A DNA stretch of 61,268 nt from a virus: positions 1 through 61,268 of IMG/VR virus record IMGVR_UViG_3300024323_000002; one strand, given 5' to 3'. A program made the translations under genes and the position numbers. Within the stretch, counting starts at the first letter, position 1; each line of letters opens with the position of its first letter. Of the stretch, positions 1 through 61,268 are shown piece after piece. Under the pieces are notes generated by a model. That model did no database searches, was not told where the DNA came from, and saw only the letters and a list, made by a program, of their open reading frames with translations.

Positions 1-127
1 GTTAGCGGCACGCCATTCGCCGCTGTTGAGCTCTTTGAAGCCATCGCGCACCAGTTTCGCCATCAGCGGTTTGTCATCGGCGCCGAATTGCCGATGGTTC
101 TTCACGACGATGCCTTCGATCTCGACT
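1..127. repeat. Terminal direct repeat (circular closure)
   Basis: Identical to 61142-61268. The repeat is exactly 127 bp, a length typical of the largest k-mer in short-read assemblers, and the RNA ligase reading frame continues through the junction without a shift. It therefore marks a closed circle (or circularly permuted DNA) of 61,141 bp rather than a biological terminal repeat, although a true 127-bp repeat cannot be excluded. Confidence 0.93.
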
Positions 128-612
128 CCCCCCAACACAGACTTCTGGCCCATGAACTGCGCGAGTTGACCGAAGTGCTCGAGCTCGCCTTCGAAGTAGC
201 ATGGAACGGTTTCTAGACCGAGATGCATCGCCTCGCTAGCTAGATAGCTTCTATCCGCATAGTCGTTGTGATCGATCTCGATGTCATAAAGCATGATGTT
301 CTTCGCCGGGATACGGTCATAGGGCAAAGTGTTGTGCTTCGGTCGATTCAAGTACTCGCCGCGGTAGATGGTGCCCGGCCGCAGCCGCTCGCGCAGCGCG
401 TGGATCGTGGCGACTCCCGCGGCGAATAGCTTGTCTGGCGAGTCGACGTCGATCATGACGCTCTTCGAGCGAACTTGAAGCTCGCCGTCAATCACGGCGA
501 AGCTGATCTGACTCCCGTCGACTTTCTCTTCGACGACAATGGGGCCTTTGAACAACTGCTTTAGCTCGCGATGGCCTTCGTGATGGATCTTTGGATATGC
601 GTGAATGGTCAT
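1..612 (-). CDS. RNA ligase family protein (N-terminal part, gene crosses the contig ends)
   Basis: The ATG at 612 opens a frame that runs off base 1 and continues from 61141 to a stop at 60833, giving about 306 residues. The translated N-terminus carries the covalent nucleotidyltransferase signatures: EEKVDGSQ (motif I, the lysine that is adenylated), RGEYL (motif III region) and EGIVVK (motif IV). These define the RNA ligase/ATP-dependent ligase fold, which seals nicked nucleic acid using ATP. The size and lack of a DNA-ligase OB-domain signature favour RNA ligase, a common phage tool for tRNA or RNA repair. The frame is open upstream into the HNH domain, so a fused product is possible. No Shine-Dalgarno sequence is seen before 612. 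Confidence 0.85.
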   Translation of the reverse strand, partial: MTIHAYPKIHHEGHRELKQLFKGPIVVEEKVDGSQISFAVIDGELQVRSKSVMIDVDSPDKLFAAGVATIHALRERLRPGTIYRGEYLNRPKHNTLPYDRIPAKNIMLYDIEIDHNDYADRSYLASEAMHLGLETVPCYFEGELEHFGQLAQFMGQKSVLGGVEIEGIVVKNHRQFGADDKPLMAKLVRDGFKELNSGEWRAAN

Positions 613-954
613 AAACTTTGCGCGTCTGCATGGGCAGGCTCCACCGTTGATGTGCTTGGCCACGTTGCAGTTTGCGCAGAGCACCGCCAACCGACCTTGC
701 GGCCAGCCTGCTCTGCGCAGTGCGCGGTAAAAGTTGGTGCCGCGTGGGGATTTGCCGGCCCGCTCCGCGGCACCATCGTTGAAAATGTGATCAAGCTGCA
801 GAAAGTCGAGGTATTCCTCGCCGCAGCATTGGCAGACCTCGCCGTAGGCGGCGATGGCCTGCACCTTCAGTCGTCGATTCGCAAGGGCCGCCGATTGGCG
901 GCATACTTCGCAAACTCTTCGGCCGTGCTCGGGAATGCGCCGGCATCGGGTGCA
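613..954 (-). CDS. HNH endonuclease domain in frame with the RNA ligase; start uncertain
   Basis: The frame that leads into the ligase ATG first encodes a zinc finger (C-T-R-C about ten residues before C-E-V-C) and then an HNH nuclease of a common phage type: CQCCGEEYLDFLQLDH, then LCANCNVAKHINGG. There is no stop between this domain and the ligase. The only ordinary start seen is GTG at 864, four bases after the stop of the neighbouring gene (TGA-AG-GTG), but that would drop the first zinc finger. The finger-coding part (865-954) overlaps the end of the 867-1364 gene in another frame. HNH proteins of this type are often homing endonucleases. The end of 954 is only the first cysteine codon, not a proven start. 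Confidence 0.7.
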
Positions 955-1364
955 GTGCTGTCTGGGCGGTCCATGAATGTCTGCGGCGAGGCCACGGCGA
1001 TGTCGCGAGTTGTCGCCACCTGCTGTCCAAGCCCCAGGCTGGTCGAGCTCGGGATCGGCTGCGTCGCCACGATCTTGTAGGTCGCTATCTGCTGGCCCAT
1101 CTGCGCTCCGAGCGCTTGGAAGAAGTTCTGAGTGCGCGCCCGTGCCTCCTCGAGTGTCTCCGAACGCATCGCTATCATGCGTTCCTCGGCTGCTGTCAGC
1201 TCCGGGTCTCCCGTCAGCAGCTGTTCGAACTGGGTGGATAGGGGCTCTAGAGATGCCTTCATCTTAGCAGCCGCGTATCGGCACACGTGAAAACCACAGC
1301 ACAGACACGTGCTGTCGCGCTGCAGTCGACGCAGTCCGAGCTCATTCAGCTCATGGAGCCGCAC
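867..1364 (-). CDS. Hypothetical protein, about 165 residues
   Basis: The GTG at 1364 lies just after the stop of the nucleotidase gene; an internal ATG at 1262 is the alternative start. Near the N-terminus is a cysteine cluster (CLCCGFHVC), followed by a helical, acidic middle and a Q/T-rich C-terminus. I do not recognise the family. Its 3' end is read in another frame as the zinc finger of the HNH protein. Confidence 0.55.
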   Translation of the reverse strand: MRLHELNELGLRRLQRDSTCLCCGFHVCRYAAAKMKASLEPLSTQFEQLLTGDPELTAAEERMIAMRSETLEEARARTQNFFQALGAQMGQQIATYKIVATQPIPSSTSLGLGQQVATTRDIAVASPQTFMDRPDSTAPDAGAFPSTAEEFAKYAANRRPLRIDD

Positions 1365-1368
1365 ACCG

Positions 1369-2010
1369 CTACCGATGTCCCCCGGCTCTTTTCGTGGTCT
1401 TGGCAGGGGTCGGTTCGCTGCTGATCGAGCAGCATCCCAGCTCTGTGATCTCCGTGTCTTCATTCATCTCTCCGTATGTCATCCGCTTGAAAGCGTGCTC
1501 GTAGTCGTAAACTCGACGGTAGCCTTTGGCGTCACGGTTCCACGGTCGGTCGAACAACAGGCCGCGCGCGGGGTCCTGTCTGATGTGGTCGACACAATCA
1601 TCGAGCAGGAAGTGTCCAATGATGCGTCTCTTGTGACCGGTGAACATGATCTCTTGCTGAGGAAAATGCTCTTTTAGCTGATGCTCCCGGTCTCGCTGCC
1701 AGCTCGCGATGCCGGCCCATGGCTTGGTGACAAAACACACGTCATAACCATGGTCGATCAACTTGCGGACAAACTCGACGGCGCCGGGATACCACTTGGC
1801 CTGCGCTGCCAGGTTGTCTCGCTTGCGCAGCATGTTATACATCCGAGTGGCCTGCGATGGAGACAACCCCATTGCCTTGTCGAAGTCGTAGGTCACCCAC
1901 TCACGCGGCGGGGGCAGCGGCTTGTCGAGGATCTCTTGCGCCGCGAGCCACACCTGCGTCGATAGGTCGACGAGCACGCCGTCTACGTCGAGCAGCGCGG
2001 TTACGATCAT
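1369..2010 (-). CDS. 5'(3')-deoxyribonucleotidase, HAD superfamily
   Basis: The 213-residue protein begins with the HAD nucleophile motif LLDVDGVLVD (residues 6-15), which carries both catalytic aspartates. Later FVTKPW supplies the motif II threonine and the FLLDDCVDH segment the motif IV aspartates. The spacing matches the NT5C-type deoxynucleotidases that remove phosphate from dNMPs and are common in phages for adjusting nucleotide pools. The tail after residue 190 is low complexity. The start overlaps the previous gene by 4 nt. Confidence 0.82.
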   Translation of the reverse strand: MIVTALLDVDGVLVDLSTQVWLAAQEILDKPLPPPREWVTYDFDKAMGLSPSQATRMYNMLRKRDNLAAQAKWYPGAVEFVRKLIDHGYDVCFVTKPWAGIASWQRDREHQLKEHFPQQEIMFTGHKRRIIGHFLLDDCVDHIRQDPARGLLFDRPWNRDAKGYRRVYDYEHAFKRMTYGEMNEDTEITELGCCSISSEPTPAKTTKRAGGHR

Positions 2011-2342
2011 CGCACCCGCCAGTCGGTCGCGTAGAAATCCTCGCCGCGAAACGCGCGCTGACTCCAGTCGTTCGGCGTGTTCAAGGGCACGAAAAGCCGA
2101 GCATCTGCGCCAGCACGGGCCACGGTTCGACCAGCTGCATATTCAGTGCCAGCCCATTGAAACGTGCCGCGCACGAACGGGTTGGCTGGTGCAGCCTGCA
2201 TGTCGACGAGCCTGACCTGCACGGCCGAGTGCGCCGCCGTGACGAAAGCGTCGACGTCGGTAAAACGTAAGCGCAGCAAGCCGTTGCGCGCTTCGATGAG
2301 CAGCCCCGCCTCGATACTTTCGAGCAGTTCAGCTTTGGTCAT
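2007..2342 (-). CDS. Hypothetical protein, 111 residues
   Basis: It is not recognised. It is a single-domain protein with a helical N-terminus and mixed C-terminus and has no membrane segment or cysteine motif. It overlaps the nucleotidase start by 4 nt (ATGA), so the two are probably co-translated. Confidence 0.6.
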   Translation of the reverse strand: MTKAELLESIEAGLLIEARNGLLRLRFTDVDAFVTAAHSAVQVRLVDMQAAPANPFVRGTFQWAGTEYAAGRTVARAGADARLFVPLNTPNDWSQRAFRGEDFYATDWRVR

Positions 2343-2372
2343 GGGTCAGTGAATATGTGGCACGTCGAGTCA

Positions 2373-3428
2373 TTAGTAAATGCCTTTTATTACAACGCGG
2401 GCTAACGGTACCAAAGTAGTCAGACAGGCTCGGCCTTCGGTGCTGCGCGACTCCCAACTGAGGTATTTCACCGGTGACTCCTCGAGCAACGCCTTCACCT
2501 CGCACGCGATCATCGCTGGGCCTTTGCCGTAATCGACTAGCAGAGCGTGATGTACACCCCTGTCATCGGCGACCACGCGATTAGCCTGCGCAAGCAGGTC
2601 CCACGAGCTCGTCAGCGGCGCATCGAGCTCCTTCAGCGGCATGCAGTCGACGAACAACATGTCAATGAGGTAGGTGGGCTGCGGAGGTGTAGGTTCGAGT
2701 AGTGGTGTTACAGTTCGAAGGCTGTCAGATATAGCTAAGAGCATGCCCGTCTCCTCGGGAAAACAGTCGGCTTGAAAGGGGCAACCTTTCGGCGGGAAAA
2801 CCTTGCACTCGCTCAGCGTGGGTGGCAGCGAGAGCGGATCAACGTCTGCTGCGACGGAAAGCATCTCTTCGGCAGGCGCGAGTACGTGTAACTTGAAGCG
2901 CTCGCGGTCGGCTTTGCGGTCGATGCGCTCGTGCACAGCCTTGGCAGTGAGGCTTGACCATATGCCTGTTGTCCACTGCGAGAATTCGGCTTCTGGTTCT
3001 GACTCTGTATATATGAGTCGCTGTACATCTGTTGTTAGCTGCTTGGCAGTCTTTGCGTAGGCGGGCTTCGACGTCGTCTTGTGATCGTAAACGGTGGTCG
3101 TCGTCAGGAGGTCTTTGATGCCATGGAACTCGACCCCATCGATCGTCGCGGTGAACTCTTTCTCGACTCCGAGAATGCCGTTGTCGTTTGCCGCGGGGAG
3201 CATGACGGACATTACTTTGGCTAGTTTGCCAATAGAGTAATCTTTCCATGTGGCTTCCGTGGCTAGCTCATCGCCGCGGTACCAGGCCTCGATCACCGCA
3301 TGAACACGCTTGCCGGCCTCTGCCGAGTCACCGGCGACCTCCCGTCTGCCTTGGCGGTAGGTGAACGCCTCTCGGCGCTTGCAGCGCTTCCAGAGACCGA
3401 GGTGCGACGCGCTGATGGGGTCGGCCAT
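2373..3428 (-). CDS. PD-(D/E)XK exonuclease, RecB/Cas4-like
   Basis: ATG at 3428 gives 351 residues; the longer open frame up to 3656 is a shadow of the methylase and is rejected. The protein has the layout of RecB-like phage exonucleases: LWKRCKRREAF near the N-terminus, GKRVHAVIEAW (histidine motif), GIKDLL (catalytic Asp) and VYDHKTT (D-x-K motif). A cysteine cluster around residues 220-235 (ECK...KGCPFQADC), with the N-terminal cysteine, could bind an Fe-S cluster as in Cas4 and AddB. It probably resects DNA ends for recombination. The start overlaps the methylase stop by one base. Confidence 0.8.
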   Translation of the reverse strand: MADPISASHLGLWKRCKRREAFTYRQGRREVAGDSAEAGKRVHAVIEAWYRGDELATEATWKDYSIGKLAKVMSVMLPAANDNGILGVEKEFTATIDGVEFHGIKDLLTTTTVYDHKTTSKPAYAKTAKQLTTDVQRLIYTESEPEAEFSQWTTGIWSSLTAKAVHERIDRKADRERFKLHVLAPAEEMLSVAADVDPLSLPPTLSECKVFPPKGCPFQADCFPEETGMLLAISDSLRTVTPLLEPTPPQPTYLIDMLFVDCMPLKELDAPLTSSWDLLAQANRVVADDRGVHHALLVDYGKGPAMIACEVKALLEESPVKYLSWESRSTEGRACLTTLVPLARVVIKGIY

Positions 3429-3958
3429 CAGTGCTCCTGCAGCGGGCCTGTGATGAGGTTGGCGAGGTTGGCGCGCGTGATCTCCTGCTTGAAGGCCGGC
3501 ACGCAGACGCCCGTGTAGGCGAGGACTAGCGCTTCTGGGTAGCTGGTGAGGTAACCCACAAACTTGACCCGCTTGAGCCACGCAATGCAGGTCGGGATGT
3601 CGTGCATGTAGTCGCACCACCACCTGCTGCGGGGGCGGACCGGAACCAAGAGACACTGCTCACGAACGCCGGCCTGCTTCTCTGCGGCCGACTTGGCTAG
3701 CCACTTCTGCAGGTCTTCGAACGGTGGATTGCAGTAGGTGCCGTTGACCCAGTCGGACTTGAGACCGTCCATGTCTGGGTAGTGATAGGTCGTCTCGGCC
3801 CCCGTTGGGTGCAGCCGCGAGCCGCAGGGGTCGAGCACAATGCAGCCCATCGCTTCGGACACCGCCGACAAGATGTTGAGCGGCGTGCCAACGTCTTGCG
3901 GTCGGTTTTGGCGCTTGCCTGTAGCAAAGCCGGTCAGGGCGTTAGTAGTCGAAGTCAT
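3428..3958 (-). CDS. Phage DNA N6-adenine methyltransferase (Dam family)
   Basis: The 176-residue protein has the compact phage Dam architecture: DVGTPLNILSAV at the N-terminus, LDPCGS, and the catalytic NPPF motif in GTYCNPPFEDL, which binds the target adenine. It would methylate phage DNA at adenine, protecting against host nucleases or marking replication. ATG 3958 is preferred over 4000 because it leaves a 17-nt overlap with the upstream gene and starts at the conserved domain. Confidence 0.82.
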   Translation of the reverse strand: MTSTTNALTGFATGKRQNRPQDVGTPLNILSAVSEAMGCIVLDPCGSRLHPTGAETTYHYPDMDGLKSDWVNGTYCNPPFEDLQKWLAKSAAEKQAGVREQCLLVPVRPRSRWWCDYMHDIPTCIAWLKRVKFVGYLTSYPEALVLAYTGVCVPAFKQEITRANLANLITGPLQEH

Positions 3959-4547
3959 CGTCGACTCCCACCGTTGTAATCTTGTCGTCGTACCAATCAA
4001 CTAGACTTGGCAGCCGGTCATCGCGGATCACTGGCAAGTCGAGCGCGATCCACAGATTCCACAGCGCATGCGCGAGGTGATGACATGCGCTCTCGCGGTC
4101 GTTCGTCTCCCCAGCGCCATATGCCAGTAAGTGCCGCAGCGCGCTGTCGAGGTAGCTCGTGAGCGGCGCGCCTTTGCGGTAGTTCCCCCGCGCGTATTTC
4201 TTCTCGCCATACTCGTACACACGGCAGAGCTCGCGGAACGACTGCGGGAACTGAGCCAAGAGCGCGACGACGTTGCGGCTCTCAGGAACCTCGGGCTTGA
4301 ACAGCGGCGCGATGTCCTTCTCGAGCTCGAGCAGCACGGCCAGGATCGCATATTGCAGCGAGGCAGTCGGCCCGCGGTCGAGGTAGCGCGCAATCTCGGT
4401 GGCTGCGCATGTGAGCCAGTGCTGCTCGGAGACGTGCTCGTAATCGGTGCCGTCTAACTCGGCGAAGCCGTCGAGAGCGCGTGACGATGCGAAGACCTGG
4501 CTGAGACGAGGCTTGTCTTCGTTGTAGCGCAGTTGGTCTTCACTCAT
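3942..4547 (-). CDS. dATP/dGTP diphosphohydrolase-like protein (DUF5664 type)
   Basis: The 201-residue protein begins with RYNEDKPRLS and later carries EYGEKKYARGNYRKG and SALRHLLAYGAGE, then a CHHLAHALWNLW segment. These are hallmarks of the DUF5664/dGTP_diPhyd_N family of the MazG-HisE type, which removes pyrophosphate from purine dNTPs. Some relatives occur in phages that replace adenine with 2-aminoadenine, but no PurZ-like synthetase is present here, so a role in pool balancing is more likely. Confidence 0.75.
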   Translation of the reverse strand: MSEDQLRYNEDKPRLSQVFASSRALDGFAELDGTDYEHVSEQHWLTCAATEIARYLDRGPTASLQYAILAVLLELEKDIAPLFKPEVPESRNVVALLAQFPQSFRELCRVYEYGEKKYARGNYRKGAPLTSYLDSALRHLLAYGAGETNDRESACHHLAHALWNLWIALDLPVIRDDRLPSLVDWYDDKITTVGVDDDFDY

Positions 4548-4725
4548 ACATGCGCCCCTCGAGCTCTTCGATCTCTTCGTTCGCCTCGCTCAGCTGCAGC
4601 TCGAGGTCCTCGAGCCAATCTAAGACAGTCTTGACTGCCTCTTCGTATTCGGGCACGTCGTCATTCGAGACGACCTCCTCGAGCGATGTGCGGTTTAGGT
4701 ATCTGCGTGCGTGTTCGCGTAACAT
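4540..4725 (-). CDS. Small coiled-coil hypothetical protein
   Basis: It has 61 residues. The second half is a strongly acidic helix (LDWLEDLELQLSEANEE) predicted by eye as a coiled coil. It overlaps the next gene by 8 nt and belongs to the same operon. Function unknown. Confidence 0.6.
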   Translation of the reverse strand: MLREHARRYLNRTSLEEVVSNDDVPEYEEAVKTVLDWLEDLELQLSEANEEIEELEGRMYE

Positions 4726-4726
4726 G

Positions 4727-4903
4727 TCATTTCTCGGTAAACATCATGGCCGCTGTGCCTGGCCAGAAGATGCCGGCCACGAAGGCCGCTGGCACAGCGA
4801 CGAAGAAAGGGATCTTGAGGCCCATCATGCGTCGCAGCTGGTAGGTCGTAATCACCATGCCGCAGCCGTAATAAAACGCTAATGAGAGGGGTATTACGTC
4901 CAT
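4727..4903 (-). CDS. Small two-span membrane protein, 58 residues
   Basis: The ORF starts at ATG 4903 and ends one base before the next ATG (TGA-ATG spacing). Two hydrophobic segments, about residues 4-20 and 31-48, are separated by a basic loop (QLRRMMGLK). It could be a holin-like or inner-membrane modifier, but nothing in its surroundings, a replication operon, supports lysis. Confidence 0.65.
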   Translation of the reverse strand: MDVIPLSLAFYYGCGMVITTYQLRRMMGLKIPFFVAVPAAFVAGIFWPGTAAMMFTEK

Positions 4904-4909
4904 AATTCT

Positions 4910-5242
4910 TTATGACAAACTAGTCACAAAACTAATCGCTTCTAAGGCACCGTAACAAACAGAGAAGAACGCGCCGGACCGGACTAAGGCCTCACCCCAC
5001 TCGAGCTGTTCAGGTGAAACGCGGCCACCATGGCGACGTTTCAGCTCCACGAACACAACGCGTCCCGGCAAGAGAATCAGATAGTCAGGCACACCCTTCG
5101 AGACGCCCATGGCCTTGTTCTTCGCCTTCGCGGCGTGGCTCGGCGTATACGTGCTGTTCGGAATGTGCGAGAAAGTAAGGCCTCTGGCACGCAGCCAGTT
5201 GGCGAAGATCACTGACTCGGCATACTCGCTCGCTACATCCAC
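4910..5242 (-). CDS. VRR-NUC domain nuclease
   Basis: The 110-residue protein is a stand-alone VRR-NUC module of the PD-(D/E)XK superfamily. KGVPDYLILLPG supplies the catalytic Asp and VFVELKRRHGGRVS the E-x-K pair, followed by the conserved QLEW. Phage members act as structure-specific or Holliday-junction-type nucleases. The start overlaps the polymerase stop by 10 nt, linking it to replication. Confidence 0.8.
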   Translation of the reverse strand: MDVASEYAESVIFANWLRARGLTFSHIPNSTYTPSHAAKAKNKAMGVSKGVPDYLILLPGRVVFVELKRRHGGRVSPEQLEWGEALVRSGAFFSVCYGALEAISFVTSLS

Positions 5243-7149
5243 GGCACTAGGCGTCCATTCTCGAAGCGGGGTTCAGCCTTCTTGAACCACGCCGTCATCA
5301 GTGCTGGCTCGGCGCGCACTGGCACGTCGGGCGTGTACCGGTTGAAAGCAGTCAGCATCACATCTGTCATCGCGTAGGCCGCCTCGTGTGCGCGGCGGAT
5401 CGGCAGCTCGGCGATGACCTCGTCATGAACATATAACACAGGGTGGCAGTCGAAGAGGTCATCTCCGGGCGCGGATACATCGCAGCGCAGAGCTAAATCG
5501 AAGAGCGCCGCTTTGACTGCGTCGGTCGCGAGGCCGCTAAAGATCCCGTTCGCGACATCAGGAAAGAACGCCTGGCCGCGCACTCGGCCGCTGATGAACT
5601 GGCTGTATGTGGCTGTCTCTTCGTAGTCGCGGGCGCCATCAGGGAACATGGCTCGGATCGCGGCGAAGTAGTTCTCAGGCTCCCAGCGCTCGCGCCACGC
5701 GCGCATGATGCGAGCCGCCTCCTCGAGCGAGACTTTGGGCTCCCACTCGGCCCGCTTCTTGTTCATCTGGCGCCAGAGTCGGTCCGCCGACATGACTCCC
5801 CAGCCGCCGAAATTCACCTCTTTCGATTGCTGCCGAGCCAGCGCCCACTTGCCTTCTTTTCGTTTTGAAAAGGCCTCTTCGTAGCTGCACTTGAGCAGGA
5901 TCGAGGCGACCTCGCAGTGCACATCGCGCTTCTCGTTCAGCGCCACGGCCAGCTTTGACTTGCCAGTCAACCAGAGCTCGCACTGGCTCACCGTGTGGAG
6001 CTCGGCCATGCTGTAATCGACCGAGCAGTACCAGTAGCCGGGCCTAGGCACGAAACATTCGCGCATACGCCCCGCTCTTGGTACGTTTTGAAAGTTCGAT
6101 CCAACCAGCGGCAGCTTCGGCTCGCGTGAGCTTGTTCTACCGTTGTTGTTGATAATGACATATTCCGTCTGTAGCGGCAGCCCCGATGCACCTTCGCGCA
6201 GTTGTGTCACGCGCTCGCGCACGCTCGCAGCTGACGTGTACAGCGCATAGGCCTGCATGACCGGGTCGGCGCTGTCTCGGCACGCTTCGGCGTCGAGGCT
6301 GATGTCACCACCGTCTGTTTTCTTCGCAGAAATGCTGAGCTCCGCGCATGCCTCGACCATGCGTGCTTTAGCAGCCTTCAAGTCACGCGTACCGACCTTC
6401 GAGGCAGGCCAGATCTTGCCGTTTGCGCGGTGGGTGCCGCGGATGAGCCCGTGTTCAACACAGAGGGCTTTGGCGCGCGATATGTCGAACTCCACCTCTT
6501 CGAGGTAGGCTTCGATTGTTCGCGCGTCGGTGATCATGCCGCGTATCGACTGCCGATGCAAAGCAAGAGCCGCGCGAGCTTGAGCCGGACCATCAACGAT
6601 GAACTCGGCGAAGGCTTGCTGTAATCTGTCTACTTTGAGAGTGGCGAGAGCATCGAGCTTGGCATACTCGATTGCTGCGTCGGGCCAGTCTCGCAGATCC
6701 ACTCCGATGAGCTCGGCGTAACGAAGTCTCCAAGTGTCTTGTGACTTGTCGAGCTGTCCGCAGCCATAGCGCTCGTACAACGCAGCGAGGTTGTAAAAGT
6801 AAGGGTGAGACACCCCAGTAGAAAGCCGATAACCATTGAGGCTACCGTGAGCAAGATCAATAAGTCTTTGGTTGTGTTGGATGTCACGAATACGACCACT
6901 CGCATAGGCTTCATAGATGAGCTTTGTAAGCCGGGGGTAAGCGCGCATGAGTACGCACGCGTCGAAGGCGAAGTTGGCGCCGGTGATGTTGTTCTCTGCG
7001 AATAGCCAGGCGCAAAGCTCCTCGCCATGGCGCCCATGAACGATCTCTGGCTTCATCGAGTGGGAGCACCACGTGATGCAAGCCAGAGCCGGCGCTAAGT
7101 CGACTCCCCTGCCGATTAGCGCCGTCTCTGTGTCTACGGCTATGAGCAT
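5233..7149 (-). CDS. DNA polymerase, family A, with 3'-5' exonuclease
   Basis: The 638-residue replicative polymerase lacks a 5' nuclease domain. Exonuclease motifs are intact: VDTET (Exo I), NFAFD (Exo II) and YAKLD (Exo III). Polymerase motif A is CSVDYSMAELH and motif C is YVHDEV, both with their metal-binding aspartates. Motif B reads RQQSKEVNFGGWGVM, one residue shorter than the usual N-F-G-x-x-Y-G helix and with tryptophan where tyrosine or phenylalanine is usual, which could affect nucleotide selection. It is the central gene of the left minus-strand operon. Confidence 0.92.
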   Translation of the reverse strand: MLIAVDTETALIGRGVDLAPALACITWCSHSMKPEIVHGRHGEELCAWLFAENNITGANFAFDACVLMRAYPRLTKLIYEAYASGRIRDIQHNQRLIDLAHGSLNGYRLSTGVSHPYFYNLAALYERYGCGQLDKSQDTWRLRYAELIGVDLRDWPDAAIEYAKLDALATLKVDRLQQAFAEFIVDGPAQARAALALHRQSIRGMITDARTIEAYLEEVEFDISRAKALCVEHGLIRGTHRANGKIWPASKVGTRDLKAAKARMVEACAELSISAKKTDGGDISLDAEACRDSADPVMQAYALYTSAASVRERVTQLREGASGLPLQTEYVIINNNGRTSSREPKLPLVGSNFQNVPRAGRMRECFVPRPGYWYCSVDYSMAELHTVSQCELWLTGKSKLAVALNEKRDVHCEVASILLKCSYEEAFSKRKEGKWALARQQSKEVNFGGWGVMSADRLWRQMNKKRAEWEPKVSLEEAARIMRAWRERWEPENYFAAIRAMFPDGARDYEETATYSQFISGRVRGQAFFPDVANGIFSGLATDAVKAALFDLALRCDVSAPGDDLFDCHPVLYVHDEVIAELPIRRAHEAAYAMTDVMLTAFNRYTPDVPVRAEPALMTAWFKKAEPRFENGRLVPWM

Positions 7150-7155
7150 TTGCTT

Positions 7156-7653
7156 TCAGTCAGGCAGACGTGGAAGTGGCATGTGCCACCAGTCGCCGCG
7201 CCACGTAGAGACCACGCCGGGCGGTAGAAACTCGCGCGAGGTCACATCTCGAAGGCGGCCGTTTACGACCTTGATTTCTCGGTAACTTTGGTGTCCCGCC
7301 ATGTCACGAACGGCGTAGTAGCCGGGTGCTTTGGGCGGGGTAGCTAGCCAGCAGCCGCGAACATAGGCCGCGTACTGCTTTATATGGTCTGTACACTTTA
7401 CTCGCTCGAGCGACTCGAATAAGCTCCAGTTGTCACCCGCCACAAGCACCGCGTAACCTGTGACTAGGTGATAAACGGTGCAGTCGGCGCGGTAGATGGG
7501 CAGGTACACGTCGTGCGTGGCAAGAACCACATCATTGAGACCCGCGACTTCATCGCGAAACCGGCGCAGGAAGCAGGCTTGAGTAAGATCACGCCAGCGC
7601 CGCTCATCCACACACCTGTAGAGCAGGTCGTGTTGAATCTGTTCGACGAGCAT
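7156..7653 (-). CDS. Hypothetical protein, 165 residues
   Basis: It is not recognised. The protein is rich in aromatic residues and ends in WRGDWWHMPLPRLPD. It lies between polymerase and the DUF669-like gene, so it is probably replication-associated. Confidence 0.6.
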   Translation of the reverse strand: MLVEQIQHDLLYRCVDERRWRDLTQACFLRRFRDEVAGLNDVVLATHDVYLPIYRADCTVYHLVTGYAVLVAGDNWSLFESLERVKCTDHIKQYAAYVRGCWLATPPKAPGYYAVRDMAGHQSYREIKVVNGRLRDVTSREFLPPGVVSTWRGDWWHMPLPRLPD

Positions 7654-7656
7654 GTG

Positions 7657-7848
7657 TCAGTTGGGACGAGCCCCCGTTGGCGCGATCGGCGGCGTCTCGG
7701 CAGGGACGGCTATCTCGTCGCACATTTGGTGCAGGTCCGTGAACATCTCGAGGGCATCGTCGAGGTGAGCTATGTCGGCCTCCTCTTCGAAGCGGATGAG
7801 GGCAAACCGAACCTCGCGCAAGAGGCTCCGCACGTCGTTATTGAGCAT
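7657..7848 (-). CDS. Small helical hypothetical protein, 63 residues
   Basis: An acidic helical N-terminus (RFALIRFEEEADIAHL) is followed by a proline-rich tail. The start overlaps the DUF669-like gene by 11 nt. Unknown function. Confidence 0.55.
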   Translation of the reverse strand: MLNNDVRSLLREVRFALIRFEEEADIAHLDDALEMFTDLHQMCDEIAVPAETPPIAPTGARPN

Positions 7849-8365
7849 TGTCGTTAGCCGCTTTCTGCTTTGCGTAAGGCGTGAAGTGGAGATCGAGGTA
7901 GTAAGCTGTCGCGGCGAAGTCCGGATCGTCGAGCAATTCGGGCTTTCGCTGCGCTAGCTTCTTCGGTTCTGCCTTCAGCTGCTTGGTCGCGTTGCAGCTG
8001 ACTCGCTTGCCGATGATGGCCTTCGGCTGAGCGAGACTGGTGCGGAAGAGCTTATTCCAGTCTTCTTTGGCGATCTTGTCTGCGTCTGCCGAGGGGTGCA
8101 GCCCCAAGAGCGCAATCAAAAGCCGCTTGATCTTGCCAGCGGCCATGTCGTTCGACGCCGGGATGTAGAGGTTGCGGACCGTGCCAGGTTCGTGTGTCGT
8201 CGAGTTGAGAACCTTGAAGTCAACGATAAACGCATCGCCCTTCTTGCGTGTTTCGATGCACTTCCAGTCTGTGACTTCGAGCTCATGATTACCGGCTTCT
8301 AGATAGACGCCTTTACCACCACCATCTACCTTCTCGCTATTCAGGTCGAGAGCATGCATACCCAT
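7838..8365 (-). CDS. DUF669-like phage protein (likely ssDNA-associated)
   Basis: The 175-residue protein has the N-terminal pattern of DUF669 proteins: VYLEAGNHELEVTDW followed by KKGDAFIVDFKVL. DUF669 genes often sit in phage recombination and replication cassettes, and a single-strand-binding role has been suggested. Here it lies between SF2 helicase and polymerase, in keeping with that. The C-terminus (AANDNAQ) is short and polar. Confidence 0.65.
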   Translation of the reverse strand: MGMHALDLNSEKVDGGGKGVYLEAGNHELEVTDWKCIETRKKGDAFIVDFKVLNSTTHEPGTVRNLYIPASNDMAAGKIKRLLIALLGLHPSADADKIAKEDWNKLFRTSLAQPKAIIGKRVSCNATKQLKAEPKKLAQRKPELLDDPDFAATAYYLDLHFTPYAKQKAANDNAQ

Positions 8366-8371
8366 AAACGA

Positions 8372-10078
8372 TTACGATCTCCATAGAGGCCCTTTAGGCC
8401 GAGTTGTGTCCACTAACCAGTCGCAGGCCAAGAGCTTGTTCCCTTGGTTCCCACCGAGACTGGCATCAAATTTGGCGCGTTCTAGCGCGCGGTCTATCGC
8501 GTCGATGTGTTGTCCGCAGCTAAAACAAAACGTGACGCTTACGTGCTCGGCGCTCTGGCCCGTGCGGTGGGTGCGACCGATCAGCTGGTTCAATACGTCT
8601 GACTTGGCTGGTGGTGCGACGACGAGGGAGCTGGACCACCTTTGCAAGTTGCGGCCCGTCGAGTTCGACTGAATCGAGAGGACTGCCCCCGTGGGCGAGC
8701 CATACGATTCGATGGAGCCATAGCGTGAGCAGACGCCCAAGCGATGAAAGAACGGAACGCCAGCCATGTGACTGACCGTCTCGCCGAAGTCTGGGTATGG
8801 CGTCCATAGAAGTCCCTTCGTGCTCTGCAGCCAATCGCTGCACCACCTAACAACAACGTCATCGTACCATAGGACCCGATGCGTCGGTCTGAAACTTGGC
8901 TCGATTGCGCGCCACGCAGACAGTTCTTTATTGAGCTCGTGTGATGGATCGGACGCAGCCCGCTCGAGGCTATAAACACTTGGATAAAGTGTGCCCACAT
9001 AAGCATTACAGATCGATGCCCACAGGCGTCTCGCCAGCGCCCACTCGGCGGGTGGGCGTGGATCGATAACCTTCGCGTAACCCAGCCCGAGCTGCCGCAT
9101 GAGCCGCCAGCGCTCCGCGGGCAGTTCCGCGAACTCGTAGTCGCCCAGGTGGCCATGCAGACGAGTGGATTCATATGCGCGCTCGAGTGCGCGAGAAATA
9201 GCCGCCCGGCGCAGTGTGTGTGAGCCGAGGTAAAGGCTGCACGAGACTGACTGCGCGGGGCGATAAACTAGGTGGCCTGGTGTTCTAGCAGCATGCTCTG
9301 CGACCGCCAGGCGAACGTCGTCGAGGCTGACGTCATTGGCAGGGGCGGGACCGACAAATTCGGTTAGGCACCCGGCCTCCAGACGTTGTTCGACGCGCTC
9401 AGATAACGCGCGATGCCATTGATCGAGAGAGTGCCAGCGAGTCGGATAGGGGCTGTTGCTTGGCCCGTGAGCTAGCTTGGCCAAGAACGCGACGTCTCGA
9501 ATGTCGTCATCTCCGGGGGTGCCCGTAAGCAAGACGACTGCCGTGTTCGGGTTGCGCTTCAAGTAGGCCTCGAAGGCCTTGGAGCGCTGCGAGCCAGGCC
9601 GGAACAGATGGGCCTCATCGACGACCACGAGCTCCCACGCGACGTCCAGGTGGCCAGATCGCACTAGGCGCTCGGCGGAGACGTAGGTGAAGTCGTCGAC
9701 TCGGCAGGCCCAATGGGCCGAGGCCTCGGCTATCTCGCGCTTGGTCTTGTCGAGGAGCTGGGCGTAAGTGATGAAGAGGTTGCGTTTAGTGCCCAGAACC
9801 CGGGGCGACAGGGCTCCCACGAGCAGCTTGCCTGCGCCGACGTTCGCGAGCATGCAGAGACGGCGATTAGCTGCCAGGTCAGCCAGCGCGGCTCGCTGGA
9901 CGTCGAACAGGGGCCGACTGCCCAGTGCACATGATAGATCGGTTGACCAAGCACGACGTGGCAGAGCTCGTATGCGTAGAAACTCGGCATCGGGGATGAC
10001 TGCCCTGCCCCAAGGGGCAGCGTCAATGGGCTCGCAGCCTGACTCGGCGCAGAGCTGCTCGAGGAGAGAGCCGGACAT
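8372..10078 (-). CDS. Superfamily 2 (SNF2-like) helicase
   Basis: The 568-residue protein has the full SF2 motif set: ANVGAGKLL (motif I/Walker A), VVVDEAHLF (motif II, DEAH), LLTGTPG (motif III), SNSTGRNLQRW (motif V) and IGRTHRTGQ (motif VI). The last two match the SWI2/SNF2 branch found in many phage replication modules. It should hydrolyse ATP to translocate on or remodel branched DNA. It ends 6 nt before the DUF669-like gene. Confidence 0.85.
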   Translation of the reverse strand: MSGSLLEQLCAESGCEPIDAAPWGRAVIPDAEFLRIRALPRRAWSTDLSCALGSRPLFDVQRAALADLAANRRLCMLANVGAGKLLVGALSPRVLGTKRNLFITYAQLLDKTKREIAEASAHWACRVDDFTYVSAERLVRSGHLDVAWELVVVDEAHLFRPGSQRSKAFEAYLKRNPNTAVVLLTGTPGDDDIRDVAFLAKLAHGPSNSPYPTRWHSLDQWHRALSERVEQRLEAGCLTEFVGPAPANDVSLDDVRLAVAEHAARTPGHLVYRPAQSVSCSLYLGSHTLRRAAISRALERAYESTRLHGHLGDYEFAELPAERWRLMRQLGLGYAKVIDPRPPAEWALARRLWASICNAYVGTLYPSVYSLERAASDPSHELNKELSAWRAIEPSFRPTHRVLWYDDVVVRWCSDWLQSTKGLLWTPYPDFGETVSHMAGVPFFHRLGVCSRYGSIESYGSPTGAVLSIQSNSTGRNLQRWSSSLVVAPPAKSDVLNQLIGRTHRTGQSAEHVSVTFCFSCGQHIDAIDRALERAKFDASLGGNQGNKLLACDWLVDTTRPKGPLWRS

Positions 10079-10086
10079 CCGGCCCG

Positions 10087-10341
10087 CTAGACCTTAGCAC
10101 GCAAACCCGCGCTGACGTACTTCTCTCGGAGCGTCTTCTTGTCGGCCTCGGTGCACGTGATCAGCTCGACGACGCTGGCGAGGAACGTCTTGGTGATGGC
10201 GTCTTGCCGCTCGCTGTAGGCCTGCAGAGCATCGGCCACCGTAGTCACGTCTTTGCGAGCCAGGTACCGGCACCCGAGGTCCCAAACGACTGCCAAGAGA
10301 AAGACAGCGATGACCATGCACATGATGCCAAGCTCAAGCAT
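10087..10341 (-). CDS. Small membrane-anchored protein, 84 residues
   Basis: One hydrophobic segment at about residues 4-22 (GIMCMVIAVFLLAVVW) is followed by a soluble, helical C-terminus of about 60 residues. It overlaps the upstream gene by 8 nt. Function unknown. Confidence 0.6.
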   Translation of the reverse strand: MLELGIMCMVIAVFLLAVVWDLGCRYLARKDVTTVADALQAYSERQDAITKTFLASVVELITCTEADKKTLREKYVSAGLRAKV

Positions 10342-10567
10342 CGTCGCCCTCGCCTAGCTTGATGATGTTGCGGCTGATCTCGAGGCTGATCATGTCGAGG
10401 TCCAGCGCGGCCTCACGCACGGCCGATGGCTTGGACCGGCCGTTGGTGAGCTCGCGCTGGTGCTCGAACTTGCCGTCTATCACGGCGATGCGATGGGCGC
10501 CGTAGCGGCCTGTTTTGTCTTTGGTGACGATGACGCCAACCGCGTCGGTGATGCTAGGGGTTGCCAT
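10334..10567 (-). CDS. Hypothetical protein, 77 residues
   Basis: It is not recognised. A beta-rich first half (GVIVTKDKTGRYGAHR) precedes a helical second half. Its first 88 nt overlap the 3' end of the serine recombinase gene in another frame. Confidence 0.5.
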   Translation of the reverse strand: MATPSITDAVGVIVTKDKTGRYGAHRIAVIDGKFEHQRELTNGRSKPSAVREAALDLDMISLEISRNIIKLGEGDDA

Positions 10568-11322
10568 ATGTATGTTCTGAAGTAGGGCCGGAGCCAGTGC
10601 CGGATCTCCTGGAAACTGTGCTTGCTGACGCGGTGAACGCGGGTCTGCTTCTCGCGCCGGTGGTAGTAAAACGTCACCGTTGTCTCGTCGATCTTGGGGA
10701 AGCCCTGTTCGGCGAGGTACTGGTAAATCTGCGGGGACGTCTGCCCATACGAGCGCAGGTACTCAACAACATAATGTAGCACCGCGGCTTGAGCTGCCTT
10801 GTGCTTTGGGGGGCGCCCCAACGTCGCGCCGTGTTTTCTCAAGACGGCGAGTGCTTGGCGGGTGCGCCAGCCGATGAGCTCGCGTTCGTATTGAGCTATA
10901 GTCTTGAGTATGTTGCGCAACAGCGACCGCTGCGGGCTGTCTGGCTCGTCGGGGTCCTCGCCACAGGAGTAGACCGCCGCCCCAGATTTGCTGATGAAAT
11001 ACTCACAAAAGCCGTCGATCTTCGTGTCGCGCGAGAAGCGATCTCGCAGAGCGATCACGACATAGTCAACGGCCCGACTGCCGACAAACTGAAGGCACTC
11101 ACGTAGGCCCGGTCTTTCGATAGGGTCAGTGTCACCGTGCACGCCTTCATCAATGAACCACTTCTTGACCTCGACTTTGTACAGCTTCGCCCACTTTTCG
11201 ATCAGGTCTCTCTGCGCTTCGATAGACAGAGCCTGTTCGCCGGTGCTGGTACGCAGATAGGCACAAGCCCACCGTGTTTTACGACCCGAGGTGTTGTCTT
11301 GGTTGCGGCCTACTCGTCCCAT
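10480..11322 (-). CDS. Serine recombinase, resolvase/invertase type
   Basis: The 280-residue protein starts with a resolvase catalytic domain: AYLRTSTGEQ contains the nucleophilic serine, and ALRDRFSRD holds the conserved arginines. After YERELIGWRTRQAL and LGRPPK comes a helix-turn-helix (about residues 185-225). It lacks the zinc ribbon and coiled coil of large serine integrases, so multimer resolution or inversion is more likely than integration. The last 30 residues are low complexity and overlap the next gene. It is divergent from the primase gene with 37 bp between. Confidence 0.8.
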   Translation of the reverse strand: MGRVGRNQDNTSGRKTRWACAYLRTSTGEQALSIEAQRDLIEKWAKLYKVEVKKWFIDEGVHGDTDPIERPGLRECLQFVGSRAVDYVVIALRDRFSRDTKIDGFCEYFISKSGAAVYSCGEDPDEPDSPQRSLLRNILKTIAQYERELIGWRTRQALAVLRKHGATLGRPPKHKAAQAAVLHYVVEYLRSYGQTSPQIYQYLAEQGFPKIDETTVTFYYHRREKQTRVHRVSKHSFQEIRHWLRPYFRTYIWQPLASPTRLASSSPKTKQAATAPIASP

Positions 11323-11359
11323 TGCTCAGTTAGCTCCTATCTAGAAAGAAACGATCAAC

Positions 11360-13513
11360 ATGCTCGATATTACCACGTTTCAGCAAAAGAACTACGCTCA
11401 CGGACAGAAAACCACCTTAGATTTCGCCGCTTTCTCCAGACTTTTCGCGCCGGATTCACTGACATGGCTCGAGGGCGAGCCGACGAAGGAGGCGATCGAG
11501 GAGGCAAAGGACCGCTCGCCGTTGTGGTGCCCCAGCGTCTTCGAGGGGGACAAGCGCTCAGCCAAGACCGTCGTCGGGTCGTCTGCCCTGGTGTTCGATC
11601 TCGATCGAGAGGGCGAGGCTGACGGCGTGCGGCTCGAGGGCGTGCTCGGCTGCCTCGAAGGAGTCGATTGCTGGTGCGTGCACTCGACGGCCAAGGGCGC
11701 CCTGCTCTCCCCGGGCCGGACCAAGCTACGCGTGATCCTGCCTTTGGCGCGGGCCGTCGATGCCCAGATGTACAGAAAACTGTGGCACTCGGTCAGAGAT
11801 GAGTTGGGCCTGCCGGCTGACGAGACGAAGGTTGGGCCAGAGTCGTGCTTCTTTCTGCCGAGCGTCTTTTCGGCGCATAGAGACCGGTACGTATACGTCT
11901 GCCGAGACGGCGCCCCACTAGAAGTCGGTAACGGGATAGTCTCACTCGACCTGAATGGCGCCGGGCTGGGTAGCCAGATTGAACGGCACATCGAGCGCAT
12001 CAGGACCGTACGCGTCAATAAGGCTAACGCCCTGGTGGAATCTGGAACGGGGTTGGGGGCTATCTGGGTGCGGTCGGGCCAGTCGACATTCGGCAAGGAA
12101 GACAGCTGGCTAGCGGTCGAACAGGCGCTGCGTAGCAACAAGGTTATGGTCTCGGGCGTTGACGACTGGCTTGAAGCTAGGGGCCATTTCGAACGCGGTT
12201 GGGACTACGGCGTCAAGGTACAGCAGGAGGAGAACGCTACAGTCGTAGCGAATGACAACGGTCGGGTTGCCAACACCGACCGTAACCTGATTCTGATTCT
12301 GCAGGGGCTAGACTGCATGGGTGTTGATAGGCGCAAGCAGGTCGCCGTCTACACCGCTAGGTGCCCATGGGCTATCTCGGCGAAGCCTGGTGACGAGATA
12401 CCCGAGACAGACGCTGCAGAGCTGGTCAAATGGCTGGGGTCTGAGTACCGACTAAATGTAACTGTGTCGAAAGCCGTAGACCTGATGTTCAGGATAGCTG
12501 AACAAAAGAAGGTCGACTGCCTACATGATTACATCATGCGCATGACGGGACCAACTGACCTGACGCTAGCTAGACAGCTTCTATCTACCTTGCTCATTGA
12601 GCTGATGGAAGCTGATGATACGCCGATCAACCGAGCGATTAGTCTCCGTTGGCATATAGGTCTGGTAGCTAGACAGATGAAGCCTGGTGTCAAGTTTGAC
12701 AATGCTATCGTGCTGGTCGGGAAACAAGGTGTGGGCAAAAGTAGCTATCTGCGCGAGCTGTTTCCCGAAGAACTGCAGCTTTGTTGCTTTTCCGACAGTG
12801 TCAGTGTCGATGGTCGCGATGCAGCGCTCGCCTATTCGCGCTTCGCCATAGTTGAATATGGCGAGCTAGCTCACATGACGCGTAAAGGCATCGAGGCGAT
12901 CAAGCAGGAGCTGTCTGCCAGGGAAGCGACGGTCCGGCCAGCTTACGCTAGGGTAGCTAGGACATTGCTACGAACCGCCGCGATTGCTGGTACCACGAAC
13001 GAAGGTGAGTTTCTCGTCGATGTCGAGAATCGCCGGTTCTGGCCCGTCGTCGTTGGTCGACTCGACTTGAATCGACTCCGACAGTTGAGGGGGATGATCT
13101 GGGCGGCGGGTAGGGCGCTCTTCGAGGCTGGCGAGCCGTGGTGGCTCTCTGATGAGGAGTCTGGGTGGCTGCTCGGCGCGCATGAAAACCACGAGTTCGG
13201 CGACCCATGGACAGACATGGTGGCGCGGTGGCTCTCGCTGCCTGTCTCGGCGAAGGTCTGGGGGGAGGACTCGCTCGAGGCTGGCCAAGTCGTAGACGGC
13301 AAGTGGGTGGCTGTTCGTATGGCTGATTTAGGTGTCGCGGTCGGTCTAACGGGCGCAATGTCGATGGCCGACTCGAGGCGTCTCGGGGGGGTTATGCGCA
13401 AGCTTGGGTGGGAGAAAAGTCGGGGTGCGAGGCAGGGAAACTTGGATCGCCGTACGATGGTCTGGAAGAGGCGCGACGGTGATCCAGCGCGCGACGGTGA
13501 TCCAAAACCGTGA
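11360..13513 (+). CDS. Primase-helicase replication protein (prim/pol-like plus VapE-like)
   Basis: The 717-residue protein has two parts. Residues about 70-200 look like an archaeo-eukaryotic primase-polymerase domain: ALVFDLDREGE carries the metal-binding acidic pair, and CVHSTAKGALLSPGR plus LRVILPLAR follow the family pattern. Residues about 440-600 form a VapE/D5-like P-loop ATPase with LVGKQGVGKSS (Walker A), AIVEYGEL (Walker B) and AGTTNEGEFL (sensor region). It probably opens and primes the adjacent iteron origin. Two iterons encode its repeated C-terminal RDGDPARDGDP. The start has only a weak ribosome site. Confidence 0.85.
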   Translation: MLDITTFQQKNYAHGQKTTLDFAAFSRLFAPDSLTWLEGEPTKEAIEEAKDRSPLWCPSVFEGDKRSAKTVVGSSALVFDLDREGEADGVRLEGVLGCLEGVDCWCVHSTAKGALLSPGRTKLRVILPLARAVDAQMYRKLWHSVRDELGLPADETKVGPESCFFLPSVFSAHRDRYVYVCRDGAPLEVGNGIVSLDLNGAGLGSQIERHIERIRTVRVNKANALVESGTGLGAIWVRSGQSTFGKEDSWLAVEQALRSNKVMVSGVDDWLEARGHFERGWDYGVKVQQEENATVVANDNGRVANTDRNLILILQGLDCMGVDRRKQVAVYTARCPWAISAKPGDEIPETDAAELVKWLGSEYRLNVTVSKAVDLMFRIAEQKKVDCLHDYIMRMTGPTDLTLARQLLSTLLIELMEADDTPINRAISLRWHIGLVARQMKPGVKFDNAIVLVGKQGVGKSSYLRELFPEELQLCCFSDSVSVDGRDAALAYSRFAIVEYGELAHMTRKGIEAIKQELSAREATVRPAYARVARTLLRTAAIAGTTNEGEFLVDVENRRFWPVVVGRLDLNRLRQLRGMIWAAGRALFEAGEPWWLSDEESGWLLGAHENHEFGDPWTDMVARWLSLPVSAKVWGEDSLEAGQVVDGKWVAVRMADLGVAVGLTGAMSMADSRRLGGVMRKLGWEKSRGARQGNLDRRTMVWKRRDGDPARDGDPKP

Positions 13514-13768
13514 AAAGTGGATCACCGTGGATCACCCTAGGATCACCGTTGTCGACTCGGACGGTGATCCAACAAATTGTCAACGAAAGCAGAGGGTTAT
13601 AGTAGTGGATCACTGTGGATCACTGTATATCTATAAACATTCTAGCTATAAGCGTAATAGGGGTATATATAGCCCAATATAGCTATAGATAGCCATGCCA
13701 AGACACCATACCCACTCCCACGCGCTAAGTGGGTGATCTACGGTGATCCACGGTGATCCAGTGATCCA
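13476..13768. other. Iteron-type replication origin
   Basis: About twelve copies of an 11-bp unit, ACGGTGATCCA (TGGATCACCGT on the other strand), cluster here: direct at 13476, 13494, 13561, 13740 and 13750; inverted at 13518, 13528 (last base pairs varied), 13539, 13606 and 13616; degenerate at 13730 and 13760. Several neighbours share their end base. Between the two groups lies an AT-rich stretch (about 13622-13697) suited to strand opening, and a 7-bp hairpin (13710-13734). This layout, beside a primase-helicase gene, is that of an iteron-controlled theta origin. Confidence 0.85.
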
Positions 13769-13769
13769 A

Positions 13770-13839
13770 CCGCCGTTCTGCTGGTTGCAGACGTCTGCCT
13801 TATATGCAGGGTTCGCTGGTTCGATCCCAGCACGGCGGA
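13770..13839 (+). tRNA. tRNA-Ile (anticodon UAU), short D arm
   Basis: The acceptor stem CCGCCGT (13770-13776) pairs perfectly with ACGGCGG (13832-13838). The T arm is GCTGG-TTCGATC-CCAGC. The anticodon stem TCTGC/GCAGG encloses loop CTTATAT, giving anticodon UAU (Ile, codon AUA). The discriminator is A and CCA is not encoded. The D region is only 17 nt and non-standard (TCTGC-TGGTT-GCAGA), so the molecule is about 70 nt and its function is not certain. It lies directly after the last iteron. Confidence 0.72.
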
Positions 13840-13841
13840 CC

Positions 13842-14240
13842 TCAGTTTTGACCGCCAAGTTTGTCGGGGCGGGAGTCGGTCCCCCCGAACGGCGGATCGA
13901 CCAAAGAGTCGCCCATCTGCTCCTTGATCTGCTTGTGCAGTCGGCCGAAGAAGCTGGACCAGTCGCCACAGATTGACCGGATGCTCGAGATCATGTGGAT
14001 GGTCGACTCGGTGGCTCGGCGCCCCGACTCGGTCGAGCCGCGGACCTGCAAGACGAACCCGTCAGGGTGGGGCGCCAGCATGGCCCATTTCGGCAGCACG
14101 AAGCGCCAGGCGGCGCTTTCCTTCGAGACGAGCACGACCACGCCCCCCAGGTCGTACTTCTTGAGTATACGCTCGACTTCGTCGGCGATAGTGGTTCGGA
14201 GCTTATGTTGATCTGCGTCGTCGAGATTGCGTTTAGGCAT
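13842..14240 (-). CDS. Hypothetical protein, 132 residues
   Basis: It is not recognised. A helical N-terminus (DEVERILKKYDLGG) leads into a beta-rich middle. It ends two bases from the tRNA and is divergent from the 14256 gene, with 15 bp between their starts. Confidence 0.55.
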   Translation of the reverse strand: MPKRNLDDADQHKLRTTIADEVERILKKYDLGGVVVLVSKESAAWRFVLPKWAMLAPHPDGFVLQVRGSTESGRRATESTIHMISSIRSICGDWSSFFGRLHKQIKEQMGDSLVDPPFGGTDSRPDKLGGQN

Positions 14241-14255
14241 GGTCTATTGTGCCGC

Positions 14256-14528
14256 ATGCCGAAGACGATGACCGCCAACGAAACGATGAAAGTGGCCCTC
14301 AAGTTCGTGGCGAAGATCGTCGCGACGATCGGCGAGCATGATCTAGGCCCTGCAGGCTCAGATCGACTCGCGGTTACGATCGGGTGCCTGCTGCTTTCGG
14401 CTGCGGCCGACTTGCAGAAGTTCAAGACACGCGAGCAGTTCATGGCAGACGTCATCGAGCATCTGAAGGGCGCCCCTAGGATCAACGTGGAGATGTGGAT
14501 AGAAGAGCGCGAGACGACGCAACACTAG
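14256..14528 (+). CDS. Hypothetical helical protein, 90 residues
   Basis: ATG 14256 is chosen rather than the longer open frame, whose upstream part is antisense to the 13842 gene. The protein is largely helical (MTANETMKVALKFVAK at the N-terminus). Unknown function. Its stop is followed at once by the palindrome at 14527-14545. Confidence 0.55.
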   Translation: MPKTMTANETMKVALKFVAKIVATIGEHDLGPAGSDRLAVTIGCLLLSAAADLQKFKTREQFMADVIEHLKGAPRINVEMWIEERETTQH

Positions 14529-14545
14529 CTAGATAGCGTCTAGCT
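14527..14545. promoter_or_regulatory. Palindromic operator candidate with extended -10 promoter
   Basis: AGCTAGA-TAGCG-TCTAGCT has 7-bp arms, the best copy of the dispersed CTAGA-N5-TCTAG element. An extended -10 sequence (TG-C-TATGAT, 14558-14566) follows, so the palindrome covers the -35 region. The predicted transcript start is within a few bases of ATG 14577, and no ribosome site is seen. Confidence 0.6.
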
Positions 14546-14576
14546 ATAAGTGCGGCGTGCTATGATCTAAGCGGGA

Positions 14577-15179
14577 ATGTCCGCTTCGTTCGAGCTCTTG
14601 CCTGCTATCTCGCCGCCCCTGTTCGACAACGTCGTGCGCTCTGACGTAGACACCGCGGACAAGTTGCTTCCGTTGCCGCCAGGCATCACGTATTTCGAGG
14701 CCGACCAGCTCGTTTACCTCAATGTGGTGCCATTGAACGAGGTCGAGTCGTTTTGGGGCCAGATGCCGATAGAGGCCCAGACGCCATATCTGATCGGCGT
14801 GGCGGCGAAGTCGCAGATCGACATGTTCGCGGCTACGACCGCAACGGTGCGGACTTACTCAGTCGTCGGAGACAAGAACAAGGTCGAATGGGTGCCGATG
14901 CAGGCGCCCGAATACGTCGTGACGTACACTGCCACCTCGACACCAACGATCTTTGATCTTGGCATCACGACACGCGCCGAGATTTATATCTCTCCGGCGG
15001 TGAAGGTATACGTCGCGTTTGACCGGCTAGGCGGTAGCGCCTTTGCAACGAACCCCATCCCTGTTTATCCTGCTTCGCCGATGCGCTTCACGCTCGGACC
15101 GCAGTCGAGGCGCATGAGTTTGCATACGGATGTAGGCCCAACTGATGTGACGATAAGCTACATTGGGAAAGCTAGATAG
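14577..15179 (+). CDS. Virion-associated protein candidate, 200 residues
   Basis: A beta-rich, serine/threonine/proline-containing sequence with no recognised domain. It opens the fibre cassette (14.6-19.9 kb) and is followed without gap by two similar beta-rich genes, suggesting a baseplate or fibre-attachment component. There is no Shine-Dalgarno site; the start lies about ten bases after an extended -10 promoter. Confidence 0.6.
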   Translation: MSASFELLPAISPPLFDNVVRSDVDTADKLLPLPPGITYFEADQLVYLNVVPLNEVESFWGQMPIEAQTPYLIGVAAKSQIDMFAATTATVRTYSVVGDKNKVEWVPMQAPEYVVTYTATSTPTIFDLGITTRAEIYISPAVKVYVAFDRLGGSAFATNPIPVYPASPMRFTLGPQSRRMSLHTDVGPTDVTISYIGKAR

Positions 15180-15476
15180 ATGCTATATAGCAAGATTATA
15201 CAAGGGCAGAAGCGGGTGTATGGCGGGCAGCTAAGTGGCGAGCATGTGATCGATTTCGAGCTTATCGGGGCGAATGACGTGCTGCTCTATTTCAGCAAGC
15301 CAGGCGTATGCTTGTTTGGTCCGACTGCGGCTGACGTGACAGGCGCTCCAACGGAAAACTGCTTCGTGATAAATGATTTGGGGAACTATCGCTTTACGGT
15401 CAATCGCGATTCGCGATTCTTGCTCGTTCGGCCCATCCCTTCTGTGACCTGGTCCGTGTTCATGAGCCTCGTATGA
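15180..15476 (+). CDS. Hypothetical structural protein, 98 residues
   Basis: A small beta-rich protein (DFELIGANDVLLYFS) resembling a single beta-sandwich by composition. It begins at the base after the preceding stop and overlaps the next gene by 4 nt. Probable fibre-cassette component; family not recognised. Confidence 0.6.
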   Translation: MLYSKIIQGQKRVYGGQLSGEHVIDFELIGANDVLLYFSKPGVCLFGPTAADVTGAPTENCFVINDLGNYRFTVNRDSRFLLVRPIPSVTWSVFMSLV

Positions 15477-16114
15477 TTGCCTTTTCTCCGCTCATCGATC
15501 CGCCGACCAATGTCAGCGAGTTCACGTTCACAGCGACGAAGTCTGTGGTCGGGCCGATCAGCCCAGGCGTGAAACTCGTGGCCGCCTCGGCGCCGGTGCA
15601 GCTGGCGTGGGGGAGTCAAGAGTCGGCCCCGCTCAACGTGCCGTTCTATTTCAACGCCAAGCCGCAGGTGTTCAAAGTGGGCAGTGCTGCGCCCTACCTG
15701 GCCGGCACAGGCGACTCGGTGGTGAGTCTCTATGACATCGGAACTGTGTGGAGCTGCGAGCCGCCTCGAGTCCCGAGGCACGCGTTCACGCTTTTCGATG
15801 CCGACTACTACTACGAGCTGAGCATCCATACGGCGACCGAGGTTCTCTTCCAGGTAGACACCAACACGTCGATAGCGTTTGCCGATACTTTCGTGAAGCT
15901 GCTCACGGCGAAGTACTTTCCGATCAAGTCGAAGGTGATATACCGCTGGCGCCTAGATAACGCGCATCGGTTCGTGCACTTCGACTTCGCGACGGCCAAC
16001 ATTGCCTCAGACCGCGAGTTCACAGCTGTACGCCGATTCGAGGGCTTCACCGCTGCTCGTAAGAAAGCACTCAGAGCAAATGCCAAAAGCAAGAAGTCAG
16101 GCGCAGGCGCGTAA
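15473..16114 (+). CDS. Hypothetical structural protein, 213 residues
   Basis: A beta-rich body ends in a basic lysine/arginine tail (residues about 190-213). It overlaps its neighbours on both sides (4 nt upstream, 35 nt downstream), consistent with a translationally coupled fibre cassette. Family not recognised. Confidence 0.6.
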   Translation: MIAFSPLIDPPTNVSEFTFTATKSVVGPISPGVKLVAASAPVQLAWGSQESAPLNVPFYFNAKPQVFKVGSAAPYLAGTGDSVVSLYDIGTVWSCEPPRVPRHAFTLFDADYYYELSIHTATEVLFQVDTNTSIAFADTFVKLLTAKYFPIKSKVIYRWRLDNAHRFVHFDFATANIASDREFTAVRRFEGFTAARKKALRANAKSKKSGAGA

Positions 16115-16223
16115 GTTCGGCGCGCTCTTTTCAGAGGGCAAGATATCTAGACCAGAGCTCGAAGCACGAGTGAAGGGCGTCAAGGTGTCGAAGCTACCTA
16201 TGCGTGTAAAGAAGAAGAAGTGA
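16080..16223 (+). CDS. Small basic protein, DUF3008-like, 47 residues
   Basis: It begins MPKARSQAQARKFGAL and ends LPMRVKKKK. This pattern (S-x-A-Q-x-R-x-x-G near the start and L-P-x-R-V-K at the end) is typical of very small phage proteins near structural genes, often annotated DUF3008. The role is unknown. It overlaps the end of the previous gene by 35 nt. Confidence 0.6.
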   Translation: MPKARSQAQARKFGALFSEGKISRPELEARVKGVKVSKLPMRVKKKK

Positions 16224-16229
16224 GTCATG

Positions 16230-16244
16230 CTAGAATCTATCTAG
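16230..16244. promoter_or_regulatory. Palindromic operator candidate at the fibre start codon
   Basis: CTAGA-ATCTA-TCTAG abuts ATG 16245. The left arm overlaps a possible extended -10 (TG-C-TAGAAT), which would place transcription start at about the ATG. There is no Shine-Dalgarno sequence. Confidence 0.55.
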
Positions 16245-19200
16245 ATGACGCTCAAGTCTCCGCGCGTAAAGACCACTCGACTATCGCTACCCGTAGGTGA
16301 GTCAGGCCAAGAGCCTGAGAACGCCGAGCCAGGGACCTTGGGGTTTGCGACCGACACCGACCAAGTTCGAGTTCAGACGTCGGGAGGGTGGGTAGACGTC
16401 TGCGATTGCGAAACGCCGCTGTCGCGCCCCCCAACATCACCCGCGCCGAACTTCTCTGACGACTTCGACTCGCTCGAGTCGCTCAATAACTACACGCTGT
16501 GGAACCGCACAGCGGGCGTGAATATGACGCGTGTCGGCGATGTGATCTTCACATCGAACACGCTTACGTCGAGTCAGTTCCGCGCATCGATGTACGGGGG
16601 CCGGTTCTATCTACAGCTTCCGCTGGGCGTGTACATTATCTTTCTCTACCGGGCTGTGACACCAGGCGATCAAATGTACACAGCACATATCGCGCCTCAA
16701 GTGGCAGGTGTGCAGCCCGCGGGCGCGACGGGCGTAGCTTGTTCTGCCATCGTAACGGCGGACGCAACCGGTAGACCCGACCAGTTCAACTTCGCCCTCC
16801 TCGGAAACAATCAGGCCGACGCGAAGTGGCACTCGATCACGCGCATTGCGAGCACGATCGTGAACGATACCGCGCGCGATTACGACATACCCGTGGCCGT
16901 CGCCACAGCCGATCAGTTCATCGGAACCACGCGCACGAGCTGGGTCTACAACCTCGACGACGGGCGCGCAATGCGCTTCGAGACTGGCGTTGCGTTTACG
17001 CCTGTGAGGAAATGGTTCGGGTTCACGTTCACGACCACGGCGGCAGTCGACGACTCTGTCTACAGCCTCTATTTCTTGCGCGAGCTCCCAGCGCCTACGA
17101 GCTGGTGGGTGTCCACTGCGCCGGGTTCTAGCAGCTCCACGGGCGGCTCTGGGGGCGGAGGAGGTGGAGGCGGAGGAGGTGGAGGCGGCACGCTTGCGGG
17201 CGACGCAAACGGCCCAGCGCTGTCGAACGAGGTGAATGCTATCCACGAGACCTCGGGACCGACGAAGCTCACGATCGGGAACATCAACAACTTCCAACTG
17301 CTGCAGCGCGTTGGTAGTACAGTTGTAGGCACTGCGTACCCGCCGACGACCTTGGCTGGTGACGTCAATGGGCCGATGACCTCGAACCAGGTGAACGCGA
17401 TCCACGAGACGTCGGGGCCTACGACTTTGACGCTGGGCGCGATCAGCGACGGGCAGATCTTGCAACGGGTTGGGACCACTGTCGTTGGAAGCGCGGGCTC
17501 GCTGTCTACGGGCAACCCGTACCTAGACCCGCCTGCTGTGCCGAATGCGTTTGATGACGAGTTCGACTCGGGCTCGGCAGACTTGGCCGTGAGAGGTTGG
17601 CAGATCTGGGATTCCGTGGTTGGCGGCGTTCTCACGCGCGCAGGCGACATCGACATCTGGAGTTCGACGGCTCTCGAGAATCCGCCCGTATCTGGTACCT
17701 ATCGATCGTCTATTGTGGGTTCGTACTTGCTGTTGCAGCTGCCGGTAGGCAGTCGAAGCGTCTCGATAACGCGAGCGTTTACGCCTGGAACATCGGGCAC
17801 TGTTTACGGCCGGATACAAGGGCACTTCGAACGTGGCATCGCGGTCGCCGATATCACGAACGCGGGTATCTTCGTAGAAGACAACAATACAGCTGCGAAT
17901 CGCGTCAACGTCGGCGTCACGCAGAATGTGACACCTATACCAGTGCGCGTTGTTGGCGCGATCAAAGCAGGTGTCTACAACACGCTAACCTTTGCCAATT
18001 TGTCGAGTAACACGACGAACGATGTAGACATCGTTGGTCTTCGCTACTGCGGCACCGCTACCTATTACGACGTCGGCTTATCGACGGGTGGGTTCCCTGT
18101 GACCATGGCGCCGGTCGGTGGGTTCGTCACAAACACGCCGAACGTGAACCTCATGACGCGAGCTGGCGCCGTGTTCGATCGTGGCGCCACGACGACGAAT
18201 TCGCTAAACATACTTGCGATTGACTTCCTCCGCTTCGTGCCCGGAGACGACTGGATCGCTCACGCACCAAAGCCCGTGCTCTGGAACGTCAACGCGAGCA
18301 TCCCCGTCGCGGCAGACATCACGACCAAGCTGGCGCCGCTTCATTGGTGGCGAGCGGATAACACCGTCCAGACGGGTGGGCTCGTGGATACCATCGTTGA
18401 CAATGGCTCTGTCGCGAAAGACTTCACTCAGACCGGCGCCGCTCGTTGTCCGACTGCTGTCGATGGGAACGGGAACACGTATCTGGCGTTCGACGGCGTT
18501 ACGGACTTTTATCAAGCAGGGGCTGTCGCGGATTGGATAAACTACAATGACGGGACACCGTTCACGCTGGCGATGGTCGTCGGGCGAGCTGCTCTGGCTA
18601 CGGCGATCGAAGAAGTGATAGGCACGGGCGGCGCTAACTCAAACAACACAGGTTTCGCCGCTTGGCTGCGTTACGCATCTTCTGCTGATCAGGGTTTTGC
18701 TTTCACTGTGGCTCGCGCTACGGGTGGTCAGTATGTGTGTTATGTGACCGACATTGATACGAGCCTCGGCACAAAGCTAGTCGTATTCAGAATGGCGGGA
18801 AATCTAACGATTGCTGCTCTAGGCGGTGTTAGTCCAGCGCCAGATCAAACGGAGATGCGGAACGGGGGTGTCTTACGGGCCATTTCAGCCAGAAATGCCA
18901 CGAACTCATTCAACGGCGTGAATCCAGGCAGCACGCTTACACTTGCGCGCGCGGCTAACGCATCTATTGAGTTCTCGTCGACGCGCATTTACGAGATAGT
19001 TCTAACCACTGGCTCTTGGACCGACAACCAGGTGCGGTTCTACGAGCAGTATGCTGGTTCCAAGTACGCGATACCAAGCCTAGTCCCGACCGCCACGAAC
19101 GTGTCCGCCGCCCCCTACGTCTCGGCTCTCATAAACACGTACTCGCCCAAGTCCGCGCCAGTTGCAGCCGACCAGATCTATATCGCGGACTCGGGGGCGA

Positions 19201-19928
19201 GTAATGCGATAAAGAGAACGACGATATCAAGCTTCGTTCCGCTAAGTCCCTATGAGACCGCGCCCGCCTCGCCTAACGCATTCAATGACGAGTTCAACGA
19301 CGGGAACGCGGATCTCGCAGTGCGTGGCTGGACAGTGATCAACGCGGGTACGGGCGCAACCATGACTCGCGCGGGCGACATCAACGCATATACAGCGCCG
19401 ACACTCACAGCAACAACCTATCTAAGTACGCTTCGCAATGGTCGGATGTGGGTGCAATGCAGTGTAAACTTGTATATGTATAAGGCGGTCAGTGGCTCGT
19501 TCAACATAACAGCGAACTGTATGGTGAGCAGAGCTCAAGCTAACCAAGTAGCTGTTATTGACATCTACTCAATAGTACCGCCCATAACAAACTCGACTCG
19601 GCGCTTATATTGCGGAATGAACAGCGCAAACGTTGAGGGCTTCAAGATGGACGTGAACCAGGTCTATACCAGCATCGCGACGGCAACGACGATCGGCTCA
19701 GCTTCGTTGGATGCCCATGTTGTAGATTTCAATAGCTCGGGGACTGCAATCAACATGCAGTGCTACGGCATAGGCGGACGACTACTCACAGTTGGTAGCA
19801 GTACGTTGGCTGGTTTCGTGCCTATCGTAGCGGGGTTTTCGTTGCAAGCGGGCAGCGCGTCTCTGACTCAATGGGCTGAGCTAGATTATATTAGGCTCTA
19901 CCCGCAAGGCACGTTCTTCCCTGCCTGA
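16245..19928 (+). CDS. Large tail fibre / receptor-binding protein, 1227 residues
   Basis: The N-terminus (LSLPVGESGQEPENAEPG-type, then FATDTDQVRVQTSGGW) is the usual start of phage fibre proteins. Three related beta-domains follow at about residues 70-280, 430-670 and 1010-1225, each opening with F-x-D-[ED]-F-[DN] and a T-R-[VA]-G-D-[IV] element. Between the first two lie a glycine linker of about 17 residues and two copies of a repeat containing NEVNAIHETSGPT. A concanavalin/laminin-G-like domain at about 695-960 begins LHWWRADNTV. It probably binds a surface polysaccharide or protein on the host. Confidence 0.8.
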   Translation: MTLKSPRVKTTRLSLPVGESGQEPENAEPGTLGFATDTDQVRVQTSGGWVDVCDCETPLSRPPTSPAPNFSDDFDSLESLNNYTLWNRTAGVNMTRVGDVIFTSNTLTSSQFRASMYGGRFYLQLPLGVYIIFLYRAVTPGDQMYTAHIAPQVAGVQPAGATGVACSAIVTADATGRPDQFNFALLGNNQADAKWHSITRIASTIVNDTARDYDIPVAVATADQFIGTTRTSWVYNLDDGRAMRFETGVAFTPVRKWFGFTFTTTAAVDDSVYSLYFLRELPAPTSWWVSTAPGSSSSTGGSGGGGGGGGGGGGGTLAGDANGPALSNEVNAIHETSGPTKLTIGNINNFQLLQRVGSTVVGTAYPPTTLAGDVNGPMTSNQVNAIHETSGPTTLTLGAISDGQILQRVGTTVVGSAGSLSTGNPYLDPPAVPNAFDDEFDSGSADLAVRGWQIWDSVVGGVLTRAGDIDIWSSTALENPPVSGTYRSSIVGSYLLLQLPVGSRSVSITRAFTPGTSGTVYGRIQGHFERGIAVADITNAGIFVEDNNTAANRVNVGVTQNVTPIPVRVVGAIKAGVYNTLTFANLSSNTTNDVDIVGLRYCGTATYYDVGLSTGGFPVTMAPVGGFVTNTPNVNLMTRAGAVFDRGATTTNSLNILAIDFLRFVPGDDWIAHAPKPVLWNVNASIPVAADITTKLAPLHWWRADNTVQTGGLVDTIVDNGSVAKDFTQTGAARCPTAVDGNGNTYLAFDGVTDFYQAGAVADWINYNDGTPFTLAMVVGRAALATAIEEVIGTGGANSNNTGFAAWLRYASSADQGFAFTVARATGGQYVCYVTDIDTSLGTKLVVFRMAGNLTIAALGGVSPAPDQTEMRNGGVLRAISARNATNSFNGVNPGSTLTLARAANASIEFSSTRIYEIVLTTGSWTDNQVRFYEQYAGSKYAIPSLVPTATNVSAAPYVSALINTYSPKSAPVAADQIYIADSGASNAIKRTTISSFVPLSPYETAPASPNAFNDEFNDGNADLAVRGWTVINAGTGATMTRAGDINAYTAPTLTATTYLSTLRNGRMWVQCSVNLYMYKAVSGSFNITANCMVSRAQANQVAVIDIYSIVPPITNSTRRLYCGMNSANVEGFKMDVNQVYTSIATATTIGSASLDAHVVDFNSSGTAINMQCYGIGGRLLTVGSSTLAGFVPIVAGFSLQAGSASLTQWAELDYIRLYPQGTFFPA

Positions 19929-19978
19929 GCTAACAGCCCAAGTTCTCTTTCGTCCGCCCCGTTTTCTTAGCTAGCTTT

Positions 19979-20002
19979 GGGGCCAGCCTCTCGGCCAGCC
20001 CC
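19979..20002. terminator. Bidirectional terminator-like hairpin
   Basis: GGGGC-CA-GCC-TCTC-GGC-CA-GCCCC forms two stacked stems between the converging fibre and Uma2 genes. The T-run is weak on both sides, so termination is inferred from position and structure. Confidence 0.5.
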
Positions 20003-20007
20003 TTCGT

Positions 20008-20559
20008 TCAGACGATAAACAGGTCCTTCACCAAGAGCTCTCTGTCGAGCTCGGGTAACGGCACTTGGTCGTGTTGCCGGTACTTTGCCGCTCTGGTGTA
20101 GTGTCTTTCCTGCTTGTTGGGATGGGTGTAGACATCAAGTTTGCGCTCGGAGATGTTCAGGATCCAATAGGCCGGGACAACCCCAAACGCATAATGCGTG
20201 ACTTTCTCGTAGTCTCGTGCAAGTGATGCGCCCGCGCCCGCGATCTCAACCACGAGTATCGCCTCCGTACTGTTTGGATGCCGCTCGTAATACTGGCTGG
20301 CAGGACCGCGTATGACGGCAATGTCGGGTTCTGGCACGGTGTGGTTGCTGATGAACAGCGGTTTAGTCGTGCGCACCATCTCCTTGAGATAGAGACCTCG
20401 CAAGAGCGCTGCAATATGATCTGCAGTGCTAGCGTGCCGTGGGCTTTCCGCCCGCTTCTCTACGATGGCTCCTTTTATGAGCTCAACGCGCGAGCCCTCG
20501 GGGAGAATTTCATGCTCGACCATCTTGACGACTTGGTCGTAGGTGAATGCGTAGGTCAT
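20008..20559 (-). CDS. Uma2-family putative nuclease, copy 1 (183 residues)
   Basis: A member of the Uma2/DUF820 branch of the PD-(D/E)XK fold. VELIKGAI supplies the first acidic residue, VPEPDIAVI the aspartate and LVVEIAG...YEKVTHYA the E...K pair; PAYWIL is the usual closing motif. All expected active-site residues are present. Such proteins are abundant in cyanobacteria and myxobacteria, but their substrates are unknown. It lies at the promoter-distal end of the partition operon. Confidence 0.8.
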   Translation of the reverse strand: MTYAFTYDQVVKMVEHEILPEGSRVELIKGAIVEKRAESPRHASTADHIAALLRGLYLKEMVRTTKPLFISNHTVPEPDIAVIRGPASQYYERHPNSTEAILVVEIAGAGASLARDYEKVTHYAFGVVPAYWILNISERKLDVYTHPNKQERHYTRAAKYRQHDQVPLPELDRELLVKDLFIV

Positions 20560-20798
20560 GCCTTGTTCTTCGGCTCGAGGACACTGTCCACTTCGCGCGT
20601 CAGCATCGCGGCGATGTCCCCGAGGATGTCAGCGAGGACTATGGCAATCTTCTGCGCCTCCTCCTTTGTGGCCACCGCAATCTGCTGCGAGACACCATTG
20701 CCTTTGTTGCCCTGAACCACGACCAAGAGGATAGCCTTGGCGTCGAGCTTCTCTCGCAGAATAGTCACGACTTCGTCGTACTTGCCCGGTCCGATCAT
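20556..20798 (-). CDS. Small hypothetical protein, family A copy 1 (80 residues)
   Basis: A core strand (AILLVVVQGNKGNG) is followed by a long helix (KIAIVLADILGDIA). The layout resembles the products of 27370-27645 and 34505-34774, which may form one small family. It overlaps the genes on both sides by 4 nt. Function unknown. Confidence 0.6.
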   Translation of the reverse strand: MIGPGKYDEVVTILREKLDAKAILLVVVQGNKGNGVSQQIAVATKEEAQKIAIVLADILGDIAAMLTREVDSVLEPKNKA

Positions 20799-21097
20799 GG
20801 CTCTCCTTCGATGTGGCGCTCGTAGACGTCGACCATCTGCTCGAGGAGCTCGACGATGCGTATGCGCTGCTTGATCGCAAGCGTGTTGATGCGTCTCGCG
20901 GTCGAGGGCTTGACCTTGGTAGCAAAGGCGATGGTTCGCTGGCTGCGGTTCATCATGCGCATGTCGGGCAGCCCGTGCTCGTCGTCCTCACCCGCAGGTG
21001 CAACCTCGGGGGCAGACAGATTGGCGCTTGGGTTGCGGGGTGGGGCGCCGAGGGACTTGCTCTTCTTCTTCTTCACGCTGGTCATGTCCGTAGCCAT
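20795..21097 (-). CDS. Putative ParA partner, small DNA-binding protein (100 residues)
   Basis: A flexible N-terminus of about 60 residues precedes a C-terminal segment TIAFATKVKPSTARR then a helix INTLAIKQRIRIVELLEQ, compatible with a ribbon-helix-helix fold as in ParG/CopG-type centromere-binding proteins. Its start shares one base with the parA stop. It would bind a centromere site and stimulate ParA. Confidence 0.6.
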   Translation of the reverse strand: MATDMTSVKKKKSKSLGAPPRNPSANLSAPEVAPAGEDDEHGLPDMRMMNRSQRTIAFATKVKPSTARRINTLAIKQRIRIVELLEQMVDVYERHIEGEP

Positions 21098-21729
21098 TAT
21101 CGTTTGCCTCCAATGATGTCGACGACGTTTTGGAGCAGTCGCTCCGCTTGCTGGTTCAGTGACTCGTAAGGCGTCTCGGTGAGAGCGCGGCCCATATTCT
21201 GCGCCACGCGGTAGGCGGCTCGCTCGGGCACATAGCTCCCGAGCACGGTTATGCCAGCCTCGGTGAGGTAGTCGCGCGCCGCCTCGGCTTCATGGTCAGT
21301 CGAAATGCGGCTCAGCGCTACGACAAGCTTCTTTGCCTTGATGCCGGCCTTCTGCAGCGCGAGGAACTCACGCACGCAGGGGCGTAGGTCGTCGAGGCTC
21401 GCGCCACTTGGTTGGATGACGAGGTCTGCACTGCGCGCTATCTCGAGGGTGCCGGCAGACGTTCGTGCGGGTGCGTCAATGACCAGCAGGTCACAGCGCG
21501 CCTTCGAAAGGGCATGCTTTGCCGAGCCGAACGCCTCGACGGCTACCGTGGGCTCGAGCTCGCTCTCGAGCCTCGAGCGCGACCACTCGATTGATGTACC
21601 TTGTTGTGTGTCTAGGTCTGCTATGCGGACATCCAGCCCAGCTGCAGCTGACTCTCGAGCAAACGCCCGAGCTAGAGATGACTTACCAACGCCTCCCTTC
21701 TGAGAGACGAATGCTACGATGGTATGCAC
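21097..21729 (-). CDS. parA: ParA-family partition ATPase (type Ib size)
   Basis: The 210-residue ATPase has the deviant Walker A KGGVGKSS (residues 11-18), the Walker A' motif ADLDTQQG and a Walker B LLVIDAPA. Its short length without an N-terminal DNA-binding domain matches type Ib plasmid ParA/ParF proteins. With the small partner downstream it forms a partition module, indicating low-copy plasmid-like maintenance of the circular genome. The predicted transcript starts at or next to the ATG and there is no ribosome site. Confidence 0.9.
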   Translation of the reverse strand: MHTIVAFVSQKGGVGKSSLARAFARESAAAGLDVRIADLDTQQGTSIEWSRSRLESELEPTVAVEAFGSAKHALSKARCDLLVIDAPARTSAGTLEIARSADLVIQPSGASLDDLRPCVREFLALQKAGIKAKKLVVALSRISTDHEAEAARDYLTEAGITVLGSYVPERAAYRVAQNMGRALTETPYESLNQQAERLLQNVVDIIGGKR

Positions 21730-21735
21730 AGGTGC

Positions 21736-21764
21736 AAGCTAGATGGTATCTAGACGGGTGTCAA
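21736..21764 (-). promoter_or_regulatory. parA promoter with operator in the spacer
   Basis: On the minus strand TTGACA (21764-21759) is followed by a 17-bp spacer and TAGCTT (21741-21736). The spacer contains most of the palindrome CTAGA-TACCA-TCTAG (minus-strand reading). A protein bound there would block RNA polymerase. The expected start of transcription is about 21729, the A of the parA ATG, implying a leaderless mRNA. Confidence 0.6.
21739..21753. promoter_or_regulatory. Palindromic operator candidate in the parA promoter
   Basis: CTAGA-TGGTA-TCTAG with perfect 5-bp arms. It lies between the -35 and -10 boxes of parA, the strongest placement evidence that this element is an operator. 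Confidence 0.6.
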
Positions 21765-21781
21765 CAGTGCGATTGAGCAAG

Positions 21782-21973
21782 ATGAAGACCGAGCATGCAG
21801 GTGCGAAGAACGGCGGCGGCTGGTGGGGCCATCGAGAGGAGGCCAAGGCCCTGAGCCGCTACAAGCGGCGCCTCGATGACGGCGCGGCTGTTGCTGAGCA
21901 GCTCGACGAGGTGGCCTGCGAGCCGCCGAGATGGTGGGAGCGGGAGGCACCGCCCGCGATCGCGGACAAGTAG
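21782..21973 (+). CDS. Small hypothetical protein, 63 residues
   Basis: A glycine/tryptophan start (AKNGGGWWGHREEAK) and an acidic, basic-mixed helical body. It is divergent from parA, 52 bp apart, and precedes the leader of the possible rep gene. Not recognised; the weak ribosome site makes expression uncertain. Confidence 0.4.
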   Translation: MKTEHAGAKNGGGWWGHREEAKALSRYKRRLDDGAAVAEQLDEVACEPPRWWEREAPPAIADK

Positions 21974-22111
21974 CTGCTAGGTGTGAGGCGGCTTACGCGA
22001 TCGGCTGATCTCCGCAGAAAACGACCTAGCCACCGCCGATTACGCTTGTGTGCAGCGTTAGCGTGCAGGTATGGAGATCTACACCTCAAACATACCGGCT
22101 GTGCAAAAGAA

Positions 22112-22140
22112 AACCCCCTGACATTTCTGTGCAGGGGGTT
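22112..22140 (-). terminator. Strong hairpin, minus-strand intrinsic terminator shape
   Basis: AACCCCCTG (22112-22120) pairs perfectly with CAGGGGGTT (22132-22140). Read on the minus strand the stem is followed by TTTTCTTTT, a classic intrinsic terminator, while the plus strand has no T-run. No minus-strand gene ends here, so it may end a short antisense RNA to the rep leader. A second hairpin (22154-22173, CGAAGTG/CACTTCG) is adjacent. Confidence 0.6.
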
Positions 22141-22203
22141 GGAAAAGCAGGCCCGAAGTGTATCACCACTTCGTGCCCAAGCCCGACGTGCCGCTAGCAC
22201 ATC

Positions 22204-23109
22204 GTGCCCACGAACCAAGAACTACCTCAGCTCACAGACGAACGCAAGACTCTCGAGAGAGGTCTTGACCGTCGAGCCTGGCGGCGTAGTTGGCCGGAAC
22301 GTCCCGAGCGTCAGCTGGAGAAGGCGTATGAGTATCTGCGCTCGTTTCAGCCTACGGACGCTGGCCTGCGGAAGCTACGTAAGTTATTGGCTTATCAGGA
22401 GCCTTTGACTAAACGGCAAGAGCGTCTAGCGCGGCTGAACGCCTTTAGCGATGGCCTGATGCGCCCTTTCGAGATGTATGAGGCGGATCTCGCCCACATG
22501 CTTCGGGGTGACTATCGGCTGCTGGCGTTTTTCTATTGCACGCTAGAGATAGACCGAGAGTGGCTTGCCGCGCTGGTCGCCAAGGTCATGTACACCGAAA
22601 AGGGCTATCCGCGGGATCTCGGAGATAGACCGTTTTGGCATCGGATGCGCCTTATCGCGCTGTTATGTCTGCTGCAAAAGCAAGGGGTTGTGCGGGGCAT
22701 CCCCGCTGGGCTGCTTTGTGAGTGGCTTGGTGACTGGCACGACTTTTCACGTGGCTATGTGTACGAGCCGTTACACCGCAATACAGTTCTCGGGTATCGC
22801 CGCGAGCTCCGAGAGACGGGTTATCTGGCCTTCGTACAGTTGCCGGTCTCGCAGGTTCCGGCTTGGTGTCGAGGGCACGAGTGGACGGGGCGAGACGGTC
22901 ATACAGAGCAGTGGGCGTATAACGAGTACCGACTGCTTGGTGCTTGGCAGCGTTCACGGCCTGAGATACCCCGCGACGAGAGCGAGGCTGCCTATGTCGA
23001 ATGGGTACACGATCTCAAGCTCTGGGCATTGCTGCCCAATGAGTACACCTCACCGCTCTCAGGTGACTTTCCGATGTTCAAGTGCGGCAGGCCCCCACCT
23101 GATGACTAG
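22204..23109 (+). CDS. Possible plasmid replication initiator, 301 residues
   Basis: GTG start after two leader hairpins. The protein is rich in Arg, Trp and Leu, with a helical first half and a possible winged-helix segment at about residues 160-215 (GIPAGLLCEWLGDW then a helix ending YRRELRETG). I do not recognise a named family. Position beside the partition genes, structured leader with a possible antisense RNA, and repeat-rich downstream DNA together suggest a Rep protein, but this is inference. Confidence 0.5.
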   Translation: MPTNQELPQLTDERKTLERGLDRRAWRRSWPERPERQLEKAYEYLRSFQPTDAGLRKLRKLLAYQEPLTKRQERLARLNAFSDGLMRPFEMYEADLAHMLRGDYRLLAFFYCTLEIDREWLAALVAKVMYTEKGYPRDLGDRPFWHRMRLIALLCLLQKQGVVRGIPAGLLCEWLGDWHDFSRGYVYEPLHRNTVLGYRRELRETGYLAFVQLPVSQVPAWCRGHEWTGRDGHTEQWAYNEYRLLGAWQRSRPEIPRDESEAAYVEWVHDLKLWALLPNEYTSPLSGDFPMFKCGRPPPDD

Positions 23110-23567
23110 GAACGCCACCTAGCGCCTCCCAGGCACCTCTAAAGGGCATCTAGCTCGATGGGGGTGCCGAGGTGCGTCCAAAACAGCCTCGAGAAGGCCT
23201 CTAGCAGCCTCCAGGTGCCCCGAGCCCGCCCTCGAGGCCCTCTGGGTGCTTGCCACCACGACTAGGCGCCCTACTCTAGTGTCGTTTATGCAGCTGATGG
23301 CGGCAGTCTCGGCCTAAAAGCTCAATATGAGTGCACATAGTTCCTGTTCTCGCCTCAGACACTAAAGTGTCTGGGTATGAAGAGGGCTAAGAGGAGGGGT
23401 TGTCTCGAGAACGAGACAGCTCTGCACTCCTCACCGCGGAGTCGTCCGGGTCGGCTGGCGCCGCAGATGCTTGCACTGGGGCTTCGCCCCAGCCCCCGAA
23501 ACCTAGAGAGCTAGTGATCATCGACACGTTGCATCTCGAGAGGAGGTGAGGCTGGTGCAAGAGATCA
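23110..23567. other. Non-coding, hairpin-rich region after the possible rep gene
   Basis: No convincing gene in 458 bp. Three strong inverted repeats lie here: CAGACACT-AA-AGTGTCTG (23356-23373), TGTCTCG-AGAA-CGAGACA (23401-23418) and CTGGGGC-TTC-GCCCCAG (23476-23492). The first part (23135-23260) repeats GGTGCC/GGCACC in both orientations. Such DNA could be a second origin, a centromere for the partition system or a transfer site; nothing decides between them. Confidence 0.5.
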
Positions 23568-23864
23568 ATGCAAAACCCTGACGCCCGCGTCCATTTCTCG
23601 TATTATCGGCGCATGTCGGAGCACGTCGACCCACCCCTGTTCGAAGAGCACGGCTCGCTGTACGAGCAGCTCTGCACCGTGACCAAGTGGCTAGCCGATC
23701 ACGGCGTGCCCGCCGAGCTGCATCTCTGGGTTGCGCCTAGCCCGAGCACGCTTGAGATCTTCACGAAGCTGTTTGTCAGTCGGCTCAAGGTGAACGAGAA
23801 GGGCACGTACTTCCGCACGCCCCATGGCCTAGTTCGCATTCGCGATAAGAAGCGCAAGAAATGA
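23568..23864 (+). CDS. Hypothetical protein, 98 residues
   Basis: The start may be ATG 23568 or 23613 (MSEHVDPPL). A good purine-rich GAGGAGG sits about 20 bases before the first ATG, rather far. A basic C-terminus (RIRDKKRKK) follows a mixed alpha/beta domain. First gene of a coupled run to 25356. Function unknown. Confidence 0.55.
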   Translation: MQNPDARVHFSYYRRMSEHVDPPLFEEHGSLYEQLCTVTKWLADHGVPAELHLWVAPSPSTLEIFTKLFVSRLKVNEKGTYFRTPHGLVRIRDKKRKK

Positions 23865-24130
23865 ACGAGACGATGTATTGCTGGCGACGCGACGCTCACC
23901 AAGACGAGCTTATGCTTGTGGTGCTTTACGACAAGCCGCTTGACGCACCAACGCAAGCTGTCTTACGCGCGCAATACAGTTCGAAGCGAGGTGTAAGACC
24001 GCATGCGGTTGGTCTCTCGTTTGACAGCCTCGAACAGGCTTACGAGTTCATGGGCATCAACGCTAGTGATCTGGTTCTGATGCCCCGAGCCGAGGCCGAT
24101 GAGCCTCAGATTGTGTGCTCATGGCTATAA
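23861..24130 (+). CDS. Hypothetical protein, 89 residues
   Basis: It overlaps the previous gene by 4 nt (ATGA). A small alpha/beta sequence (DELMLVVLYDKPLD, then FDSLEQAYEFMG). Not recognised. Confidence 0.55.
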   Translation: MNETMYCWRRDAHQDELMLVVLYDKPLDAPTQAVLRAQYSSKRGVRPHAVGLSFDSLEQAYEFMGINASDLVLMPRAEADEPQIVCSWL

Positions 24131-24303
24131 TCAAACCGCGCCAGCTGCTGCACCAGGACAGCGAATACGACCGCTGGGACGGCTCGCCCCAAGAGTTCTG
24201 GGAGGCCGTCGATGGGAGTCGTCGAGGCTTCCTTGGCGACAACGAGGTCTTGCGCGAGGTCTTGCGCATGGCACGGCTGGCGAGAGAGCGAGGCCTGAAG
24301 TGA
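24121..24303 (+). CDS. Small hypothetical protein, 60 residues
   Basis: ATG 24121 is preferred to GTG 24115. It is helical and charged at its end (VLREVLRMARLARERG). It overlaps both neighbours by a few bases, supporting translation. Function unknown. Confidence 0.5.
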   Translation: MAIIKPRQLLHQDSEYDRWDGSPQEFWEAVDGSRRGFLGDNEVLREVLRMARLARERGLK

Positions 24304-24662
24304 CTATCCGCGACACCCTCTGCGAGAAGCACCAAGAGCTCCGCGACACCATCGACAACCCGCCGCTCTACTTCGACCGCCAGGGCAAGCCGATGAGCCT
24401 CAAGGCATGGGTCGATGCATGGGGGCAGCCAGACTATCGCAAGGTCGCCGAGACCCGCATCGACGGCTCGATTGTCCTCACAATGTGGATGGGCACGGAC
24501 CACTCATTCGGTCGGACGTCTCCGCCCGTGATCTTTGGCTCGGCTATCTTTCGCGACGGCAAGATGCAGATCGAGCGCGAGGCCTCGACCGAGGTCGAGG
24601 CACTGGTCCATCATGCCGAGCTCTGCGCGCGTGCGAAGCTCGAGGCACAGCAGAGGAGCTGA
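24300..24662 (+). CDS. Small phage protein, family B copy 1 (120 residues)
   Basis: A GTG start overlaps the previous stop. It carries YFDRQGKPMS, a W-x(2-3)-W helix, and PPVIFGSAIF, followed by EASTEVEALVHH. The 34767-35144 gene has the same order of motifs (YYDRNGKPLT, PPLIFETMVF, RYSTIEEAIDGH). This is a widespread family of small phage accessory proteins of unknown function. Confidence 0.65.
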   Translation: MTIRDTLCEKHQELRDTIDNPPLYFDRQGKPMSLKAWVDAWGQPDYRKVAETRIDGSIVLTMWMGTDHSFGRTSPPVIFGSAIFRDGKMQIEREASTEVEALVHHAELCARAKLEAQQRS

Positions 24663-24985
24663 TGACATACCCCGAGCTAGGCCCCGAGTGTCCACGCCCC
24701 GAGGCGATCTACTACCGCGCACTGCCAGACGGTCTCGAGATCTGCGTCTATCGCATGCTCTTCAGTTGGCGCGTGTGCTTCGGCGAGCAGGGCGAATGGG
24801 GCGGCATCATCGACGCCTACTGCTACTCGAGCCCAGACAAGGCCATTGCCGCCGCGAGCCAGTGGGACGGTACGGGCGACGCGCCTGACGGCTGGCACAA
24901 GCATGTCCATAGTTACCGAGCTCGGCGCGACGGCGACCCCGCGCGCGAGTACGACCAACGCAGCCCGGAGCCGCACTGGCCATGA
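24662..24985 (+). CDS. Hypothetical protein, 107 residues
   Basis: It overlaps the previous stop (ATGA) and the next start. Aromatic, mixed alpha/beta sequence with LFSWRVCFGEQGEWGG. Not recognised. Confidence 0.55.
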   Translation: MTYPELGPECPRPEAIYYRALPDGLEICVYRMLFSWRVCFGEQGEWGGIIDAYCYSSPDKAIAAASQWDGTGDAPDGWHKHVHSYRARRDGDPAREYDQRSPEPHWP

Positions 24986-25356
24986 CTATCGAGATCCATG
25001 AGCACACCCACGTATTCAAGATCTGGTACGTCGAGATGCTGCCCAACGTCGGCAACTTGCTCGCCATTGTGTTTCGAGACCCGCCCAACGAATGGCGCGC
25101 GAAGTATCGTTTTCGCTACTACCGAGACAACAAGGCCCACCACTCGAAAGACGAGCGCAGCTGGTATGACGTCACGCCCAAAGACGGCGGTACGGCCACG
25201 CGCGATAAGCTTGTCGACATGTTCGAGTTGCTCATGGCCGGGTCTGCGGAGTTCGGGCCGTCGCGCATCTCTCGAGTGCACGTCGATGCAGTGGGAGCCG
25301 AGGCGATCAAGGTGCTAACCGAGCAGCCATGGTCAAACCACAAGGTGCTCGACTAG
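24982..25356 (+). CDS. Hypothetical protein, 124 residues
   Basis: Last gene of the 23.6-25.4 kb plus-strand run, overlapping its predecessor by 4 nt. Mixed alpha/beta (HVFKIWYVEMLPNVG). Its stop codon lies inside the palindrome at 25353-25367. Unknown function. Confidence 0.55.
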   Translation: MTIEIHEHTHVFKIWYVEMLPNVGNLLAIVFRDPPNEWRAKYRFRYYRDNKAHHSKDERSWYDVTPKDGGTATRDKLVDMFELLMAGSAEFGPSRISRVHVDAVGAEAIKVLTEQPWSNHKVLD

Positions 25357-25367
25357 ATAGCGTCTAG
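25353..25367. promoter_or_regulatory. Palindromic operator candidate between converging genes
   Basis: CTAGA-TAGCG-TCTAG, identical in core to the copy at 14529-14543, but placed at the 3' ends of two converging genes where no promoter is evident. A site without a promoter is reminiscent of stoperators, which block elongation. Confidence 0.5.
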
Positions 25368-25398
25368 ATAGAACATTGCCGAGTAGACATAATGTTTG

Positions 25399-25602
25399 TT
25401 ATCGGATCTCGTTGCACAGTGCCATGGCGATGCGCTTTACCTCGTCAAAGCTCTCATCGCTGCCGTCAGGTTCAGGTCCCTCGAAGGCTTCGAAGGAATC
25501 TTCAGCAAAGATCGCGGGGTTACGCAAGAAGAAGTCCTCACGGCAGAATCCGGTGAACCAGCCCTCAGGAGACTTTGTCACGACATAGCGCATAAACGCC
25601 AA
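25399..25602 (-). CDS. Small acidic hypothetical protein, 67 residues
   Basis: It starts with a beta-like segment (RYVVTKSPEGWFTGF) and has an acidic D/E/S/F-rich middle. Not recognised. Confidence 0.5.
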   Translation of the reverse strand: MAFMRYVVTKSPEGWFTGFCREDFFLRNPAIFAEDSFEAFEGPEPDGSDESFDEVKRIAMALCNEIR

Positions 25603-25619
25603 AAGCCCCGACGTTGCCG

Positions 25620-25808
25620 TCAGAGCTTGTTCACGTGGAGCAGTGCGAGCTGAAGAACCTCGTCGAGCGTGTTCCAGTCCGCCTCGAGCTCCTCACGCCT
25701 GATGTAGCGATCGATGATTGCCCAGAACTCTCTGGCTTCGCCGCTCCAGAGCTTGAGCTCAGGTGCATTGCACTCGGGGCAAGTTGCGTCGCAGCCAGGT
25801 AGGGTCAT
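25620..25808 (-). CDS. Small protein with a cysteine pair, 62 residues
   Basis: ATG 25808 is preferred to 25880, which would overlap the divergent Uma2 gene. The N-terminus carries CDATCPECN, a possible zinc-binding knuckle, followed by helices. Function unknown. Confidence 0.5.
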   Translation of the reverse strand: MTLPGCDATCPECNAPELKLWSGEAREFWAIIDRYIRREELEADWNTLDEVLQLALLHVNKL

Positions 25809-25851
25809 AGGCCAAATTGCCGCGTAGCATGGGCCGTGGTAGGCTGCAAGG

Positions 25852-26460
25852 ATGGAAACAGCCAGGGCGTTGCGGTTCACTTACGAAGAATACCAGCAAA
25901 TGTACGAGCAGGATGCGCTCGGCAACATCAAGCTCGAGTTCATCGATGGCGAGATCTACGCGATGTCTCGCGGCACGCCCACGCACGCAGAGCTGACGTT
26001 GAGTGTCGCTGCTCTGCTTCGCGACGCTTTGCGAGGAACCTGCAAGGTCTTCTCTCCTGACCTGAGCATTTACATCGCGTCGGCCAACGTAGCGACACAT
26101 CCAGACGTATCGGTCGTGTGCGGCAGGCCTGAGACAAAGCCAGGCGACCCTAAGGCGTTGATCAATCCGTCGCTGCTTGTCGAGGTCCTGAGCCCAAAGA
26201 CTGAGGCCTACGACCGTGGAGCCAAGCTCAACTATTACAAGCTGATCCCGAGCCTACGCGCTGTGCTCTTGGTCTCGCAGCATAGGCCCGAGATCATGCT
26301 GATCGAGCGTATGGCCGGTGGCCCGAGCTCGATCACAGGCACGCGCGACGGCTGGCAACCGACGCTTGCGCATGCAGGTTCCACGATCATGCTCGAGGCG
26401 CCACATGTGCAGCTGCGAGTCGACGACATCTACGCCGGCATCGAGCTCACGCCCCCATGA
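25852..26460 (+). CDS. Uma2-family putative nuclease, copy 2 (202 residues)
   Basis: A clear Uma2/DUF820 protein: FTYEEYQQMYEQD, KLEFIDGEIYAMS, THPDVSVVCG and LLVEVLSPKTEAYDRGAK contain the conserved acidic residues and lysine of the PD-(D/E)XK site. SLRAVLLVSQHRPEI matches the usual C-terminal part. It is transcribed divergently from its small neighbours and overlaps the membrane-protein gene by 4 nt. This copy is closer to ordinary bacterial Uma2 proteins than the other two. Confidence 0.82.
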   Translation: METARALRFTYEEYQQMYEQDALGNIKLEFIDGEIYAMSRGTPTHAELTLSVAALLRDALRGTCKVFSPDLSIYIASANVATHPDVSVVCGRPETKPGDPKALINPSLLVEVLSPKTEAYDRGAKLNYYKLIPSLRAVLLVSQHRPEIMLIERMAGGPSSITGTRDGWQPTLAHAGSTIMLEAPHVQLRVDDIYAGIELTPP

Positions 26461-26795
26461 ACACGTACCTCTTCATCGTGCAAGACCCCGAGCTCCAGGG
26501 CTTCTACACCGGTATCACGATCACGGCGGCCATCTCGCTCGTGTGCATGGGCTTGTTCTACGCCGAGGTGCCGTACAACCGCGCGATCAGCCTAATCGTT
26601 TGCTGCGTCGTGCCGCTCGCGTTCATCGCCGCGCATGCGTTTCTGCACATCCCGTTTGCGAAGCTGGCCTACGCTAGCCTGGCTTGGTTCTTCGCGACTC
26701 TCTGGTTCAACAAGCTCATGGTGAGGCGCCAAGACCGAGCCTTCGAGGCCAAGCGCGAGAAGTACCGCCGAGAGTTCGAGAACGAGTTTCGCTAG
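26457..26795 (+). CDS. Three-span membrane protein, 112 residues
   Basis: Hydrophobic segments at about residues 18-36, 42-60 and 66-84 are followed by a highly charged C-terminal helix (RRQDRAFEAKREKYRRE). It is coupled to the upstream Uma2 gene by a 4-nt overlap. A membrane protein paired with a nuclease could be an exclusion device, but there is no direct evidence. Confidence 0.6.
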   Translation: MNTYLFIVQDPELQGFYTGITITAAISLVCMGLFYAEVPYNRAISLIVCCVVPLAFIAAHAFLHIPFAKLAYASLAWFFATLWFNKLMVRRQDRAFEAKREKYRREFENEFR

Positions 26796-27370
26796 CTGAT
26801 ACCATCGAGCAGCGCGGCAAAGTCGAGGCGCTGGTTTATCGTGCGTGGCAAGCCAGCCCAGGTAGTCGGTGTGAGCTCGATGCGTTGTGTCAGCGCGTAG
26901 CGGCTGCTGAGCGGATCACGGTGGAGCTCGAGGAGTCGGCCAGGCACGTCGAGCAGCCAGTATTCGGGCACGCCGGCAGCCGCGTAGCGCGCAATCTTCT
27001 CGTGGTCGCGATTGTGGCTGGTCTGACAGACCTCGACCACGAGCACAGACTCGTCGCCACGCGGATGTCGCTCCAGATAGTTGCTGTCGGCGGCATGGAT
27101 CACCGAGACGTCAGGCTCCGGCCAGCTGTCGTCAGCGAGCACAATAGGTGCACCCACGCGCACCCAGAAGCCCCAGTTGAGGTAGGCTGTGCGCAGCTGG
27201 TCGGCGATGCGATGCGCGAGCACGAGGTGTGTAGGTCCTTCTGCGGGCATGGCAAACAGCTCCCCGTCAATGAGTTCACATCTCGCAGGTTCGGGTAGGA
27301 TGCCAGCCTCGATCATGCGCAAAACGTCGGCGCCTGTGAACTTGTATCGTGGTTCGTTGTTTAGGGACAT
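26792..27370 (-). CDS. Uma2-family putative nuclease, copy 3 (192 residues)
   Basis: FTGADVLRMIEAGILPE, CELIDGELFAM, WPEPDVSVIH and VLVVEVCQTSHNRDHEKI mark a Uma2 protein with an intact active site. It resembles copy 1 more than copy 2 (both have a M-[VI]-E-x-[EG]-I-L-P-E start). It heads toward copy 2's operon, the two stops overlapping by 4 nt. Confidence 0.82.
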   Translation of the reverse strand: MSLNNEPRYKFTGADVLRMIEAGILPEPARCELIDGELFAMPAEGPTHLVLAHRIADQLRTAYLNWGFWVRVGAPIVLADDSWPEPDVSVIHAADSNYLERHPRGDESVLVVEVCQTSHNRDHEKIARYAAAGVPEYWLLDVPGRLLELHRDPLSSRYALTQRIELTPTTWAGLPRTINQRLDFAALLDGIS

Positions 27371-27645
27371 TACTGCAACCTCTTCTCGATTGTATCAGCC
27401 AGCTCGCGCAAGTGCTTGACCACCTCGGGCTCGGGGATAGTCGAGGAGAACATCGGCAGCTCATCGCGCGTGCGGATGAGCAGCACGAGCCCTACGACGC
27501 CCTTGGGCAGCACGGTCAGTAGCGCGCTGTTGGCGTCGCGCAGGGTCTCGGCAGCCTCGGCGAGCGGCTGGCCGACCACCTCCTGCAGACGAGTGAAGAC
27601 CCGCTTCGGGTCGGGTGGGAGCGCGGGGATCTTATGCCAGGTCAT
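27370..27645 (-). CDS. Small hypothetical protein, family A copy 2 (91 residues)
   Basis: VVGLVLLIRTRDELP forms the core strand region, then STIPEPEVVKHLRELADTI a helix, as in the 20556 and 34505 products. It is coupled to the Uma2 start (one shared base). Function unknown. Confidence 0.6.
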   Translation of the reverse strand: MTWHKIPALPPDPKRVFTRLQEVVGQPLAEAAETLRDANSALLTVLPKGVVGLVLLIRTRDELPMFSSTIPEPEVVKHLRELADTIEKRLQ

Positions 27646-27866
27646 GGTTGCTCCGCGAGCATGAATCTGGCGTCATCGCAGCCTCGGCCCGAGGTGATCG
27701 CGAGTAGCTTCATGCCGCTGAGCACCCCGAGCGCGAAGTAAATGTTGCCGGGGTCGTACTCGCTGAGCTCCGCGACCACGGACTCCATGTAGAAGGACCG
27801 CTCTGGATAGGCACGAAAGACCGCCAAGACGGCCTTCTGCGTTGCTGTTAGTTCCTCTTCTGTCAT
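27642..27866 (-). CDS. Small winged-helix-like protein, 74 residues
   Basis: TATQKAVLAVFRAYPER, MESVVAELSEYDPGN and YFALGVLSGMKLLA suggest a winged helix-turn-helix without other domains. It could regulate the local genes. The start codon touches the palindrome 27867-27881, which is compatible with autoregulation. Confidence 0.55.
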   Translation of the reverse strand: MTEEELTATQKAVLAVFRAYPERSFYMESVVAELSEYDPGNIYFALGVLSGMKLLAITSGRGCDDARFMLAEQP

Positions 27867-27881
27867 CTAGATACCTTCTAG
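27867..27881. promoter_or_regulatory. Palindromic operator candidate at the 27866 start codon
   Basis: CTAGA-TACCT-TCTAG directly abuts the ATG of the minus-strand gene at 27866; no ribosome site lies between. Confidence 0.55.
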
Positions 27882-28295
27882 CTACACAGACATAAAGTAA
27901 TGCTTTACGATCATGTAGGTGCAGTTGCCGATATAACACAGCGAGACACCTAGTAGTAAGCCGCCGCCTATGCCCGCGTCGAAGACCCCCAGGCGCCGAG
28001 GCGTGACCTCGATGCCCAGGTCGGTCTCGACGTCGATGAGCAACGCGCGCAGCCGTAGGTACTCGGCATAGTGCGGGCGCACAAGGTAGACGACGATGGC
28101 GCAGTTCGATAGGCAGAATGCGTTGACGACCCACCAGGCGCTCGGCTGCTGGCCCGTGAGCAGCGCGAGTAGGAACAGCTGCGTGTTCACGATGAGCGTA
28201 GCCACCTGCAGCCATAGCGACCGACGTGCGGCGAAGTACTGGTCGCCCTTGACCGCCGTAGCGGTCGTCACGAACTCGGTCTTGGCGTCGGTCAT
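27882..28295 (-). CDS. Multi-span membrane protein, 137 residues
   Basis: Hydrophobic segments lie at about residues 30-47, 54-72 and 108-130. A GGGCGA/TCGCCC hairpin is directly upstream of the start. It is not recognised; the layout could suit an effector or exclusion membrane protein. Confidence 0.6.
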   Translation of the reverse strand: MTDAKTEFVTTATAVKGDQYFAARRSLWLQVATLIVNTQLFLLALLTGQQPSAWWVVNAFCLSNCAIVVYLVRPHYAEYLRLRALLIDVETDLGIEVTPRRLGVFDAGIGGGLLLGVSLCYIGNCTYMIVKHYFMSV

Positions 28296-28319
28296 GGGGC
28301 GAGGATATCGCCCATGGCC

Positions 28320-28508
28320 CTACTCTGTCACGCCCCTATGCACACGCAGCGGTTTCGCCCTCTGCAGCACCTCGATAGCGGCGTCGTATGCGCCCTGCTG
28401 CTCGAGGCGCAGGGCCTCGACGGGAAGCACGTAACACTCATGTGCAACAGGCTTGCCATCCTCGAGTCGATGCCCATGATTGCAGAATGTCGTTGTGTAG
28501 ACGGTCAT
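28320..28508 (-). CDS. Small cysteine/histidine-rich phage protein, 62 residues
   Basis: ATG 28508 gives MTVYTTTFCNHGHRL and later HECYVLPVEAL. The C-x-H-G-H and H-E-C residues could bind zinc. This is a small phage-protein pattern of unknown function. The start overlaps the upstream stop (ATGA), so the longer ORF to 28592 is rejected. Confidence 0.6.
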   Translation of the reverse strand: MTVYTTTFCNHGHRLEDGKPVAHECYVLPVEALRLEQQGAYDAAIEVLQRAKPLRVHRGVTE

Positions 28509-28618
28509 TTCGACAACCACTTGGCCACCGTCGCCACGAACGAGGCGAACAGGCTCATAATGATCAAGGGCACGATGCCCGAGAAGGTCCACTGCGCTAG
28601 CTCATTTCCGTGATCCAT
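28505..28618 (-). CDS. Very small single-span membrane protein, 37 residues
   Basis: The sequence begins MDHGNELAQWTFSG and has one hydrophobic segment (about residues 14-32). The gene overlaps both neighbours (17 nt upstream, 4 nt downstream), the pattern of a coupled operon, which supports it despite its size. Confidence 0.55.
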   Translation of the reverse strand: MDHGNELAQWTFSGIVPLIIMSLFASFVATVAKWLSK

Positions 28619-28973
28619 TTACTGCCTCTTTCCTAGCCTCGATCACTTCGCGTGCGAGGTCATCCATCGTTGCGTCTGACTGAGCCCACTCGATAACCAT
28701 GTCGAGGTCCCCAGTGCCATAGTCACCGACCCTCGCCGCGAGCTCGACGCGCCAAGCTTTGCGCTTCGCGGCGTCGGCGATCTCCTCTTGCACCCACTCG
28801 TGCAGCTGCGCGACGATGGCCGCGCGTTGCTCGAGGTCGTCGAGCTGCGCCAAGGCATCCTCGCATGAGCGATGCACATAGCGCGGGCCGGTGCGCGGGT
28901 CTCGGCAGCACGCAACCTCGTATTCCGAGATAGTCTTCAGCAGCCGCTGCATGAACAGCTCTTTGGGTTTCAT
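28602..28973 (-). CDS. Helical hypothetical protein, 123 residues
   Basis: ATG 28973 shares ATGA with the upstream stop and is preferred to the longer ORF. Mostly charged helices (LEQRAAIVAQLHEWVQ). Not recognised. Confidence 0.55.
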   Translation of the reverse strand: MKPKELFMQRLLKTISEYEVACCRDPRTGPRYVHRSCEDALAQLDDLEQRAAIVAQLHEWVQEEIADAAKRKAWRVELAARVGDYGTGDLDMVIEWAQSDATMDDLAREVIEARKEAVNGSRK

Positions 28974-29170
28974 AGCCTCCTCAACACTCGCTTGAGTACC
29001 TCGTTCACGCGCTCGCACTCGTGCGGCGCACCTTGGAGCTCGGTCACCTGGACGTCGCGCTCGTGCCTGCGCTGAACTTCGATGTCAGCGAGCACGGCTT
29101 CGACGACCGCGGCAACACGCTCGAAGTCCTCGTCGCCAATGTCCCTGCCCAGCAGGAGTCGGCAAGTCAT
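28970..29170 (-). CDS. Small helical hypothetical protein, 66 residues
   Basis: Charged helices (FERVAAVVEAVLADIE) with a basic C-terminus. It overlaps both neighbours by 4 nt. Not recognised. Confidence 0.5.
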   Translation of the reverse strand: MTCRLLLGRDIGDEDFERVAAVVEAVLADIEVQRRHERDVQVTELQGAPHECERVNEVLKRVLRRL

Positions 29171-29637
29171 GGCTTATCCACCGGCTTGTAGCGTCGCGCG
29201 AAGTCTTTCACATCGAAGTAGGCCGTGCTGTCGAGGCCATTCTTGACCGGGCGCTTGCGAATGAGCGGCCAGCATGTGACCTCGTCGCCAGCAGACGCGA
29301 TGAAGGTCTCAGGCTTGCCCACGCGGTAATTGCTCATCTTGTCGCCAAAGAATCTCATTGTGTCCGGCGAGAAGAAATGCGGCGATCGTTCTGTCACCTT
29401 TTCGACCAGTTCCTCGAGCGTCATTGTTGGCAGCTCCTTTTCTAGCAGTTTTGCGAGCCTAGCCTGACATGTAACACATGTCGGCTCACCTGTCTCGACC
29501 AAGTCGCAAATGTGCTTGACACGCTTGCACAAAGTTGTGTCGCCCTCGTCGAGGCTCACGTGCGTGAGCAGAGCGCGCTCGTCGAGATCCTTGCCCTTGT
29601 AGGCTGCAGCCAGAACACCGTGAACTGTGAACTTCAT
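29167..29637 (-). CDS. Phage accessory protein with two cysteine motifs, 156 residues
   Basis: The middle contains SPHFFSPDTMRFFGDKM, a signature of a common but uncharacterised phage family (DUF7447-like, from memory). Before it, LCKRVKHIC and CVTCQARL could bind zinc. It has a GAGGAGG ribosome site and a stem-loop leader (29655-29677), as do five other nearby genes. Confidence 0.6.
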   Translation of the reverse strand: MKFTVHGVLAAAYKGKDLDERALLTHVSLDEGDTTLCKRVKHICDLVETGEPTCVTCQARLAKLLEKELPTMTLEELVEKVTERSPHFFSPDTMRFFGDKMSNYRVGKPETFIASAGDEVTCWPLIRKRPVKNGLDSTAYFDVKDFARRYKPVDKP

Positions 29638-29654
29638 TCGAGCCTCCTCACCTA

Positions 29655-29677
29655 GGCGCGTGCTGGCAGAACGCGCC
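29655..29677 (-). promoter_or_regulatory. Leader stem-loop before the 29637 gene
   Basis: GGCGCGT (29655-29661) pairs with ACGCGCC (29671-29677), 9-nt loop. On the minus strand it is followed by GAGGAGG and then the ATG. One of six such leaders. Confidence 0.6.
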
Positions 29678-29686
29678 GCGGTCAGT

Positions 29687-30187
29687 CTACTCGTCCCAAT
29701 TCGTGTTCAGGAAGTCGTCATAGGCGACCTGCAACAAGGCCTTCAGATCTTTGCCTACTTTCAAGCAGGCTTGATGCGTGCGCTCTGCTTTGCGCGAGTC
29801 GTGGTCGTATCCGAACTCGTCGCAGAACTCTTCGAAGTCGTCGGGCACGTTTGCGTCGCTCTGCAGCGAGTACAAAACATCCTCGACTGTAGGCGCTTTC
29901 GCGTAGAGGTTTGTGCCGTCGTCATAACCGGCATCCTCGACAAAAGCGTCGCGAGTGTCGGCCCGATGCGGCGCTATGTAGCTATGAGCCTTGCCCATAG
30001 AGAAAAGCGTAGTCATCTCGCGCGTGTCGTAGCGCAGAATGATCCGCCAGTGGTAGCCGTCGAAACCCTCGCGACCGGCCGAGTCGGGACCCTTGCCCAC
30101 GAGCTCCGCATCCATCCGAATGAACTTTAGAAGTCCATTCTTGACTGCTAGGGCCTCTAGTTCGCTTCTAGTTTTCTCTTCGTCCAT
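29687..30187 (-). CDS. Phage accessory protein, 166 residues
   Basis: The C-terminal half shows PTVEDVLYSLQSDA, FCDEFGYDHDSRKAE and HQACLKVGKDL, a pattern seen in many small phage proteins of unknown function. It has a GGAGG ribosome site and a strong leader stem-loop (30205-30237). Confidence 0.65.
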   Translation of the reverse strand: MDEEKTRSELEALAVKNGLLKFIRMDAELVGKGPDSAGREGFDGYHWRIILRYDTREMTTLFSMGKAHSYIAPHRADTRDAFVEDAGYDDGTNLYAKAPTVEDVLYSLQSDANVPDDFEEFCDEFGYDHDSRKAERTHQACLKVGKDLKALLQVAYDDFLNTNWDE

Positions 30188-30204
30188 ACAACTAACCTCC
30201 CACG

Positions 30205-30237
30205 TTAGGGAGCGCGCCAGCCTAGCGCGCGCCCTAA
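30205..30237 (-). promoter_or_regulatory. Leader stem-loop before the 30187 gene
   Basis: Two stacked stems: TTAGGG/CCCTAA and GCGCGC/GCGCGC, separated by a single mismatch, with a 7-nt loop. The minus strand continues to GGAGG and the ATG. The strongest of the six leaders. Confidence 0.65.
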
Positions 30238-30246
30238 GGTCGAGTG

Positions 30247-30453
30247 TCAGCGTTTCCAGATGATTAGGTCCAAGCGCGCGAGCTCAGCCGCGCACATCTG
30301 TTGCTGGTTTAGGCGCGTTTCGCGATGCAGTCGTGCGGCAGCTCGACACTTGCGGCCATCCGGCCGATCGTGTTCGAGCATGAACGCGCGATAATCGCGC
30401 TGCCACGTGCGGATGCCGCAACATGGACACTTGTGTCGCATGTCGATAGTCAT
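30247..30453 (-). CDS. Small zinc-finger-like protein, 68 residues
   Basis: KCPCCGIRTWQRDY near the start gives one C-x-x-C knuckle and GRKCRAAARLH another cysteine. ATG 30453 overlaps the previous stop (ATGA). Possible nucleic-acid-binding protein; unknown role. Confidence 0.55.
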   Translation of the reverse strand: MTIDMRHKCPCCGIRTWQRDYRAFMLEHDRPDGRKCRAAARLHRETRLNQQQMCAAELARLDLIIWKR

Positions 30454-30659
30454 GCTAGCTCGACACGGCCCATTATGAGCGCGATCTCCGCGCCGAATAC
30501 GGCCATGCGTTCGCACGACGTGCACTTGTAACCGCTCGCGTCTGGTTCTACGCCGCCACAAGTCCATGCGTGGCAGTGCAGGCAGACGCCGTCGCTAGCC
30601 TCGATATGAGCGGCCAAGTCGCCCTCGCTAACCTCGAGCACAGGTTTAGGTAGTGTCAT
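30450..30659 (-). CDS. Small zinc-ribbon-like protein, 69 residues
   Basis: CLHCHAWTC and YKCTSCERM supply two C-x-x-C pairs about 18 residues apart, as in zinc ribbons. The ATG overlaps the TGA of the ATA-initiated ORF upstream (ATGA). Confidence 0.55.
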   Translation of the reverse strand: MTLPKPVLEVSEGDLAAHIEASDGVCLHCHAWTCGGVEPDASGYKCTSCERMAVFGAEIALIMGRVELA

Positions 30660-30841
30660 GTGTCCTCACTTTCGATGCCTTGTTCGTACCACTTGCGCGA
30701 TCGCGCGTACCACTCATAGGCGGTCTCTTGAATCTCGATCGCGATCTCATAGTGCCCGCGTGCGTGTTGCTTGCGCGCAGCGCGTGCAGCGCGCCAAGCG
30801 TCTTGCTGCGATATTGCGGCGGCGATTAGGTGGCGGTTTAT
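30656..30841 (-). CDS. Small ORF apparently starting at ATA; paralogue of the next gene
   Basis: A 61-codon frame has no ATG, GTG or TTG start. Its first usable codon is ATA, overlapping the previous TAA (ATAA), and its stop overlaps the next ATG (ATGA). The product resembles its neighbour 30838-31026: HYEIAIEIQETAYEWYARS and WYEQG here against RELAIVEQRQAELHYAVARS and WYDQG there. It is either a real gene with an unusual start or a decayed duplicate. Confidence 0.45.
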   Translation of the reverse strand: MNRHLIAAAISQQDAWRAARAARKQHARGHYEIAIEIQETAYEWYARSRKWYEQGIESEDT

Positions 30842-31026
30842 GGGCGCACCGTGCCTTGATCATACCAACTACGTGCAACTGCATAGTGCAGTTCAGCTTG
30901 ACGTTGTTCTACTATGGCAAGCTCACGCTCGCCGCCGTCATGCTGCTGTCGCGCGGCGAAAGCATCCCATCTAGCTCTAGCTTGCCAATAGCTCGCGGCC
31001 CTTAGTTGCAAGGCTTGAATACTCAT
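30838..31026 (-). CDS. Small helical protein, 62 residues
   Basis: ATG 31026 overlaps the previous stop (ATGA). One long charged helix (ERELAIVEQRQAELHYA) ends in SWYDQG. Related to the 30656-30841 ORF. Function unknown. Confidence 0.55.
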   Translation of the reverse strand: MSIQALQLRAASYWQARARWDAFAARQQHDGGERELAIVEQRQAELHYAVARSWYDQGTVRP

Positions 31027-31250
31027 TCTCCGCACCTAGGCCAGCCATGCGTGTCGAGAAACGTGTATGTGCGAGCGTCGCAAGGCAACGCGCCGCAAGC
31101 CAGATAGAAGCGGGAGTCGTGCAAGAGATCCCGCACATGCCATCCGAAGTGACGGAACGAAGGATCGTCCGTTTCCCAATTGTTACCAAGTATGTACAGA
31201 CAATGATTGTACCAACTGCGTTCAATAGTCAGAATCTGCCATCCGCTCAT
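31023..31250 (-). CDS. Hypothetical protein, 75 residues
   Basis: Aromatic-rich sequence (ERSWYNHCLYILGNNWE). It has a clear GGAGG ribosome site and a leader stem-loop (31267-31289). Function unknown. Confidence 0.55.
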   Translation of the reverse strand: MSGWQILTIERSWYNHCLYILGNNWETDDPSFRHFGWHVRDLLHDSRFYLACGALPCDARTYTFLDTHGWPRCGE

Positions 31251-31266
31251 ACTAACCTCCGAACCC

Positions 31267-31289
31267 AGGGCAGGCTGTCACACTGCCCT
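31267..31289 (-). promoter_or_regulatory. Leader stem-loop before the 31250 gene
   Basis: AGGGCAG/CTGCCCT with a 9-nt loop, then GGAGG and ATG on the minus strand. Same arrangement as the other leaders. Confidence 0.6.
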
Positions 31290-31303
31290 AGCCTCGACTG
31301 TCA

Positions 31304-31594
31304 CTATGGAATCAGCACGCGAAACGGCTCGCCGTGATCGATGCTCGTGCGCAAGGAATCGATCTTGTCGGCATCGGCGCCGACTTGCGCGAGCTTGAGC
31401 TTCATGCATGCGAGTGCATCGGCATTGCCCGACCACACGAGCACACGCGGCGGCGTGCCAGCGACTTTCCACAAGTCACTGCCCAAGACTTCTCGCGCAT
31501 GCGCTGCCTCCTCGGGAGTCTTGAACCCGAGCAGCACGGTCGCCCAATAGTGCCCGTGGAAGTGATGCCTCAGTATCCCGTTGCCTCGAATCAT
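31304..31594 (-). CDS. Small phage protein, family C copy 1 (96 residues)
   Basis: ATG 31594 follows GGAGGT. The order TPEEAAHAREVLGSDLW, VLVWSGNADAL and a terminal strand matches the adjacent 31662-31952 gene, so the two are tandem paralogues. Function unknown. Confidence 0.6.
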   Translation of the reverse strand: MIRGNGILRHHFHGHYWATVLLGFKTPEEAAHAREVLGSDLWKVAGTPPRVLVWSGNADALACMKLKLAQVGADADKIDSLRTSIDHGEPFRVLIP

Positions 31595-31620
31595 GGTTAC
31601 CTCCAAAACGTTCCCTAGCG

Positions 31621-31645
31621 ACGTCTCGCCTCACAAGCGAGACGT
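31621..31645 (-). promoter_or_regulatory. Leader stem-loop before the 31594 gene
   Basis: ACGTCTCGC/GCGAGACGT, 9-bp perfect arms and a 7-nt loop. The minus strand leads to GGAGGT and ATG. It could also act as a terminator for the upstream cistron. Confidence 0.65.
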
Positions 31646-31661
31646 GCCAGGCAACGCGCGA

Positions 31662-31952
31662 TCAGGACAGTTTGATCGCTACCTCGAAAACCGGACCGAG
31701 TGCCGCGGTGTGCCGCGCGGGTTCTATGCGCTCGCTAGGCACACCTAAGGCTTGTGAGATCCGCTCCTGCAGACCGTCATAGTCGCCGTGCCAAACAAGC
31801 ACGGCATTCGAGCGATCCCATTCATCGCCAAGCATGCGCTTAGCGACGCGTGCGTCAGTTGCGTTGTCAAACTGCAGAGTGACCGCGATCGGCTGATCGG
31901 CTGACGCGAAAACCTTGTGCAACTGACCCTTGCCTGTGACTAGTCGTGCCAT
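31662..31952 (-). CDS. Small phage protein, family C copy 2 (96 residues)
   Basis: ATG 31952 follows GGAGGT. DARVAKRMLGDEWDR and AVLVWHGDYDGL correspond to the same positions in the 31304 gene. Function unknown. Confidence 0.6.
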   Translation of the reverse strand: MARLVTGKGQLHKVFASADQPIAVTLQFDNATDARVAKRMLGDEWDRSNAVLVWHGDYDGLQERISQALGVPSERIEPARHTAALGPVFEVAIKLS

Positions 31953-31981
31953 GTTACTACCTCCACACATAGTGCCACTAC

Positions 31982-32007
31982 AGCACAGCAACCTAGGCTG
32001 CTGTGCT
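31982..32007 (-). promoter_or_regulatory. Leader stem-loop before the 31952 gene
   Basis: AGCACAGC/GCTGTGCT, 8-bp arms, 10-nt loop, followed on the minus strand by GGAGGT and ATG. Confidence 0.6.
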
Positions 32008-32016
32008 CTTATGGTC

Positions 32017-32304
32017 CTATTTGTGGCGTCTCACGATCCAATCAGCCTCATCGTCTAGTTCTGCAAACGAGCTAACATTGTCGCCGTGCTCAAATGAACC
32101 GAACGATAATGCAGCGCGAGCCACACGATCGTAGGCTTCAGGGCAGTCTGCAGACATTGTTGATTCATCATGCGGCGATCGTCGCAACCCAGCTACACGC
32201 GCTATGCGTTCGCCGTTGCGGCATATGTTCACCGAATAGTGAATGCTGTCTTCAGCAAGATTGATATTGAGCTTTAGTTCACCGCAATATCTAGACACTG
32301 ACAT
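32017..32304 (-). CDS. Small phage accessory protein, 95 residues
   Basis: ATG 32304 follows GGAGGT. CPEAYDRVARAALSFG is a signature of a common small phage family of unknown function. First gene of the leader-hairpin cluster, so its promoter should lie in 32305-32700. Confidence 0.6.
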   Translation of the reverse strand: MSVSRYCGELKLNINLAEDSIHYSVNICRNGERIARVAGLRRSPHDESTMSADCPEAYDRVARAALSFGSFEHGDNVSSFAELDDEADWIVRRHK

Positions 32305-32318
32305 TGTTACCTCCACAC

Positions 32319-32345
32319 AGATCGGCGGCACTGTGCCGCTAATCT
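32319..32345 (-). promoter_or_regulatory. Leader stem-loop before the 32304 gene
   Basis: AGAT-CG-GCGGCA-CTG-TGCCGC-TA-ATCT, two stems with an internal loop, followed on the minus strand by GGAGGT and ATG. Confidence 0.6.
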
Positions 32346-32667
32346 GGCATGTACGTAGGCGCCACACGTCTCTCACTCGTGTTACGCCTACGCGTTGCCA
32401 GACTGCGACCCTCTCAAGGTCGCAACCCGTGCCATCGCACGACAGCGCGCGGGAAACCCGCCGCTAATGGTGCGTTGCTATTCAATTGTCAAGGAGCGCT
32501 GGCCACACGCGAGAGTGGCCGGTTAGGGGTGCGTGACTTGCGGCTTATCGCCGCGACGAACGTTGCTGCTTACCTCCGAAGCACACAATCAGGTGACTTG
32601 CGAACATGTATCGCAGTGCTTTGCGGCTGTCTAGCGGCATCGGTCGAGAAAACGTCAAGACGCTAGC

Positions 32668-32693
32668 TAGAACGCGTCTAGATGCGTTCTAAC
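32668..32693. promoter_or_regulatory. Two overlapping palindromic operator candidates
   Basis: CTAGA-ACGCG-TCTAG (32668-32682) and CTAGA-TGCGT-TCTAA (32679-32693) share four bases. The only tandem arrangement of this element in the window, as expected for a main control region. Confidence 0.6.
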
Positions 32694-32790
32694 CGCGATG
32701 ATTCCGAGGGTTTAGGCGGCGCAAAGAATCTTCGCGCGTAGTGCCGCGAGTCACGCAAGCACCGCGCGCAAGCCTGGAAAACATAGAATA

Positions 32791-32812
32791 GTTGGTAGCA
32801 CCAACCGTTTTT
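32791..32812 (+). terminator. Intrinsic terminator, plus strand
   Basis: GTTGGT-AGC-ACCAAC followed by CGTTTTT. No plus-strand gene precedes it within several kb, so it may end a small RNA transcribed through the hairpin-rich stretch 32350-32790. Confidence 0.55.
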
Positions 32813-32816
32813 GATA

Positions 32817-32856
32817 TGACCATACGTTGCCATATGTGACCATATGTGACCATATG
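32817..32856. repeat. Four tandem 10-bp repeats (TGACCATATG)
   Basis: Units at 32817, 32827, 32837 and 32847; the last two are identical and the first two differ at 1-2 positions. A 10-bp period puts every copy on the same face of the helix, as for a cooperative DNA-binding protein. It lies just after the terminator. Confidence 0.75.
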
Positions 32857-33093
32857 TTTTGGTGGGTTGAGCGAACGTCCGATCGGCGACCGAAACGCGT
32901 CATATAGCCCAAAACGGGGACATTCGGTCGAGTCTCGATGTCGCCTCGGCAGCGGAATATTCCGCCGCTATCGCATAACGATCGGTTCTAGCGGTATCAA
33001 GTAGCTAAATCCAACTAGGCTGTAACGCCGCCACGTCAGTGCGGCGCGACCTCGGCGCCGAGTGCCTGTTGCTCGCGCTAGGCGTCGCTAGGC

Positions 33094-33140
33094 GGCGCGC
33101 CCTCGACCTCGGCGCGCCCTCGACCTCGGCGCGGTCTCGG
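33094..33140. repeat. Tandem 17-bp repeat
   Basis: GGCGCGCCCTCGACCTC at 33094-33110 and 33111-33127, with a partial third copy. A related GCGACCTCGGCGCC lies upstream at about 33047. Confidence 0.7.
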
Positions 33141-33210
33141 TGGCGCCATAGCGCCGCCTAGGCGGCATGGTCTCGAGACGCACGTCTCGCGAGTCATGCC
33201 ATCCCCTCGG

Positions 33211-33266
33211 CATCCCCTCAGCTCGCGTAGCATCCCCTCAGCTCGCGAAGCGATCAGCTCGCGTGG
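33211..33266. repeat. Tandem 20-bp repeat
   Basis: The unit starting CATCCCCTCAGCTCGCG occurs at 33211-33230 and 33231-33250 with one difference. A partial copy follows at 33251 and a shortened one precedes at 33199. Confidence 0.75.
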
Positions 33267-33333
33267 CTCGTGCGCGTACGCGCGAGGCGGCGGGGCGACC
33301 GGGGTACACTTGGTTGAGCCGGATCCTGTTTTC

Positions 33334-33475
33334 GCGTCGGCCTACAGGTGGCCAGACGCAAGCGCCTAGCGCCTCGTGCAAAGCGCAAGGCAGATGCCCC
33401 CGGCGTCGCGCGCTTCGGCCATCTGCCAGAGCAAAGCGCGTTTCTGTTGACGCCGGGCATGGGCTAGGCCCATGT
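33334..33475 (+). ncRNA. Candidate structured RNA with pseudoknot topology
   Basis: The first element is hairpin GCGTC-GGCC...GGCC-A-GACGC (33334-33359). Then arm A GGCAGATG (33389-33396) pairs with CATCTGCC (33420-33427), while arm B CCCGGCGTC (33399-33407) pairs with GACGCCGGG (33449-33457). The order A-B-A'-B' is a pseudoknot or a two-state switch. Hairpin CATGGGC-TAG-GCCCATG (33459-33475) closes it, 9 nt before ATG 33485. It could be a cis-acting leader or a free RNA. Strand is assigned from the downstream gene. Confidence 0.5.
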
Positions 33476-33484
33476 GTGCATAGC

Positions 33485-33637
33485 ATGGGCAAAGCCGAAT
33501 TGTTCCAGAAGCTAGGCGCTCAGCCGTTCAAAGAGCCGGCGCGACTGCCGGCTAAGTTCGAGCTCACGCTGCCGGAGACAAACAGGCAACTCCGACGCAC
33601 GATGAAGGCTATTCGCCGCCGCAAGAAGCGGCGGTAA
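33485..33637 (+). CDS. Small basic protein, 50 residues
   Basis: It begins MGKAELFQKLGAQPF and ends in a very basic helix (MKAIRRRKKRR), suggesting nucleic-acid binding. Preceded by the structured RNA candidate. Not recognised. Confidence 0.5.
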   Translation: MGKAELFQKLGAQPFKEPARLPAKFELTLPETNRQLRRTMKAIRRRKKRR

Positions 33638-33701
33638 AGACCCCTATACCTTGGATTTAGAAGCTATTTCCCTTCGGATCGGCCTGTTTTACTCTGCCCC
33701 G

Positions 33702-33893
33702 ATGCGATACCGTTTCGACCGCGTGCCGCCAGTGATTGCTGAAGAAGAGCGCATCTACCTGCAGGAGTCGGCGCGTTCTGAGCTCTGGCACCAGACCTAT
33801 AACGCGGCGCTGAACGCCTTTATCGTGCGCGGTGCTGCCGAATGCCACGAGCAGGCAGTCATCGCCGCTAACCTAGCTCACGGAGAGCTATGA
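33702..33893 (+). CDS. Small phage protein, family D copy 1 (63 residues)
   Basis: The core LWHQTYNAALNAFIVRG and end ANLAHGEL match the next gene. ATG 33702 chosen because the upstream part of the ORF lacks similarity. It overlaps the next gene by 4 nt. Function unknown. Confidence 0.6.
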   Translation: MRYRFDRVPPVIAEEERIYLQESARSELWHQTYNAALNAFIVRGAAECHEQAVIAANLAHGEL

Positions 33894-34093
33894 AATACCA
33901 GATCGACGTGCCGGCTCCCGAGAGCGGAGGCAACATGACCGCGTACCTGCGCGAGAACGAGCGCATAAACCGCTGGCACCAGACCTACAACGCCGCAGTG
34001 ACAGGCGTCTTCGCGCGTGGCAGTGAAGATAGTGTTGCAGCGATACATCTGCTGGCAGTCACCCTCGCGAGCCTAGCTCATGGGCCGCTATGA
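33890..34093 (+). CDS. Small phage protein, family D copy 2 (67 residues)
   Basis: RWHQTYNAAVTGVFARG and LASLAHGPL correspond to the previous gene, so the two are tandem duplicates of a common small phage family. Function unknown. Confidence 0.6.
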   Translation: MKYQIDVPAPESGGNMTAYLRENERINRWHQTYNAAVTGVFARGSEDSVAAIHLLAVTLASLAHGPL

Positions 34094-34313
34094 CCCTGGC
34101 ATCGTGAGTGCGCTGCTCGACCTCATCGAGGCGGGTGGCACGCATGCAATCTGGGATCAGCCCGAGATCGACGCCCTGGCTGACGAGCTGCGCGCGGGCG
34201 AGCACAAGCCAGACGCCGTCGACAAGTTGCTCGCCGAGCTCGAGGACCAGCCCTACGCTGATCTGTCGTATGCGCTCAGAGACCTAATCAAGGCGGTAAG
34301 GGACTCAAGATGA
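34080..34313 (+). CDS. Small acidic helical protein, 77 residues
   Basis: Overlaps its neighbours by 14 and 4 nt. Helical, acidic (ALLDLIEAGGTHAIW; KLLAELEDQPY). Not recognised. Confidence 0.55.
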   Translation: MGRYDPGIVSALLDLIEAGGTHAIWDQPEIDALADELRAGEHKPDAVDKLLAELEDQPYADLSYALRDLIKAVRDSR

Positions 34314-34516
34314 CATCTGTCTTACGAGTGTGCTTCATTCATAAGTACGACGAGACCTGGCACCTCAAGTTCCACGAGGTCTACGAGCACAGCGTCACCA
34401 TCGACGAGGTAAACGAGAAGTTCTACTCGCTGGCCGAAGCGCGTAAGGCCCTCGTCGGGCTCAAGCCAGACGTCGTGAAGCTGATCGAGCAGGATGCAGG
34501 GGAGCTATGGGGCTGA
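34310..34516 (+). CDS. Small hypothetical protein, 68 residues
   Basis: Beta-beta-alpha composition (SVLRVCFIHKYDETW; LAEARKALVGLKPD). Coupled to the upstream gene by ATGA; 3' end overlaps the converging 34505 gene by 12 nt. Not recognised. Confidence 0.5.
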   Translation: MTSVLRVCFIHKYDETWHLKFHEVYEHSVTIDEVNEKFYSLAEARKALVGLKPDVVKLIEQDAGELWG

Positions 34517-34774
34517 CCGCGCAGCCTCGAGCGCCGCTTTGTCCGCTCTAGCGAGCTCCAAAGCCTCATCGGCCCCCGAGACATGCTGAGACAGCGACTG
34601 CGAGAGAACGTCGGCCAGAAGGGCACGCACGAGCTGTTCTGTGGGCAGGGTAGACGTCACAGCGCCTCGCAGCTGCTTCGTATGCACGATGAATGTAACG
34701 CCGAGGTCCGTGCCCTCGAGCAACCGATCGGTCAAATGCTTGAGCACGAGCGCGAGCTTGCCGGCGTCACTCAT
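34505..34774 (-). CDS. Small hypothetical protein, family A copy 3 (89 residues)
   Basis: LGVTFIVHTKQLRGAVT, then STLPTEQLVRALLADVL, repeats the strand-then-helix plan of the 20556 and 27370 products. It overlaps the next gene's stop by 8 nt. Function unknown. Confidence 0.55.
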   Translation of the reverse strand: MSDAGKLALVLKHLTDRLLEGTDLGVTFIVHTKQLRGAVTSTLPTEQLVRALLADVLSQSLSQHVSGADEALELARADKAALEAARSAP

Positions 34775-35144
34775 CGCCCGACCCCAGCAGCAGAGTCATG
34801 TCTCGTGGCAGCGCCGGGTTAGCTAAGGCACGTTTGATCGCCGCCCACACGCGCTTGTGCCCGTCGATGGCCTCCTCAATGGTCGAGTAGCGCACCATGT
34901 AGCCCTCTGCCCATGGGTGCTCGCTCTTTCTGTCGAAAACCATCGTCTCGAAAATGAGGGGCGGACCTCGGCGGCTGTACTGATGGTTGAGGCAGAGCCA
35001 GACGGTCGAGCAGAAGATCCCGTCCTTCTCGTCAGCCATCACCCGGCGCATGTCCTGGTAGCCAGGCGACCGCATGAGTGCCAACCACTCGTCGCTCGTC
35101 AGCGGCTTGCCGTTTCGGTCGTAGTACATGCCGAAGTCGTCCAT
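34767..35144 (-). CDS. Small phage protein, family B copy 2 (125 residues)
   Basis: YYDRNGKPLTSDEW, FCSTVWLCLNHQYS, PPLIFETMVF and RYSTIEEAIDGH are the hallmark segments of a widespread phage accessory family. The 24300-24662 gene is a more divergent copy. Function unknown. Confidence 0.7.
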   Translation of the reverse strand: MDDFGMYYDRNGKPLTSDEWLALMRSPGYQDMRRVMADEKDGIFCSTVWLCLNHQYSRRGPPLIFETMVFDRKSEHPWAEGYMVRYSTIEEAIDGHKRVWAAIKRALANPALPRDMTLLLGSGDE

Positions 35145-35166
35145 GCCCCTATGCTACCCTACTCTG

Positions 35167-35400
35167 GTGCGCGACGACACTATCACGGCCAATTTGCGGG
35201 CCATTTCAGAGCAAATCAACGCGGCCATAAGGCATTTCGAAGACGACGACGGCAACGCCTATGCAAGGTATGTCGCATCGGTCTGCGCTTTACTCGTCTC
35301 GACCCTGCCCAGCGTCACTAGATACGATCTCTATGAGATGATGGACCTAGGCGTTGCGATAGCTAGGGAAATGCCAAAAGACAATCAGCTCGTGTGCTAA
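35167..35400 (+). CDS. Hypothetical protein, 77 residues
   Basis: GTG 35167 is preferred because the earlier part of the ORF is antisense to 34767-35144. Mostly helical. It ends just before the palindrome and terminase operon. Not recognised. Confidence 0.5.
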   Translation: MRDDTITANLRAISEQINAAIRHFEDDDGNAYARYVASVCALLVSTLPSVTRYDLYEMMDLGVAIAREMPKDNQLVC

Positions 35401-35408
35401 TCTTCTAG

Positions 35409-35423
35409 CTAGATGGCTTCTAA
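35409..35423. promoter_or_regulatory. Palindromic operator candidate over the terminase operon start
   Basis: CTAGA-TGGCT-TCTAA covers ATG 35413. A possible extended -10 (TG-C-TAATCT, 35395-35403) places the transcript start at about 35410. It would put the late genes under the same control as parA and the fibre cassette. Confidence 0.5.
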
Positions 35424-35913
35424 CAAGCTAGCGCTGTTGAAAGGCGGCAAGGGGATCTTGCCTCCTACCCCGAGGCAGATCGATTCGCTGCGGCTGCACC
35501 TCAAGAACGCGCTCTTTATCGAGATGGCGGCGGTTTTGAGCCAGATCAGCCCCAACGACTTGCTCGAGTGGTTCCGCCGCGCCCTCGCTGGCGACCCGGA
35601 CTTCACGCCGGTCTTAGACATGTACCTTGAGGAGACGGCTCTGCTCGCGAAGGCAGTCATGGCGCCGATCTTCAAGAAGGCCTTCGAAGACAAAGACATG
35701 GAGGCGCTCAAATTCATCTACAACAACCGGATCAAGCGCCACGAGTCACGATTCCTCGACAAACTCGAGCGGCAGGAAGACGAGCGTGCGGCGGCCCTGG
35801 CCGAAGGCGCTCACGGCTTCGCTCTGACGGCAGAGCAGGTCACGGAGGCGGAGAAACGGCAGTTGTCTCGTCGTCCGGGTGATCCACTGCTTCCCAAAGA
35901 CCGTCTCTCTTAG
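35413..35913 (+). CDS. Terminase small subunit candidate, 166 residues
   Basis: A helical protein at the head of the morphogenesis operon, of the right size and place for the DNA-recognising small terminase. No clear helix-turn-helix could be read, and the large subunit lies 4.2 kb downstream, so the name is positional. No ribosome site; the start lies in a palindrome. Confidence 0.45.
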   Translation: MASNKLALLKGGKGILPPTPRQIDSLRLHLKNALFIEMAAVLSQISPNDLLEWFRRALAGDPDFTPVLDMYLEETALLAKAVMAPIFKKAFEDKDMEALKFIYNNRIKRHESRFLDKLERQEDERAAALAEGAHGFALTAEQVTEAEKRQLSRRPGDPLLPKDRLS

Positions 35914-36058
35914 TCTTTGAGCAATGAATCGCATTCATCATGCAGCTTACGTCCCAGCCCTTCTCTGACAGGCCGGGGCCGCCGTAGCGAGTGCTCGATG
36001 TCTTGCCGCAAGCTCCACATACCCAGATGCAGTCGGGTAGCGCTTTAGAATCAGCCAT
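35840..36058 (-). CDS. Small cysteine-rich phage protein, 72 residues
   Basis: CIWVCGACGKTSSTRYGG and WDVSCMMNAIHC follow a common phage zinc-protein pattern. The 3' end overlaps the plus-strand gene by 74 nt. The only minus-strand gene inside the late region. Confidence 0.55.
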   Translation of the reverse strand: MADSKALPDCIWVCGACGKTSSTRYGGPGLSEKGWDVSCMMNAIHCSKTKRDGLWEAVDHPDDETTAVSPPP

Positions 36059-36074
36059 ACCCGCAAACTAACAA

Positions 36075-36560
36075 ATGCCAAAAGACACATCAACAGCCAC
36101 GCCCATTGAGGCGGGGAAAGTTTTCTCACATCCAGGCGTACCCGTGTTCGTGCTCGTGCCAGTCAACGAGAAGGACGCCGAAGCTTGTAAGCAAGCGCTA
36201 GCCGACGCGCACTTCAGCTTTATGGAAACGCCGCCAGAAGTGGTGAGCGAGATCAAGCCGCTTCTCCTGCGCCAGGACTCGATCATCTATGTCGTGCACC
36301 CGACTCGGGTGAGACGGCCAAACAAGGCTGGACGCTACGAGTTCCTCACCGAGCCGCATATCTCGGCGCCCTTCGACATGGCGTCCCTCGTGCAAGGCAA
36401 AAGCCGTGTGCAGCTCGACCTCAACGCGATTACCGGCGAACTCAGCAAAAGATGCAAGAACGACCCAAACGATCGAGGCGGAAGGTTCTTCCGAGCGCAG
36501 CTGTCGAGCATCGACAAGAAGGCGCCGAACGAGGCGATGATACGCCTGACAGATCTCTGA
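36075..36560 (+). CDS. Hypothetical protein, 161 residues
   Basis: Mixed alpha/beta; VPVFVLVPVNEKDAEACK and DSIIYVVHPTRVRR are its strand regions. Late-operon position suggests a minor virion or assembly protein. Not recognised. Confidence 0.55.
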   Translation: MPKDTSTATPIEAGKVFSHPGVPVFVLVPVNEKDAEACKQALADAHFSFMETPPEVVSEIKPLLLRQDSIIYVVHPTRVRRPNKAGRYEFLTEPHISAPFDMASLVQGKSRVQLDLNAITGELSKRCKNDPNDRGGRFFRAQLSSIDKKAPNEAMIRLTDL

Positions 36561-36586
36561 ACGAGTACCGGCGTCTGCGCCGACTC

Positions 36587-36721
36587 ATGATCACGCTCCT
36601 AACAGAAGAGCTCAGCCGGCGCCCGGCAGTCGTCTCACTGGTTGACTGCAGACACTCATTGGCCCTCGCTAAGGAACTCTTAGAGCTAGAGCAGTCAGAG
36701 TTGTTAGACGCCGTGTTATAA
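36587..36721 (+). CDS. Small hypothetical protein, 44 residues, start uncertain
   Basis: ATG 36587 is the first reasonable start after the upstream gene. A helix rich in Leu/Glu (LALAKELLELEQSELL) dominates. The frame is open further upstream. Weak ribosome site. Confidence 0.4.
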   Translation: MITLLTEELSRRPAVVSLVDCRHSLALAKELLELEQSELLDAVL

Positions 36722-36722
36722 T
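36714..36722 (+). promoter_or_regulatory. Extended -10 promoter before 36728
   Basis: TG-T-TATAAT, a consensus extended -10, ends 5 bp before the GTG at 36728. The transcript would start at or next to that codon, implying a leaderless message, or the real start is further in. Confidence 0.5.
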
Positions 36723-36727
36723 ACAGC

Positions 36728-38605
36728 GTGGCGCTACCTACGCGGCTATTCAACGGCGGCATCAAAGTCTATCAGGATCCACCTTGGGCTCCTGGTGCCT
36801 TCTCTACGCCGTTGCCGCCCTCGCCGACTGCTGGCTTCTCGCTGCACATCGACCCGGACACGGGCAAGATGACGGCCTCCGGGCCGCAGGGCGTGCAAAC
36901 GAGCGCAGGTCCGAGAGAGTGGGACGTGTCCTCGGATACGAGCCACTATACAGAGCCGGTCTATGATCTAAAGACGCTGATGGACTTCAGCCGCTATAAG
37001 GAGGGCACTCCTGAAGAGCGTCTGGCAGCTTGGCGCAAGGACATCGACGCCTACGTCAAGTCAAAGAAAGAAGACCTCCATGCGCGTCTGTTCACGGCCA
37101 GCGACGACCTAGCCCGCCTCAAGCCTATCTACGAGCAGCAGGCGGCGATGAATGCCGAGGATCATAAGAATTATGATGCCTTCATCAAGTCGACGATAGC
37201 TGCGCGGCTGAATGCGGCGCACGGCGACCCCACGCTGATGTCGGGGGCAGACCCCGCGAGCGTGATGAAGGAGTTCCCGTTTGACTCGTGGGCGCGTGTG
37301 CCTGACGCAAGCCTCGCTCGGCTGGGACAGGACATTGCCACCACCCAGACGAACTTCGATACTTGGTTCAAGACATACAAAGATGACGAGGGGGCTATCG
37401 ATGACGGTCTGTATGACATCGTCGATAACTATACTTCCGAGCTCGGCACTTATCGCGAATGGGAAAAGAAGTACACTGGCGCCCAGAGCGGCAACTCGAT
37501 CGCCGAGCAGAACTACAAGAAGGATGTCGAGAAGTACACTCAGCTCGCTGGTGAATGGCAGAAGTACGCGGACGCAGACGCACAATGGAAAGCACAAAAG
37601 GCCCAGTTAGATGCCGATATTGCGGCGGGGAAATTCAGGGTTCAGAACGCCTGGAAGGCGATTCTGTCTGGCAAGCTGACTCCGGCGCAGCAACAGCAGC
37701 TGATGGCCCAGCTCGAGGCCGGCGAGTACAACCCAAACATCGGCGTGCCAGATCTACCGCCCCCACCGGTGGCGCCAATCGAGCCGATGCCGAAGGAACC
37801 GCCGGTACCACCGGCGCAGGCGGACCTACCGCCGCTGAGCATCGATCCAAGCGTGGCAGCCGCGCTGGGCATACCAGCGACGCACGCGGGTGGCACACCG
37901 ACTGCGATCAGTGCGGCTACAGCAATAACCCCCGTGGCCGGCGCAGTCGCCCCACCCCCGGCAGCTTCGGCGACGCCATGGTCAGCTCCGACCTCGACGG
38001 TAGCGACACCTCCAGCGACATCTTCGACCGGAGCGAGCGGGTCTACGCCACCAGCGGCGACTGGCTCGACGCAGACGACTCCGACTGGCTCGACCCCCGC
38101 ACCGACGCCCCAGACGACGACGCCACCGGCCCCACTCGCTAAGAGCGAGGTGCCGCCGCCAGCGGCTGCGCCGAGTGAGACGGCTACGCCCCCAGCTGCC
38201 GACCCAAACGCAACGCCCCCAGCAGAAGAGACGCCACCGCCCGCAGGCACAGGCTCCGAGTCGACTGGAACTGCCGATGCGAAGCCCAAGGCACCCACGC
38301 AGCAGGAGATAGGGTCAGGGGTCAACACGAACCCGCAAGGCTCGACGACGCAGACGCTCGATCAAGCCACGCCGGGCCAGGCCCCCGCCGCGCCGCAAAC
38401 GACTCCCTCGGCTCTCTCGAGCCTCACGTCGGGCGCGGCCATCGAGAGCCAGACGCAAGACACTGGGCAGACGGATGGGACCGCCGGCCAAGATAAAACG
38501 ACCGACGACAAGAAACCACAGACAACTCCGGCAACGATCTTAGCGCCGTTCGAAAAGCAGAAGGACATCGATAAGACGCCAGACCAACAGGACGCTTGGG
38601 CATGA
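36728..38605 (+). CDS. Virion-associated protein with long P/T/A-rich tail, 625 residues
   Basis: The first 350 residues are helical and charged (AAWRKDIDAYVKSKKEDL; NYKKDVEKYTQLAGEW), compatible with a coiled-coil core or ejection protein. Residues 350-625 are low-complexity proline, threonine, alanine and serine. It lies upstream of terminase with other possible internal proteins. Role inferred. Confidence 0.5.
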   Translation: MALPTRLFNGGIKVYQDPPWAPGAFSTPLPPSPTAGFSLHIDPDTGKMTASGPQGVQTSAGPREWDVSSDTSHYTEPVYDLKTLMDFSRYKEGTPEERLAAWRKDIDAYVKSKKEDLHARLFTASDDLARLKPIYEQQAAMNAEDHKNYDAFIKSTIAARLNAAHGDPTLMSGADPASVMKEFPFDSWARVPDASLARLGQDIATTQTNFDTWFKTYKDDEGAIDDGLYDIVDNYTSELGTYREWEKKYTGAQSGNSIAEQNYKKDVEKYTQLAGEWQKYADADAQWKAQKAQLDADIAAGKFRVQNAWKAILSGKLTPAQQQQLMAQLEAGEYNPNIGVPDLPPPPVAPIEPMPKEPPVPPAQADLPPLSIDPSVAAALGIPATHAGGTPTAISAATAITPVAGAVAPPPAASATPWSAPTSTVATPPATSSTGASGSTPPAATGSTQTTPTGSTPAPTPQTTTPPAPLAKSEVPPPAAAPSETATPPAADPNATPPAEETPPPAGTGSESTGTADAKPKAPTQQEIGSGVNTNPQGSTTQTLDQATPGQAPAAPQTTPSALSSLTSGAAIESQTQDTGQTDGTAGQDKTTDDKKPQTTPATILAPFEKQKDIDKTPDQQDAWA

Positions 38606-39456
38606 GTGCATTAGATGACCTATTAGAAGGTGTGAAGCGTAAGGCGAGTCTCGGTGACTTCGGCGAGAGCGCAGCTGACTATCTCGGCGGCGATAAGAAC
38701 ACCTTCGGCCGCAAAGACGCGTTCGACGGCACGCCAGCCCATTACGTCGACAGCGACAAAGAAGGCAACACCTACGCCGGCAAGACAGTTGGTCAGTCAG
38801 CCTCGCGCGATCCCTATGAGGAGGCGAAGAAAGACTCCCCAGTCGCCACGGGCATAGGCGACATGCTCGGCAGCGCCGTAGCTGAGATCCCGGCCTTTGC
38901 CGCTACACAAGGCATGTCAGTGCCAGCGCGGCTCATGCGCAACTTCGCCGTGCCAGCCGTCGAGCACTTTATCAGCGACGAGCAAGGCACGCTCGGCGAC
39001 AAGTTCAAGGGCACGGCTAACTGGATCAAAGAGCACCCTGGCCAGCAAGCCATAAACACGCTCCTGCCCGAGGCCCTGCCGCACGTGATCAAGGGCATCA
39101 AGGCGAACGTCGGCAAGCTGTTGGGGCGTACGCCCGGCGAAGCTCCAACCGGTGGCGCGAAGATGGACCCCGGCGAGATGGACGACATCATGCGAGACAT
39201 TGCCGAATATGAAGCCACGCACGGTGAGCAGACGACTCCCGAGGCGAAGGCGAAACTCGTGCGCGCGATCATGCAGCGACGGCGCCCAGACCTCGTTCCG
39301 GTCGGCGAGCCGCTGTCAAAAGAGGCACCCGCTAACACTAACGCAACTACCGTTGTAAATGACAACGCGCAGGTGCGAGGGAAGCCACGCTTTCGTGGTC
39401 GCGTCGAGCCATCGGCCGACGAAGACAAGAACCTTCTCGACGAGGACGACCAATGA
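38602..39456 (+). CDS. Virion-associated hypothetical protein, 284 residues
   Basis: ATG 38602 overlaps the previous stop (ATGA). Contains an amphipathic/hydrophobic stretch (SAVAEIPAFAATQGM) and a disordered, acidic end. Possibly an internal virion protein. Not recognised. Confidence 0.5.
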   Translation: MSALDDLLEGVKRKASLGDFGESAADYLGGDKNTFGRKDAFDGTPAHYVDSDKEGNTYAGKTVGQSASRDPYEEAKKDSPVATGIGDMLGSAVAEIPAFAATQGMSVPARLMRNFAVPAVEHFISDEQGTLGDKFKGTANWIKEHPGQQAINTLLPEALPHVIKGIKANVGKLLGRTPGEAPTGGAKMDPGEMDDIMRDIAEYEATHGEQTTPEAKAKLVRAIMQRRRPDLVPVGEPLSKEAPANTNATTVVNDNAQVRGKPRFRGRVEPSADEDKNLLDEDDQ

Positions 39457-39620
39457 TCCGCCCTGACCTGATGAAGCTGCTGATGGAGGCGCTGCAGCTC
39501 GGCCCTGGCAAGAAGTCCACGCCCGAGCAGCGCCGTGAATACGAGCTCGAGATCGGGCCTGTAGAAGTCGAACGCAAAGACGACGACGAAGACGACGACA
39601 ACAAGGACCTAATTTCCTGA
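39453..39620 (+). CDS. Small acidic protein, 55 residues
   Basis: The ORF runs from ATG 39453, overlapping the previous stop, to TGA 39620, which overlaps the next ATG. Helical start (LMKLLMEALQLGPG) and an aspartate-rich end (KDDDEDDDNKD). Coupling on both sides supports it. Confidence 0.6.
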   Translation: MIRPDLMKLLMEALQLGPGKKSTPEQRREYELEIGPVEVERKDDDEDDDNKDLIS

Positions 39621-40186
39621 TGTCCGCACCTTACGAAGATATCAACTATCTAGACATCATAAAGAAGCTCAAGGGCTACTTTACCAAGCCTGAAGGCTCT
39701 GTCGAGATAGGTAAGCCAGAAGTGCTCAAGTATGGCGCCACGGAAGCGCCTACCATCGACCTGGCCAACCGGCCCGAGCATCGCATGCCAGATGGTAGCA
39801 CTGCGACAGTGCGGTCGATGGGAGTCGAGTCAGACGGCAAGCACGTGCTGCTACCGACCATCAGCAAAGAAGGCAAGCTCTGGTCAGACGACGAGGCCTT
39901 CAATAACTACCAAAAGACTAATGAGCATATGGGTGTCTATCCCGACGATGAAACGTCGGACAGAGCCGGCGAGAAGATCCACGAGGATCAGGCCAAGATG
40001 CTCGAAGACAAGCGCAACAACCGGTTCATGGACAACTACAACTGGCTGATGAATGACTCGCGCAAGCGTCTCGGTGGCGCTGCAAAGCCCGAGGATATCC
40101 AGAAGGACATGAACCAGCGCGAGGATGTGAGGCTCCTGCTAGGCAGGACGCCAGAAGACGTTGATGACACAAACCGGACTGAGTGA
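39620..40186 (+). CDS. Phage structural protein with NRP-dGS-type domain, 188 residues
   Basis: The central part (HRMPDGSTATVRSMGVE; HVLLPTISKEGKLWS; AFNNYQKTNEHMGVYP) is a domain often seen in podovirus virion proteins next to terminase or portal genes. Its function is not established. It overlaps the terminase gene by 23 nt. Confidence 0.6.
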   Translation: MSAPYEDINYLDIIKKLKGYFTKPEGSVEIGKPEVLKYGATEAPTIDLANRPEHRMPDGSTATVRSMGVESDGKHVLLPTISKEGKLWSDDEAFNNYQKTNEHMGVYPDDETSDRAGEKIHEDQAKMLEDKRNNRFMDNYNWLMNDSRKRLGGAAKPEDIQKDMNQREDVRLLLGRTPEDVDDTNRTE

Positions 40187-41693
40187 CGCATCGCTACTTT
40201 GGCGTGCAGGCAGAATCCGTTACAAGCTCCACCCCGGCCAACTCGAACTCTACGAGAAATATAGGGCCTGGGAGCTAGCGACGTATGAAGCCCGCCTGCG
40301 CGGCGACGTTGTGCATGGCGACTGCGACTGGCCGCGCGTGTATGTCGCGAACTGCGCCAGACGCTTCGGCAAAGACTTTCTGGGGCTCTTGATTCGCATT
40401 GAAGACGCTCTGCGCAAGCCGAAGCAGATCCTAACATATGCGACGGCGCTGCAAAAGGACATTGCGTCGATTGTCATGCCGCTCATGGAGCAGATCTGCG
40501 ACGACTGCCCCAGCTCGCTTCAGCCCTACTACCGCCAGTCTTACCAGGGAGTCGAGTCAGGCTTCTACTTTCAAAACGGCTCTGTGCTGCGCCTCATCGG
40601 CCTCGACAGCAATCCAGACGGTCTGCGCGGTCGCTGGTCAAACGGCGTGACCATCTCCGAGGCCTGCTACGTCGACAAGCTCAAGTACGTCGTGCAGTCG
40701 ATCATCATGCCTCAGTTTCAGGGGCATCTCGACGCCACGCTGATGATGAACTCGACCCCTGCGCGCGATCCGGGGCATCCCTACAAAACCGAGTTCGTTC
40801 CAGATGCCATCAAGCGAGACGCCTATTCGAAGTACACAATCTTCGATAACCCTCGCATCACCAAGGCAGAGCGAGACGAGCAGATCCGAGCCCTCGGCGG
40901 CATCGAGTCTGAGGAGTGCCGGCGCGAGTGCCTCTGCGAAGATGTCCGCAGCGAGTCACTGACTGTCTTGCCCGAGTTCAACATCGGCGTGCACGTCGTC
41001 GAGCAGACCCCGCCGCCCTACGCGCTCGGCTACACGGTCGTAGACCCTGGCACCCGCGACCTCTGCGCCGTCATAGCCTGCTACTACGACTTTGCGCGCG
41101 CCAAGATGGTTGTCACGCACGACTGGGCTCAGCGCGGCGCCCCCACGAACCTCGTGGCGCGGGCTATTCGAGACGTCGAGGCGGAGGCCTTCAAGGATCT
41201 GACCTATTGGAACGATAAGATGTTCAAGAAGAACCCCGTCTATCGCTACAGCGACATCGACGCGCGCATGATCTTGGACCTCAATGTGCAGCACAAGATC
41301 AAGATCGGCGCGGCGGACAAAGACGGCGCCGAAGCCGCCCTCAATCAGCTGCGCAACGCGTTCCAAAACCAGCGTATCGAGATAAATCCGCGCTGCAGGC
41401 AGACGGTTCAGCAGTGCGAGCAGCTGATCTGGAACAAATCACGAACGTCTTACGAGCGTAGTGACGCTTTGGGCCATGGCGACTTGGTCGACTGCCTGAA
41501 ATACGCGTGGAGGCACATCAATCGGCAGCAGTCACCCATGCCGCCCTACGGAATTGTGCTGTCTCGCGAGGTCCCGCTCGAGGACATCTTCCTTCACAAA
41601 GGCGATCTGCGCTCTCCGAGCCGCATGACCAAGGCCGCCAACGACATTATGCCTCGCGGCGTCAGCACGCGCGGGCGGAGATCCCATGTTTGA
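40164..41693 (+). CDS. terL: Terminase large subunit
   Basis: ATG 40164, 509 residues. The ATPase half has CARRFGKDF (Walker A variant), VTISEACY (Walker B) and LMMNSTP (coupling motif). The nuclease half has YTVVDPGTRD and YSDIDARM, giving the acidic residues of the RNase H-like site. It packages DNA into the prohead. The RRFGKD form of the P-loop is typical of one podovirus lineage. Confidence 0.9.
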   Translation: MTQTGLSDASLLWRAGRIRYKLHPGQLELYEKYRAWELATYEARLRGDVVHGDCDWPRVYVANCARRFGKDFLGLLIRIEDALRKPKQILTYATALQKDIASIVMPLMEQICDDCPSSLQPYYRQSYQGVESGFYFQNGSVLRLIGLDSNPDGLRGRWSNGVTISEACYVDKLKYVVQSIIMPQFQGHLDATLMMNSTPARDPGHPYKTEFVPDAIKRDAYSKYTIFDNPRITKAERDEQIRALGGIESEECRRECLCEDVRSESLTVLPEFNIGVHVVEQTPPPYALGYTVVDPGTRDLCAVIACYYDFARAKMVVTHDWAQRGAPTNLVARAIRDVEAEAFKDLTYWNDKMFKKNPVYRYSDIDARMILDLNVQHKIKIGAADKDGAEAALNQLRNAFQNQRIEINPRCRQTVQQCEQLIWNKSRTSYERSDALGHGDLVDCLKYAWRHINRQQSPMPPYGIVLSREVPLEDIFLHKGDLRSPSRMTKAANDIMPRGVSTRGRRSHV

Positions 41694-43917
41694 GCCGCAA
41701 GACAAGCACGTAGCTAACGATAACGAGCCCAAAGAGCGCGAAACCTCGACAAAAGAAGAGGCGTTACGGCTCATCGATGAATATTGGGCAAATGAACAGG
41801 ACCCAGACGAGCTCTGGTCGTGCCTTTCGGACAAAGAGGTCGAGTTCTACAGCGCGCTCGAGCGGCGGAACATGTTCAACATGTACCGCTTCAGCTTTTC
41901 GCACTATTTCGGCCTGCACGGAGCCTCGGGCGCCTCGAGCCGTTGGGCGACGCAGTCGATCCAGTTCTGCGGCGAGGACAACGAGCTCATAGACTTCTCG
42001 CTGAATGAATATCGATCGTTTTGCGACCAGATATTCAACATGCAGACGAAGAACAGGCCGTCTTTCGAGGCGCAGGCACTCAATACTGACTACAGGTCGC
42101 TAGCTCAGGTGCAGTCATGCGACACGATGGTCAAGTATTACTTCGAAGAGGTCTACGGCGAGCGCAAAGAGAAAGAAGTCGTCAAGATAGAAGGTCTCTA
42201 CGGCAAGGCCTACACGCATCTCGAGTGGGACGCGGACGGCGGCCCTACGATCCAGTTCGAAGAGGAGATTCCGTCTGACCGAGGCCCCATTCCGGTCAAG
42301 AAGCGCGGGAAAAGAGGCGTTTTGCGTCTCGCCAGGGTCTTCCCTTGGGAAGTCGTCTGCGAGCCCTATCGATCCGAGCTCGACGACCACATGTGGCGCA
42401 TGGTCATCGGCGCGAAGCGCACAAAAGTCGAGATGATCGCGCGCTACCCGCTTTTCGCGACGCAAATCGACGAGTCAGACTACGTTGCCAACGTTTACGA
42501 GTACCAGTTCCCCGGCGCTGACCCCTTGGCGAAGGAACCCGAGGGAACGTGCGGCTATCGCATCTTTTATCACGCCGTAACGGCCGCTATGCCCGAGGGA
42601 CGGCGCGCAATCTTCGTGAACAACGTCATGGTCGATGATGGCCCGCTGCCCATCGACGAGATCCCGGTTTACCCGCTTTGCACGAGCGAGCTCCACGGCA
42701 CCAGCTTCGGCATCTCGGCTCTCTGGAACATGCTGCCTGCCGAGCAGATGAGCAACCAGGTGCTTTCCGATATGGCCACGAATATCGAGGCTTTTGGTCG
42801 CCCGCCCCTGGCACTGGTCGAAGGCAGCGACATCGACCTCGACAGTTTGGCGAACGGGCAGAAGGTCATCTTCATCCCGCCGAACACCGAGCCACCGAAG
42901 CCGATTCAGTTTCCGCACTTGCCCGAATACACCTTCAAAGTGCTCGATTTGCTCAAGTCGGCGAAGCAGTCGATCAGTGGCTTGAACGCTATCGCCCGCG
43001 GCGATACCTCGACGAACATCACATCTGGCGCACACGCAGCGCTCTACAGCCAGATCGCCGTCGAGGCCCAGTCGGACGAAGCGCTGAACCTCGACCTGCA
43101 CCGAGAGTCTGTGGCTAACGGCATGGTGAGCTTTCTGAAGTACCACGCCAAGCATCCGCAGCTCGTGGCTATCGTGGGAGTCGACGAGCGCGCCTACCTC
43201 GAAGAGTTCACTGAAAAGGACTGGACCGGCATCGCGCGCGTTCGCATCAAGACAGCGAACCCTGCTCTCAAGACGTCTGCCGGCAAGATGCAACTCGCCG
43301 AATTGCTGCGCCAGTGGCCAGGGATGCCCATCAAGGATCCGCAGCAGATAATCGAGCTCGTTGTGTCAGGTCAGTTCAAGCCTGCCTACCAGCCGACTCG
43401 CTCGGCAGAGCTCAGGATCCGTCGCGAGAACGAGAAGCTGCTCAAGGCCCCGCCCACGCAGCAGAAGCCGGGCAAGCCCGGACCTGACGGGCAACCGGGA
43501 CCGATGATGCAGACGGTGCCCAGCTGCAAGGTGCTCATGACCGACAACGTCACGAGCCACCTGTTCGGCCACCTCGAAGTGCTCACGAGCCCCGCCGCCG
43601 AGAAGGACCCCAGGATCATGGAGGCGACTCTGGCGCACATGCTCGAGCACGTCGACATCGCGCGTAACGGCGATCCCTACCTCGCCGGCGTGCTCGGCAA
43701 CCCTCCGCCGCAGCAGCCAGGCGGAGTCGGCCCAGGCGGACCCCCAGGCGGACAGAACGGCGCCACGGGCAGCCAGCCCTCTGACAAGACGCAGGGCCAG
43801 GCGCAGAAGGTCTTGGGGCCAGGCCCCGGCGCCGACAACACAGATGACTCAATGGGTGGCTCTATCCCTAAGCCGGCTAAGCCAGCGCAGCCCCCACCGA
43901 CTGCAAACGCAGCCTAA
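41686..43917 (+). CDS. Portal protein, 743 residues
   Basis: Length and position match P22-size portals. Signatures include VVCEPYRSELDDH, PVYPLCTSELHGTSFGIS, MSNQVLSDMATNIEAFGRPP and SGLNAIARGDTSTNITSG, the order found in podovirus head-tail connecting proteins. The C-terminal 100 residues are Gly/Pro/Gln-rich. It forms the dodecameric gate for DNA. It overlaps terminase by 8 nt. Confidence 0.88.
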   Translation: MFEPQDKHVANDNEPKERETSTKEEALRLIDEYWANEQDPDELWSCLSDKEVEFYSALERRNMFNMYRFSFSHYFGLHGASGASSRWATQSIQFCGEDNELIDFSLNEYRSFCDQIFNMQTKNRPSFEAQALNTDYRSLAQVQSCDTMVKYYFEEVYGERKEKEVVKIEGLYGKAYTHLEWDADGGPTIQFEEEIPSDRGPIPVKKRGKRGVLRLARVFPWEVVCEPYRSELDDHMWRMVIGAKRTKVEMIARYPLFATQIDESDYVANVYEYQFPGADPLAKEPEGTCGYRIFYHAVTAAMPEGRRAIFVNNVMVDDGPLPIDEIPVYPLCTSELHGTSFGISALWNMLPAEQMSNQVLSDMATNIEAFGRPPLALVEGSDIDLDSLANGQKVIFIPPNTEPPKPIQFPHLPEYTFKVLDLLKSAKQSISGLNAIARGDTSTNITSGAHAALYSQIAVEAQSDEALNLDLHRESVANGMVSFLKYHAKHPQLVAIVGVDERAYLEEFTEKDWTGIARVRIKTANPALKTSAGKMQLAELLRQWPGMPIKDPQQIIELVVSGQFKPAYQPTRSAELRIRRENEKLLKAPPTQQKPGKPGPDGQPGPMMQTVPSCKVLMTDNVTSHLFGHLEVLTSPAAEKDPRIMEATLAHMLEHVDIARNGDPYLAGVLGNPPPQQPGGVGPGGPPGGQNGATGSQPSDKTQGQAQKVLGPGPGADNTDDSMGGSIPKPAKPAQPPPTANAA

Positions 43918-43947
43918 CCACATCACCAACAATCGAAACAGGACAAC

Positions 43948-45081
43948 GTGTCAGAACCATCTGCCGCGCCCGCGTCGACTGGTGCCGCCTCTACTCCGGC
44001 ACCCTCGAGCTCGGGCTCTACATCCACAACCCCCTCGCCTTCTTCGCATGGCTCGGCGCCCAGCTCGTCTGGCTCGCTATCCTCGCGAGAATTCGCCCGA
44101 CAACTTCGAAGCAAGCCATCTGGTGAGTTTCTAACTAGCCAGAAACCAGCTAACGACCAACTCGGTCAGACCAAGGAACTCGGAGAGGCCCAGGAAGCCA
44201 CCCCAGAGCCTCTCAGTGACGACGCACCGTGGCATGAACGGTATGCACAGGGAATCCACGGCGTGCCCGCCAAGGACCTGCTAGAGGCCTTAGAACAGGG
44301 GCGTGTGCCAGACGCCCTCATGAGCAAGCTCCGGCTGGCCATTGGAGACGACGGGTTCGAGGGCTCCCTCGATGAGCTCAAGAGCGGCGCCATGATGCGC
44401 CGCACGTTCACGCAGAAGAGCCAGGAGCTCGCCGAGCAGCGCCGAGCCTTCGAAGCCGAGCAGGGCGAGCTCGTGACTTACCTGTCCAACTGGAAGTCTG
44501 ACCCGCAACAGCTGCTCTATGGCATGCGCCGTCTCGGCATGCCCATTCAAGAGGTTGCCCAGATGCTCATCAACGAGGCTGTCACGGCAGACAAGCTGAA
44601 TGAAGCTGTGCCTGGCTCGGGCGATGAGTGGATCCAAGCGCAAATCATGAAGGCCGAGCACGCCGACCTGCTGAGACAGCATCAGCAGGCCGAAGAGCAG
44701 CGGCAGATGGCGGCGCAGAAGCAGAAGCAGGAGGCCATCTCTAACAACCTGCGCAGCATCGCAGTCAAAGAATTCGAGCTCGCCGGCCTCGATCACAAGC
44801 CGACTGCCTGGAACTTGTTCCGCGAACACTGCGCAGCGATCTACGAGGAAACCGGCAAGCTGTCACGTGCTGACGTGCGCCGCGCTGTGATCGACACCAA
44901 GGGCCAGATTGAAGACTATATAAAGAAGTACAACGTGCAGGTCGAGCGACCCACGCTCGGCGGCCCGCGGCTCGACGGCGGTGCGCCTCGAGCGACGAAT
45001 CCGTCTGCGCCGAGTCGGCCAGGCTCGCGCCAGCTCTCGTCTCGTGAGTTTGAGCGCCAGATTCGGTCGGGCAAACTTTGA
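43948..45081 (+). CDS. Scaffolding protein, 377 residues
   Basis: Between portal and capsid, highly charged and helical (QKSQELAEQRRAFEAEQ; LRQHQQAEEQRQMAAQ), as expected for an internal scaffold. The disordered N-terminus is Ser/Pro-rich. A 14-residue motif beginning LSSREF occurs near both ends (about residues 48-61 and at the C-terminus), the latter possibly binding the coat protein. GTG start. Confidence 0.75.
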   Translation: MSEPSAAPASTGAASTPAPSSSGSTSTTPSPSSHGSAPSSSGSLSSREFARQLRSKPSGEFLTSQKPANDQLGQTKELGEAQEATPEPLSDDAPWHERYAQGIHGVPAKDLLEALEQGRVPDALMSKLRLAIGDDGFEGSLDELKSGAMMRRTFTQKSQELAEQRRAFEAEQGELVTYLSNWKSDPQQLLYGMRRLGMPIQEVAQMLINEAVTADKLNEAVPGSGDEWIQAQIMKAEHADLLRQHQQAEEQRQMAAQKQKQEAISNNLRSIAVKEFELAGLDHKPTAWNLFREHCAAIYEETGKLSRADVRRAVIDTKGQIEDYIKKYNVQVERPTLGGPRLDGGAPRATNPSAPSRPGSRQLSSREFERQIRSGKL

Positions 45082-45085
45082 TACA

Positions 45086-45094
45086 TGTTATAAT
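45086..45094 (+). promoter_or_regulatory. Capsid promoter (extended -10)
   Basis: TG-T-TATAAT lies just after the scaffold gene. The 45095-45242 leader is about 150 nt, with GAGG 11 nt before the capsid ATG. It would give extra capsid transcription. Confidence 0.55.
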
Positions 45095-45242
45095 TCAGTA
45101 AGCACTAACTAACCAGTTCGCAAGAGGCCCGCGCGCATAAGAGTCCCCGAGAGGACAAGACTCTAACCATAAGTGGACAACCTCAGACTCGGTCGAGTGC
45201 GAAACCACCGTTTCCACACATCAGTTTGAGGTTTTCTAACAT

Positions 45243-46550
45243 ATGGCATCCGCTAATACGGGCGCCCTTCTAAAAGAGGTTTACGGCGGGATGTCCAATC
45301 CCGTTGCTCCTGAGGGCTCCTTTGCAAAAGATATTGAGTTCGTTCCGCCTAAGGAACGAACAGGTCGAGATTACTACTTCCCCGTCCGCCTCGGCCTCGA
45401 GCAGGGCGCGAAGTACTCAGTCTCTCACGATGCGTTTACCCTGGCAACGCCAGTAGACGGCATCTACGAAGACGCCCAGCTCCAGGGCGCCGAGATCGCG
45501 ATGAAGGCGTCTCTCTCGTATGGCGAGATGAGTCGACTCAGCGCAGCCAAGGGCGAGAGCGCGAAAGCGTACGACCAGGGCGTTGCGATCAAGATCTTGA
45601 ATTTGACTCAAGGTATGGAGCAGCACCGGGAGATGAGTCTTTGGTACGGCCCAGGCGCTAATACCGCCGCCGCGCCTTTGGCTAACATCGGTGTTGTTGC
45701 AGCCGTTGGTGCTGCAGCCGCTGCAGACGGCATCCGTATCTTCACTATCACCCGCGCTTCGTTTATCCCAGGGTTCTGGCAGGACGCTCAGAATATCCTC
45801 TTGGAGTTCGTAGCAGCGGGCGCATTCGTTCCGTTCACAGTTACGACCCCTTGTAAGGTCATCGCAGTCGATATCAAGAACTGCAAGATCACTGTGCAGG
45901 GGCTCCAGGCTGAGGTGAATAACGTGGCTATGGCACCTCTTGCCACGGTTCACATTTACTCGTCTGTCGGTAACTCGATGATTGGCGCGCAGGCAATCTG
46001 TGAGAACGCAGGTGTCATGTTCGGCATTTCCGGCGCTCAGTTTCCCCAGTGGAAGGCCCAAACCTACCCGGTCAACGGCGCTTTGTCCTTCGACAAGTTG
46101 ATCGAGGGCATCACTCTCGCAGCTGACTCCGGCCTCGACGGCGGGTGCACTTGTTACGTGAATAACCGCTCTTGGTCGACTCTCCTGACCGATGAGGTTG
46201 CGATGCGTCGCTACCTCGGCTCGGACCTCGGGGGTAAGGCAAAGCCCGGTTTCCGCGAGATCGAGTTCATCACAAATTGCGGCGTAATCAAGATCAAACC
46301 GTATCGCTACATGAAGCAGTCGCTGGCGTTCGCCATCCCGACTGACGAGTGGAAGCGAGTCGGTTCGAGCGACATCACTGCAACGTTGCCCGGCAACCCA
46401 GACGAGTTCTTCTATCAGCAACTCGACAACGCTGCTGGTGCTCAGCTGCGCATGTACATGGATCAGGCAATCGTCTCCGAGATGCCGTTCCACAGCGTCA
46501 TCTTCTCCGCGATCGACAACCCCAACGACAGCATCCCATCGCTGACCTGA
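45243..46550 (+). CDS. Major capsid protein, 435 residues
   Basis: Large soluble protein after portal and scaffold, preceded by its own promoter and followed by a terminator. The P22/N4-size coat pattern includes a conserved N-arm region (RDYYFPVRLGLEQGAKYS) and a C-terminal QAIVSEMPFHSVIF. Composition (Ala/Gly/Ile-rich, few Cys) fits an HK97-fold shell protein. Confidence 0.85.
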   Translation: MASANTGALLKEVYGGMSNPVAPEGSFAKDIEFVPPKERTGRDYYFPVRLGLEQGAKYSVSHDAFTLATPVDGIYEDAQLQGAEIAMKASLSYGEMSRLSAAKGESAKAYDQGVAIKILNLTQGMEQHREMSLWYGPGANTAAAPLANIGVVAAVGAAAAADGIRIFTITRASFIPGFWQDAQNILLEFVAAGAFVPFTVTTPCKVIAVDIKNCKITVQGLQAEVNNVAMAPLATVHIYSSVGNSMIGAQAICENAGVMFGISGAQFPQWKAQTYPVNGALSFDKLIEGITLAADSGLDGGCTCYVNNRSWSTLLTDEVAMRRYLGSDLGGKAKPGFREIEFITNCGVIKIKPYRYMKQSLAFAIPTDEWKRVGSSDITATLPGNPDEFFYQQLDNAAGAQLRMYMDQAIVSEMPFHSVIFSAIDNPNDSIPSLT

Positions 46551-46570
46551 TGCTTATATAGCCACCCCTT

Positions 46571-46619
46571 AGCCTCGGGGCTTACTCGCTTGAAACGAGG
46601 GGTCTCGAGGCTGTTGTTT
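46571..46619 (+). terminator. Terminator or attenuator after the capsid gene
   Basis: AGCCTCG (46571-46577) pairs with CGAGGCT (46606-46612), enclosing an inner CTCG/CGAG stem, and is followed by GTTGTTT. It would release part of the capsid transcripts. Confidence 0.55.
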
Positions 46620-46641
46620 ATCTACAGAAAGATCTGACTAT

Positions 46642-47064
46642 ATGTTCCCGATCATGGCCGCCGTTCAGGCGGGTGCCGATATTCTCGGTGCAAAGAAGAA
46701 ACAGCAAGAGGCTCAGCGCACCAACGCAGCTCGAGCAGCCCTTGGCGAGGCCCCAACGGCCGACCCAGGCGACGGAGGTATGGGCGCGCTTCTAAAGGGC
46801 GCTGGCGGGCTCATGGGAGGCATGGGCGGGCAAGGAGCGGGAGGCACGCCGCCTGCCGAGGCGAAGGCCAATATCGCTAACGCGATGAACGCGTCGGCGA
46901 AGCCGTTCACCGGCCCGATTCCACAGCCCGGCGTGAAGCTACCGCCGCCACCCCCCGCGCCACCGAACCCGGCTCTAGGCGGACCGTCAGGCCCACCGAT
47001 GTCGGATCCCAACTCGTTCGCGCCAAACCTCTACGGCGACGACGACAACCTGATCCCGCGATAA
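46642..47064 (+). CDS. Small Gly/Pro-rich virion protein candidate, 140 residues
   Basis: Helical start (IMAAVQAGADILGAKKKQQ), then glycine-rich (GGLMGGMGGQGAGG) and proline-rich stretches. Between capsid and tail adaptor. Similar start patterns occur in phage internal virion proteins. Not recognised. Confidence 0.55.
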   Translation: MFPIMAAVQAGADILGAKKKQQEAQRTNAARAALGEAPTADPGDGGMGALLKGAGGLMGGMGGQGAGGTPPAEAKANIANAMNASAKPFTGPIPQPGVKLPPPPPAPPNPALGGPSGPPMSDPNSFAPNLYGDDDNLIPR

Positions 47065-47067
47065 TCT

Positions 47068-48099
47068 ATGTTCACCGACGAGTTCGTATATCGCGTCAGG
47101 CAGATGTGCCAGCTGCCTAACAACGATCAGGACTGGGGAGACAGTGACATTCTCACTGAGGGCACGCTTGCGCTCAGAGAGCGGTTCACGCAGGTCGTCG
47201 CGAACATTCGTCAGGGTTACTGGCTCAAAGAGTACCAGATCCCGCTTGTGGCTGGCACGACGCAATATCGCATTCCCTACCGCTTCAGCGTGCAGGGGCT
47301 CGAGCTCGTCGAGGTCCAAAAGGCGAATAACTCGGGTCTGTGGCGCCAGCTGCAGATCGCGACGACATCGCAGACGACTGCCTACTCGACCCCGAGTCTC
47401 TACGAGCCAAGCCACTTCGAGATCCGCGGCGACAACCTCGTTCTTTACCCGACTCCGCAGCAAGACGGCTGGATGCGTATCCGCGGGTATCTGCGGCCGA
47501 GCGACTTGGTGCTGCAGCAAACGACTCCGTCGACCGAAGAAGGCCCTGGCTTCTCGAATGTCGGGTTTATCGAGTCGTGCGGGCTCGAAGACGATGGGCT
47601 CGGGAACCAGCTCTTCGTTGTCACCCTCGCTGAAGATGACTTCGATTTCACTAACTCAGTGGGCTTCGGCTTCGACGTCGTGCAAACAACGGGCTGCGCC
47701 GAGGTCACGCTGCCTAACATGTTTTGCTACACCTACGTAGCGCCGCGAACGCTGGCCTTTCGCATCGACTACCCTGGCCAGTTCGCCGCCTCGGACACTG
47801 TCGTGACCACGCAAGATGAGGACAGCCGGCGCGCTGCCTATCTCATCCACGCAGACGAGTCGATCACTATCCCGCTGCCGCAAGAGCTCCACTCGGCCCT
47901 CGTGGCCTGGACCAGCGCCGTCATACTAACCGAGCGCGGCGACCTGGAGAAGGCAGCCGCATGCGCCAAGAAAGCTGAGGCTGCGATTACGCGTGCCATC
48001 GACGTCATGACGCCGCGCATCAAAGCGCAGCCTTACACCTTCAAGACGCGCAACAGCTATTTGCGGAGACGTCAGGCGTGGGGATGGGGGCGGTGGTAA
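47068..48099 (+). CDS. Head-tail adaptor (tail tubular A-like), 343 residues
   Basis: Follows capsid and precedes the nozzle gene, the T7/P22-like order. The N-terminal helical region (DSDILTEGTLALRERF) and YEPSHFEIRGDNLVLYP fit adaptor proteins that ring the portal. The C-terminus is basic. Confidence 0.7.
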   Translation: MFTDEFVYRVRQMCQLPNNDQDWGDSDILTEGTLALRERFTQVVANIRQGYWLKEYQIPLVAGTTQYRIPYRFSVQGLELVEVQKANNSGLWRQLQIATTSQTTAYSTPSLYEPSHFEIRGDNLVLYPTPQQDGWMRIRGYLRPSDLVLQQTTPSTEEGPGFSNVGFIESCGLEDDGLGNQLFVVTLAEDDFDFTNSVGFGFDVVQTTGCAEVTLPNMFCYTYVAPRTLAFRIDYPGQFAASDTVVTTQDEDSRRAAYLIHADESITIPLPQELHSALVAWTSAVILTERGDLEKAAACAKKAEAAITRAIDVMTPRIKAQPYTFKTRNSYLRRRQAWGWGRW

Positions 48100-50910
48100 A
48101 TGCCAAAGCTCAAGACCACGCAAGTCAAGGTCTCTGCGCTCGCCACTAACCCCAACAAGTACGCACTGCCAGCTGGCTCGTGTGCCGTTGCTGAAAACGT
48201 AGTTATGCGCCAGCCTGGTGTGCTTACTCCGCTAGACGCAGATGTCACAGTTTATTCAACGGATACAGCCGGCATATACAAGCCAGTAAAGCTGTACAAC
48301 AGCCCGCTCTATGGGGGTCGCGTGGGCGTAGTCCAGGCGGACGCCGCGCAGTCGGCGATATGGAAATCGACGGAGCCAGAAACGCAGACGGGGCGCGTAG
48401 ATATGTACGCGTTTACAAATCAGTATACGGTTCCGCCATCGACACCAGCACCATCGCGAGACACTACGCAGCTATGCGTAGGTTGGAAGTTTATCACTGG
48501 TACGTCTGGCAACATCGAGCCCGTGAACCGCGCACCAGGATTTATCCCTGGCATGACGCACGATGCCTATAACACTTTCCGCAGTTTTCTTACCGAAAAG
48601 TGGGGAGTCATCGCGAGCAACGAGCGATACGCAGGGCTCTATGCGCCGATGCTGCAGCTTGCGCTGACGCAGATTGCGGCTGTGCCAGCAACGATCAACC
48701 AGGATAACTGGTTGGTGCCAGGTGGTACGGTTTCCTACCGCGCCGTTCTAAGCCTAGAAGTAGCGCAGCCCCCAGACGACCCGGAAGGGCTGTTTACGCC
48801 GGTTCCGAAGGCCTATATCGTCGTAGGACCGCCGTCGCAGGTGTTTTCAATAAAGAATGAAGACTATGGCGACAACTGCTGTGTGCAGATAATCCCGCGA
48901 CTGAATATGCACGATGCAATCGTGCCGGTGACCTATTACGCGGGCTGGAAGTATTACGTTTCGATTTATAGATGCCCGCAAGATGAGGTGCGTGATCCAA
49001 CGCGGCTCACCGACGACTACCGGCTGGTAGCGAAGCTGCTGGTGCCAGAACCTAGTGCTACGCAATTCCCAAGCATAGGCGCTGGCGCGTTCAACTGGAC
49101 AGACACTATTACAGAAGATTCGCGCAACGGCGGCGAGGCACTCTACACGAACACTGGCCAGCAGGGGGAACAGGGCGCGAACTATTGCCCGCCGAGCGCG
49201 GCAGACATCTGCGTCTTCAAAGACACCACGTTCTACGCAAACCGCGCGAGCTTCCCGACTAACGCCTTCGAAATGCGCGGTGCCTTCGGCGACTTGCTCA
49301 CGGACAGGGAGGTGACCTATGGAATAGGCCATCGCGCCGTGCAAGGCACTGCGACGGCAAGCTCGTTTCAGATACTAACTACGGCGCCAGAGCTTGTCGG
49401 AATGGAAATTGGACAGGTAATCGTGGGCGCTACGTTCGCCGCCCCGCCCCAGGCAAATGTTTGGCCAGCGGGTACGTACGTCACAATTACCTCGGTAAGT
49501 GTTGGCACGAACAGGTTCAGTGTGTCTGTAGCTGTGCCGCCTGGCACCTCGGGTGCAGTGAATATGGTCACAGCAGACCGAATCGACGTGCGGCTTGACT
49601 ACGCAGATGGCACGGCCTCACCTGTTATTCATTTCGACCCTACAGACCCAGTTGGATCTGCGACCGCCTGGAACGGCACGGCTGCAATGCCTGCGCTCTA
49701 CGCATGGCCAGCAGGTTTACGCTTCCAAACGCTCTTCGGCCATGTGATCGACTCCTACCCGCCGCAGGAGGGCTACAGATTCGCAATTACGCACACGACA
49801 CCCTGGCATAAGCGCGTGACCAAGCTGCGGGTCAGTATGACCAACCGGCAGAACTACTCGCCGCAAGGGGCGCCGATAGACGTTGGTACAGGTGTCGAGG
49901 GTACCTACGAGCTGCGACGCAACATCGTCTATCTGTCGAAGACGTCAGAGCCAGAGCACGTACCGCTCGGCAACTTCCAGATCATAGGCGCTGGCGTGAT
50001 CCTAAAGATGTGGTCGACGACGTCTGCCATCTTCTTTTTCTGCACCGATGGGGTTTGGCGGCTCACTGGCGACGGCACGACTTGGACCGTCGATCAGATT
50101 GACCCGACAGCCGTACTTATACACCCAGACCTCGTAACGTCGCTCAACAACAAGATCTACGCGATATTTCAAAGTGGTCTGGCTGTCGTAACCGATGCTG
50201 GCGTGCAAGTTGTTAGCGACGACGCTATTGGTTCTATGTTGCGGGATCAGGTTTCAGAGATGCGGGCTGAGCTTGGGTTCCCTGGTAAACGCCAGCAGTT
50301 GCCGTATGTATTTGGGCCGACGATGGAGGCGGACCATCACTTCAATGAGGTGTGGTGGGTACTAACCGTGTCCTTCGGCGGCGAATCGTATATGACTTCA
50401 TCGTATATCTTCAACGATGAGACCCAGGCCTTCACAACACAGACCAGCGCGTATAAGGGTATAACGTATTACGCCAGGAACGATAGGCTGGTGTATGTAA
50501 AGGGGTTGACCGAGTGGGACCTCGCAGTCAAAAGTGACTTCTACACGCCAGGCAGCGGTTTGGGGACCGGTAACCGCATGCCAGCAACGATCAGGTTCAA
50601 TCCGCTTGTATCCGAAGATATGGGGGACCTGAAAGAGTGGATCGACATGTCGTTCTTTATGGAGCTGTATGGAGAGATACGGTTGCTGTGGAATAACGAA
50701 GCAAGAGAATACGTCGCGAGCGTTGGGCCAGAGCAACGAAAGTTTCCAGCGGCGCACTTTTGGGTGCCGCGTGAATATTCGCTGCGACCGATTCTCGAGG
50801 ATTGCGGATTCACTACAAACATAGATGGGCTCCTGTTTCCAGCGCAGTTCACGCTATACGGCTTCACTGTCAGGTACCGCGTCGCCTCTGACACGCTCAA
50901 ACGCGCATGA
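48100..50910 (+). CDS. Tail nozzle protein (tail tubular B-like), 936 residues
   Basis: Begins right after the adaptor stop. The start (LPAGSCAVAENVVMRQPGVL) has the A-x-N-x-x-[MF]-x-x-G-x-L pattern of nozzle/stabilisation proteins. The body is beta-rich, consistent with propeller-like repeats. It should form the tube at the end of the short tail. Confidence 0.75.
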   Translation: MPKLKTTQVKVSALATNPNKYALPAGSCAVAENVVMRQPGVLTPLDADVTVYSTDTAGIYKPVKLYNSPLYGGRVGVVQADAAQSAIWKSTEPETQTGRVDMYAFTNQYTVPPSTPAPSRDTTQLCVGWKFITGTSGNIEPVNRAPGFIPGMTHDAYNTFRSFLTEKWGVIASNERYAGLYAPMLQLALTQIAAVPATINQDNWLVPGGTVSYRAVLSLEVAQPPDDPEGLFTPVPKAYIVVGPPSQVFSIKNEDYGDNCCVQIIPRLNMHDAIVPVTYYAGWKYYVSIYRCPQDEVRDPTRLTDDYRLVAKLLVPEPSATQFPSIGAGAFNWTDTITEDSRNGGEALYTNTGQQGEQGANYCPPSAADICVFKDTTFYANRASFPTNAFEMRGAFGDLLTDREVTYGIGHRAVQGTATASSFQILTTAPELVGMEIGQVIVGATFAAPPQANVWPAGTYVTITSVSVGTNRFSVSVAVPPGTSGAVNMVTADRIDVRLDYADGTASPVIHFDPTDPVGSATAWNGTAAMPALYAWPAGLRFQTLFGHVIDSYPPQEGYRFAITHTTPWHKRVTKLRVSMTNRQNYSPQGAPIDVGTGVEGTYELRRNIVYLSKTSEPEHVPLGNFQIIGAGVILKMWSTTSAIFFFCTDGVWRLTGDGTTWTVDQIDPTAVLIHPDLVTSLNNKIYAIFQSGLAVVTDAGVQVVSDDAIGSMLRDQVSEMRAELGFPGKRQQLPYVFGPTMEADHHFNEVWWVLTVSFGGESYMTSSYIFNDETQAFTTQTSAYKGITYYARNDRLVYVKGLTEWDLAVKSDFYTPGSGLGTGNRMPATIRFNPLVSEDMGDLKEWIDMSFFMELYGEIRLLWNNEAREYVASVGPEQRKFPAAHFWVPREYSLRPILEDCGFTTNIDGLLFPAQFTLYGFTVRYRVASDTLKRA

Positions 50911-51260
50911 GAAACACGCCTAACCTGCCGGTCACTATTGCCGATCAGAGTCTCAACAGATTCCTCACGGGGGTGCAAGCGTGTCTCCTCAGTGTGGTAG
51001 ACTTGATCATCTACGAGGACACGGTCGTGTGGCACCCGCCCTATCGTTTCTTCGTGCCGCTACGCAACGCAAAGCTGCGGCTCGAGCAGCCAAAGATCAT
51101 CGAGCTTGGACGAGCCGTAATCGTCAACGAGCCGGAAACACCGGTCCACTTCGGCGCGACGACTTGGAAGTGGCAGTCGAACAACCAAGTCACAGTTATT
51201 GATCAGGCAGGCCTTGTAGAAGGCGTTAGATATTCCCTTGTATATAAGGTCATTGGATAA
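50907..51260 (+). CDS. Tail-associated hypothetical protein, 117 residues
   Basis: A beta-rich protein overlapping the nozzle gene by 4 nt and followed at once by the first candidate ejection protein. Probably a tail plug or cap. Not recognised. Confidence 0.55.
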   Translation: MRNTPNLPVTIADQSLNRFLTGVQACLLSVVDLIIYEDTVVWHPPYRFFVPLRNAKLRLEQPKIIELGRAVIVNEPETPVHFGATTWKWQSNNQVTVIDQAGLVEGVRYSLVYKVIG

Positions 51261-52352
51261 ATGGTAACCCGCAAGACATACGCGCAGCCGAAGATGGACA
51301 AGGCTGCGGAGACCTACGGCAAGTTCGACCTCGGCGGGAACCTGCTCTTTGCGCCCGGCGCGGCCGACTACAACCGGCAAATCGACGATAGCGTCCGAGA
51401 CATCCAAGGCACGCAGGCGGACATCGCTTGGGAGAACTACAACGGCGCCAACGATGTAGCCAACGAGAATAAGGGCATCTGGGGCGACTACGCCTCGGGC
51501 ATCTCTGGCAAGATAGACCCTTTCTTTTCAGGCGTAGGCGCGAAAGACCAAGCGACGACTGACCAGTTCGTCGGCGCGATGGGTCAGTGGCAGAACCCCG
51601 CCGACCTGTTCAAGGACCCCAAGTTCATGAGCTATGTCGGCGATGCGCAGAACCATGCGTTTCGATCCGGCCAGGCGAAGGATGCGCAGACCTCGGCCCT
51701 CGGGCAGCTGTCGGCGCTGACGGGCACGAAGGAGACGGCGCAAGAGCGTTTGCTGCGCGAGATGGCCCGGCGCAAGCAGGAACAGAACGAGCGCGGCAAC
51801 AGAGAGGCGCTCAACTCGAGCTTGAAGGCGCGCGGAGCTTACGGTTCCGGCGCAGAGATCCTCGGCAACGCCATGAGTCAGCAAGGCACTGGGGAGCAGC
51901 GCAGCCTCGAGAACATGCAGGCGAACGCAGGCGCGCAGCAGCGAGCCATGCAGGCGCTGGGGCAGTACACAGCGGCGGGCCAGGCCATGGGCGCGCAGGA
52001 CCTCCAAGAGGGCGCCTACGCCAACGCCATGGATCAGTTCAATAACAACCTGCAGCAGCAATATAACAACTTCAAGGGCCAGCAGCAGATCGGCGCCGTG
52101 AACTCTGGCAACACAGAGCAGCGAACGCGGGCGACTGGCGTGGCCAATGCGCAGCTCGGCAACACAGGCCGACAACGCGCTGACTTTGGCACTGCGGACA
52201 CGATGAAACAGAATCTCGCGACCGGGGGCATGGGCGTGAACACGGCTGGTCAGTCGCTCAAGAGCGGCGCAGGCGGCGATCTGAGCAAGCAGCTTGGAAC
52301 TGAGGCCTCGACTCTCGAGTCGAAGAAGAAAGACGAAGGGTTCTTCGGATGA
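51261..52352 (+). CDS. Internal virion (ejection) protein candidate, 363 residues
   Basis: Gln/Asn/Gly-rich helical repeats, with NREALNSSLKARGAYGSGAEI and QFNNNLQQQYNNFKGQ, are characteristic of podovirus proteins that leave the head with DNA. The ATG follows the preceding stop directly. Confidence 0.65.
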   Translation: MVTRKTYAQPKMDKAAETYGKFDLGGNLLFAPGAADYNRQIDDSVRDIQGTQADIAWENYNGANDVANENKGIWGDYASGISGKIDPFFSGVGAKDQATTDQFVGAMGQWQNPADLFKDPKFMSYVGDAQNHAFRSGQAKDAQTSALGQLSALTGTKETAQERLLREMARRKQEQNERGNREALNSSLKARGAYGSGAEILGNAMSQQGTGEQRSLENMQANAGAQQRAMQALGQYTAAGQAMGAQDLQEGAYANAMDQFNNNLQQQYNNFKGQQQIGAVNSGNTEQRTRATGVANAQLGNTGRQRADFGTADTMKQNLATGGMGVNTAGQSLKSGAGGDLSKQLGTEASTLESKKKDEGFFG

Positions 52353-54736
52353 GCAGGCAAGATCTACTTGACGAGCAGGAGATGGCTGGCCTCACGGGCA
52401 CGGGTATGCTCGTGCCGCCAGGCGAGAACCTGCGCTCTGTAATCCCAGAGGCCATTGCCACCGCTACGCCGGATCCAAACGCCGCAGTAGCGACTGCCAC
52501 GGGTGCAGCGCCTACGGTCGGGACCAATGCGGCGGGCCAGCCAGAGCTGAAGACCGATGCCATCGACACGAGTCTGCATGACAAGCGCACTGGTTATGAC
52601 GCTGCATCTGGCTATCGGCACAGCGATACGAACGATCTCTTGAAAGACCAGCAGAAGGTAGCAGCAGCCAATGCGCTGTATAGCTATGGCATGGGCACCG
52701 ACGAGCCAGCCGGCGCCGCAGACGCTAGCGGCGTCTCGCGCACGGGTCTGCCGACTTGGTATCATAACGCAAAGCTGCGCGGTGATAGGATCCCTGGCTC
52801 GAAGAACTCTCACTATGTGCTTGATGAAGCCACGTGGGAGCCACCCAAAGAGCAGCGCATCGGCAAGGGCATCGCGAACATGATCGCGAACATGTCGACT
52901 GCCGGGTCTCGGCTGGCGATGGGCGAGAAGGAAAGGCCCTTGGGCTTGCGCATGAAAGACGCCAAGCGCGTAGCGCTCGGCGAAGGCGCAGCGTCACTCG
53001 CTGACATGTTCATCGACCGCAAGAATCTGCGCTACCAAGACCTGCTCAAGACGGCCAAAGAAGAGTCGGAGATCGAGAAGAACAGAGCAGCGGGCACAAA
53101 GGGTGCGAAGGGCAGCGGCAGTCAGGCATCGCGCATGGCTGCCTTGACAGGTGTGCTCGGCGCCAACGCCACGCAGAACACCGGCGAACGACTGGAAAAG
53201 TCGAAGGAAGCTGAGGCTGCGCAGGCAATGATCGATACAGACCCGAGGCACCCGAAGGCAGAAGAGTTTCGGCGACACATTCTCGAGTCGACTGGCGGCT
53301 GGCTGAACGAGAACGATGTGCCTCACGCCTCGTATGCAGAGCTCGTGCGGCTGGAGACACGATTCGGCGAAGAGGCAGCGCGACGATCAGCCGCAGACGT
53401 AAAGCGCATCGAGCGCGACTGGCAGGTCTATATGGAACGCCATGGCAAGAACGAAGCTGCACAGAATGCGTTCAAAGCACAGCAGGAAGAGATAGCAAAG
53501 CAGCGTCGCGACAACTGGCTCGAAGCCGGCGAGTTTTGGCGAAGTGGCTCACCGCCGAAAGATGAGAAGATCTATCAGAAGGTGCGTGAATACCACGCAA
53601 TCTCGAACGGCATGATGGAAGGCCTCGACAAGCTCAGCGAGATCCAACAAGCGCTGACGAAGATGGGTCCGTTGTATGGCGCTGGCGGTGAGGTTATCAA
53701 ATTGCTCGGAGAAAAGCTGGGTATGAAGGATGCGCAGTATCTGACAAACCTCGGCTTCCAGCTGGCAGCGAGTTTGCGCAACCTGATCCGTAAGAAGGAA
53801 AACTTCGGTGTGCCGCAGCAGTGGGAGCAAGATCTCCTGCGCACTCAAGTGCTGGAGCCAGGTACGTTCATGTCGTGGCTACAAGGCACGAGTAGCTTTG
53901 ATTCTCTGTATGCGCTGACTAAGATGCAAGCGCGGCAGTGGCTGCGAGATGAAGGCGGCATCGGCTTCACGGACACGGACAAAGAGCCGCCCAAGTACAC
54001 AGGCGTAGCGCCAGTGCGAATCTCGGAGCCAATCGTGCGAGATCGACATGGCCAGCCGCTAAAAGACTGGGCCGAGATCGCCGACCAGGGGCGCGACCAG
54101 CTTGAGCAGATGGAGCAGTTCAGCCGTAGGCTGACTGATGAAGAAGTAAAGGCGACAGGTTGGAAACCAGGCCCACGCGGCGTGGCGGCACAGACCCCTG
54201 CGCGTGCACCCGCCGAGAGAGACCCAGCGACTGATGCCGCTGCAGCAGCTGCAGTGCCAGCGTTCAAGGCTGTCGCTGATCACATGACCAAAGGCACTCG
54301 GGAGCTCTACGAAGAGATCAAGCATCTAAAGGCGGAAGATTGGACGCCAGAGTTGGCGAAGGCGTGGAAAGAGCGCGCCATCGAGCTCAAGGACAAGATG
54401 CTGCAGGCTTTCACGAACATGCCGTTTGAAAAGCAGCTGAAGGACTTCTTCGGAGCCGAGGCACCTGCGCCACCGCACATGGGCACGATCGAGGTCTCAG
54501 GCCCCGAGGTTCGAGATAAGCCCAAGCCGAATGCGCTGCCCAACAAGCCAGCTGAGCCAGAGTCAGGCGACAAGAAGCCAACTAGATGGCGTATAACTAT
54601 GAACGGTAGGCCTTTTGCGACCAAGGAAAAGATTCCAGATGGCGCATCTCCGAAAGACGCTAACGCGGCATTCCAAAAGGGCCTATTGAATGTGCCAGAA
54701 GATAAACGCGGTGACTTCGGGCTAGAGGCATACTGA
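52349..54736 (+). CDS. Internal virion protein candidate, 795 residues
   Basis: Long, charged and helical (NKELSA-free; e.g. EEIAKQRRDNWLEAGEFW; MEGLDKLSEIQQALTKMG). Overlaps neighbours by 4 and 1 nt. No enzyme motif seen. Second of three ejection-protein candidates, by place and composition. Confidence 0.6.
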   Translation: MSRQDLLDEQEMAGLTGTGMLVPPGENLRSVIPEAIATATPDPNAAVATATGAAPTVGTNAAGQPELKTDAIDTSLHDKRTGYDAASGYRHSDTNDLLKDQQKVAAANALYSYGMGTDEPAGAADASGVSRTGLPTWYHNAKLRGDRIPGSKNSHYVLDEATWEPPKEQRIGKGIANMIANMSTAGSRLAMGEKERPLGLRMKDAKRVALGEGAASLADMFIDRKNLRYQDLLKTAKEESEIEKNRAAGTKGAKGSGSQASRMAALTGVLGANATQNTGERLEKSKEAEAAQAMIDTDPRHPKAEEFRRHILESTGGWLNENDVPHASYAELVRLETRFGEEAARRSAADVKRIERDWQVYMERHGKNEAAQNAFKAQQEEIAKQRRDNWLEAGEFWRSGSPPKDEKIYQKVREYHAISNGMMEGLDKLSEIQQALTKMGPLYGAGGEVIKLLGEKLGMKDAQYLTNLGFQLAASLRNLIRKKENFGVPQQWEQDLLRTQVLEPGTFMSWLQGTSSFDSLYALTKMQARQWLRDEGGIGFTDTDKEPPKYTGVAPVRISEPIVRDRHGQPLKDWAEIADQGRDQLEQMEQFSRRLTDEEVKATGWKPGPRGVAAQTPARAPAERDPATDAAAAAAVPAFKAVADHMTKGTRELYEEIKHLKAEDWTPELAKAWKERAIELKDKMLQAFTNMPFEKQLKDFFGAEAPAPPHMGTIEVSGPEVRDKPKPNALPNKPAEPESGDKKPTRWRITMNGRPFATKEKIPDGASPKDANAAFQKGLLNVPEDKRGDFGLEAY

Positions 54737-57700
54737 TGGCACCTCCACTAAAGAAAACACCAGTCGGTGAGACGCAACCGAGCGATAACCCGTTCGACAA
54801 TGCTATAGCCGAGCATTTTCGCGACGCCGGTGTGCCCGACGACGAAGTCGACGCTGGCATGGACGCCTACAAGAAAGCTGGCGACGCTGGCGTAGAGTCA
54901 AAGCCGACTCCCAGCGTTGCGACGCCCGATTCTGAGGACCCCGTCATCAAGAAGACGCGCGCGCTGCTCGCCGGAGAAGTGCCCCCGGAGGTGCGCCCGC
55001 TCGACCCCGACAAGCCCAAAGAGGGCGGCTATGCCGACTGGCTGACGGGCGCGAAGCACACGCTCGGCGGCGGAACATATACGCTCGGACTCAACGACGC
55101 GATCACGAGCGGCATGAACACGACTGCGCATGCGTTGAGCAACGCACTCGGCGTCAAGATTCCATATGCCGATCACACGATCGACGGCAAAGAGCCGACA
55201 TACGCAGGCGCTACACCCTCGCACACAGTGCGTGAAAAGCCTGTAGAAGAGGCTCGCGAACGTCACCCTGAGCATACCGCTGCTGGCGAGGGTCAGGCGC
55301 TCATGGCTCTGACCTATGGGGCCGGCAAGTTCCTTCCAGCCGTGGCGAAGTACGTCGGAGCGCCTGCGACGAAAGGCCCGCGCTTTGTCGACGGCGTGAT
55401 CCCTCCCGAGCCGGGGAGGTATACACGGGCCTATCGCGGCGCAGTGAAAACCGGCAAGCAATATGTGGCTGATGCCGCGGAGGCGTTGCCTAAGACGACT
55501 GCGGCAGCCAAGGGTGTAGGTCGTTCTGCGGCGGGCCTCGGTGCTGCCGCTGTGGCTCGTGGCGGCCAGCTCGAGGGCGACCGTGCGAGTCAGGTCATTG
55601 ACGAGTTCAAAGAGCACCCCTATCAGACCGCACTGACTGCGGCTGCGCCCGTTGTGCTCGGCAGCGCCGCTGGCGCTGGGCTGAATGAGGCTGGCAAGTA
55701 TTTCAAAGACAAAGCGAACGTCAAGGTCGCTGCAGCGGTGGCAGACGGCCCACTCGTCAAGAAGCTCGAGAGGCAGGGCGGGTCAGAGGCCTACAAGAAG
55801 CTGGGCAAGCAGATTCGCGATATGGGCCTGCTTGAGACGAGCCTAGACTCTGACGATCATTCGTGGAAACGAACGACTGCGGCGCGTGTGTCGAACAATG
55901 TGCAGAGGCAGAAGGAAGCGCGAGGTGCAGAGGTAGCCCGTGCGTCAGATAAGCTTTTCAATAGCTCGACGGGTCGCAGGCGCAAACTGCCAGATGGCCG
56001 CATGGTGCCCGAGACTGTTGGCGACGTTGCGCTGCCGACTCAGAGCATCAGAAACCAGGTCGAGAAAGCAGCTCGTGGGCAAGAGTATGCGAATACGCCC
56101 GCGTCAGAAGTCAGAGAGATTCGCCGACACCTGAATCGACTCACGCCGCGCCAGCCGGAGGCGCAGACGGTCAACCGCGCGCCGCTACTGCCTAACAGTT
56201 TGCCTCTGGATCCTATGGATGCATCTGTGCGAGCAGGGGTCGTAGGACAGCCCCCGCCTCCTCCCCCGCCGCAAACGCGGCCCGCGATCAAGCTCGATTT
56301 GCCGAGCACCGGTGTTACGACTCCGCTGGGCGGACCCGCTCGCGGTAACGCGAAGTACCGCGGCAGCACATACAAAGGTCAGCCGCCCGCGGCGCCAGCA
56401 GCCGGAGCTTACCCCGAGCGCGAGCCGCCAGACGTCCTGCCGCCCGCTACAGAGCCCGAAACGCCAGCGGGGCACATGCCCCTTGGCGGTACGGGCGTCG
56501 GGTCACCTGGAGGCCCACAGCGCAACGCTCCGAAGCCTACAGAGCCCGTGCATGCGGGGCTCCGGCCCGAAGTAGCGCCGGCCGAAGTGCCAGGCGCTGT
56601 GGTGCCTCATGACGCCGCACTGCGTCAGTGGGAGCAGGAGCAGGAGCTCGGCCACTGGAACCTCGGCGAGCAACCACCTAAGCACCTCGGAACGCAGCCG
56701 CAGCCCTACGTCGCACCGGTCCCGCGGTTCAATCGGCAGACGCGTGCGCGCGAGCCGAGTTCAATTCCCAATGCTGCGGCGCCGCTTGCGCCAGGTGAGA
56801 GGCGAAGTCCGACTGCCAAGCCTGAGCCACGTCCAGCTGGCGCCAAGCCGACATACACGTCGAAGCTGAAGGCTGATCCGAGCAAGACCAAGAGCTCGGT
56901 GCGTAACTACGGCAAGCCAAAGAAGCCGGCGCCAGAGCCCAACCTCGAAGAAGAGATCAAAGACTTCCAGCTCGAGAAGCCGCAGCTGTTAGGCCCCGCG
57001 AACCCGCCGGAATGGCCACAGGTCGTGGAGCCTAACCAGATGAAGCTCGACAGGCCCAAGCTCGAGCTCGGCGGGCCAGCCTTTCAAGAGATGGCGCCCA
57101 CAGCGCCGCGGATCAACCTATCGCCACACGAGCAGCGCAACGAGGCAAAACCGCCGCGCTTGAATTTCGCGACGCCTCCACCGACTGTCGGCATTCCGCA
57201 GCCGATGCAACTAACGCCGCCCTTCCAAGCGCCGCTGGGAGTCGGACAAGCACAACCGCAGAATCGCAACGTGCCTTTCCAAGCGCCTAGCTTGCTGCGC
57301 CCGCCGACCCCCGAGGTCTTGCCCCATAACACTACGCCTGACCCGCAGCCACGACCGCGGATCAACCTCATGCCGACTGAGCAGCGCACCGGCCCTCGGC
57401 TCGACGTGTCGAGGCTGCAGCTCAAGCCGCCGCCGGGGTTCGCTTCAATGCAAGCGCCAATCGTGACACCTGGCGGCCCAGCGCCGCAGCTGAAGCTCAC
57501 GCAACCATCGCTGCGGGCGCCAGGCGTCGCTTTGAACCCAGCGCCGCAGCCTGCGCTTCGCACGAGCGCAAATCTCCCGGTTCAGGCGCCCACAGAGCTT
57601 CCGTTCAAGCCGGATCCATCGCTCTCGGGTGGCTACTCGTCGATGTACCAGCCGAAGAGCAACGCTCTTGTCCCGCCGCTCAGCTTGTTGCCTGAAAACA

Positions 57701-58293
57701 GGCAGCTGCCGAACTCGACAGGGGTGGCGCGCGCCCCGACAGCTTCGCCAGTGCCAGGCCCAGAGCATTTCACGCTGCGCCAGGGTAACAAAGTGCAGCA
57801 AAAGCTGATGGATGATCTCACAAGCCATGTGAAGCAACCTAACAAGCGAGTAAGGCCGGGCGAAGACGAAGGCAAGCGGCCGATCGCCTACGGATTGAAC
57901 AGAGAAAAGCTCAATCTGTTAGAGAGTATGAAAGGCGAAGGCCGGCTGATCCCGGAGATATATAAAGAATATCGAGACGCTAACCGCGCGCATTCGACTC
58001 TCAAGGATATCGAGAATAGTGCTGCTACCAAAGCAGGCTCAGAGCGTCGAGGTGGAAATAGTATGACGAACTCTGTCTTGCACCGCTTGTTCGGCGAACA
58101 GCGCTCTTTGCACAGGTACGGCAGCATTGCCGACTCGATTGGCAATGCGATCAAAAGCCCCGCGGGGGCCATGGGCATCAGCGCCGGTGTGTCAGGATAT
58201 AGAGGTTCGAAACAATCAGGCAGCGACTACCGCGATGCCAACGAACAGATGAAGAAAGAACTAGAAGAGGATTTGAATGGGACTAACAAATGA
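54736..58293 (+). CDS. Giant proline-rich internal virion protein candidate, 1185 residues
   Basis: Residues 1-330 are helical, with amphipathic Ala/Gly-rich stretches (e.g. AAAPVVLGSAAGAGL), resembling membrane-active ejection proteins. Residues about 450-1000 are extremely proline-rich with repeated motifs such as INL[SM]P[HT]EQR. The last 100 residues are helical and charged. It overlaps the next gene by 17 nt. It probably enters the host envelope with the DNA, but this is by analogy. Confidence 0.55.
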   Translation: MAPPLKKTPVGETQPSDNPFDNAIAEHFRDAGVPDDEVDAGMDAYKKAGDAGVESKPTPSVATPDSEDPVIKKTRALLAGEVPPEVRPLDPDKPKEGGYADWLTGAKHTLGGGTYTLGLNDAITSGMNTTAHALSNALGVKIPYADHTIDGKEPTYAGATPSHTVREKPVEEARERHPEHTAAGEGQALMALTYGAGKFLPAVAKYVGAPATKGPRFVDGVIPPEPGRYTRAYRGAVKTGKQYVADAAEALPKTTAAAKGVGRSAAGLGAAAVARGGQLEGDRASQVIDEFKEHPYQTALTAAAPVVLGSAAGAGLNEAGKYFKDKANVKVAAAVADGPLVKKLERQGGSEAYKKLGKQIRDMGLLETSLDSDDHSWKRTTAARVSNNVQRQKEARGAEVARASDKLFNSSTGRRRKLPDGRMVPETVGDVALPTQSIRNQVEKAARGQEYANTPASEVREIRRHLNRLTPRQPEAQTVNRAPLLPNSLPLDPMDASVRAGVVGQPPPPPPPQTRPAIKLDLPSTGVTTPLGGPARGNAKYRGSTYKGQPPAAPAAGAYPEREPPDVLPPATEPETPAGHMPLGGTGVGSPGGPQRNAPKPTEPVHAGLRPEVAPAEVPGAVVPHDAALRQWEQEQELGHWNLGEQPPKHLGTQPQPYVAPVPRFNRQTRAREPSSIPNAAAPLAPGERRSPTAKPEPRPAGAKPTYTSKLKADPSKTKSSVRNYGKPKKPAPEPNLEEEIKDFQLEKPQLLGPANPPEWPQVVEPNQMKLDRPKLELGGPAFQEMAPTAPRINLSPHEQRNEAKPPRLNFATPPPTVGIPQPMQLTPPFQAPLGVGQAQPQNRNVPFQAPSLLRPPTPEVLPHNTTPDPQPRPRINLMPTEQRTGPRLDVSRLQLKPPPGFASMQAPIVTPGGPAPQLKLTQPSLRAPGVALNPAPQPALRTSANLPVQAPTELPFKPDPSLSGGYSSMYQPKSNALVPPLSLLPENRQLPNSTGVARAPTASPVPGPEHFTLRQGNKVQQKLMDDLTSHVKQPNKRVRPGEDEGKRPIAYGLNREKLNLLESMKGEGRLIPEIYKEYRDANRAHSTLKDIENSAATKAGSERRGGNSMTNSVLHRLFGEQRSLHRYGSIADSIGNAIKSPAGAMGISAGVSGYRGSKQSGSDYRDANEQMKKELEEDLNGTNK

Positions 58294-58906
58294 TCAGAGA
58301 TATTCAGCGCATCGCGGCGGCCTAGCTTCCGGCGCAGCGCTACGGGCATACAGCCAGCCAGCGGTGACGCCGCTGAATCAGAACACGCAGCTCAAGAGCA
58401 CGAGTCTGTTGCAGACGACTGCCTCGTTCTCACCGGGATCGGGTGTTGCTTACTTCGAGTACCTCGGCCAGGTGGCGCGCACGGCGACGTTCAACAAGGT
58501 GTACTTTGTGACGTCGGGCGCCGCGGCGGGCACTCTGGTGCAAGAACTCGGCGTTGCGACCACGCCCAACGCGCCTGACGGCACGCTGCAGACGCTCACG
58601 GTTCGTGCGCTCGATAGCACCGCTGGTGCATATACCGGTGCAACGGGTCGCTATTCGAACAGCGCTAACCTCGCGTACACGCCGCCAGTCGGCGAGCACA
58701 TCTGGGTATTCGCACGCTGGCAGCCGAGCGGCACGCAGGTGACCATCTCGACTGGCCTGGCACTCGACCTCGGGCAGTATTCAGTCTTCACCTTCTCGTC
58801 GGTCGGCACAGCGCTGACTCTCGGCCAGGCGATCACTGTTCCAGTCGCGGTCTCGGCCACATCGACGACTGGCATCGCGCCGGTGCTCATCTTGGCAACC
58901 GCATGA
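58277..58906 (+). CDS. Beta-rich virion protein, 209 residues
   Basis: After a short polar start the sequence is Thr/Ala/Gly/Ser-rich with alternating hydrophobics (TFNKVYFVTSGAAAGTL), typical of fibre or head-decoration beta domains. Not recognised. Confidence 0.55.
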   Translation: MGLTNDQRYSAHRGGLASGAALRAYSQPAVTPLNQNTQLKSTSLLQTTASFSPGSGVAYFEYLGQVARTATFNKVYFVTSGAAAGTLVQELGVATTPNAPDGTLQTLTVRALDSTAGAYTGATGRYSNSANLAYTPPVGEHIWVFARWQPSGTQVTISTGLALDLGQYSVFTFSSVGTALTLGQAITVPVAVSATSTTGIAPVLILATA

Positions 58907-59130
58907 GTCTGCTAGACGATGGCAGCTTCGACCTGCTCCGAGCCGAGCACCTGGCTCGGTTGCAGGCGCAGCCGCGCACGGACCTATCGCCTGAAATACG
59001 CGAGAAGTACATGCGTATGCTCGCTGTAAAGTACAGCTCTGTTCTGGCTAGCTATGAAGCCAAGCGCGCTGCGGTCGAGGCTGAAGCTCTAGCGAACCCC
59101 AGCCCCGACCCAGCTCCTACTCCCCAATGA
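58903..59130 (+). CDS. Small helical protein, 75 residues
   Basis: Last gene of the late operon, overlapping its predecessor by 4 nt and the converging regulator gene by 14 nt. Helical (REKYMRMLAVKYSSVL) with a Pro-rich end. Unknown. Confidence 0.55.
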   Translation: MSLLDDGSFDLLRAEHLARLQAQPRTDLSPEIREKYMRMLAVKYSSVLASYEAKRAAVEAEALANPSPDPAPTPQ

Positions 59131-59707
59131 TCTCGTCAAGCGCGCGCCGCAGCGCGTCTCGCTCAGTTCGCAGGGCGATTATCGTGCGGCGCAGCGCGTG
59201 GACGTCTTCGCTGGTTGGGACCGACTGAGCCTTGGAAGCCCGAGCGGCGAGCATTTGTTCTGCCGGAGACAGCGGCAGAGCAAGGTTCGTTTGCTCGGCC
59301 TCCGCTTTCTTGGGGATCCGATTCGGCGGTGTATTGATGTAGGGATTCAAGCCCGCCCTCCGAATGACGTCTCCCACCGCCCCCGCGCTCCTGATGTTGA
59401 GCTGCTTGCGGATTACGTTAGGCGTGAGTCCCTGCTCGAACATCGTCAGAATGAGCTTGTTACGAGCTTCTCGACTCAGTGACTCGCCCGGCTTCGGCCC
59501 CGGCTTTTGCTTACCGTCGCCAGGCGATGCTCGAGGTTCGTGCACACCCGCGTTCTTCGCCCAGACGTACACAGAGGCAGAGCTGCAGCTGAGCTCTTTG
59601 GCTATGTCTTCGGCCTTCTGCCCGGCCTTGAACATCTCGACAGCTTTGTTCCGAAGCTCTTCGCTGTATTTGAACAAGCCGACCGGGTTTGTGCCGTTCG
59701 CGTTCAC
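59117..59707 (-). CDS. Double helix-turn-helix DNA-binding protein, 196 residues
   Basis: Two transposase-like helix-turn-helix units, residues about 14-46 (KAGQKAEDIAKELSCS) and 75-108 (EQGLTPNVIRKQLNIRS), a linker, and a C-terminal coiled coil (IIALRTERDALRRALD). Tandem units and coiled coil suit a dimer that binds a palindrome. The ATG overlaps the upstream regulator stop (4 nt). A strong candidate for reading the dispersed palindrome. Confidence 0.65.
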   Translation of the reverse strand: MNANGTNPVGLFKYSEELRNKAVEMFKAGQKAEDIAKELSCSSASVYVWAKNAGVHEPRASPGDGKQKPGPKPGESLSREARNKLILTMFEQGLTPNVIRKQLNIRSAGAVGDVIRRAGLNPYINTPPNRIPKKAEAEQTNLALPLSPAEQMLAARASKAQSVPTSEDVHALRRTIIALRTERDALRRALDEIIGE

Positions 59708-60003
59708 TTATTCTCGGGTCCAAGAGCGAAGAACTTGCGGATGGCATGCTGCGACTTCGGACGGCAGTTGCCAATGAACCCGGAGCAGACGCGTAGCAGG
59801 GTCAACTCGGAGATACCGATTGCTTTGGCTATGTCTTGCAAGCCGTCGTAGCTGATCAGCTGGCACAGCATCTCGACCTCCTTGTCGCCGATGGTCGTGC
59901 CCATGAACCGCTCGCGCTTCGCCACTGCCAAGGGGATCCGAAGTTTCTCGACAATTGGTTGTGGGCGCCGAATGACAGTTGCTGCCGCTGATGACTGAGC
60001 CAT
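59704..60003 (-). CDS. Helix-turn-helix regulator, repressor candidate (99 residues)
   Basis: ATG 60003 has GGAG 9 nt upstream and is preferred to 60108. The C-terminal half shows a lambda-repressor-like helix-turn-helix (DGLQDIAKAIGISELTLLRV). It starts back to back with the amidase-like gene, sharing CATG, and is coupled to the second regulator. This pair could form the switch between plasmid and lytic states. Confidence 0.55.
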   Translation of the reverse strand: MAQSSAAATVIRRPQPIVEKLRIPLAVAKRERFMGTTIGDKEVEMLCQLISYDGLQDIAKAIGISELTLLRVCSGFIGNCRPKSQHAIRKFFALGPENK

Positions 60004-60607
60004 GTATACTCTCCAGATGATAGATTCGCCGAATCGCGGCGGAGCGCTCGTCGCCCCGACGCTTATCTTGTTATGTAACACGGCGTCCCAGTCATTTGCG
60101 ACTGCCAAGGCCTGGTACTTGAACAGGAAGTCCAGCGCATCTGTTCACTACCTCATCGGCCGAGACGGTCAAGTGCTGGCTATCCTCCCGACTGACCGCG
60201 TGGCCTGGTGCGCTGGTCGATCCGAGTTCGGAGGTCGCACGGGCGTCAACGCGTTTTCCGTTTCAGTCGCCCTCGTCAATGTCGGTGCGGTCATGTCAGA
60301 TGGCACGGCGGTCTCCACCGGAGAGCGGCTGCCAGAACGTGACATCATCGCTGCGCGCCACCGACTCGGGCACTGCAGTTTCGGGTTTTGGCAGCGCTAT
60401 CCTGAGGAACAACTCTACGCTTGCGAGCGCCTGATTCAGCAGCTCAGCGTACAGATACCCACACTAAAGGAGGTAGTCGACTTGGCGATGGTGGCGGCAT
60501 TCCGAGGCATGCTCGACTGCGGCCCCGCCCTGCCCCTCGAGCGGCTTCAGTCAGCGCTGGTGCCGCCCATGGCTGCAGACTTGAGCGACTCTATGAGCTC
60601 GATGTAG
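60002..60607 (+). CDS. Amidase_2-fold protein with replaced catalytic residues (201 residues)
   Basis: Fold-level similarity to N-acetylmuramoyl-L-alanine amidases (T7 lysozyme/AmpD type) is clear: ASVHYLIGRDGQVLAI, then VAWCAG, then VNAFSVSVALVNVG, and DCGPALPLERL near the end. Yet the usual zinc His in strand one is Cys (LILLCNTAS), the H of A-W-H-A-G is Cys, the Glu of G-I-E-L is Ala, and the late G-H is D-L. It may have lost amidase activity. ATG 60017 is another possible start. Confidence 0.7.
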   Translation: MYTLQMIDSPNRGGALVAPTLILLCNTASQSFATAKAWYLNRKSSASVHYLIGRDGQVLAILPTDRVAWCAGRSEFGGRTGVNAFSVSVALVNVGAVMSDGTAVSTGERLPERDIIAARHRLGHCSFGFWQRYPEEQLYACERLIQQLSVQIPTLKEVVDLAMVAAFRGMLDCGPALPLERLQSALVPPMAADLSDSMSSM

Positions 60608-60867
60608 ATGAGTCGGACTCTTAGCGCGAACGCATCGAGGCTACTGCAGAGCGGACTGATAGCCAGGTGTGTGATCGCCATGCGGTCGTGAAACGGATCC
60701 CACACCTGCAGACAAAGCACTAACGCGGCGTTCGGCCCGAAGAGTGCCAGGATGCTGTGATCGTCTACCCACTCCGGCTCGAGAACCTTCAGCTGCGTCT
60801 GACCAGATTCGAGCAGCTCGACCTGGCCGAACTCATTCGCCAGTGCCCGCCAGTGGTAGCTCAGCAT
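60547..60867 (-). CDS. Hypothetical protein, 106 residues
   Basis: ATG 60867 overlaps the RNA ligase stop by 35 nt; the longer ORF to 61185 is antisense-frame noise within the ligase. Mixed alpha/beta (SILALFGPNAALVLCLQVW). It converges on the amidase-like gene with a 61-nt 3' overlap. Not recognised. Confidence 0.5.
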   Translation of the reverse strand: MLSYHWRALANEFGQVELLESGQTQLKVLEPEWVDDHSILALFGPNAALVLCLQVWDPFHDRMAITHLAISPLCSSLDAFALRVRLIYIELIESLKSAAMGGTSAD

Positions 60868-61268
60868 TGTCGTTGGCTGCCAGTCGAGCTTTGTACCAGT
60901 CAGGAAAGCCGCCGACCGCGCGGCGACGAATCGTTGGTAGAGCCCAGTCAAGAAGTCTCGCGGTGATGAGCTCGAGGCACTCGGCTTCGATGTCACCCTG
61001 CAGCTCCTTGATCGCCGGGCCGATATCCGCGACCGTCTCTGTGAGTTTGCCGGCGTCGCGCAGGTGCTGAACCGCCTTCTCCCAGCGAGCCGGTGTGGAG
61101 ACCAAACGGCCAAGCGCCTCACGTATGTCCGTAGGCGTCGGGTTAGCGGCACGCCATTCGCCGCTGTTGAGCTCTTTGAAGCCATCGCGCACCAGTTTCG
61201 CCATCAGCGGTTTGTCATCGGCGCCGAATTGCCGATGGTTCTTCACGACGATGCCTTCGATCTCGACT
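60833..61268 (-). CDS. RNA ligase family protein (C-terminal part)
   Basis: This is the C-terminal continuation of the gene at 1-612 once the circle is closed; 61142-61268 duplicates bases 1-127. It includes the residues just after the EGIVVK motif, then a helical domain with AALGRLVSTPARWEKAV-type segments that is probably the small C-terminal domain of the ligase. Its stop overlaps the start of the 60547-60867 gene by 35 nt, suggesting one transcript. Confidence 0.83.
   Translation of the reverse strand, partial: VEIEGIVVKNHRQFGADDKPLMAKLVRDGFKELNSGEWRAANPTPTDIREALGRLVSTPARWEKAVQHLRDAGKLTETVADIGPAIKELQGDIEAECLELITARLLDWALPTIRRRAVGGFPDWYKARLAANDNAELPLAGTGE
61142..61268. repeat. Terminal direct repeat, second copy
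   Basis: Exact copy of bases 1-127; see that entry. Counting it twice would duplicate part of the RNA ligase gene. Confidence 0.93.

What the first reader, a model, noticed from the sequence alone, without database searches (positions are those of the whole stretch)
33334..33484. Pseudoknot-like RNA before a small basic protein
Two long pairings, GGCAGATG/CATCTGCC and CCCGGCGTC/GACGCCGGG, interleave, so both can exist only as a pseudoknot, or they compete as a switch. Other hairpins flank them and the last ends 9 nt before the ATG. A direct repeat GCAAAGCGC frames the core. I cannot match it to a known riboswitch or RNA family.
Basis: partly seen in the sequence, partly recalled or inferred. 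Interest (0 to 1): 0.65.

Follow-up and report, generated by a model that had tools for sequence, protein, structure and literature searches.

The report
One-off structured leader in phage cargo slot
The interleaved base pairings before a small phage gene are really in the sequence and slightly better than chance, but they occur in only one of five known versions of this virus, so there is no evolutionary proof that they form a pseudoknot; a much better supported structured RNA lies 0.8 kb away on the opposite strand.

Summary
The pairings exist as described: P1 GGCAGATG/CATCTGCC and P2 CCCGGCGTC/GACGCCGGG interleave. They exceed chance moderately: 8 of 5000 local shuffles, and about 0.1 expected per window against two observed places. 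No Rfam family matches.

Four other alleles of this phage locus were found in IMG/VR. They show that 33379-33633, holding the whole core and the 50-codon basic ORF, is the variable content of a slot between two conserved DNA boxes. Two alleles have an almost empty slot and two carry an unrelated reverse-strand ORF. The core and ORF have no detectable homologue, so covariation cannot be tested.

Energetically the favoured fold is a nested hairpin (P2 stacked on a third stem, P3), not the pseudoknot. P1 forms first during transcription and is then displaced. Twister-sister and HDV-like ribozyme readings were tested and rejected. Best reading: an allele-specific structured 5' leader of an accessory phage gene, function unproven; a neutral GC-rich origin is nearly as likely.

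The same five alleles do reveal a real conserved RNA: minus strand 32524-32304, a boxB/boxA-type leader with 9 compensatory pairs in three sequences, re-found in two diverged alleles by covariance model, absent from Rfam.

The parts
33303..33378 (+).
   Evidence: Near-invariant in 5 alleles; only these contigs in IMG/VR carry it
33334..33359 (+).
   Evidence: Exact pairing; inner GGCC/GGCC is not kept in relatives and the outer stem only partly
33379..33633 (+). Variable slot content of this allele: structured core plus small basic ORF
   Evidence: Unaligned in the four other alleles: near-empty in L014/L018, a reverse-strand ORF in L002/L010
33378..33386 (+). Direct repeat GCAAAGCGC, copy 1 (can also pair with the 5' arm of P3)
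   Evidence: Sequence
33389..33396 (+). P1 5' strand GGCAGATG
   Evidence: Exact complement of 33420-33427
33399..33407 (+). P2 5' strand CCCGGCGTC
   Evidence: Exact complement of 33449-33457
33409..33415 (+). P3 5' strand CGCGCTT (nested on P2)
   Evidence: Exact complement of 33434-33440; part of the minimum-energy fold
33420..33427 (+). P1 3' strand CATCTGCC, inside the loop of P2/P3
33431..33439 (+). Direct repeat GCAAAGCGC, copy 2
33434..33440 (+). P3 3' strand AAGCGCG
33449..33457 (+). P2 3' strand GACGCCGGG
33458..33474 (+).
33462..33496 (+). Competing hairpin (33462-33474 with 33484-33496) that contains the start codon; the locally most stable element
   Evidence: z -3.7 for 33458-33500; the X-X'-X arrangement is unique on the plus strand of the window, 0.15 expected
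33485..33637 (+). ORF, 50 aa, basic C-terminus (MGKAELFQ...RRRKKRR)
   Evidence: Codon-usage score +0.33 bits/codon, like known genes; in-frame sequence upstream of it -0.19; no homologue found
33642..33702 (+). Conserved box 2 (ACCCC..TACCTTGGATTT..TACTCTG..ATG), downstream border of the slot and start of the next gene

Best explanation
The region is an allele-specific structured 5' leader that came with a small accessory ('cargo') gene occupying a variable slot between two conserved boxes in a divergent regulatory region of a phage. As transcription proceeds, P1 can form first. Once the 3' arms emerge, P2 stacked with P3 forms a long hairpin and displaces P1, or holds its 3' strand in the loop. 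The last hairpin competes with one that contains the start codon. The most likely effect is a cis-acting, fairly static damping or timing of translation of the 50-aa basic protein, not a ligand-sensing pseudoknot. Shown: the pairings, the slot, the coding signature of the ORF, the predicted fold order. Inferred: that the region is transcribed, that it acts as RNA, and that it affects the ORF.
For: Pairings exact and above chance. The core abuts an ORF with clear coding signature and nothing coding upstream in frame. The 151-nt stretch has the second-lowest plus-strand folding energy of 305 windows. Predicted order of folding: P1 present when the transcript ends at 33445, replaced by P2/P3 at 33460. 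Start-codon hairpin 33462-33496 is strong, z -3.7 for 33458-33500. Slot architecture from five alleles.
Against: One sequence only; no homologue, hence no covariation. Modest z-scores, as good on the opposite strand. Start codons of other genes in this phage are also predicted to be paired. No Shine-Dalgarno motif before the ORF (sequence) and no sigma-70-like promoter recognised. Exchange of P1 does not change predicted start-codon access.
Confidence: 0.42

Rival explanations
1. No RNA function: the inverted repeats are by-products of a GC-rich, palindrome-rich intergenic region (or DNA-level sites) that came in with recently acquired cargo.
For: The flanking 32.9-33.3 kb is full of GC-rich direct and inverted repeats; the core is absent from all four other alleles; folding z is similar on both strands; 20 of 305 windows have a plus-strand z below -2.4.
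Against: Interleaved 8+9 bp stems are rare in shuffled sequence, as are the competing start-codon hairpins; the structure lies directly before a coding ORF.
Confidence: 0.35
2. A true H-type pseudoknot (P1+P2), stabilised by a ligand or by the small basic protein itself, which would then repress its own translation as T4 gp32 does.
For: P1 and P2 have H-type order with a 2-nt first linker and 12- and 21-nt other linkers; the encoded protein ends in RRTMKAIRRRKKRR, which would suit RNA binding (inference).
Against: P3 competes and gives the nested fold the advantage; with P1+P2+P3 the linkers of 2 and 4 nt must span about 16 bp (geometric inference); masking the P1 strands leaves the start codon paired; no homologue to test.
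Confidence: 0.12
3. A twister-sister-like self-cleaving ribozyme spanning 33456-33532, cutting between C33521 and A33522.
For: Internal loop GCUAG/GCUCAG flanked by short stems; cmscan 20.5 bits, E 0.19. By my reading of the positions given there, the minimal TS-like LINE-1 ribozyme has the same loop apart from one base (PMC11620745); A7 to U is tolerated in twister-sister (PMC5660989).
Against: Well below the gathering score of 34 bits; the P4/SL4 stem is missing; P1 is 4 bp with a G-U pair and P2 only 3 bp; the fold is 14-18 kcal/mol worse than the free fold; the descriptor occurs at 1.7 per Mb in the fetched loci, about 0.1 per window. The cut would separate the start codon from its own ORF.
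Confidence: 0.03
4. The functional transcript is on the minus strand, and the region is part of the leader or promoter area of the leftward operon.
For: Minus-strand folding is slightly stronger, and the leftward operon has a real structured leader at 32524-32304.
Against: About 0.8 kb lies between them; the core is not shared by relatives that keep that leader; codon usage supports a plus-strand gene here.
Confidence: 0.05

Closest known systems
Phage autoregulatory leader pseudoknots (T4 gene 32 mRNA type; from general knowledge)
   Same: Pseudoknot-capable leader ahead of a phage gene for a basic, possibly nucleic-acid-binding protein
   Different: Here a nested hairpin competes with the pseudoknot, there is no recognisable ribosome-binding site, and no homologue supports the fold
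HDV-like (delta/theta) ribozymes of phages (PMC10879173)
   Same: Same order of two interleaved helices (P1 5', P2 5', P1 3', P2 3') with a small middle segment
   Different: The segment before the P2 3' strand is UUUCUGUU, without the expected catalytic-C junction; no tRNA next to it; no Rfam match
Twister-sister ribozymes (RF02681; PMC5660989, PMC11620745)
   Same: Near-consensus internal loop GCUAG/GCUCAG at 33463-33467/33518-33523
   Different: P4/SL4 missing, weak stems, fold not competitive, score below cut-off

Membership tests
Any Rfam 15 family (riboswitches, ribozymes, phage pRNA, etc.) | Score at or above the family's gathering cut-off | tested here: not met
   Only a tRNA at 13770 in the whole window; best weak hits near the core: twister-sister 20.5 of 34 bits, SNORA77 18.5 of 42
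HDV-like / theta ribozyme | Two interleaved helices P1 and P2 in HDV order | tested here: met
   P1 33389-33396/33420-33427 and P2 33399-33407/33449-33457
HDV-like / theta ribozyme | Catalytic C as first base of the J4/2 junction before the P2 3' strand | tested here: not met
   Sequence between P1 3' and P2 3' is AGAGCAAAGCGCGTTTCTGTT, read by eye as lacking a C-N-A-A-like junction; the catalytic C is the requirement used in PMC10879173. No descriptor program was run
HDV-like / theta ribozyme | Cleavage site at the 3' end of a tRNA (theta subclass) | tested here: not met
   The only tRNA is at 13770-13841
Twister-sister | Conserved internal loop L1 with CA cleavage step | tested here: met
   GCUAG/GCUCAG; differs at the non-conserved A7 (U here) and at U64 (G here)
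Twister-sister | P4-SL4 stem-loop contacting L1 | tested here: not met
   The stem falls in a deletion of the alignment; only loop letters match
Twister-sister | Self-cleavage in Mg2+ | not testable with these tools
   Needs an in vitro assay; forced fold 14-18 kcal/mol above the free fold
Intrinsic terminator / attenuator | GC-rich hairpin followed by a U run | tested here: not met
   No terminator-like site called within 33334-33500
Conserved cis-regulatory RNA (general) | Compensatory base changes among homologues | not testable with these tools
   No homologue of the core in viral, genome, phage or plasmid collections. The same alleles do show covariation for the neighbouring minus-strand leader, so the method works when homologues exist
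Autoregulatory phage leader (T4 gene 32 type) | The encoded protein binds the leader and represses translation | not testable with these tools
   Would need binding and reporter assays

The most novel reading that the evidence does not exclude
The leader is a one-allele RNA switch in which P1 (pseudoknot or early hairpin) and P2/P3 exchange partners and thereby select between the two hairpins formed by CATGGGC, GCCCATG and CATGGGC around the start codon, controlled by the small basic protein it encodes.
Probability: 0.08. Interest if true: 0.5.

Novelty: new member of a known kind. Interest (0 to 1): 0.24.

Why it matters
If active, it would show that cargo genes in phage variable slots arrive with their own folded leader. 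The wider value lies in the comparison: the five alleles that give no support to this core do expose a neighbouring, genuinely conserved phage RNA (minus strand 32524-32304) that Rfam lacks and that follows a boxB/boxA-like antitermination signal.

Tried and rejected
Rfam at gathering and at E up to 5: nothing credible. Twister-sister: pursued because its catalytic loop resembles TS-like ribozymes, then rejected on the missing SL4, weak stems, an energy gap of 14-18 kcal/mol and a background rate of 1.7 per Mb. HDV-like: rejected on the J4/2 junction and the absence of a tRNA. Switch that frees the start codon: the competing hairpins are real and rare, but the ATG stays paired in every predicted state, and buried start codons are common in this phage. 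Small protein: no hit in PHROGs, Pfam, phages, viral or genome contigs, or relatives' contigs. DNA homologues of the slot: none in phages or plasmids; only 15-30 nt scraps in relatives' contigs. More alleles: scans with TerL, a TerL alignment, box 1 and box 2 returned the same few contigs. Host: a genome scan for the boxB/boxA pattern found nothing.

Full report
Observation. P1 (33389-33396/33420-33427) and P2 (33399-33407/33449-33457) interleave. The direct repeat is at 33378-33386 and 33431-33439, and the last hairpin ends 10 nt before the ATG at 33485. In 60 block-shuffled versions of the window an interleaved pair of at least 8 and 9 bp within 80 nt occurs 0.1 times on average; the real window has it at two places, this one and a run of inverted repeats at 13476-13571. 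In the local 200 nt it appears in 8 of 5000 shuffles. Folding z-scores are moderate: -2.5 on the plus strand and -3.1 on the minus strand. Among 305 windows of the genome this one has the second-lowest plus-strand energy but only the twelfth-best plus-strand z-score.

Setting. The window is a whole linear IMG/VR virus record of 61,268 bases, with a terminase at 40161-41693 supported by PHROGs. Leftward genes lie to the left and rightward genes to the right of a roughly 1.1-kb non-coding divergent region. The ORF at 33485-33637 has the codon usage of the phage's large genes (+0.33 bits per codon), while the open frame upstream of it does not (-0.19), so the structured stretch is non-coding and the ORF probably real.

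Relatives. A terminase scan found 21 contigs, of which six reach this region; three of these are identical here, giving four further alleles, L002, L010 (=L011=L012), L014 and L018. Scans with two conserved boxes and with a terminase alignment added none. The alleles align up to about 33378 and again from about 33634. Between them, L014 and L018 have only a short hairpin, L002 and L010 carry a reverse-strand ORF, and this window carries the structured core plus the 50-aa ORF. The core and the ORF are therefore cargo in a variable slot and have no homologue in any collection searched. Covariation cannot be tested. Only the first flanking hairpin lies in conserved sequence, and its inner stem is not kept.

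Fold. The minimum-energy structure of 33379-33476 is a long nested hairpin, P2 continued by P3 (33409-33415/33434-33440), at -47.3 kcal/mol against -43.4 with P1 enforced. Folding growing transcripts gives P1 at 33445 and its loss at 33460, so P1 is at best a transient competitor unless a factor stabilises a pseudoknot. P1 together with P2 and P3 would need linkers of 2 and 4 nt to span about 16 stacked pairs, which is strained (inference). Around the start codon, CATGGGC occurs twice (33458-33464, 33484-33490) with GCCCATG between, giving two mutually exclusive hairpins; this arrangement is unique on the plus strand against 0.15 expected, and 33458-33500 folds with z -3.7. Masking the P1 strands shifts the balance between the hairpins in some contexts but never frees the start codon, and buried start codons are common in this phage. 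A regulatory switch is thus possible but not supported.

Known families. No Rfam family reaches its threshold near the core. A twister-sister hit (20.5 of 34 bits) at 33456-33532 has a nearly perfect catalytic loop, and TS-like ribozymes lacking the peripheral stem-loop exist (PMC11620745). But the P4 stem is absent, the stems are weak, the fold is 14-18 kcal/mol above the free fold and the descriptor has a background of 1.7 per Mb. HDV-like membership fails at the catalytic J4/2 segment.

Positive control and side discovery. The same five alleles show what a conserved RNA looks like here. The window 32334-32483 has the strongest z-score in the genome sample (-7.4 plus, -6.8 minus in the sliding scan; -5.8 and -6.7 with 200 shuffles). 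On the minus strand, ahead of the leftward gene starting at 32304, lies a boxB-like hairpin followed by a boxA-like sequence (GCTCCTTGACAATTGAATAG, the only such site in the window) and a series of hairpins ending at the Shine-Dalgarno site. boxB then boxA is the order of rRNA antitermination leaders (PMC10250234 names the elements; the order is from general knowledge). In three alleles 99% of cells in 32 pairs are standard pairs and 9 pairs carry changes on both sides, against a mean of 3.0 in shuffles and 0-1 when slid. A covariance model from these three finds the two diverged alleles L014 and L018 at E 1e-9 and 2e-8. Rfam has no match. L014 has a different first gene after the leader, which favours an operon-level role such as antitermination over control of one gene. 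This was followed only as far as needed for the comparison.

Verdict. The interpretation as a pseudoknot or switch is unproven and energetically second best. The element is a one-allele leader of an accessory gene; a neutral origin is nearly as likely.

Noticed in passing
window 32524-32304, minus strand (also L002 2369-2145, L010 2079-1868, L014 1386-1175, L018 620-405): Conserved structured leader of the leftward operon: boxB-like hairpin, boxA-like GCTCcTTGACAATTGAATAG, then several hairpins up to the Shine-Dalgarno site. Strong covariation (9 of 32 pairs with two-sided changes in three alleles), found in two diverged alleles by covariance model, no Rfam match. Looks like a new phage antitermination-type leader RNA and deserves its own study.
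   Followed up: partly
window 32310-32443, minus strand: In that leader the stem TCTGGCA/TGCCAGA competes with CCAGATTA/CGATCTG next to the ribosome-binding site, so it could have a second, translational switch.
   Followed up: no
Viral-contig scan (e.g. L035, L041, L054, L057): The boxA-like 20-mer GCTCNTTGANAANTGAATAG occurs in 93 stretches of IMG/VR contigs, most without the boxB-like hairpin of this phage. In several it sits right after a short hairpin and directly before a Shine-Dalgarno and start codon; in some AT-rich contigs it overlaps a -35 TTGACA element.
   Followed up: no
window 33303-33360 and 33642-33702: Two near-invariant boxes (TACACTTGG..GATCCTG and TACCTTGGATTT..TACTCT/TATTAT ending about 7 nt before an ATG without Shine-Dalgarno) border the cargo slot; box 2 may be a promoter for a leaderless transcript.
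   Followed up: no
window 32816-32860: Iteron-like repeats CCATATGTGA; the same motif lies in inverted orientation in L014 and L018.
   Followed up: no
window 33651-34093: Two adjacent small genes share a W-HQTYNAA....RG motif and appear to vary in copy number between alleles.
   Followed up: no
window 13476-13571: Cluster of ACGGTGATCCA/TGGATCACCGT inverted repeats shortly before the tRNA-Ile(TAT) gene at 13770.
   Followed up: no
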